A DNA stretch of 24,274 bases from a virus, in the IMG/VR virus record IMGVR_UViG_3300032117_000153, positions 1-24,274 of that record; one strand, given 5' to 3'. Numbering within the stretch: the first letter of the stretch is position 1; every line of letters starts with the position of its first letter. The position numbers were made by a program, and so were the translations under genes. Below are positions 1-24,274 of this stretch, piece by piece. Under the pieces are notes generated by a model, which ran no database searches, was not told the DNA's origin, and saw only the letters and a program-made list of their open reading frames with translations.

Positions 1-2329
1 TATTGTTCAACAGTATCTTATTGATACGTTTTGGAAAGAGAATGAAAAACCTGAGTTTGCTCAGCATCCTATCAAGGTAATGTTTGTTGATATTGAGGTG
101 TATGCACCAGATGACTTTCCACACGCTAATGAAGCTAAAGCACCGGTAAATGTTATAACTGTTTATGACACATTGAGTAAGAAGTTTGTTACCTGGGGTG
201 TTAAAGACTATCATACTGAAGAGCCTGACGTAAAGTACATTAAATGCACAAGTGAGCAGGACTTGTTTAAGAAGTTTATTGAGTATTTTGAAAGTGATTA
301 CCCAGATATCTTAACAGGTTGGAACTCTGAGTTTTTTGATATACCTTACATTATTAATAGATGCACAAAAGTATTAGATAAAAGCTATACTGATAGATTA
401 TCTCCTTCTAATAACGTTTATAGCCGGGCAATTAAAGGACAATTTGGTCAAGAACAAATTCGTTGGTATATAGAAGGTATATCTCTAATTGACTATTTGG
501 ATGTATACAAACGTTTTAGTGCGGGTGAACGAGAAAGCTATAAATTAGCTTCAATTGCGGAAGCTGAATTAGGTGAAGGCAAAGTTGACTTCGGTACAAT
601 GAACCTTGCAACGTTAGCTGATACAGATTGGAAGACGTTTATTGATTACAACATTCAAGACGTTAGACTACTAGTAAAGTTAGAAGAAAAGTTAAAGTAC
701 TCTGAACTTATTCGTATGTTAGCCTACGTGGGTTTGACTACATTTGAAGCTGCAATGGGATCGTTATCTGTTATCAATGGAGCAACAGCGGTTAGAGCTA
801 GATTCCGTAACCAGCGTATACCTTCTTTTATTAGAGATGAAGATGATGGAAGTAAAAACCCCGGGGCATATGTTGGAGCTCCTTTAAATGGGTTTCAAGA
901 GTGTGTAATCTCATTTGACGCTAATTCTCTATATCCAAACGTGATGATTAGCTTGAATATATCTCCAGAAACAAAAGTGGGGGTTATTGAAGACAAAACC
1001 GACACTGAGGTTACTATCAGGCATGTTAGTGGTAAGACATATTCCTTACCAATTGCTAAGTTTGCAACGTTTGTAGAGTCAGAAGAGATAGCAATTAGTA
1101 AAGCTAATGTAATGTTTTCACAGAAGAAAAAAGGTGTAATGCCTGAGATCTTAGACTACTATTACAATAAGAGACAAGCAGTAAGAAAAGACATTAAAAA
1201 GCTTAAAAAGCAATACTCTGAACTAGAAAATAAAGACACAAAAGACGCAAAGCAACTCAAGATGACTATTGACCAGCTTGATGCAAAGCAATTGTGTATT
1301 AAAGTCTTTATTAACTCAATTTATGGTTACTTCGGCAATAAAAACGCGCCTTTTGGCGATGATGATGTGGCTTCGTCAATTACGCTTACCGGCCAGTCCG
1401 TTATTAAGCATTCAAATGAGCTACTTAAATCGTTTATTAAGAACGAAATCAGTTCAATTGATGATGAATTGCTTAATAAATGTATCATTTACAATGACAC
1501 AGATTCTTCTTACGTGTCTATAAAACCTCTATTTACAGACAAAGAGTTTAAGAAGGGTAATAAACTAACTAAAGAGGCGTATGACACGGTTGCAAAGATT
1601 GAAGAGTACCTAAACACCAACATTAAAACGTGGGGTGCAAAAGCTCTCAACTCAAAAGACTGCAGGTTTATATTCAAACGTGAAGCTATTGCAGATGTTG
1701 GTATATTCTTACAGAAAAAACGTTATGTGTTGCATATCTTAGATGATGAAGGCATACCTTGTGATAAGTTTAAGTACACTGGGGTTGAAGTGGTGAGGAG
1801 TACAATGCCAAAAGCAGTTAAACCGTATGTAAAACGTATCATTGAGACAATGTTAATGACACAAAACATTGGTGAGACAAACAAGATTATAAATGAAACA
1901 TATGAGATTTTTAAAACGTTGACTGTAGAAGATATTGCACTAGTATCTGGCATCAAAGGCTATGAAAAGTTTGCTGGGCAGTGCGATAATTTTACAACTG
2001 CAAAAGGTATGCCTTGTCATGTTAAAGCTGCATACTACTATAATATACTCTTAGATAAATTTAAACTAAGTAACAAGTACGAAAAGATAAGTTCCGGGGA
2101 TAAAGTACGGTACTTCTACCTTGCACAACCAAACAAGTACAACATACAGGCTATTGGCTACAAATATTACTATCCAGAAGAGTTTAAAAAGTTATTTGAA
2201 GCTGATTATGAGACAATGTTTGAAAGTCATATCTTTTCCGTTGTTGAAAGGTTTTATGAAAACGTTAACTGGTCAGCTCAAAAACCTGGTAATTTAGTAC
2301 AAACTAACTTATTTGAGTTATTTGCTTGA
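1..2329 (+). CDS. 43: DNA polymerase, family B (T4 gp43-like), 5' end cut by window
   Basis: Replicative DNA polymerase with 3'-5' proofreading exonuclease. The reading frame is open from base 2, so the true start lies upstream; T4 gp43 is about 898 residues and roughly the first 100 are missing here. Counting from the in-frame ATG at 80, the exonuclease I motif DIEVY comes first, then an Exo II-like segment (LTGWNSEFFDIPY) and an Exo III motif (YNIQD). Polymerase motif A is FDANSLYPN (Asp280), motif B is KVFINSIYGYFGN and motif C is YNDTDSS (Asp473, Asp475). The extreme C-terminus TNLFELFA resembles the clamp-binding tail of T4-type polymerases and would dock on the gp45 clamp encoded at 12466. 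All catalytic motifs look intact. Its TGA stop overlaps the -35 region proposed for the next gene. Confidence 0.97.
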   Translation, partial: IVQQYLIDTFWKENEKPEFAQHPIKVMFVDIEVYAPDDFPHANEAKAPVNVITVYDTLSKKFVTWGVKDYHTEEPDVKYIKCTSEQDLFKKFIEYFESDYPDILTGWNSEFFDIPYIINRCTKVLDKSYTDRLSPSNNVYSRAIKGQFGQEQIRWYIEGISLIDYLDVYKRFSAGERESYKLASIAEAELGEGKVDFGTMNLATLADTDWKTFIDYNIQDVRLLVKLEEKLKYSELIRMLAYVGLTTFEAAMGSLSVINGATAVRARFRNQRIPSFIRDEDDGSKNPGAYVGAPLNGFQECVISFDANSLYPNVMISLNISPETKVGVIEDKTDTEVTIRHVSGKTYSLPIAKFATFVESEEIAISKANVMFSQKKKGVMPEILDYYYNKRQAVRKDIKKLKKQYSELENKDTKDAKQLKMTIDQLDAKQLCIKVFINSIYGYFGNKNAPFGDDDVASSITLTGQSVIKHSNELLKSFIKNEISSIDDELLNKCIIYNDTDSSYVSIKPLFTDKEFKKGNKLTKEAYDTVAKIEEYLNTNIKTWGAKALNSKDCRFIFKREAIADVGIFLQKKRYVLHILDDEGIPCDKFKYTGVEVVRSTMPKAVKPYVKRIIETMLMTQNIGETNKIINETYEIFKTLTVEDIALVSGIKGYEKFAGQCDNFTTAKGMPCHVKAAYYYNILLDKFKLSNKYEKISSGDKVRYFYLAQPNKYNIQAIGYKYYYPEEFKKLFEADYETMFESHIFSVVERFYENVNWSAQKPGNLVQTNLFELFA

Positions 2330-2353
2330 TTTTAAACGTTATAACTATAAAAT
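2326..2353 (+). promoter_or_regulatory. sigma70-like promoter for the 2360 gene
   Basis: TTGATT (2326-2331) and TAAAAT (2348-2353) are separated by 16 bp. The predicted transcription start, 7 bases after the -10 box, falls on the A of the ATG at 2360. The -35 overlaps the polymerase stop codon, so part of the match may be chance. A T4-late-like reading (TATAAAATA, 2346-2354) is the alternative. Confidence 0.4.
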
Positions 2354-2359
2354 ACTATC

Positions 2360-2734
2360 ATGAGCAATACTTACGTAACTATTATTGATAACACAGGAAG
2401 GAACATTTTAGGTGTTCTTGCAGATGAGACAGCAGAAACAGTTGACATTTTGAACCCTGTAATGATTACAGTACAGCCACAAAATGGTCAATTCCAAGTC
2501 CAACTTATTCCGCTATTCTTAGCAGAATTTATTGCATCTGATGAAAAGAATCTAAGAAACTTTACATATAGATACAATAAGGCAAATGTTGCAATTGGTC
2601 TTGATTTTAATGTTGATGCTAGAATTACTTCTCAATATGATAAGATTATTGAAAATGCTAATACAGCTAAACCAGTAGCTGCTGCACCAGCAGCAGGTGC
2701 AAAGCCAGAAGTAATCAAACTATTTGAGGATTAA
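2360..2734 (+). CDS. Small conserved-type protein, possibly Sm/Hfq-like fold
   Basis: A 124-residue protein of unknown function. Residues 1-60 are rich in predicted beta strands with an NPV-turn (ILNPVMITVQPQ), a pattern that recalls the Sm/LSM barrel proposed for some small T4-like phage proteins; this is an impression only. After about residue 95 comes an Ala/Pro-rich linker and then a short hydrophobic-acidic tail (EVIKLFED). Such a tail could be a partner-docking peptide, like the clamp-binding tails of T4 replication proteins. It lies between DNA polymerase and uvsX, 3 bases before the next gene, so a role in replication, recombination or its control is the natural guess. There is no Shine-Dalgarno; the start is supported by promoter spacing. 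Confidence 0.8.
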   Translation: MSNTYVTIIDNTGRNILGVLADETAETVDILNPVMITVQPQNGQFQVQLIPLFLAEFIASDEKNLRNFTYRYNKANVAIGLDFNVDARITSQYDKIIENANTAKPVAAAPAAGAKPEVIKLFED

Positions 2735-2737
2735 TTT

Positions 2738-3022
2738 ATGGCAACAACACAAAATCAAAACAACAGCTACTTAAACAACCCAAAGGAGTTTAAACGTGGT
2801 CAAGCAGATGGTATTTCTGGTGCTATTAGTGCTTTAACCCGTGTCATTAATGGTACGGATAAAGGTGATAATAGATTAGCAGACAAAGAGTTAGAAAAAA
2901 TTCGCAGAGTATTCCTAATGTGGAGAGATCATATTATTGAAGCTAAGGATAAGAATCCAAAAGCTCTTAATGTGCTTGTTGAAACAAAAAAGATAATGGA
3001 TATTCCTGTACCTAAAAACTAA
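2738..3022 (+). CDS. Small helical protein of unknown function
   Basis: A 94-residue, charged, largely helical protein with no family I recognise. A flexible Asn/Gln-rich start contains SYLNNPKEF, which resembles the NYLNNPNL segment at the start of the terminase at 20117; related YLxNPxL segments occur near the N-termini of T4-like terminases. The middle (residues 45-80) looks like two amphipathic helices. It starts 3 bases after the previous stop without any Shine-Dalgarno, so it is probably co-transcribed and coupled with the gene at 2360. Its position directly before uvsX suggests a DNA metabolism role, but nothing in the sequence proves it. Confidence 0.75.
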   Translation: MATTQNQNNSYLNNPKEFKRGQADGISGAISALTRVINGTDKGDNRLADKELEKIRRVFLMWRDHIIEAKDKNPKALNVLVETKKIMDIPVPKN

Positions 3023-3027
3023 AATAG

Positions 3028-3060
3028 TTTATTGATTTCGTCCATACACCATTTATAATA
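3028..3060 (+). promoter_or_regulatory. sigma70-like promoter of uvsX
   Basis: The -35 is TTGATT (3032-3037) and the -10 TATAAT (3054-3059), 16 bp apart. The discriminator is AGGT. The start point predicted 7 bases after the -10 is the A of the uvsX ATG at 3066, which would make the mRNA leaderless. The extended form TTTATTGATTT-N13-TTTATAATA is repeated exactly in front of the amidotransferase gene (6574-6606). Confidence 0.65.
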
Positions 3061-3071
3061 GGTGTATGGAC
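3040..3071. repeat. Perfect 11-bp inverted repeat centred on the uvsX -10 box
   Basis: The arms GTCCATACACC (3040-3050) and GGTGTATGGAC (3061-3071) are perfectly complementary and flank the 10-bp spacer ATTTATAATA, which holds the -10 box. The 3' arm contains the uvsX start codon. As DNA it looks like an operator for a dimeric regulator. As RNA it would form a hairpin only if transcription began upstream of 3040. Confidence 0.75.
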
Positions 3072-4160
3072 AAAGACATAAACGAAATTTTAGGTGAGAT
3101 AGATAAGAGTAACCCATATGCATCGTTTTTGAACGATGGGGCTCTTTCAACAGTCGATGGTTGGATTGATACCGGATCAATGGTCTTAAATGGCATTGTA
3201 TCCGGTTCTTTATTTGGTGGTATTCCTAAAGGCAGATTAACAATGTTAGCTGGACCATCAATGACAGGTAAGTCTTTTATTGTTCAAAAGATTTTAGCAA
3301 ATGCTCAGAAAGAAGGTCTTATTCCTATTATATTTGATAGTGAGAATGCAATTGATAAAGACGGAGCAGCTGCATTAGGTTTAGATACTTCAAATGTAAA
3401 GTACGTGCCAACGTTTAGTATTGAAGAATGTCGTAATACAATCTTTAACTTCTTAACAAAAGCAAAAGAAAAAGGACAAACCGGTAAGTTTATTATTGCA
3501 ATTGACTCATTAGGTAATATGGAAAGTGAATTGCAATTAGGTAGAATGGAAAAGAGTTCTACAAGTGCAGATATGGGTAGTAGAGCAAAGGCAGTCAAGT
3601 CATTATTAAGAACTTGCACTCAATTAGCTGCAGTTACAAAGACAACTATAATAGTAACTAACCATATATTTGATGACCCGTCAGCAATGTTCCCATCATT
3701 AGTAAAAGATATGCCAGGTGGTAGAGCAGCAGTCTATTTACCATCAGTTACCTTGCAGTTAGCAAGAAAGCCAATGAAGGAAGATAAAGATTTAGATGAT
3801 AAGCTTGCAGTAGGACAGAAGAGTTACTCAGGTGTAGTGCTAAGAGCATTGACAGCTAAGAATAGATTCTGTAAGCAATACTTAGAAGGTGAAATGTACC
3901 TAAGTTTTGAAAATGGTCTTAACAAATACTATGGGTTATTAGAACTGGCAGTAGGGTTTGGCGTAATTGTTCAAACAGGTAGCACATATCAGATGCCAGA
4001 TGGTACTAAATTAGGATATTACTCAAAATGGAAGAGTGATTTTAAATTATGGGATGAGACTATTATACCAGGTATTGAAGAAAAAATTAAAGTTGAATGG
4101 AAGTATGGTAGTAATATTGGGAAAGATGATATAATTCCAGATGAGGTTGAGGTACAATGA
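3066..4160 (+). CDS. uvsX: UvsX, RecA-like recombinase
   Basis: Strand-exchange ATPase of the RecA/UvsX family. In T4 it drives recombination-dependent replication and double-strand break repair on gp32-coated ssDNA. The 364 residues compare with 391 in T4 UvsX. The Walker A motif is GPSMTGKS (63-70) and Walker B is FIIAIDSLGNM (Asp147). The segment DMGSRAKAVKSLLR, then VTNHIFDDP and a loop PGGRAAVY, match the UvsX-type DNA-binding loop region. The ATG at 3066 is chosen because the promoter -10 box ends 6 bases before it and the N-terminus fits UvsX. The gene is followed at 13 bases by queD. Start codon and -10 are embedded in a perfect inverted repeat, so expression is probably controlled at initiation. 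Confidence 0.95.
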   Translation: MDKDINEILGEIDKSNPYASFLNDGALSTVDGWIDTGSMVLNGIVSGSLFGGIPKGRLTMLAGPSMTGKSFIVQKILANAQKEGLIPIIFDSENAIDKDGAAALGLDTSNVKYVPTFSIEECRNTIFNFLTKAKEKGQTGKFIIAIDSLGNMESELQLGRMEKSSTSADMGSRAKAVKSLLRTCTQLAAVTKTTIIVTNHIFDDPSAMFPSLVKDMPGGRAAVYLPSVTLQLARKPMKEDKDLDDKLAVGQKSYSGVVLRALTAKNRFCKQYLEGEMYLSFENGLNKYYGLLELAVGFGVIVQTGSTYQMPDGTKLGYYSKWKSDFKLWDETIIPGIEEKIKVEWKYGSNIGKDDIIPDEVEVQ

Positions 4161-4166
4161 TATAAT
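4161..4166 (+). promoter_or_regulatory. Possible -10 box for queD
   Basis: A perfect TATAAT lies directly after the uvsX stop and ends 6 bases before the queD ATG, the same spacing as at uvsX. No good -35 is visible at 16-17 bp, so the support is mainly position and identity. Confidence 0.35.
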
Positions 4167-4172
4167 TTCTAT

Positions 4173-4595
4173 ATGAATAAGATAACAGCAACAAGATACC
4201 ACGATTTCTCTACAGGTCATCGTGTCTATGGCCATGAATCTAAGTGCGCACACTTACATGGTCATAATTATCGAATCTATTTAACAGTAGAGGCTGATCA
4301 GTTAGATACAGTTGGTAGAGTAATGGACTTTTCTGGTATTAAAGACAAGTTCGTTATATGGTTGGAGGTAAATTGGGACCATAAATTCCTAATTTGGGAA
4401 AAAGACCCGTTTGCTCCAACATTAAAAGAACTAGACCCAGAAGGTACGGTAGTTGTAAACTTCAATCCAACTGCAGAAAACATGGGCCAGTACTTAATTA
4501 ACGTAATTGGGCCACAACAGCTAGCTGGAACTAATGTAAAATTGGTTAAGGTTAATATTGAAGAGACACGTAAATGTAGTGTTGAAGTACAATAA
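4173..4595 (+). CDS. queD: QueD, 6-carboxytetrahydropterin synthase
   Basis: QueD/PTPS-family enzyme of the 7-deazaguanine pathway, converting dihydroneopterin triphosphate to 6-carboxy-5,6,7,8-tetrahydropterin. The 140-residue length is normal. The zinc ligands His16 (FSTGHR), His29 and His31 (HLHGHNY) are present, as are the catalytic Cys25, the Asp69-His70 pair (NWDHKFL), PTAEN (99-103) and the Glu of IEETRKC (130-131). It therefore looks active and is more likely QueD than a eukaryote-type PTPS. It sits 3 bases before queC, so the two are co-expressed. In phages these genes usually serve either 7-deazaguanine DNA modification or tRNA queuosine supply. QueE and FolE, needed for a complete preQ0 route, are not in this window and would come from elsewhere in the phage or from the host. 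Confidence 0.92.
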   Translation: MNKITATRYHDFSTGHRVYGHESKCAHLHGHNYRIYLTVEADQLDTVGRVMDFSGIKDKFVIWLEVNWDHKFLIWEKDPFAPTLKELDPEGTVVVNFNPTAENMGQYLINVIGPQQLAGTNVKLVKVNIEETRKCSVEVQ

Positions 4596-4598
4596 CAT

Positions 4599-5357
4599 AT
4601 GAGTCACAAATTAGTAATATCATTTAGCGGTGGAATGGATTCGTCAGTGCTATTGCATATGGCAGCTGATAAGGGTTATAGAGATATACATTTATTATCG
4701 TTTGATTATGGACAAAGACATAAGCGTGAACTTGAATGTATTAAGTTACAAACAGATAGTATAAAGAATAAGTACACAAAAGGTAAACCAGTTAACATTA
4801 CTACTAAGACCCTTAACGTAGGCTATATTAAATCAATAGCAACTAAGAGTTCTCTAACTAATACTGATATAGATAATCCTAAAATTAAAGAAATGGCAGG
4901 AGATGCACAACCTATATCATATGTACCGTTTAGGAATACCATGTTTTTATCAATTGCATGTGCTTATGCAGAGTCAAATGACTGTGATACAGTATGGTAT
5001 GGTGCTGCTCAAGCTGATTCCTTAGCTGGTTACTGGGATGGAAGTGAAGAATTCATACAGTCAGTTAACAACCTCGTATCACTTAATCGTAAATCTAAGA
5101 TAAAGATAGAGGCTCCACTTATTACTATGTCAAAGAAAGACATAGTTTTGGAGGGGGTTAGGTTGGGTGTACCGTTTGGACAGACTTGGACCTGTTATTC
5201 CAATAGAGAAGATGGTTTAGCAGATGCAGAAACACCATCAAGTAGTTTAAGATTACGTGGTTTTATTGAAGCAGGTTATAGAGACCCTATTCAATACGTA
5301 CAACAAACTAAGATAAACGATATTTACCTTAAGAATAAGTGTAAATTAGTACCCTAA
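4599..5357 (+). CDS. queC: QueC, 7-cyano-7-deazaguanine synthase, zinc site degenerate
   Basis: ATP-dependent preQ0 synthase of the PP-loop family, which converts 7-carboxy-7-deazaguanine and ammonia to 7-cyano-7-deazaguanine. The PP-loop is SFSGGMDSS (8-16), followed by FDYGQRHKRE and the VPFRNTMF segment, all typical of QueC. The C-terminal LRLRGFIEAG also matches. Oddly, the zinc cluster, normally C-x8/9-C-x2-C-x2-C just before that segment, keeps only the first cysteine (Cys199); the other three positions read Asp209, Thr212 and Ser215. Either metal binding was lost with fold retained, or the enzyme has changed its reaction. It follows queD at 3 bases without a Shine-Dalgarno. Its end overlaps the convergent gene at 5346 by 12 bases. 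Confidence 0.9.
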   Translation: MSHKLVISFSGGMDSSVLLHMAADKGYRDIHLLSFDYGQRHKRELECIKLQTDSIKNKYTKGKPVNITTKTLNVGYIKSIATKSSLTNTDIDNPKIKEMAGDAQPISYVPFRNTMFLSIACAYAESNDCDTVWYGAAQADSLAGYWDGSEEFIQSVNNLVSLNRKSKIKIEAPLITMSKKDIVLEGVRLGVPFGQTWTCYSNREDGLADAETPSSSLRLRGFIEAGYRDPIQYVQQTKINDIYLKNKCKLVP

Positions 5358-6563
5358 GTCGTTTCTACGCTGAATTTCAATCATTCTTCTACGTTTGTAC
5401 ATCATTTGATTGAACATTTCCCTTTGTTGAGCCTGTGATGATAATTTCGTCACAGGTTCTTCATTGTCTTCTTCATTACCTGAACCTGGAAATTTCATTG
5501 CTTTACCATCTGGTGGTACATTATTGATATCTTCTTCATTTGCTTCTTCAATACCTTCTTCAGCCATTAATTCATTAGCTAAAGCTTGTACTTTTTGAGA
5601 ATCTCCTGAAATACCTACTTTATAATAACAATTTAAATCAGAAGCAGCTAAATCACAAGAGTCTGACAAATATTCTAAATGAAGACCATGCTGTTTAGCC
5701 ATGTTTGCTATATCATGTATAGAATAAGGAAATACGCTGTTATCTATTTCTAATTTCACCATAGATTCTTCTGCATCTTCTTCTTCGTCTTCACGTTTTG
5801 CATTGATGCCACCCGTCTCTTCTGGATCAGGTTCATTCCAATCTTCACCTTCTTTAGCACCTTCATGTGGGTAGTCAGCAACTAATTTATGACGTTTATG
5901 TGAACCTAATTTTGACTCCCAATCTGGATCAGTTTGAGGACCTTCTACTGTAGTTTGACTGGTTGGATCTTCAACTTGTAAAGAAAGCACGTGTGCTTTT
6001 AAAATATCTCCAAGGGACATATCTTTACCTGTACCATTCTTTACTGTCACTCTAAAACGCAAACCGTTATGGTTAGCAGAATATACTGTATTACTACCTA
6101 CATCACCTTCATACTTGAAATGTGCGTTTGGATCAATATTTTTCTGTAAAGTATCTACTTGATCTTTACCTTTTTCAAATCTTTGTTTTGCTGGGGCACT
6201 TTTTTCTGCTTTTTGAGCATTAAATTTAATGTCTGGCTTCATTTGAAGCTTTCTTGACATATTAGCTGCAACATTCATCATGGATGTAATGTCTTCATCA
6301 GTAATGTTAGCAATAATGTCTTCAATCTTTTCACCTGGATGGTCTTTTTCAATCTGTCTTAATACTTTCGTTGCAAAGTACCTCGGAGTCATGGTACCTT
6401 TTAGTTCTTGCACACTTTTCATACCCATTAACTTTGCATAAGCAGGGTGTGCAGCACGTCCTCTCGTACCTTCGTTAACTAACTCTTTAAATTCTTCATT
6501 CCATAATGCAGTAGCATTAGGTTTAACGTTTTTTGCCCAACTAGACGTGAATAAGCTGTTCAT
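5346..6563 (-). CDS. Late-type, probably virion-associated protein of unknown function
   Basis: A 405-residue acidic protein that I do not recognise. The N-terminus (SLFTSSWAKNVKPNATALWNE) is amphipathic. The middle has Lys/Gln-rich helices, then a beta-type region near 150-200 (FKYEGDVGSNTVYSANHNG), a disordered acidic stretch (EDEEEDAEES), a possible second small domain and a basic C-terminus (MMYKRRRMIEIQRRNDLGY). It is alone on the minus strand among replication genes and is preceded by a T4-late-like box, AATAAATA, 8 bases before the ATG. By promoter type and strand it resembles the other minus-strand genes here (15889, 17807, 18717, 19123), at least one of which is a neck protein, so a structural or assembly role is inferred. 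It converges on queC with a 12-base overlap. Confidence 0.82.
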   Translation of the reverse strand: MNSLFTSSWAKNVKPNATALWNEEFKELVNEGTRGRAAHPAYAKLMGMKSVQELKGTMTPRYFATKVLRQIEKDHPGEKIEDIIANITDEDITSMMNVAANMSRKLQMKPDIKFNAQKAEKSAPAKQRFEKGKDQVDTLQKNIDPNAHFKYEGDVGSNTVYSANHNGLRFRVTVKNGTGKDMSLGDILKAHVLSLQVEDPTSQTTVEGPQTDPDWESKLGSHKRHKLVADYPHEGAKEGEDWNEPDPEETGGINAKREDEEEDAEESMVKLEIDNSVFPYSIHDIANMAKQHGLHLEYLSDSCDLAASDLNCYYKVGISGDSQKVQALANELMAEEGIEEANEEDINNVPPDGKAMKFPGSGNEEDNEEPVTKLSSQAQQREMFNQMMYKRRRMIEIQRRNDLGY

Positions 6564-6571
6564 TATAGTAT

Positions 6572-6579
6572 TATTTATT
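6572..6579 (-). promoter_or_regulatory. T4-late-like promoter box for the 5346-6563 gene
   Basis: On the minus strand the sequence reads AATAAATA, one mismatch from the T4 late consensus TATAAATA, followed by ATACTATA and the ATG. It overlaps the -35 hexamer (6578-6583) of the divergent amidotransferase promoter. Confidence 0.5.
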
Positions 6580-6606
6580 GATTTTTGGTTATTTTACTTT
6601 ATAATA
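6574..6606 (+). promoter_or_regulatory. sigma70-like promoter of the amidotransferase cassette
   Basis: TTGATT (6578-6583), 16 bp, TATAAT (6600-6605). The extended block TTTATTGATTT-N13-TTTATAATA is identical to that of uvsX. The -10 ends 9 bases before the ATG at 6615, predicting a leader of about 3 bases. Confidence 0.65.
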
Positions 6607-6614
6607 TAGTTACG

Positions 6615-7280
6615 ATGTGTGGGATTTATGGAGCCATAAGTGCTAGTAAGTTTGAAATACTAGATCAAGCTAACAAAGTTAGAGGTAACTTTGCTTCTGG
6701 TATCTTTTACTATAGTGGTAAAGAATACGACTATCAAAAGACTGAAGGGTCATTTGATTGGGATGAGATTAAGCTACCAAAGAAAGGCTTTGTATTTTTA
6801 GGCCACAATCAAGCACCTACATCTAGTGAAAGAAAGTGGAAAGAACATAATAGCCATCCTTTTGTGTGTGATAATTGGATAGTTGCACATAATGGCGTGT
6901 TAACTAACTTTAATCAACTAAAAAAAGACTATATTCCAGACCATCCTAACTTAGTGGATAGCAGCATTATACCAGCTTTACTATCACACTTTGAGAAAAC
7001 GTTTGATAGTGCTAACACTACTGAGAAAGAAGCTAATTTAATTGCATATGTGTTAGAACTTCTAGAAGGAACATTTGGATTATGGATAGTGAACACAAAT
7101 ACAATGAACATTTACTTAGCAAGACAAGGTAGCACATTATTCTTTGATAAGAATAGCTTTTCTTCAGCTAAAGGTAAAGGCTATAAGGAATTAAAAGAAG
7201 GTGTTGTGTACAAGTATAATAAAAGAGGTATAAAACCAGTAGAAAAGTTTAAAGTTAACTCCCCATTTTTAGAATTATGA
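6615..7280 (+). CDS. Class II (Ntn) glutamine amidotransferase
   Basis: Stand-alone glutaminase of the class II amidotransferase family, which releases ammonia from glutamine for a partner synthase. The start is set at 6615 rather than an upstream ATG at 6585, because Cys2 must follow the initiator Met to become the N-terminal nucleophile (MCGIYGAIS) and because the promoter lies between the two ATGs. Other motifs: RGNFASG (23-29), LGHNQAPTS (62-70, with Asn-Gln where many members have Thr-Arg), NSHPF (79-83), the oxyanion pair Asn93-Gly94 in AHNGVLTN, and Asp115. At 221 residues there is no room for a synthase domain, so the partner must be separate. Nearby queC is an obvious candidate, because archaeal Gat-QueC fuses these two domains; this pairing is inference. 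The gene overlaps the next by 4 bases (ATGA). Confidence 0.9.
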   Translation: MCGIYGAISASKFEILDQANKVRGNFASGIFYYSGKEYDYQKTEGSFDWDEIKLPKKGFVFLGHNQAPTSSERKWKEHNSHPFVCDNWIVAHNGVLTNFNQLKKDYIPDHPNLVDSSIIPALLSHFEKTFDSANTTEKEANLIAYVLELLEGTFGLWIVNTNTMNIYLARQGSTLFFDKNSFSSAKGKGYKELKEGVVYKYNKRGIKPVEKFKVNSPFLEL

Positions 7281-7753
7281 TAAAATATTTACAACCAACG
7301 ACAGTTGAAGAAAAAATGAAACTAATGGAGTTTGTATACAAAAATACAGACTCGTTTATATTGAATACGTTTGGGTATTTGTGGGAGAGTAGATTATGGT
7401 GGTGTATGCAACCAATACAAGTTTATATGCAAGGCAAGGAAATTATTGGGCTACATGCATTTTCAATTAATACAAAAGCTCCAGGTACTTTAAAAACATA
7501 TTATATTGTTACATCAAAGAATCACAGAAAGCAAGGCATTGCTAAAAAGCTTACAATAAAAGCATTAAAAGATTACAAAGATAAATGTGATAACTATTTT
7601 GTAAACTCAGAAGAAAATAGTGACGGTGTACATTTTTATAAAAAATTATTTGATTACCAATTTACAATTCATAAAAATGAGTTTGGTACAAATGATTTAA
7701 ACTTTGAACAGTCAATTGAAAGTATTTTAAAAAATGCAAAACAGAAAATTTGA
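7277..7753 (+). CDS. GNAT-family N-acetyltransferase
   Basis: A 158-residue GNAT-fold protein, a family that transfers an acyl group from acyl-CoA to an amine. The acetyl-CoA binding motif A is visible as YYIVTSKNHRKQGIAKKL (R/Q-x-x-G-x-A type) and motif B as DGVHFYKKLFDYQF, in the usual order. The substrate cannot be read. It starts inside the amidotransferase stop (ATGA, 4-base overlap) and its end overlaps the next gene by 20 bases, so it is a coupled member of the cassette. GNAT-fold enzymes can modify DNA bases (phage Mu Mom is one), tRNA or proteins. Given the deazaguanine and nucleotide neighbours, a base or nucleotide amine is a reasonable but unproven substrate. Confidence 0.82.
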   Translation: MIKYLQPTTVEEKMKLMEFVYKNTDSFILNTFGYLWESRLWWCMQPIQVYMQGKEIIGLHAFSINTKAPGTLKTYYIVTSKNHRKQGIAKKLTIKALKDYKDKCDNYFVNSEENSDGVHFYKKLFDYQFTIHKNEFGTNDLNFEQSIESILKNAKQKI

Positions 7754-8051
7754 TACAGGAGCTCAAAGAGACGCTGATGTTGGTAAACCAAGAATGAGTT
7801 TAATACCAACAGAAGAATTTGTACGTTTAATGCAACATTACCGTAAGGGAGGTGAGAAGTACGGGTTTGACAATTGGAAGCACGGTATGAAATCTTCTGT
7901 TTTCTATGACAGTGCTCAAAGACATTTAATGAAATGGTGGGTGGGAGAAACAGATGAAGACCATTTAGCTGCAGTACTGTGGAATGTAATGGGTGCTATG
8001 TGGACAGAAAAAAATAAACCTGAATTAGACGATAGAAAAGAATTTAAATGA
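7734..8051 (+). CDS. MazZ-like dATP/dGTP diphosphohydrolase domain (DUF5664 type)
   Basis: A 105-residue protein matching the pattern of the small phage domain once called DUF5664, later linked to dATP/dGTP pyrophosphohydrolase (MazZ) of the all-alpha NTP pyrophosphatase group. The start RKFDTGAQRDADVGKPRMSLIP, then GGEKYGFDNWKHG, AQRHLMKWWVGETDEDHLAAV and LWNVMGAMW are all typical. In phages with 2-aminoadenine DNA, MazZ lowers dATP and yields dGMP for PurZ; no PurZ is in this window. Here it may trim dNTP pools for a modified base or simply sanitise them. The ATG at 7734 lies inside the GNAT gene (20-base overlap), and the stop overlaps the next start (ATGA). The family call is from memory of the motif pattern. 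Confidence 0.75.
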   Translation: MQNRKFDTGAQRDADVGKPRMSLIPTEEFVRLMQHYRKGGEKYGFDNWKHGMKSSVFYDSAQRHLMKWWVGETDEDHLAAVLWNVMGAMWTEKNKPELDDRKEFK

Positions 8052-8743
8052 ACATGACATACAAAATTATTGTAGCATCACAAAAAGAAAAGTTAGAACA
8101 AACTTTAATCTATAAATCATTAGCAGCTCACTGTATCACTACTAATAATGTAATATTTTTTGGTAATAATAAACATTCATTAGCTGAGATATATAATGAA
8201 GGTATTGACATATGTAATGCTACCGGTACTAAGTTAGCAGTATTTGTCCATGATGACGTTTACATTAATTGCAGTGACTTTGAAAGACGTATTCGCCACT
8301 ATGCAGAAATGTTTGACGTGTATGGGTTAGCTGGTAATTCAGCAGTTACAATTAAAGAGCCAGTACTGTGGCATTTAATGTCTGATCGTGAAAATTTAAG
8401 AGGCTGCGTAGCTCACGGACTAGATGAATCTCAATATGCTTACACATCATTTGGTCAATTACCAAGTAAGGTAGTAATGTTTGATGGTGTGTTTATGGGG
8501 GTTAATTTGGAAAAACTTCCCGGTACGGTCAGATTTGACGAAAAGAACCCAGCAAAGTTTCACTTTTACGATTTAATGTTTTCATTAGATTGTAGCCTCA
8601 GCAGACTTAAAGTAGGCATTGGTGATGTTCCTATTATTCATAACTCACCTGGTTTACGTAGCATGAGTAAGGAATGGAAGCAAGGACAACAATACTTTTT
8701 AGAAAAGTATAACAAATACGCAAATAAGACGTTGACTGTTTAA
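8048..8743 (+). CDS. Glycosyltransferase family 2-like protein
   Basis: A 231-residue protein resembling the compact GT2-like glycosyltransferases (Glyco_tranf_2_5 type). Evidence is the nucleotide-sugar fold pattern: an N-terminal beta strand (YKIIVASQKE), SLAEIYNEGID, then TKLAVFVHDDVYI, whose HDDV fills the DxD-like metal site, followed by VMFDGVFMGVN and a late FHFYDLMFSLDCSLSRLKVGIGDVPIIHNS. No membrane segments are seen. The acceptor is unknown: it could be modified DNA, a virion protein or a host glycan. It is the last gene of the coupled cassette, overlapping the previous stop by 4 bases; ATG at 8054 is an alternative start. The -35 of the helicase promoter lies within its last codons. 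Confidence 0.68.
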   Translation: MNMTYKIIVASQKEKLEQTLIYKSLAAHCITTNNVIFFGNNKHSLAEIYNEGIDICNATGTKLAVFVHDDVYINCSDFERRIRHYAEMFDVYGLAGNSAVTIKEPVLWHLMSDRENLRGCVAHGLDESQYAYTSFGQLPSKVVMFDGVFMGVNLEKLPGTVRFDEKNPAKFHFYDLMFSLDCSLSRLKVGIGDVPIIHNSPGLRSMSKEWKQGQQYFLEKYNKYANKTLTV

Positions 8744-8760
8744 GGGTAATATCTTATAAT
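8732..8760 (+). promoter_or_regulatory. sigma70-like promoter of the helicase gene
   Basis: TTGACT (8732-8737), 17 bp, TATAAT (8755-8760), followed by an AGGT discriminator. This is close to the bacterial consensus. The -10 ends 10 bases before the ATG at 8771. Confidence 0.7.
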
Positions 8761-8770
8761 AGGTAAAAAT

Positions 8771-10102
8771 ATGGAATTAAAACTCAATTTAGATGAGTTC
8801 GAGAATATACTTGTGTATAAGTCTCTTACGGACGAAAGGTATCTAGCTAACATAGTAGATCATGTTAAGCCTGAATTTTTCAAAGATAAAAACGTAAGAA
8901 CTATATTCAGTACAATAAAAGCATTTTATTTAAAAACTAATAATGTACCAACTATTACAGAATTAAAAACTTACATTAACACTGAAGATGTAAAGGAGGC
9001 TTTTAAAACTGTTATTCGTAATTTTACTAATATAGATAAAAACTTTAATGAAGATCAGTTAATAGAAAATACTGAAAGGTATATTAAAGAAAAGGCAATC
9101 TATAATACGATGTTAGATGTTGCTGAAGATGTATCATCTGGTAAAATAGATACAAGTTTTATTTTAGATAAATTTGAAAAGAGTTGTAATATTAATTTAA
9201 AGACTGATATTGGTTTAGATTTGTTTAATGACTTTGGTAAGGTTATAGAAGACCTTAATACTGAGCAACCTACTATACCAAGTAGATGGAAGTGGCTAGA
9301 TAATAAACTTGACGGTGGGTTTTTACAAAAAGGTAGAGCGTTGTATATTTTTGCAGGTGAAACTAATGTTGGTAAGTCCATATTTTTAGGTAACATAGCT
9401 TCAAATATTGCAAGTCAGAATAAGACAGTATTACTCATAACGTTAGAAATGAGTGAGTTAATTTACGCAAAACGTTTATCGTCTAATATAACTAAAATAC
9501 CTATTAGAGATTTAAAAACTGAAAGCGTTACATTAAAACAGCAAATTGAAGAGATTAGTAAAAATAGTCCTGGTTGTAGAATATTAATTAAAGAGTTTCC
9601 TCCTAGTACTATTACACCAAGTCAAATTCAAGGGTTTATTAAAAATTTAGTTAATAAAGGTATTAAAATTGATGCTGTTGTATTAGATTATATTAATTTG
9701 GTTAAGAGTACTTTAGGTAATAATAGTTATGAAAGGGTAAAATATGCAACTGAACAAGTAAGAGCTCTTACATATGTGTTTAATTGCCCTTTTATTACAG
9801 CAACCCAGTTAAATAGAAGTGGCTATAATACTAATAGCCCTGGATTAGAAACTATTGGTGAAAGTATTGGTTTAGCTGCAACAGCAGACGTTATTGTTAG
9901 TATCTTCCAAGACGAAGAAGATAAAGAATTAGGTGTAGTTAAGTTAGGTATGATGAAAAACAGGTTTGGTTTAAATCATGGCGTAACTACAATGAGATTA
10001 GACTATAATACATTAACGGTATCGGAAGATGACTCATTATCTACGTTAGGAGATCAGTCAAGTATAACAAATACGTTAGCAATGCTTAGTAATAAAAGTT
10101 GA
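8771..10102 (+). CDS. 41: Replicative DNA helicase, DnaB-like (T4 gp41-like)
   Basis: Hexameric 5'-3' replicative helicase of the DnaB/gp41 family. The 443 residues compare with 475 for T4 gp41. An N-terminal helical domain (1-150) precedes the RecA-like ATPase domain. Walker A is GETNVGKS (196-203), then LITLEMSE (H1a), Walker B AVVLDYINL (Asp306), the ATQLNRSG sensor motif, a GLAATADVIVSI segment and KNRFG (396-400) with the probable arginine finger Arg398. All key motifs are present. The ATG at 8771 is fixed by the near-consensus promoter just upstream; AGGT 6-7 bases before the ATG could also serve as a weak Shine-Dalgarno. It would work with the primase encoded at 14855 and perhaps a loader at 10456. 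Confidence 0.95.
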   Translation: MELKLNLDEFENILVYKSLTDERYLANIVDHVKPEFFKDKNVRTIFSTIKAFYLKTNNVPTITELKTYINTEDVKEAFKTVIRNFTNIDKNFNEDQLIENTERYIKEKAIYNTMLDVAEDVSSGKIDTSFILDKFEKSCNINLKTDIGLDLFNDFGKVIEDLNTEQPTIPSRWKWLDNKLDGGFLQKGRALYIFAGETNVGKSIFLGNIASNIASQNKTVLLITLEMSELIYAKRLSSNITKIPIRDLKTESVTLKQQIEEISKNSPGCRILIKEFPPSTITPSQIQGFIKNLVNKGIKIDAVVLDYINLVKSTLGNNSYERVKYATEQVRALTYVFNCPFITATQLNRSGYNTNSPGLETIGESIGLAATADVIVSIFQDEEDKELGVVKLGMMKNRFGLNHGVTTMRLDYNTLTVSEDDSLSTLGDQSSITNTLAMLSNKS

Positions 10103-10112
10103 TATAGAAAAA

Positions 10113-10138
10113 GGCTTTGTAAATAAGTTTATAAAGCC
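10113..10138 (+). repeat. 11-bp inverted repeat ending at the start codon of the 10139 gene
   Basis: GGCTTTGTAAA (10113-10123) and TTTATAAAGCC (10128-10138) pair over 11 positions, with one G-T pair, around a TAAG loop. The ATG at 10139 follows at once. No T-run follows, so it is not a terminator. It may be an operator like those at uvsX and the primase, or an RNA hairpin controlling initiation. Confidence 0.55.
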
Positions 10139-10435
10139 ATGATGATCAATGAGAGTACAACGAACCGTTCGCCTCATCTTTTAATAGAAGATAAGGAATT
10201 GGTACATTCGTTTTACAGTTTTTGTACATTTTGCTTTTTGTATTACGGTAAGAAGATAAATTTTGCTACAATTTTTACGAAAATTTTACAAGATGAAAAG
10301 CTAAGAAAGCTATATAAAGTTACTATTTCTGAACCAAGTGATTTTGAAGCTCTTAGAAAATTTATAATTTTTGAGCCTTCAATAACTAAAAGCAAGTACA
10401 TTACTAAAATTATTAATAAAGGGAAAATATTTTAG
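10139..10435 (+). CDS. Small protein of unknown function
   Basis: A 98-residue basic protein that I do not recognise. After a polar start (NESTTNRSPHLLIED) comes an aromatic and cysteine-rich helix (SFYSFCTFCFLYYGKK), then predicted helices with FATIFTKILQDEKLRKLYK and a Lys/Ile-rich end. The aromatic stretch is not long enough for a convincing membrane segment. Two ATG codons lie in tandem at 10139 and 10142. The gene is directly preceded by an inverted repeat ending at the ATG and lies between the helicase and a possible helicase loader. A replication-linked role is guessed from position alone. Confidence 0.7.
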   Translation: MMINESTTNRSPHLLIEDKELVHSFYSFCTFCFLYYGKKINFATIFTKILQDEKLRKLYKVTISEPSDFEALRKFIIFEPSITKSKYITKIINKGKIF

Positions 10436-10442
10436 GAACTTT

Positions 10443-10450
10443 TATAAAAT
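10443..10450 (+). promoter_or_regulatory. -10-like box before the 10456 gene
   Basis: TATAAAAT lies 5 bases before the GTG at 10456. No TTGAYT is seen at the right distance. The call rests on its resemblance in sequence and position to the other start-proximal boxes in this window. Confidence 0.3.
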
Positions 10451-10455
10451 ATAGT

Positions 10456-11106
10456 GTGACTCAACAAGAGCAATATATTTACAACTGTTACCTTGAAACA
10501 TCTCGTAAGTTAAATGGCCAACCTTTCCGTTATAGAAAGGACTTTTCAGGTTTTGAAGAGAAAGAAGAGTATGCAACAGTTGCTAAGTTAGCTTATTTTT
10601 TTAATAAGTTTGATAACATTAATATAAAAGACTTTTTTGAGGCTCCGTACTTTGTACATAATGAAAAGTTTTTTGATATAAAGTATTTTACATCTCAAAA
10701 AGCAATTAAAGCGTATACAATATACGAAACTAAATTTTTACCGGATAACCCAGACCATACACAAACAATTTTAAAAATAAAAGATAGCTTTTTGTATATC
10801 TACAATTTTTGTAAAAGTAAAAACATTAAAATGTCTGATTATATCAATTATAAGGAACCAAATAGCCAATGGCATAGTTTCTTGATGCATGTTAAGTCGA
10901 GAAATGTTATTGTTTATGCTTTGTTTATTTTTCCTAATTTTGATAAAGTTATAAAGTCTTACGATAGTGAAATAAAAGAGTTTACTTTTGGAGACACATT
11001 TACAAACCTTAATTTTTATAGAACAAAATATTATAGTAGCAGCAAAGCAAAAAAACTTTGTACAGCTATATATGATAAGTTGACTTCTTTACAAACAACT
11101 GTATAA
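10456..11106 (+). CDS. Possible gp59-like helicase loader
   Basis: A 216-residue helical, Lys- and aromatic-rich protein beginning at GTG. T4 gp59, the helicase assembly factor, has 217 residues. The general plan seems shared: YxxYLexxrKLNG at the start, a mid-segment FFEAPYFVHNEKFFD, a mid helix SFLYIYNFCK, and a later motif EPNSQWHSFLMHVKSRNV resembling the gp59 stretch before its C-terminal helices. This is recognition by pattern and position, between gp41 helicase and gp32 ssDNA-binding protein, the two partners of gp59. It is not a secure match; a profile or structure comparison would settle it. An unrelated conserved phage protein is the alternative. The GTG is chosen because a -10-like box sits 5 bases upstream and no earlier in-frame ATG is better. 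Confidence 0.7.
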   Translation: MTQQEQYIYNCYLETSRKLNGQPFRYRKDFSGFEEKEEYATVAKLAYFFNKFDNINIKDFFEAPYFVHNEKFFDIKYFTSQKAIKAYTIYETKFLPDNPDHTQTILKIKDSFLYIYNFCKSKNIKMSDYINYKEPNSQWHSFLMHVKSRNVIVYALFIFPNFDKVIKSYDSEIKEFTFGDTFTNLNFYRTKYYSSSKAKKLCTAIYDKLTSLQTTV

Positions 11107-11107
11107 T
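11080..11107 (+). promoter_or_regulatory. sigma70-like promoter of gene 32
   Basis: TTGACT (11080-11085), 16 bp, TATAAT (11102-11107). The -10 ends 13 bases before the ATG at 11121. This leader also has GAGAG 7 bases before the ATG, so gene 32 may be the one gene here with a usable Shine-Dalgarno, fitting high expression. Confidence 0.7.
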
Positions 11108-11120
11108 AGAGAGATAATTT

Positions 11121-11945
11121 ATGACAAACATGATTAATAGTTCAATATTCCAAAGTATCAAAGGTGCACTAGCACAAGAGAGTAGCAATACGGGTCTTTC
11201 TGAGATCCTTAAGACAGAGCCAGGTAATACTTACACCGTAAGACTTTTACCTGCTAAAGATCCTAAAAAGACCTTTTTCCACTTCTTTACGCATGGTTGG
11301 ACAAGCTTTTCAAGCGGCCAGTACGTTGCAGCTTTAAGTCCACAGACGTTCGGTGAAAGAGATCCAATTGCAGAAGAACGTTTTCGTATCTTACGTACAG
11401 GTTCACCTGCAGAAAAAGAGAAGGTAAAGTCAATTGGCCGTAGTGAAAAATGGTTAGTTAACGTTTATGTTGTTAACGATCCAAAGACTCCAGAAAATAA
11501 TGGTAAGGTTAAGATCTTACGTTATGGAAAGCAATTACAAAAGATCATTACTGATGCAATTGAAGGTGAAGATGCAGATGAATTGGGTGCACGTATCTTT
11601 GATCTTAGTCCAAACGGTGTTAACCTAAAGATTAAGGTTGAAAAGCAAGGTGATTATCCAAGTTATGTATCATCTAAGTTTAGTATGCCAAGTGCTTTAC
11701 CTGAATTAGACGACGATAAAGCAGCTAAAGTTTATGGTGGTGTGTTTGAGCTTGATAAGATCTTTACTTTAAAGAGCACAGAAGATCTAAAAGCAATGCT
11801 TGACGAACATTATCATTGCAAAACAGTAAAAGATGACACAACTCCAGCAGCTCAACCTGTTGCAGCTAGTGCAGCTCCTGTAGAAAATAAGTCAAACGAC
11901 GATGATATTAAGAATTTGTTAGATGGCTTAGATATTAACGCGTAA
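11121..11945 (+). CDS. 32: gp32-like ssDNA-binding protein, zinc ligands missing
   Basis: Single-stranded DNA-binding protein of the T4 gp32 type, coating ssDNA during replication and recombination. The 274 residues compare with 301 in T4. The OB-fold core is recognisable by LLPAKDPKKTFFHFFTHGW, SEKWLVNVYVVNDP, ENNGKVKILRYGKQL and IFDLSPNGVNLKIKVE. The C-terminal tail is Ala/Pro-rich and ends in an acidic segment (NDDDIKNLLDGLDINA), as expected for partner binding. T4 gp32 holds zinc with one His and three Cys. Here His58 remains, but the Cys positions read Ser73, Asp81 and Ala84 (SPQTFGERDPIA), so zinc binding is probably lost while the subdomain persists. A second ATG at residue 4 is an alternative start. 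The stop overlaps the next ATG (TAATG). Confidence 0.92.
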   Translation: MTNMINSSIFQSIKGALAQESSNTGLSEILKTEPGNTYTVRLLPAKDPKKTFFHFFTHGWTSFSSGQYVAALSPQTFGERDPIAEERFRILRTGSPAEKEKVKSIGRSEKWLVNVYVVNDPKTPENNGKVKILRYGKQLQKIITDAIEGEDADELGARIFDLSPNGVNLKIKVEKQGDYPSYVSSKFSMPSALPELDDDKAAKVYGGVFELDKIFTLKSTEDLKAMLDEHYHCKTVKDDTTPAAQPVAASAAPVENKSNDDDIKNLLDGLDINA

Positions 11946-12451
11946 TGGAACCCGATCACAAAGAACTATTAATCGGTTTATTGGGCTCCACGTACGGGGA
12001 GATGAAAAAACTGGACGACTCTATAGTGGGGTCGTCCAGTACTCTCGGTAAACGTAGTGAAAAGGTTAAACAGGAGTTAACTAATGTAATTAAAAATGCA
12101 TTACCACCTCCAGATGTACCTATTTTACAACGTATTAACCCAGCAATAACTGGAGCTCCTCCAGTACCAGCCCCTCAACCTGCTCCACAATCAGATTATC
12201 AGTTTTTTTCTCAACCAGTGCAGCAAGCACAACCTGTCCAACCAGAACAACCACCTTCTGATCCTAATCAGTTAGAGTTTGATCTTAATAAAGTTGCAAA
12301 GTATGATGATGTAATGAATTATCTTTACACCATCACAGACAGGCTTAATAAAATTGAAGATAAAATTGATAGGTTATTAAAGAACGGTGACTTACCCAAA
12401 AAAAAAGTGAACCCACCCCAACAATCAGGCAGTGGTTTAGCGCAATCTTGA
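11945..12451 (+). CDS. Proline-rich linker protein with C-terminal coiled coil
   Basis: A 168-residue protein of unknown function. An N-terminal helical part (1-55) is followed by a long Pro/Gln/Ala-rich linker (about 60-110) and a heptad-like helix near 120-145 (MNYLYTITDRLNKIEDKIDRLL) typical of a short coiled coil. A basic tail ends it. Such an architecture suggests an adaptor or oligomerising protein. It begins inside the gene 32 stop (TAATG) and lies before the sliding clamp, so it is probably expressed with gp32. Codons 22-32 have unusually GC-rich codon choice because they form a strong hairpin (see 12010-12040). Confidence 0.78.
   Translation: MEPDHKELLIGLLGSTYGEMKKLDDSIVGSSSTLGKRSEKVKQELTNVIKNALPPPDVPILQRINPAITGAPPVPAPQPAPQSDYQFFSQPVQQAQPVQPEQPPSDPNQLEFDLNKVAKYDDVMNYLYTITDRLNKIEDKIDRLLKNGDLPKKKVNPPQQSGSGLAQS
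12010..12040 (+). other. Strong RNA hairpin inside the coding region after gene 32
   Basis: ACTGGACGACTC (12010-12021) pairs with GGGTCGTCCAGT (12029-12040): 12 pairs with one G-U and a 7-base loop. It is the most GC-rich stem noticed in this AT-rich window and begins 65 bases after the gene 32 stop. No T-run follows. It could protect or define the 3' end of gene 32 mRNA or slow translation of the downstream gene. Confidence 0.7.
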
Positions 12452-12454
12452 AGT

Positions 12455-12460
12455 TATAAT
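12455..12460 (+). promoter_or_regulatory. -10 box for the sliding clamp gene
   Basis: TATAAT followed by AAGGT and the ATG at 12466 (5-base gap), matching the TATAATA(A)GGT form at uvsX, the helicase and, with one change, the primase. No convincing -35 is seen. Confidence 0.45.
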
Positions 12461-12465
12461 AAGGT

Positions 12466-13194
12466 ATGAAGTTACAAATTAAAAGTAAGAAGGATTTTAT
12501 TAGTAATGTCCTAGGACCAATATCAAATCTTAATGATAAAACCATTATTAAGATTGAAAAGGATAAGATTACTAGTCTTACAGCATCCAGTGACGCAACT
12601 TTAGTGTTGTATTCTGAAACACAAAGCGTTTCTGATACAGAACGTAGTATAAACATACCAGATATTAAAAAATTAACAAGAGTACTTGAATGTGTAGATG
12701 TAGATACGTTAGATCTTGACATAACAGCTAATAATATCAAGTATACAGGTGAAAATTTTAAGTTCACTTATCATTTACTTGAAGATGGTATTATAAAGAT
12801 GCCTTCTATTAATGTTAAGAAGGTAAATGAGTTAAAATTTGACGTTTCATTTAAAGTAACTGAAGCAAAGTTAAGTTCATTGTTTAAAGGATCATCTTTT
12901 ACGACAGAAACCAATAAGTTATACATTTATTTTGAAAATAACAAGATTTGTGGTGAGTTAGGTGATAAGAGTAGACATAACTCAGACAATTTTCAATGTG
13001 TACTAGCTGAAACGTTTGAAGGTACAGTATTAACTAAGACAGTGCCGGTAAACTTTGATACATTTAGGTTAATAAACTTTAATAAATGTCAAGATATTGA
13101 GTTTGCCATTAACATTTCATTTGGTGTTATTAAAGTAACACTTAGTAGGGACAACACAAAGTTGACATATATTGTTTCAGCTTTAATTAATTGA
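12466..13194 (+). CDS. 45: Sliding clamp (T4 gp45-like)
   Basis: DNA polymerase processivity clamp; in T4, gp45 also activates late transcription when loaded on DNA. The 242 residues compare with 228 in T4. The alternating strand/helix pattern fits the clamp fold. Segments such as DKITSLTASSDATLVLYSE, SINIPDIKKLTRVLE, IKYTGENFKFTYHLLEDG and IIKMPSINVKKV are characteristic of gp45 homologues in marine T4-like phages. The clamp-loader genes 44 and 62 are not in this window, unlike in T4, where they follow gene 45. The ATG at 12466 is supported by the -10 box 5 bases upstream. The stop overlaps the next ATG (TGATG). Confidence 0.88.
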   Translation: MKLQIKSKKDFISNVLGPISNLNDKTIIKIEKDKITSLTASSDATLVLYSETQSVSDTERSINIPDIKKLTRVLECVDVDTLDLDITANNIKYTGENFKFTYHLLEDGIIKMPSINVKKVNELKFDVSFKVTEAKLSSLFKGSSFTTETNKLYIYFENNKICGELGDKSRHNSDNFQCVLAETFEGTVLTKTVPVNFDTFRLINFNKCQDIEFAINISFGVIKVTLSRDNTKLTYIVSALIN

Positions 13195-13409
13195 TGATTA
13201 TACCGCTAACAAATACTAACCCTGAGGTGAAGGGGGATCCTGTAGCAATAAACACTGATTTTATTGTTTCTATTCGTGAAGGAATAGCTAAAAGGGATGA
13301 TGGTAGAGAAGATAAAGTGACTTTTATATTTTGCCCACCACATGGTATGTGGGAAGTAGAAGAATCGTTAGATAGTATACTAAAAACAATTAAGAAAAAT
13401 TCTAATTGA
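13194..13409 (+). CDS. Small beta-rich protein, vaguely FlbD-like
   Basis: A 71-residue protein of unknown function. Start set at ATG 13194, which overlaps the clamp stop by one base (TGATG), rather than the TTG one codon earlier. The pattern MIIPLTN, then VAINTDFIVSI, VTFIFC and MWEVEESLDSILKTIKK recalls the short FlbD-type fold: a strand, an 'I-x-T-D-x-I' turn, strands, then a final 'V-x-E-S-x-D-x-I' helix. That resemblance is an impression and gives no function. It is probably translated by coupling to the clamp gene. Confidence 0.72.
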   Translation: MIIPLTNTNPEVKGDPVAINTDFIVSIREGIAKRDDGREDKVTFIFCPPHGMWEVEESLDSILKTIKKNSN

Positions 13410-13438
13410 TTTAATTTTAACAAAAGATAATTATTATT

Positions 13439-13807
13439 ATGCAAATTGAAGCCAAATACAGTGCTAAAGAGAAAAAGATTTCAAATAAAATTAAAACAGC
13501 AGGTTATTTTATTAAACGTTTAAAAGATAGTGGCTTTGTTGTATTTAAAATGTTTAATGCATATAGTGATACTGATCCAAGAAGATGGACAGTATTAATA
13601 GACCCAGGCGTGGCTTCAGTTTATGTTACTTGTTATTCAAACAAGAACGAAATTAATGAAACTTTATTTGAAATTGATGATGGCGGCCACTTATTCAGCA
13701 AGGGAACATATTACAAAACTGATAGTATTGAAACCATTATTAGCAGTTTAATACAAAAAGGAGTCAATAATGACGCAAAGAAAAATCCTTTCGGTTCACT
13801 TAAATAA
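13439..13807 (+). CDS. Unknown protein of 122 residues
   Basis: I do not recognise a family. The N-terminus is basic (KYSAKEKKISNKIKTAGYFIKRLKDSGF); the middle has strands around DPRRWTVLIDPGVASVYVTCYSN and a Gly-rich turn DDGGHLFSKG; the end is a helix (TDSIETIISSLIQKGV). The compact alpha/beta plan suggests a single domain. The ATG is preceded by GATAATTATTATT, an AT-rich box with a weak resemblance to the other start-proximal promoters. Its 122-residue length equals that of T4 RegA, encoded near gene 45 in T4, but the sequence does not look like RegA. Confidence 0.75.
   Translation: MQIEAKYSAKEKKISNKIKTAGYFIKRLKDSGFVVFKMFNAYSDTDPRRWTVLIDPGVASVYVTCYSNKNEINETLFEIDDGGHLFSKGTYYKTDSIETIISSLIQKGVNNDAKKNPFGSLK
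13800..13806 (+). promoter_or_regulatory. Late-like TTAAATA box before the 13812 gene
   Basis: TTAAATA ends 5 bases before the ATG at 13812, the same form and spacing as at 19055 on the minus strand. It lies in the short palindrome ACTTAAATAAGT and overlaps the end of the previous gene. Confidence 0.35.
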
Positions 13808-13811
13808 GTAC

Positions 13812-14213
13812 ATGGCAGAAAATAATAAAAAGGGTAAAGCAACGCCAAAAACTAAAAAAGAGCTAAAGAAAAAAGAACAATCAGCTCAAACCCCGCCGCA
13901 ACCTACTCCTCCCGTAGCATTAGATCAGCCAGATCCAGCGGTAATGAAGGTTATTAGGGATGCTTTACTAATTCAAGTAGTAAACCCTGAAAGCCAAATA
14001 CGTAAACGCAATACTGTCAATGAATTGGATGCAATGGTTTCAACTTGTCAAGAATTTTTAAAGAGTTTTGTTATTTTAGGCTATACTTTTGAAGGACAAC
14101 CGGTACAACCAATAGTATTTGCTCATAATCAACAAGAAGCAGATGCATTAGGCTCATATTTGAGCAAGTTCATCCAATCCACAATAAAAGAACAAGAGCA
14201 AAACGGAGGTTGA
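13812..14213 (+). CDS. Unknown protein with basic disordered N-terminus
   Basis: A 134-residue protein. An earlier in-frame start at 13770 would lie deep in the preceding gene; ATG 13812, just after that gene's stop and with a late-like box 5 bases upstream, is preferred. Residues 1-45 are Lys-rich and then Pro/Gln-rich (KKELKKKEQSAQTPPQPTPP), probably disordered and able to bind nucleic acid or acidic protein. From about 50 on, helices with VMKVIRDALLIQVVNPES and ELDAMVSTCQEFLKSFVILGY suggest a folded domain. The function is not evident. It ends in GGAGGTTGA, which forms one arm of the structure at 14206-14246. Confidence 0.7.
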   Translation: MAENNKKGKATPKTKKELKKKEQSAQTPPQPTPPVALDQPDPAVMKVIRDALLIQVVNPESQIRKRNTVNELDAMVSTCQEFLKSFVILGYTFEGQPVQPIVFAHNQQEADALGSYLSKFIQSTIKEQEQNGG

Positions 14214-14246
14214 GTGTAGATATATGGTTTATCCATAGAGAACCTC
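14206..14246 (+). other. Possible two-part stem-loop between 13812 and 14256 genes
   Basis: The outer stem GAGGTT (14206-14211)/AACCTC (14241-14246) encloses an inner stem TATGG (14223-14227)/CCATA (14233-14237). No T-run follows, so it is not an intrinsic terminator. It fills most of the 42-base gap between genes. Confidence 0.35.
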
Positions 14247-14255
14247 ACAAGAACA

Positions 14256-14579
14256 ATGGTAAAATTTGAACTCATAAATAGACTTCTAAAGAGAAAATCC
14301 AAAGTTATACCTAAACCTCCTGAAGTTTATGCTGTAGGTACAGGGACATATGTAGGAGAAATGTTAGTTTATTGTAAAAAGGATTTAGATAACTACTATT
14401 TTTTATCTATTCCAAAGAATATTAACAGAACCATACCAATAGAGAAGTTTGACTTTGCTATTGAACATAAAATAGCAGAATTTGCTAACAAATTACCTAA
14501 ACCCGTCTATAAAATCTGCTATAAGCAGTATGAATATAACGAGAAGAACATGATTTCCGGTAAGAACAAGACTAAATAA
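14256..14579 (+). CDS. Small basic protein of unknown function
   Basis: A 107-residue basic protein with a Lys/Arg-rich N-terminus (LINRLLKRKSKVIPKPPEV), a central beta-like part (VYAVGTGTYVGEMLVYCKKD and YYFLSIPKN) and a Lys-rich tail. No motif gives a function. Upstream are 42 bases with a possible stem-loop but no clear promoter or Shine-Dalgarno. Its TAA stop lies in the late-like box of the next gene. Confidence 0.72.
   Translation: MVKFELINRLLKRKSKVIPKPPEVYAVGTGTYVGEMLVYCKKDLDNYYFLSIPKNINRTIPIEKFDFAIEHKIAEFANKLPKPVYKICYKQYEYNEKNMISGKNKTK
14572..14578 (+). promoter_or_regulatory. Late-like CTAAATA box before the 14586 gene
   Basis: CTAAATAATACATT directly precedes the ATG at 14586, very like the sequence before the minus-strand gene at 16311 (TATAAATAATACATAT) and before the tail sheath gene (TATAAATAATAACAT). 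The gap to the ATG is 7 bases. Confidence 0.45.
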
Positions 14580-14585
14580 TACATT

Positions 14586-14825
14586 ATGTTCTTAGAACCT
14601 ACAAAAATTAGATCACCTTACACAGGGGAAACAGTAATGCCTAAAATTACTTCACACACTACAGATGGTAAAACATATGAACAGGTTAGTTACAATGACC
14701 CAGTTACAGGAAATCTTATTAAAAAGGGTATGGTAAGCATTAAAGATGCTAAAACTGGTGAAGTTTTACAGGATTACACAACGCAAAACACTAATGTTAT
14801 TCGTAGTGTAAGTTATCGTACTTGA
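14586..14825 (+). CDS. Small beta-rich protein of unknown function
   Basis: A 79-residue Thr-rich protein with two similar-looking segments (SPYTGETVMPKITSHTTDGK and NDPVTGNLIKKGMVSIKDAK) that suggest a beta hairpin or ribbon fold; there are no cysteines, so it is not a zinc ribbon. The late-like promoter box before it suggests late expression. Its stop region (CTTGATT) supplies the -35 of the primase promoter. Confidence 0.7.
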   Translation: MFLEPTKIRSPYTGETVMPKITSHTTDGKTYEQVSYNDPVTGNLIKKGMVSIKDAKTGEVLQDYTTQNTNVIRSVSYRT

Positions 14826-14849
14826 TTTTTTAAGGAAGTATCACATAAT
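14822..14849 (+). promoter_or_regulatory. sigma70-like promoter of the primase gene
   Basis: TTGATT (14822-14827), 16 bp, CATAAT (14844-14849), then AAGGT and the GTG start at 14855. The predicted start point lies at the start codon, so the mRNA should be leaderless. Confidence 0.55.
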
Positions 14850-14861
14850 AAGGTGTGATAC
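14838..14861. repeat. Perfect 8-bp inverted repeat over the primase -10 and start
   Basis: GTATCACA (14838-14845) and TGTGATAC (14854-14861) flank TAATAAGG. The left arm covers the first bases of the -10 box and the right arm contains the GTG start codon. The layout repeats that of the uvsX inverted repeat, so an operator for the same or a similar regulator is likely. Confidence 0.65.
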
Positions 14862-15892
14862 CTGTACCAGAACAGTACGTAATAGAGAATTTTTATAGAT
14901 GCGTTAGTCAACCATCTTATAATAAGTATACAAACACGTATAATGGTAGTTGCCCCTTTTGTAAAGAGGGTAAAAGCTTTGGTAAAAAGACGAGATTCTT
15001 TTATATACCTGAAAAAGAGCTTGCATTTTGTCATAACTGCGGTTACAGTAAAAAAGCATTCAATTTTCTGTTAGATTTAACAGGTAAACCGTTTAATGAA
15101 GTAATTAACGAAATTAAGAAACTGGATAACACAGTAGTTCCCATTATTAAAGAGGAAGTAGTGGAGAAAGTTCATACCCCTTCATTACCAGATGATTGCA
15201 TTAACTTAAGTGATGAAAACCAGTTAAAGTTCCATAATAGTAATGCAGTTGTTAGTATATGTTTGAATTTATTAAAGAAAAGACGTTTAAACACTGCAAT
15301 AAACAGACCAAAAACGTTTTACCTTTCTTTAACTGACAAGGTACATAAGAATAGATTAGTATTACCCTTTTATGACGTAAATGGTGATATTATTCACTAT
15401 CAAACCAGAACATTACTGCCTGCAGACGATAAGTTAAAACCAAAGTACTTGAGTAAGGTTAAGAGTGAAAAGAGTTTGTATGGTGTTCATAACATTGACT
15501 CAAGTTTAGAGCATGTTTTTATATTTGAAGGTCCTATAGACTCTTATTTTATCAAGAATGGATTAGCTGTCTGTGGTATTACTGAAGATAGTTCCCGTAC
15601 ATTTACACCTTTACAGCAGAAACAGATTGGGCAACTTGCAAGCTTTAAGAAAGTTTGGTGTTTAGATAACCAATGGAATGATAATGCATCGTTAAAAAAG
15701 AGTTTACTACTTGCAGACAACGGTGAAAGCGTTTTTATATGGCCAGAAGAGTTAAAAGACTTTAAAGATGTAAATGAATACTGTATATCAAAAGGGTTAG
15801 ACAGTATAAACCCCGAAATGGTCTTAAAAAACACATATTCGGGGCTTAAAGCTAAAATAATATTAACTAATATTAAGAATAAAAGAGCTTAG
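14855..15892 (+). CDS. 61: DNA primase (T4 gp61-like), zinc finger plus TOPRIM
   Basis: DNA primase that makes RNA primers for lagging-strand synthesis with the gp41 helicase. The 345 residues compare with 342 in T4 gp61. The N-terminal zinc-binding domain has Cys33, Cys36, Cys59 and Cys62 (CPFC and CHNCG). The TOPRIM core has the glutamate motif FEGPID (Glu225), then LDNQ at 270-273, and KDVNE near the end. The start is GTG, fixed by the promoter immediately upstream; there is no earlier in-frame ATG of merit. The intact zinc site contrasts with the lost ones in gp32 and QueC. The 3' end overlaps the convergent gene at 15889 by 4 bases. Confidence 0.92.
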   Translation: MIPVPEQYVIENFYRCVSQPSYNKYTNTYNGSCPFCKEGKSFGKKTRFFYIPEKELAFCHNCGYSKKAFNFLLDLTGKPFNEVINEIKKLDNTVVPIIKEEVVEKVHTPSLPDDCINLSDENQLKFHNSNAVVSICLNLLKKRRLNTAINRPKTFYLSLTDKVHKNRLVLPFYDVNGDIIHYQTRTLLPADDKLKPKYLSKVKSEKSLYGVHNIDSSLEHVFIFEGPIDSYFIKNGLAVCGITEDSSRTFTPLQQKQIGQLASFKKVWCLDNQWNDNASLKKSLLLADNGESVFIWPEELKDFKDVNEYCISKGLDSINPEMVLKNTYSGLKAKIILTNIKNKRA

Positions 15893-16311
15893 TTGTATCT
15901 GTACTTAGGATCATGAGCTGAAGCTAAGTAACCCTTTAATTGTTCGTTGAATGAAGTTAATTCAGCTGCAACTCTTGCAATTTTCTTTGTTTCAGCTGTT
16001 GCAATTTTATCAAAAAGTGTGTCTGATTCAGCTGAATTTAATCTGCTTTGTACGCTTGCTGGATCTGTACCGTTTAAGAACTTAGTAAACTCGTCAATCT
16101 TTATTGTCCAACCTTTTAACTCGTCATACATTTGTTTTTGCATGCCACTTAATGATGGTTGAGCTTGAGCACCTGCTGGTGGTACGTCTTGTACGTCTAA
16201 ACTAGCTGGATCCGTGCCTTGATCTAATGTAGAAGCCATTGCTTGCTTGTCTGTCATTTCTTCGTCTTTTTCGACAAGAATCCTTTTAAATCTATTGACG
16301 TAATTGCTCAT
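15889..16311 (-). CDS. Late-type helical protein, probably virion-associated
   Basis: A 140-residue protein of unknown function. The N-terminus (NYVNRFKRILVEKDEEM) is an amphipathic helix, followed by an Ala/Pro/Gln-rich flexible part (20-55) and a helical C-terminal half (GMQKQMYDELKGWTIKIDEF, then AETKKIARVAAELTSFNEQLKGYLASAH). The T4-late consensus TATAAATA stands 8 bases before its ATG. Late promoter, minus strand and helical content fit a minor structural or assembly protein; no homologue is recognised. It converges on the primase with a 4-base overlap. Confidence 0.78.
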   Translation of the reverse strand: MSNYVNRFKRILVEKDEEMTDKQAMASTLDQGTDPASLDVQDVPPAGAQAQPSLSGMQKQMYDELKGWTIKIDEFTKFLNGTDPASVQSRLNSAESDTLFDKIATAETKKIARVAAELTSFNEQLKGYLASAHDPKYRYN

Positions 16312-16319
16312 ATATGTAT

Positions 16320-16327
16320 TATTTATA
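16320..16327 (-). promoter_or_regulatory. T4 late promoter TATAAATA
   Basis: Exact TATAAATA on the minus strand, 8 bases before the ATG of the 15889-16311 gene, within a 37-base divergent intergenic region. Confidence 0.65.
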
Positions 16328-16335
16328 CAATCTCC

Positions 16336-16342
16336 TTAAATA
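16336..16342 (+). promoter_or_regulatory. Late-like TTAAATA box before the 16349 gene
   Basis: TTAAATA is part of the 12-bp palindrome TTAAATATTTAA and ends 6 bases before the ATG at 16349. Confidence 0.45.
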
Positions 16343-16348
16343 TTTAAT

Positions 16349-16744
16349 ATGAAAAAGCTGATTTTAGAAGATCAAATGGTGCCTAACAGTAATAGACAGC
16401 AGTTCGGTATTACCGCTAAAAAGGACAGTAAAGGGGATACGTCTCCAGAGGCACTAAAAGTCAGACAAATGTTAGATGCTAACAAGAATAAAGATAACTC
16501 ACAAGCTCCTAAGAGGAAAATTGAACCATTAGACAAAGTAGATGAAGTAATATCTGATATGTTCCTATCATCCTCAAATTTACGTTCAATTTTATCACAT
16601 GCTGGTAATAACATACAAGCAATCGTAGAAGATCCTGAAAAACGTAAGCATTATTTACATCATATAGCTTATGCAAGTAGAAGACTTGAGATAATAGACA
16701 AAGCTATAGTTGATATCAGTAGGGAATTAGATAAAATCATTTAA
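16349..16744 (+). CDS. Unknown small helical protein
   Basis: A 131-residue charged protein with a disordered first half (NSNRQQFGITAKKDSKGD, KNKDNSQAPKRK) and a helical second half (DKVDEVISDMFLSSSNLRSIL, then HHIAYASRRLEIIDKAIVDISREL). No family is recognised. It starts the plus-strand group 16349-17810, whose genes overlap by 1, 14 and 14 bases, so the four are surely one transcription unit. The late-like box suggests late expression and therefore an assembly, packaging or lysis role. Confidence 0.75.
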   Translation: MKKLILEDQMVPNSNRQQFGITAKKDSKGDTSPEALKVRQMLDANKNKDNSQAPKRKIEPLDKVDEVISDMFLSSSNLRSILSHAGNNIQAIVEDPEKRKHYLHHIAYASRRLEIIDKAIVDISRELDKII

Positions 16745-17127
16745 TGTTAAATAGAGTACTAATTTCTTTAGGTATTACCAGTTTAGTAAGCGTATTGTTT
16801 GGTTTAATCTTTGCAACTCACTTCTGGTATGTGTTTGCATTAGCTTTTATATTACAAGTTTTGTTTTTCTACTTTTTAAACACGGTATACGAGAATAGTT
16901 TAATTGAAAAAGCTCAATTTCTTAGATTACAACAATTAAGAGAAGAAAATAAACAAGTAGCTACAGTGCAATGCCCTTGCGGACAAAAAAACATGCAAGA
17001 TATTGAAATAAGATTTGATCAACCTATAATATACAACTGTAATACTTGTGATAAAAATGTAAAGGTTGGTATAGATGTTAAAACAGTACTCGTAACTGAA
17101 CCAATTTACTTTAATGACAGAGCTTGA
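16744..17127 (+). CDS. Membrane protein with cytoplasmic zinc-ribbon-like domain
   Basis: A 127-residue protein with two hydrophobic membrane segments (about residues 5-24 and 27-46) forming a hairpin, then a charged helix (55-72) and a small domain with Cys77, Cys79, Cys99 and Cys102 (CPCG ... CNTC). This is a zinc-ribbon pattern, although the first knuckle is CxC rather than CxxC. The likely topology is a membrane hairpin with the ribbon in the cytoplasm. The function is unknown; host membrane takeover or a late membrane role are possible. Start and previous stop share one base. Confidence 0.78.
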   Translation: MLNRVLISLGITSLVSVLFGLIFATHFWYVFALAFILQVLFFYFLNTVYENSLIEKAQFLRLQQLREENKQVATVQCPCGQKNMQDIEIRFDQPIIYNCNTCDKNVKVGIDVKTVLVTEPIYFNDRA

Positions 17128-17521
17128 AAAAAGAACAACAATAGTTCCAGCAACTTCGTTTGATAAACTCTTTAACCCAGCTGTTAAAGATATTGAAACT
17201 GTGTATGCTGACTTAATTAAGTTTTTTGAACTTAATAATGATGAAGTTAACAAGTTAAAGTTAAGTGCAGGGACAGAAAAACTTGGTAAATCATCAGCAT
17301 TAAAAATAATGCTTAGTATGCTTGTGTTAATTATTGATGAACACAAGAAACCAGAAAGCTCAAATAAAAATGATGAAGCAATTTATTTAGCTAACAAAAA
17401 AATCACTAAAGAATTGCTGTTTAGTCTTTTTACTATACTCAATAATTACCAATATAGTGATAGAGAACTTAAAATTCAATTAATGGGAAAAGTTCTACAA
17501 TCGTTATATGGAATACAATGA
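17114..17521 (+). CDS. Unknown helical protein of 135 residues
   Basis: An all-helical looking protein: ELEKRTTIVPATSFDKLF, IETVYADLIKFFELNNDEV, LKIMLSMLVLIIDEHKK and ITKELLFSLFTILNNYQYS. The hydrophobic stretch at about 65-78 could be a buried helix rather than a membrane segment, as it is short and flanked by charges. It overlaps the upstream membrane protein by 14 bases and the downstream gene by 14 bases, so it is translationally coupled. A small terminase subunit was considered because gene 17 lies downstream, but no recognisable feature supports that. Confidence 0.72.
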   Translation: MTELEKRTTIVPATSFDKLFNPAVKDIETVYADLIKFFELNNDEVNKLKLSAGTEKLGKSSALKIMLSMLVLIIDEHKKPESSNKNDEAIYLANKKITKELLFSLFTILNNYQYSDRELKIQLMGKVLQSLYGIQ

Positions 17522-17810
17522 CGAAGAAGATGTTAGAGAACCAATAAAAGACATTAAAGATGTCGTTTTTGATTATACATCAGTAGATTTTTTAGCAAGG
17601 TTTGCATGTTTACACGAAGCTGTTAATATTGCATGTGATAAAGCAGAACAACTTGGAATGAATCCAGATAAGAGTTCAGCTTGGATTAAACCTCTAGCTT
17701 TCCACAAGTATATTAAAGAGAGAGAAAAAGATATGAAGTATCAAGTATTAGCTTGGAGAAAGCTTGGTAAAGATGAGACTCACGCCAAGTCTGCTTTCTT
17801 TGAAAATTAA
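17508..17810 (+). CDS. Unknown acidic-to-basic small protein
   Basis: A 100-residue protein with an acidic start (EYNDEEDVREPIKDIKDV), then helices (VDFLARFACLHEAVNIACDKAEQLG) and a basic, aromatic second half (WIKPLAFHKYIKEREKDMKY). No family is recognised. It overlaps the previous gene by 14 bases and converges on the gp14-like gene with a 4-base overlap. It is the last gene of the 16349-17810 group. Confidence 0.72.
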   Translation: MEYNDEEDVREPIKDIKDVVFDYTSVDFLARFACLHEAVNIACDKAEQLGMNPDKSSAWIKPLAFHKYIKEREKDMKYQVLAWRKLGKDETHAKSAFFEN

Positions 17811-18715
17811 TACTGACCGTAAACGCTTGTGTTATTGTTAGCGGGTTGGTTGAACACTTGTGCAGCACTCACATCATTAATTGAAAGTAATGGTTGTGTT
17901 ACACCTGGTTCAGCCCACTCTTCATTATACTTCTTAGGTTCCGATACAGGTTGTGAACCACCAGATAATATACCGCTGTAAGCGTTGTCGTATACTTGAG
18001 AGTCGCCGTTTTCTGCAGATAAGCCCGGTTCGTAGCTGTATTCGTATCTCTTACCTTTAATAATCCAAGTATAGTGACCACCTAATTGATTAGCGTATGA
18101 AATATCTTCATCTAAGATTTCAGTCACTTCATACCATTTAGCACCTCTTGGATTTACTCTACCTTCACCATACTCTGTTAACGCAAAAACGTCTCCAGAT
18201 TTTGGTTGTGTTTGTTGATACTGAGTTTCCCATACATTAGCCATTTCTGTTCTAATGTTTAAGCAATCTTCAGTATTTAAATTATCTGGTAATGGTGGGT
18301 CTTCTTCCTGAGTGGGTGAAACATAATCAATACCCAAATCGTAAAACGCATCTTGGAAAGCAGATATATGCATACGTATTGTAATTTCATCATCAGCTTG
18401 AAAACCAAACTTAGTTAATACATTAGCATTCTCTGACAACTCAACAATTACATTTACATCAACACCAGGCATAAAGGACTGAGTTGGATCTTCACCATAG
18501 AAATTATCTGCACTTAATACATTATAAGCATTTACGTAATAGGATATTCTTGTACCATACTGTGCAATTTGTTCTCTATAATAGTTACTAAACAAATACT
18601 GCTCATTACCAGTGGTAGTTTTATCAACATATCTAAAACATGTTTGGTCAGTATCCAAAATGCCTGGAAAGCAAGCTGGACCAGTTACTCCTGGATATGG
18701 ACAATCATTACTCAT
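17807..18715 (-). CDS. 14: Neck protein, T4 gp14-like
   Basis: Homologue of the T4 neck/head-completion protein gp14, which joins the portal vertex to the tail. The 302 residues compare with 256 in T4. Matching landmarks occur in order: GTRISYYV near the start, FYGEDPTQSF (T4 has FGEDPQNKF), LTKFGFQADDEITI (T4 has FSNFGMQVDDEVTL) and PKSGDVFALTEYG (T4 has PKEGDLIYFP), followed by a WYEVTEI strand. Extra length lies in a Cys-containing N-terminus (NDCPYPGVTGPACFPG) and an Asn/Pro-rich C-terminal tail. It is encoded 1 base after the stop of the gene at 18717 on the minus strand, while gene 17 lies on the plus strand, unlike the collinear T4 order 13-14-15-16-17. Confidence 0.82.
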   Translation of the reverse strand: MSNDCPYPGVTGPACFPGILDTDQTCFRYVDKTTTGNEQYLFSNYYREQIAQYGTRISYYVNAYNVLSADNFYGEDPTQSFMPGVDVNVIVELSENANVLTKFGFQADDEITIRMHISAFQDAFYDLGIDYVSPTQEEDPPLPDNLNTEDCLNIRTEMANVWETQYQQTQPKSGDVFALTEYGEGRVNPRGAKWYEVTEILDEDISYANQLGGHYTWIIKGKRYEYSYEPGLSAENGDSQVYDNAYSGILSGGSQPVSEPKKYNEEWAEPGVTQPLLSINDVSAAQVFNQPANNNTSVYGQY

Positions 18716-18716
18716 A

Positions 18717-19055
18717 TTATTGTTTTTCTATTACCCATTTGCCGTGCTCACCATCAAAGTAAAATTTAATATTCATCTTACCACCTAAAATTTTCATTTC
18801 ATTATGTGATGGCATTCTACCTTTTAAAAATGTTTGTTGTATATATGCTAAGTCTTTTGGGTCACAATGAAACCTACCTGGTCTTACTTTTAACAATTCT
18901 ATCTTTTGATTTTTAGTATTATCTTTAACATGCCTTTTAGCTACAGTGTTTAATTTTTGTTTATTACCATCAGTAGCTCCAAGCATTGGTTTACGGTGTC
19001 TTGGATTAAAACCGTTTAAACTTAACTGAGCTTTATAAAACTCTTTAAACAACAT
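18717..19055 (-). CDS. Small basic protein of unknown function, gp14 partner in operon
   Basis: A 112-residue, strongly basic protein. The first part (LFKEFYKAQLSLNGFNPRHRKPML) is helical, then a Lys-rich linker and a folded end (LAYIQQTFLKGRMPSHNEMKILGG, then IKFYFDGEHGKWVIE). No family is recognised. It directly precedes the gp14-like gene and starts 5 bases after a late-like TTAAATA box, so it is probably a late virion or assembly protein; the basic character would suit contact with DNA or an acidic partner. Confidence 0.75.
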   Translation of the reverse strand: MLFKEFYKAQLSLNGFNPRHRKPMLGATDGNKQKLNTVAKRHVKDNTKNQKIELLKVRPGRFHCDPKDLAYIQQTFLKGRMPSHNEMKILGGKMNIKFYFDGEHGKWVIEKQ

Positions 19056-19060
19056 AATAA

Positions 19061-19067
19061 TATTTAA
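19061..19067 (-). promoter_or_regulatory. Late-like TTAAATA box for the 19055-17807 operon
   Basis: On the minus strand CTTAAATATTATT runs into the ATG. TTAAATA ends 5 bases before the start codon. It follows closely after a terminator, so it likely starts a separate late transcript. Confidence 0.45.
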
Positions 19068-19077
19068 GCAAAAAGAA

Positions 19078-19097
19078 AGCCGCTATTGCTAGCGGCT
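19078..19097 (-). terminator. Intrinsic terminator after the 19123-20091 gene
   Basis: AGCCGCTA (19078-19085) and TAGCGGCT (19090-19097) form a perfect 8-bp GC-rich stem. On the minus strand the loop is GCAA, a GNRA tetraloop, and the stem is followed by TTCTTTTT. On the plus strand a weaker CAATTTTT follows, so it could work both ways. Confidence 0.85.
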
Positions 19098-19122
19098 CAA
19101 TTTTTGAATCTACTTTTTAATA

Positions 19123-20091
19123 TTAAGAAGAACCTACAACACCAAATGCTGGCTGATTTCTACCTTTAATCGTGCTCTTTGGTACGTTTGATGTAGCACC
19201 TGTCTTTGTTAAGTCAAGTCCTGCACTGTCTGGTACTTCTGAACCATCTGCATCTACTTTATATTTAAAACCTGCGTATTTAGCTTTGTTAGCGCCAACT
19301 TTCAATAGCTTCTTTGTTTCTTCACCTGAGTTGGTTGATGAAACATCGTATTTTGATTTGTCAACATATTGTAAACCATCATTATCTGGAACTTCTTTTC
19401 CATCAGCTTCTGGTTTTGTAACTTTATATTGAACACCTGAAGCTTCTTTCATTGTCTTTTCTTCTTCTTCTTCTGAATCTTCTTCAGACTCTTCATTGTC
19501 TTCGTCTTGAGCTTCTGTTTCATCGGTCATTTCTGTTTCACCTTCTGGCTCTTCACCATGACCTTCAACTTGAGCTAAAATTGCTTTTAAGCATTCAACT
19601 TGATCAGCTGTAAGCTTAACTGTCATTTCTTCACCCATTCCTTCTTCACCGTGAGATCCGGCATCTGGTGTAACACCAAGAGCTGCAAGATCTTTATCGT
19701 CTTCACCCATAACTTCTTCAAATAACTGATTAAAAGTAGATTTCATGTAATTATTTATTAGTGAGCTTGTAGATTTTTCCATATTTTTATCAAATTTTTC
19801 TTCCACGTCAAAAACGTTAAGGTCTGAAACGTAAGGTCTATCAGCCTTTTCTTTAGGCGTCATAGTTTTAAGATCGTCTATTTTTCTACTAAAAGCAGGA
19901 CCATCAAAGTTACCAGTTACTTCTGGTCCAGATGTATCTTTGTGAGCAATATCACCAGCTTTAGGGTTATTCAATTGAACAGGTCCTTTACCTGGCTTCT
20001 TTCCAAACTTTGCAGTTTCTTTTGGAAGTGTTTTCTCGTTAAGGACCTTAGTAGTGTAAGTGTCCCAGATCTCTAATAGATTATGTGCCAT
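19123..20091 (-). CDS. Acidic, repeat-containing late protein, probably virion or scaffold-type
   Basis: A 322-residue, largely disordered acidic protein. Order: a short N-terminal helix (HNLLEIWDTYTTKVLNEK), a Pro/Gly/Lys-rich stretch, a helical part (NNYMKSTFNQLFEEVMGED), a Glu-rich region including TADQVECLKAILAQVEGHG, an almost pure acidic run near 195-212, then two copies of a 12-residue unit ADGxEVPDxxGL (229-240 and 281-292), each following a YKV strand. The acidic low-complexity composition recalls T4 prohead core and scaffold-like proteins, but homology is not recognised. An exact TATAAATA late box lies 11 bases before its ATG, and an intrinsic terminator follows, so it forms its own late transcript. 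Confidence 0.8.
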   Translation of the reverse strand: MAHNLLEIWDTYTTKVLNEKTLPKETAKFGKKPGKGPVQLNNPKAGDIAHKDTSGPEVTGNFDGPAFSRKIDDLKTMTPKEKADRPYVSDLNVFDVEEKFDKNMEKSTSSLINNYMKSTFNQLFEEVMGEDDKDLAALGVTPDAGSHGEEGMGEEMTVKLTADQVECLKAILAQVEGHGEEPEGETEMTDETEAQDEDNEESEEDSEEEEEKTMKEASGVQYKVTKPEADGKEVPDNDGLQYVDKSKYDVSSTNSGEETKKLLKVGANKAKYAGFKYKVDADGSEVPDSAGLDLTKTGATSNVPKSTIKGRNQPAFGVVGSS

Positions 20092-20097
20092 AATGTG

Positions 20098-20110
20098 TTA
20101 AATATTTATA
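20098..20110. promoter_or_regulatory. Bidirectional late promoter between the 20091 gene and terminase
   Basis: The sequence TTAAATATTTATA reads as exact TATAAATA on the minus strand (20103-20110), 11 bases before that gene's ATG, and as TTAAATA on the plus strand (20098-20104), 12 bases before the terminase GTG. It fills half of the 25-base divergent gap. Confidence 0.6.
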
Positions 20111-20116
20111 TCGCCC

Positions 20117-21802
20117 GTGCTTAAAAACAAACAGAACTACCTAAATAACCCGAATCTACCAGCTGTAGACTCAGAATTCGAGTATTCACCAGAGATGTTG
20201 GCGGATTTAAAGAAGTGCGCCGTAAACATACTCTACTTTGCTGAAAACTTCTTCTATATAGTATCCCTTGACGAAGGAAAACAAACAATTGACCTTCATT
20301 TATGTCAAAAGAGGGTGTTACGTAAGATGAGAGACAATAGATTCTTTATATTGCTAGCATCTAGACAGATTGGTAAAACCACTTTAATGACAATCTATGC
20401 ATTATGGGTTGCATGCTTTCAAAAAGACCAGTCTATATTAATTGTAGCTAATAAAGAAGGTACAGCAATTGAAATCTTTAGAAGAATTAGACTTGCATAT
20501 GAAGAATTACCAAATTGGTTAAAGCCTGGAGTTAAGGAGTACGGTAAAACGTCCATGTCCTTGGCAAACGGTTGTAGAATTGGTATATCTACCACAACTG
20601 GTACTGCTGCCAGAGGTCAATCTATCAACGTTCTTATATTAGACGAGTTGGCGTTTATTGAATCACATTTAGTTGATGAATTTTGGAAATCGGTTTACCC
20701 AATCGTTTCATCATCCAAGAAATCTAAAATCTTTATAGCTTCCACCGCAAACGGTACAGGCAACTTATTCCATAACTTATATTCTGGAGCAGAAACAGAA
20801 CGTAACGGGTGGGCAAGTGATAAAATTTTATGGAATGAAATTCCTGGTAGAGATGAAAAGTGGAAAATAGAAACAATTGCAACTATTGGTAGTCAAGATG
20901 CATTCAATCAAGAGTTTAACTGCGAATTTTTAGACTCTGGTGAAAGTTCCCTTAATGACGAGTTATACGAAAAACTTTCCGTTTATGTTAAACAACCAAT
21001 GTATGTGATGGAGGAAGGAAGGTATCAAATTTGGGAAGAACCTAATGATAGTAAAATCTATGCAGTGGGAGTGGACGTTAGTGAAGGTATAGACAAGGAC
21101 GCTTCAGTAATACAAATTATGGATGTAACTGACCTTACTTGTATAAAGCAAGTAGCATGTTATCACAATAATGGCATATCTCCAGTCAATTTTACAAACA
21201 AGTTAAATGAAATTTTAACGCAATGGGGTAAACCTTTAGTTTGCATAGAGAGAAATAACTGTGGAGCTCAGGTTGTAGACAACTTAAGAGCTAATTTTGA
21301 CTATGATAATATAGTATCATGGGGAGCATCCACTGCAGGTAGAGAAAAAGATGTACTTGGTATAGTATCTCATACAAACACCAAATACACCGGCATTACT
21401 AATATGAGATACTGGGTTAACCAGTTAGAAGTGGTACAAATTAGAGATATAGCATTATTAAAAGAATTTAAAACCTTTGTAAGACATCCAAATGGTACGT
21501 GGTCTGCTAAGAAAGGCGCTGGATACCATGATGATAGGGTAATGTCTATGGTTTGGTCTCTTATTATATTAGAGAAGGGATTAGTAGAAAAGCATTTTGA
21601 AGTAATACAAACAGACTTCAACGGTAGACCATTAAAATTAAAGCAACTAGATTTTGGTATTAAATATTTTACTGATCCTAATTCTTTCTATAATGAAAGA
21701 GGCGGTGCAGCTTCTGCAATGCCTTCTATTATATCAGATAGAGTCCAAGGTGATGATGATTTAGCAACGTTAGTGGCTATGGGATATAAACCTTTACAAT
21801 GA
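20117..21802 (+). CDS. 17: Terminase large subunit (T4 gp17-like)
   Basis: DNA-packaging motor: ATPase plus headful nuclease, acting at the prohead portal. The 561 residues compare with 610 in T4. The Walker A is SRQIGKTT (82-89), Walker B LILDE with Asp176-Glu177, and the coupling motif STANGTG follows. The C-terminal RNase H-like nuclease has Asp320 (VGVDVSEG), Glu378 (LVCIERNN) and Asp472/Asp473 (YHDDRV), so the catalytic set is complete. The N-terminal NYLNNPNLPA is a typical T4-type terminase leader. The start is GTG at 20117; it is the only sensible start, as the divergent promoter lies just upstream. The stop overlaps the tail tube start (ATGA). Confidence 0.96.
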   Translation: MLKNKQNYLNNPNLPAVDSEFEYSPEMLADLKKCAVNILYFAENFFYIVSLDEGKQTIDLHLCQKRVLRKMRDNRFFILLASRQIGKTTLMTIYALWVACFQKDQSILIVANKEGTAIEIFRRIRLAYEELPNWLKPGVKEYGKTSMSLANGCRIGISTTTGTAARGQSINVLILDELAFIESHLVDEFWKSVYPIVSSSKKSKIFIASTANGTGNLFHNLYSGAETERNGWASDKILWNEIPGRDEKWKIETIATIGSQDAFNQEFNCEFLDSGESSLNDELYEKLSVYVKQPMYVMEEGRYQIWEEPNDSKIYAVGVDVSEGIDKDASVIQIMDVTDLTCIKQVACYHNNGISPVNFTNKLNEILTQWGKPLVCIERNNCGAQVVDNLRANFDYDNIVSWGASTAGREKDVLGIVSHTNTKYTGITNMRYWVNQLEVVQIRDIALLKEFKTFVRHPNGTWSAKKGAGYHDDRVMSMVWSLIILEKGLVEKHFEVIQTDFNGRPLKLKQLDFGIKYFTDPNSFYNERGGAASAMPSIISDRVQGDDDLATLVAMGYKPLQ

Positions 21803-22422
21803 TGGCAGATTTACCTATAATTCAACAATCACAACTTAACAAAAGTAGGAAAGATAAATTTCTATTGGTGTTTAATTTGCCGCCTATCTTAAGAAACAAC
21901 AATACCAATGACCTTTCTGTTAGAGGGCAAGATATTATCAACCAAAATTCAGTGCAATTTTCAGTATATGGTTCAGTTGTGCCGCAAATACAGGTTCCCG
22001 ACATAGTAGCACCATACTCTGGCCAAAGCTATAAGGTATCTTCTAATGCAAGACCACCCTACGAAAACATATCAGTGAATTTTACAGTTGATAACCAATT
22101 TAATAACTACTGGGTGATATATTCCTGGCTTAACTTGTTAAACGACCAGCAACAATCAATTTACGATGCTGCTCAAGACGTTCCTAACGGTACAATATAT
22201 AACAGCTCCGGTAAATTAGCAACCCCATTACAACCACAATCATATCAAACAGATATCACAGTATATGGCAAGGATGAATTTGATAACAATGTTATCCAAT
22301 TTACATACACTAAAGCATTTCCAGTTTCATTAGGTAATATAGACTACAATTATAGAGAGCCGGGTGAGATGGAAACAACTTTTGAATTTGCGTTCTCTCA
22401 ATTCTTCGCAAGTTTAATATAA
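21799..22422 (+). CDS. 19: Tail tube protein (T4 gp19-like)
   Basis: A 207-residue protein with the layout of T4-type tail tube proteins (gp19 is 163 residues): an N-terminal strand (DKFLLVFNLPP), VPQIQVPDIVAPYSGQSYKVSSNARPPYENISVNFTV in which strands pair across a turn, FNNYWVIYSWLNLLND as the helix, and a final part with TDITVYGKDEFDN, FTYTKAFPVSLGNIDYN and TTFEFAFSQFF. In T4 the tube polymerises inside the gp18 sheath. The match is by pattern; a tube-initiator or other tube-fold paralogue is the alternative. Two start codons, 21799 and 21802, are possible; both overlap or abut the terminase stop. The sheath gene follows after a late promoter. Confidence 0.75.
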   Translation: MMADLPIIQQSQLNKSRKDKFLLVFNLPPILRNNNTNDLSVRGQDIINQNSVQFSVYGSVVPQIQVPDIVAPYSGQSYKVSSNARPPYENISVNFTVDNQFNNYWVIYSWLNLLNDQQQSIYDAAQDVPNGTIYNSSGKLATPLQPQSYQTDITVYGKDEFDNNVIQFTYTKAFPVSLGNIDYNYREPGEMETTFEFAFSQFFASLI

Positions 22423-22439
22423 AAAGTTGTCCCAGAAAA

Positions 22440-22447
22440 TATAAATA
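22440..22447 (+). promoter_or_regulatory. T4 late promoter TATAAATA before the sheath gene
   Basis: Exact TATAAATA, followed by ATAACAT and the ATG at 22455. With T4 late promoter geometry the transcript would begin at or within about two bases of the start codon. Confidence 0.75.
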
Positions 22448-22454
22448 ATAACAT

Positions 22455-24274
22455 ATGGCTCTCTCAATTACGTCACCCGGTGTTCAGATCAATGAAATCG
22501 ATCTAAGTCAAACAGCAAACATACCGACTGGTACAAGCATTTTAGTTGCAGGCTATGCTCCTCAAGGCCCAACTGATGAAATTATTACCGTAACAAGTCT
22601 AGCAGAATGGGAAAACATTTTTGGTGCTCCTACCAATGCAGCAGAAAGATATTTTTACGAATCAGCTCAACCCCTATTCAACACCAACGCAGTGGTGAAT
22701 GCATATAGACTACCATATGGTAGTACTAACGGCCAAGGTTTTGGTTCCAATTATGGTGCATTAGTTTATCCAGTTACTGCAGTTGACGTAAATTGGCAGA
22801 ACGGAACCAATCCATATTACGGAAATGGTTTAACATATTTAAATTCAAATTCAGCAAATGTAATGTATCTAGTAGGTACCCCTACCCACTTTGAATTAAC
22901 ACCTACTCAATATAACAATTTACAAGGTGGTAGAGGAATTAATTGGAGTAACCAAGCTCTACCGTCGTTTAACAACATTAATCAATTTGGTAATGCAGGT
23001 ATTATTGTTTTAAATTCTGGTCAAACAGCAGTTGACAATTCATTCCAAGGCTATTATGTTGGTATTGCTGATAATTCAAACATTAATCCAGCTTCTAACT
23101 TTACAGATTTATTAGCAGTTGAAACAGTTGCATTTAGTGCAAATTATACACAAAATTACGTAAACATCCCAACAACAAGATTAGCATTTGCTCTTTCATC
23201 ACAATCTGAAAACGCATATTCACCGGCTAATAACAATGCAACATCAAATGTTGGTTCAAGTATATCTCAAGTATTAGAAACTTCACCATCATTTAATATT
23301 GGTACAGATACATTTAAAGACACTTTAATATTTGGTTTGTTTAAACTTAACCAATCTAATTACAACCCTACAACAACTCAATTATCTTACACATTTGTAG
23401 AAAATTATGTTGGTTCATTAGATTATTGGAGACAAATTAACCCATCTAACGGTGGTAACCCACAAAGCTTCTTTATTGACAATGTAAGCTTACCATCACC
23501 AAACATTGAAATCTTAGTCAATGACTTTATTTCACACAAGAATGGTCAAACTTGGTTAAACAATGTTGGTAGCCCTTCCAACTTTGCAAGAACAATTACA
23601 AGTGGTTATGCAAACCCAACAACGTTATTGCAACAGTTATCAGTACAGTTTGGTATTAACAATCCAAATACAGCTACAGCTCAAATTCAAGCTTTATCAG
23701 GTTCATTACTTAAATCGTATACAGCTTTAGGTAATGTAGATGCATTGTTTACAGTTGGTGCATATGCTAATACAAATACACAAACAAAAGATTTAGGTTC
23801 AATACCTACAAAGCTAAACAGAATGTTTGACATTGCTTCAAACACTGAGCAATATAATATTGATATTGCAATTGATGCAGGTATGTCAACAATATTTGCA
23901 AACAGTCAGTGGATACAAACACAAGCAACATTATCATCAACTCAAATTTACTTTGATGATTCAATCGTTGTTAATGCAGTATCTGGTTTAGCAGTTAATA
24001 ACTTTACTGATATGTCACCAGATGCAACGTTATACGCCGCAAATTGGGGAACAATATTCAATCTTTACGCTGGTTTTGCCGGTCTACAAAGAAAAGATCT
24101 ACTCTTTATTGCTGACTTACCAAGAAATATTTTTGTACAAGGTAGCAATTACTTGACGTTGTCTAACCCAAATAACAACTTCCCAGTAAACATTTATCTA
24201 CCAATACAAAATGTATTAGCTCCATTTAATACAAGCTATGCAACAACTTACGGTACATGGGGTCAAGTATTTGA
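22455..24274 (+). CDS. 18: Contractile tail sheath protein (T4 gp18-like), 3' end cut by window
   Basis: Main sheath protein of the contractile tail. The frame is open from ATG 22455 to the window edge, about 606 residues (T4 gp18 has 659). The start ALSITSPGVQINEIDLSQT is typical of sheath proteins, which begin with a P-G-V-x-x-x-E-I/V motif, and is followed by ILVAGYAPQGPTDEI and an F-G-x-P segment (WENIFGAP), then VVNAYRLPYG. The middle is Asn/Ser/Thr-rich, as in the surface domains of gp18. The visible end (ADLPRNIFVQG, then NNFPVNIYLPIQNVLAP) is approaching the conserved C-terminal domain. Codon use is like that of its neighbours. The exact late promoter 7 bases upstream supports the start. 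Confidence 0.93.
   Translation, partial: MALSITSPGVQINEIDLSQTANIPTGTSILVAGYAPQGPTDEIITVTSLAEWENIFGAPTNAAERYFYESAQPLFNTNAVVNAYRLPYGSTNGQGFGSNYGALVYPVTAVDVNWQNGTNPYYGNGLTYLNSNSANVMYLVGTPTHFELTPTQYNNLQGGRGINWSNQALPSFNNINQFGNAGIIVLNSGQTAVDNSFQGYYVGIADNSNINPASNFTDLLAVETVAFSANYTQNYVNIPTTRLAFALSSQSENAYSPANNNATSNVGSSISQVLETSPSFNIGTDTFKDTLIFGLFKLNQSNYNPTTTQLSYTFVENYVGSLDYWRQINPSNGGNPQSFFIDNVSLPSPNIEILVNDFISHKNGQTWLNNVGSPSNFARTITSGYANPTTLLQQLSVQFGINNPNTATAQIQALSGSLLKSYTALGNVDALFTVGAYANTNTQTKDLGSIPTKLNRMFDIASNTEQYNIDIAIDAGMSTIFANSQWIQTQATLSSTQIYFDDSIVVNAVSGLAVNNFTDMSPDATLYAANWGTIFNLYAGFAGLQRKDLLFIADLPRNIFVQGSNYLTLSNPNNNFPVNIYLPIQNVLAPFNTSYATTYGTWGQVF

Follow-up and report, generated by a model that had tools for sequence, protein, structure and literature searches.

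The closest described counterparts of the locus analyzed here belong to the KVP40-like Vibrio phages (Schizotequatrovirus/nt-1), T4-like viruses that encode FolE, QueD, QueE, QueC, QueF (in VH7D) and an inserter resembling tRNA-guanine transglycosylase (TGT), and whose YWDx-type QueC gene is directly followed by a stand-alone gene similar to glutamine amidotransferases (GATs). Such a GAT-like gene lies right after queC in VH7D and nt-1. In their relative Vibrio phage 6E351A, which possesses FolE, QueD, QueE, QueC, QueF and DpdA, 15% of dG was identified as dPreQ1 by mass spectrometry (PMC12028318). A second system is that of Enterobacteria phage 9g (Nonagvirus), in which a Gat-QueC fusion and DpdA make dG+ (PMC6884629). 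More generally, queC, queD and queE rank high among the 'auxiliary metabolic genes' reported from marine viromes (e.g. PMC9301287). These genes have rarely been tied to a product; our analysis now connects them to a concrete, testable DNA-modification pathway in a single uncultured lineage that is widespread.

The window, i.e. the entire 24-kb stretch analyzed (24,274 nucleotides), is a fragment of an uncultured T4-like phage. It likely contains one of two islands specifying a pathway that swaps guanine in the phage DNA for a preQ1-type 7-deazaguanine and then decorates this base, a modification that would probably hide the DNA from bacterial defenses. Open reading frame calling and family profiles bore out the genes and coordinates given in a preliminary description, except for the start of the GAT gene, and its overlaps of 4, 20 and 4 bases across the GAT, GNAT, MazZ-like and glycosyltransferase (GT) genes are exact. 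The relevant features are:

3066..4160, + strand: UvsX/RecA-like recombinase, conserved upstream border (gene-order map of relatives; named from sequence and T4-like context)
4173..4595, + strand: queD, 6-carboxytetrahydropterin synthase homolog, 140 aa (PTPS 9e-25; phrog_2389 8e-49)
4599..5357, + strand: queC, 7-cyano-7-deazaguanine synthase, variant lacking the zinc motif, 252 aa (PF06508 4e-53; score at the TIGR00364 cut-off)
5346..6563, - strand: 405-aa gene between queC and the GAT gene, optional in relatives
6615..7280 (ORF from 6585), + strand: stand-alone class II GAT, 221 aa (GATase_6 2.7e-6; GlmS-like N-domain 3.9e-14)
7277..7753, + strand: GNAT acyltransferase, 158 aa (PF00583 7e-8)
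7734..8051, + strand: MazZ-like dATP/dGTP diphosphohydrolase, 105 aa, accessory (PF18909 8e-23)
8048..8743, + strand: GT-A fold GT, 231 aa, core of the cassette (Glyco_tranf_2_5, PF13712, 2.7e-11)
8771..10102, + strand: gp41/DnaB-like replicative helicase, conserved downstream border (gene-order map; named from sequence and T4-like context)

A tRNA scan of the window returned none, and PADLOC matched only a generic QueC.

In the proposed pathway, GTP would be converted to preQ0 by FolE or FolE2, QueD, QueE and QueC, with the GAT supplying ammonia to the QueC variant. QueF would reduce preQ0 to preQ1, and a DpdA/TGT-like protein would exchange guanine in DNA for the base, whose aminomethyl nitrogen would then be acylated, in this phage and several relatives by the GNAT and in others by a formyltransferase. 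The GT-A enzyme may add a sugar to the base or to an attached group, and the MazZ-like enzyme could trim dGTP/dATP. DNA as the target, the order of these steps, the acylation of preQ1 and the glycosylation are what we infer.

The cassette occupies a site between recombination and replication genes (gene-order map), and UvsX–queC–GAT–GT–gp41 forms a fixed block in relatives. Among the relatives' genes with enough flanking sequence, the partner genes were present for 78/78 queC, 48/48 GAT and 55/58 GT genes; because the three thus occur together in essentially every such relative, their association is not due to chance. A GT gene without queC or GAT nearby was seen in contig L080 and in one Flavobacterium contig. 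The cassette always travels with queC in related phages, a point that the preliminary description had proposed to check, and the pattern it held to be fatal, a cassette occurring mostly in phages without que genes, was not encountered in these relatives. Its grouping of six genes into a single cassette has to be revised, since only this phage and its nearly identical counterparts (contigs L001, L002, L003 and L026) have a queD gene at this position, the QueD of large relatives being encoded in the distant queE locus, and GNAT and MazZ are optional accessories. Similarly, the GAT gene does follow queC in the order described, but not immediately, as the opposite-strand 405-aa gene intervenes; the latter is missing from many relatives (gene-order map) and gave only noise-level matches in family profile searches. 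The two-island gene set, this stretch included, is widespread in uncultured T4-like phages, whereas the 7-deazaguanine genes of KVP40-like phages lie largely in one cluster.

The QueC protein of the window retains SGGMDS, YGQRHxxE, VPxRN, the Tyr of YWDG and CY, together with equivalents of Y35, R99, Y131 and Y189, four residues essential in E. coli QueC (PMC13329287). However, three of the four Cys residues of the canonical zinc motif C(x)8CxxCxxC are replaced, the region reading CYSNREDGLADAETPSS, and the motif is lost in 37/39 non-redundant relatives, being retained only in L019 and L140. The QueC of KVP40-like phages, by contrast, keeps its zinc-binding Cys residues. Judged by its residues, the protein is thus QueC-like in its predicted chemistry and not a canonical zinc QueC, and the loss of the motif could reflect an altered function. 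A QueC with catalytic residues but without zinc ligands would show whether the metal is needed at all.

The GAT gene probably starts at the ATG at 6615 rather than at 6585, because this start yields Met-Cys and the nucleophile Cys2 is found in 63/63 relatives; in four relatives, ATT-TGT occupies the start position, in each case after a Shine-Dalgarno-like sequence. The pocket residues Cys, Asn-Gly and Asp are likewise invariant (63/63), but the position of the Arg that contacts the glutamine carboxylate in class II GATs is Gln in 61/63 relatives, which makes glutaminase activity uncertain. Since the GAT tree has long branches and leaves the deep branches unresolved, affinity was judged from profile scores only, which were higher for the stand-alone Vibrio GATs than for fused Gat domains.

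The proximity of a GAT to QueC had suggested an analogy with Gat-QueC, and the two genes could in principle act as a split Gat-QueC producing G+ (or ADG), to be inserted by DpdA and followed by a sugar. Phage 9g does combine preQ0 genes, a GAT function and DpdA to make archaeosine, but its GAT is fused to QueC, its QueC comes from another branch, its DpdA belongs to phrog_887 and no QueF is annotated in the stretch of its genome examined. In the window, GAT and QueC are separate genes, and the QueC tree places the protein with the KVP40-type QueC of Vibrio phages, outside the Gat-QueC branch, whose members read YGCRAETNE and YPDN where the window QueC has YGQRHxxE and YWDG. QueF is moreover a core gene of the lineage, and Vibrio phages with the same type of QueC and GAT plus QueF make dPreQ1. 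An archaeosine route is therefore unlikely and the analogy finds no support; given the KVP40-type QueC, preQ1 chemistry is expected instead.

The remaining genes were sought in six relatives with 170 kb or more of sequence, and further motif and family searches covered 11 relatives; the presence, linkage and folds reported for the enzymes in these relatives derive from sequence or structure prediction. All six large relatives encode QueE and QueD, FolE or FolE2 (a FolE2-type gene in the same place in G001, G002 and G006; PF02649 2e-72 for G006), QueF (QueF_N and QueF domains, PF14819 5e-34 and PF14489 5e-21) and a DpdA-like protein of 268 aa. The expectation that the missing pathway genes reside elsewhere in the genome is thus supported by relatives that carry FolE/FolE2, QueE and a DpdA-like enzyme outside the cassette. 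Genes for the DpdA-like protein, QueE, FolE and QueF are absent from the window, and its own phage would presumably carry the second island as well. The QueF proteins read in four relatives contain the reductase motif ESKSIKLY and the catalytic Cys/Asp context; with a nitrile-reductase QueF in the core, preQ1 is the expected base.

The DpdA-like protein, which was found by listing the core genes of four whole relatives and folding one, has the same distribution as QueF (11 contigs) and is encoded in an operon of overlapping or adjacent dpdA-like, P-loop kinase and queF genes. Its AlphaFold model (pLDDT 88.5) matches TGT (Foldseek E 5e-9), with the top 50 matches all being TGT, and its sequence shows motifs resembling those of DpdA, among them SCDTS and the His of PHHLLG. 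The known DpdA/TGT models phrog_887, PF01702 and phrog_10773 were negative in the relatives, with both PHROG positive controls working, and a PDB sequence search with the protein's profile gave no match. The protein thus appears to be an unrecognized member of the DpdA/TGT family and a putative inserter, which makes base insertion the probable role of phrog_19058, a family labeled 'unknown function'; the inserter of KVP40-like phages, in contrast, is DpdA2 (phrog_10773), which was not found in the window's clade. A 441-aa gene that separates folE from queD was weighed as a DpdA2 candidate but set aside for lack of a family match, and an IMPDH/GMP-reductase-like core gene, not consistently in the island, was left out of the pathway.

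The TGT fold of this protein, and preQ1 as the normal TGT substrate, would also suit a pathway supplying preQ1 or queuosine to host or phage tRNA. We consider this improbable: QueA is absent in 11 relatives, which leaves no full queuosine route, and the protein falls well short of the 375 aa of E. coli Tgt, its profile gives a better E value with phage DpdA (3.5e-4) than with Tgt (0.03), and the cassette sits between recombination and replication genes. QueC and TGT folds have further been repurposed in QatC and in type IV CBASS, where Cap9 is a QueC relative and Cap10 a TGT-family enzyme (PMC11996544), so that the phage proteins might modify a protein in a deazaguanylation-like manner as a counter-defense. 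However, the clade has canonical QueC residues with the preQ0 signature and full base synthesis, FolE, QueD and QueE serving to make a free base, and its core QueF acts on preQ0, rendering protein modification extremely unlikely. Modification of DNA with a preQ1-type base accounts better for this gene set.

Phages modified with N-formyl-preQ1 have reportedly been described by Cui et al. in 2023, and acylation of the preQ1 amine as proposed here would follow the same chemical idea. To our knowledge, no GNAT version of this acylation has been reported. In 11/11 contigs, a formyltransferase or GNAT gene follows the dpdA-like gene exactly when the queC cassette lacks a GNAT (exact p=0.003, or 0.008 after merging two near-duplicates, for about ten independent contigs with shared phylogeny). 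Since the acyltransferase resides in one island or the other, the GNAT of the window is probably an N-acylase of the preQ1 amine, and we predict that GNAT and formyltransferase are alternative occupants of a single slot in the pathway. No GNAT or formyltransferase was noted in KVP40-like phages, which also gave no GT match.

MazZ homologs occur in either island across the relatives, including the dpdA-like/queF islands of L316 (PF18909 9e-21; 7e-39 against the window MazZ) and L318-L320. Together with the P-loop kinases that accompany the queE locus as well as the dpdA-like/queF island, they would fit a route in which kinases turn the base into a dNTP and MazZ drains the dGTP pool, in the manner of Z-genome phages. 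Campylobacter phages are indeed fully dADG-modified without DpdA (PMC6884629). Yet a TGT-like enzyme is core, MazZ is optional, and no PurZ-type enzyme (PF00709) was detected in 11 relatives, which speaks against the Z-genome chemistry raised earlier and makes a transglycosylase-free route very unlikely.

Among the steps proposed, sugar transfer is the weakest inference. The product may be an undescribed base of an abundant uncultured T4-like lineage, namely a preQ1 that bears a sugar as well as an acyl group, with GNAT and formyltransferase interchangeable as the acylating enzyme. Its insertion would fall to a new DpdA subfamily and its synthesis to a QueC that works without a zinc site, a combination that we put forward tentatively, as possible rather than probable; the DNA-modifying enzymes, if new, would also be useful tools. 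The GT had no match in cultured phages, and its only bacterial match was the one distant Flavobacterium contig. Its AlphaFold model (pLDDT 96.7) matches the UDP-binding structures 2nxv/2qgi (Foldseek E 1.5e-11), and HDD is invariant across 47 homologs.

ORF calling and family searches placed the six genes of the 7-deazaguanine DNA hypermodification cassette suggested in the preliminary description at the positions and in the families named there, with overlaps of exactly 4, 20 and 4 bases at the last three junctions:

4173-4595, + strand, queD
4599-5357, + strand, queC
5346-6563, - strand, 405-aa gene separating queC from the GAT gene
6615-7280, + strand, stand-alone class II glutamine amidotransferase (GAT; start probable)
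7277-7753, + strand, GNAT acetyltransferase
7734-8051, + strand, MazZ-like protein
8048-8743, + strand, GT-A glycosyltransferase (GT)

The viral record (24,274 bases) is classed as a fragment. Its gene content, as named from sequence (DNA polymerase, UvsX-like recombinase, replicative helicase, clamp, primase, large terminase and tail sheath), marks the phage as T4-like. Since its large terminase shares at most ~38% identity with those of cultured-collection phages among the matches listed, the lineage appears to be uncultured, as far as the tools used reach. The 405-aa gene is fairly well kept among close relatives and could be placed in no family.

The queries run against viral contigs were single proteins and alignments of GT, GAT and QueC; from the alignment scans came 307 to 590 confirmed relatives, and the best 80 of each scan were taken further. 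When the window genes were mapped onto these relatives, a fixed order emerged: UvsX, queC, GAT, GT and gp41 helicase. Conservation of the cassette with queC, raised as a question earlier, was evident among these best 80 per scan, with GAT and GT lying downstream of 78/78 queC genes with enough flank. Conversely, both partners accompanied 48/48 GAT genes and 55/58 GT genes with enough flank, the exceptions being two GT copies in contig L080 and one Flavobacterium contig. The count of 78/78 is not circular, because most cases come from sets picked by similarity to a single gene at a time. All linkage contigs share descent, and the linkage is informative because it persists while GT identity drops to about 35-40%. 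In the far more distant contigs L019 and L020, the genes are again adjacent, in the order queC-GT-GAT. By contrast, the GAT-GT interval is variable (empty in 79 cases, GNAT and MazZ in 20, MazZ in 13, GNAT in 11), and queD at the cassette position is restricted to this phage and its near-identical contigs. Thus, the six genes represent one local version of a cassette whose core is queC, GAT and GT. In one lineage (contigs L080 and L081), GT is present twice between UvsX and gp41, and queC and GAT are absent from the stretch examined.

Set against its E. coli counterpart, the QueC of the window retains SGGMDS, YGQRHxxE and VPxRN; YWDG stands in place of YPDC, with the Tyr kept, and the CY of the zinc region is also present. 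In the E. coli enzyme, alanine mutants of Y35, R99, Y131 and Y189 abolish tRNA queuosine formation (PMC13329287); the window protein has equivalents of all four residues. The last three zinc cysteines are lost, such that C-x8-CxxCxxC reads CYSNREDGLADAETPSS. Of 39 non-redundant members of the lineage, L019 and L140 alone retain the motif; all cultured-phage QueC and Gat-QueC proteins compared have it except that of immuto. Because the losers form one branch of the QueC tree (100/97), the motif was, judging from this tree, lost once and the loss long maintained. This branch groups with L140, L019 and KVP40-type Vibrio QueC (99/98), apart from Gat-QueC, so that the likeness to Gat-QueC drawn previously was not supported. 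The QueC of L323 (CAKLQF020000007.1, 'Acinetobacter phage MD-2021a') is probably a host gene, because the record resembles a bacterial chromosome (cysA, dapD, peroxiredoxin).

GAT retains Cys, Asn-Gly and Asp in 63/63 relatives, and in 61/63 a Gln replaces the Arg with which GlmS/PurF-type enzymes bind the carboxylate of glutamine. HVQAPT also occurs in the GATs of VH7D and nt-1, and the clade GAT profile scores 89 bits against the Vibrio 2.275 GAT, 57 against nt-1, 52 against GlmS and 42-48 against fused Gat domains. In KVP40-like Vibrio phages, a GAT-like gene (phrog_12378, 'unknown function'; L232:9076-9684, L257:10099-10707, VH7D gp015, nt-1 ORF392) overlaps queC; a search of the Vibrio phage paper turned up no mention of it. 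The dG+ of nt-1 has been attributed to ArcS (PMC6884629). The AlphaFold model of GT (pLDDT 96.7) predicts a GT-A fold closest to UDP-binding 2nxv/2qgi, and HDD is invariant in GT homologues.

The enzymes missing from the window have counterparts elsewhere in relatives. Among 23 contigs of at least 80 kb, QueE is found in 16, QueD in 17 and FolE in 13. All six contigs of at least 170 kb carry QueD, QueE and either FolE or, in G001, G002 and G006, a FolE2-type gene in the same neighbourhood (PF02649 2e-72 in G006). QueF (PF14819 5e-34, PF14489 5e-21) is present in 11 contigs of the clade, including these six; ESKSIKLY and the catalytic Cys region LLKSNCRVTSQPDWGD are preserved in its sequences, which we take to indicate the nitrile reductase type rather than the archaeal amidinotransferase. 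In the queE locus of large relatives (L246-L255), the genes after QueE encode a second AAA_28 P-loop kinase as well as several glycosyltransferases (GT2, a GT7C+GT10 fusion, GT-D-like); the pathway may include more sugar chemistry. Four whole relatives share a core gene of the IMP dehydrogenase/GMP reductase family (L282:107-1072, with orthologues in G001, G002 and G006), which in several relatives falls within the DpdA-like island.

Known DpdA/TGT models (phrog_887, 9g type; PF01702; phrog_10773, nt-1 DpdA2) had no match in the relatives. Listing the 62 families common to four whole relatives exposed a candidate inserter beside QueF, a 268-aa protein of phrog_19058 ('unknown function'). All 50 PDB matches listed for its AlphaFold model (pLDDT 88.5, from 13 sequences) are tRNA-guanine transglycosylases (prob 1.00, E from 5e-9, 11-14% identity), a likeness that PDB sequence search alone missed. 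The DpdA noted as missing from the window thus has a candidate elsewhere in relatives, recognised by its predicted structure. Profile comparison with phage DpdA (E 3.5e-4) aligns LLDNSIFELG with FLDSGAFSAYTLG, HHLLGCS with VHGFGIT and SCDTSNP with SCDSSSW. From this comparison, an equivalent of the DpdA His at position 196 (PMC6884629) seems to be present, unlike in DpdA2. The DpdA-like gene and QueF share exactly the same 11 contigs, in most of which, together with a P-loop kinase gene, they make up an operon of overlapping or adjacent genes; in G004 and G006, the DpdA-like gene lies several kilobases away from the kinase and QueF. Some PHROG labels seem to be mistaken or lacking: phrog_5949 ('GTP cyclohydrolase') would be QueF, phrog_10428 ('GlmS') Gat-QueC and phrog_19058 TGT-like.

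In many relatives, a formyltransferase (PF00551; 5e-15, 2e-9 and 1.5e-7 in three tested) directly or closely follows the DpdA-like gene; in G005, a GNAT takes its place. Among the 11 contigs with both islands, the four with a GNAT in the queC cassette (G001, G002, G013, G023) have neither acyltransferase in the DpdA-like island, whereas in the other seven that island includes a formyltransferase (six) or a GNAT (one). For these families, this exclusivity is genome-wide in four whole genomes; its exact probability is 1/330, or 1/120 with the near-duplicates G002 and G013 merged, phylogeny being ignored. The simplest reading of this mutual exclusion is that both enzymes would do equivalent jobs, N-acylating the preQ1 aminomethyl group. 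N-formyl-preQ1 was reportedly found in phage DNA by Cui et al. in 2023. A MazZ homologue also lies inside the DpdA-like island (L316, L318-L320), a second sign suggesting that both islands belong to a single system.

In the proposed pathway, the encoded gene set would convert GTP to preQ0, and QueF, whose gene is observed, would reduce it to preQ1. The DpdA-like protein, given its predicted fold, may put the base into DNA, GNAT or the formyltransferase would acylate it, as slot exclusivity suggests, and GT, to judge from linkage, may glycosylate it; optionally, MazZ could trim dGTP/dATP. Experimental grounding comes from Vibrio phage 6E351A, which encodes FolE, QueD, QueE, QueC, QueF and DpdA and in which 15% of dG is dPreQ1 (PMC12028318). 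While 7-deazaguanine DNA modification is already known as a kind (PMC6884629), this lineage differs from known systems in its TGT-like inserter outside known DpdA models, the loss of the QueC zinc motif, the fixed association of GT with queC and GAT and the exchangeable acyltransferase slot. A limited literature search, which leaves absence unproven, found no paper describing this gene set. Since the window genome is a fragment, we infer the second island in its own phage from relatives, the closest tested contig with both islands being G023 (identity to the proteins of the window: QueC about 70%, GAT 69%, GT 53%).

Translation of GAT probably begins with the Met-Cys at 6615 and not with the TTG at 6585, because the catalytic Cys is invariant across 63 relatives and four of them have ATT-TGT at this position, each with a Shine-Dalgarno-like stretch upstream. 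These apparent ATT starts (L007:81, L010:1697, L023:4816, L024:9167) all have an AAGGAG-like stretch just 5', and further apparent ATT starts are seen in the DpdA-like gene (L316:3654, L318:1928, L319:3262). This lineage may often use start codons other than AUG, which may hide genes from annotation.
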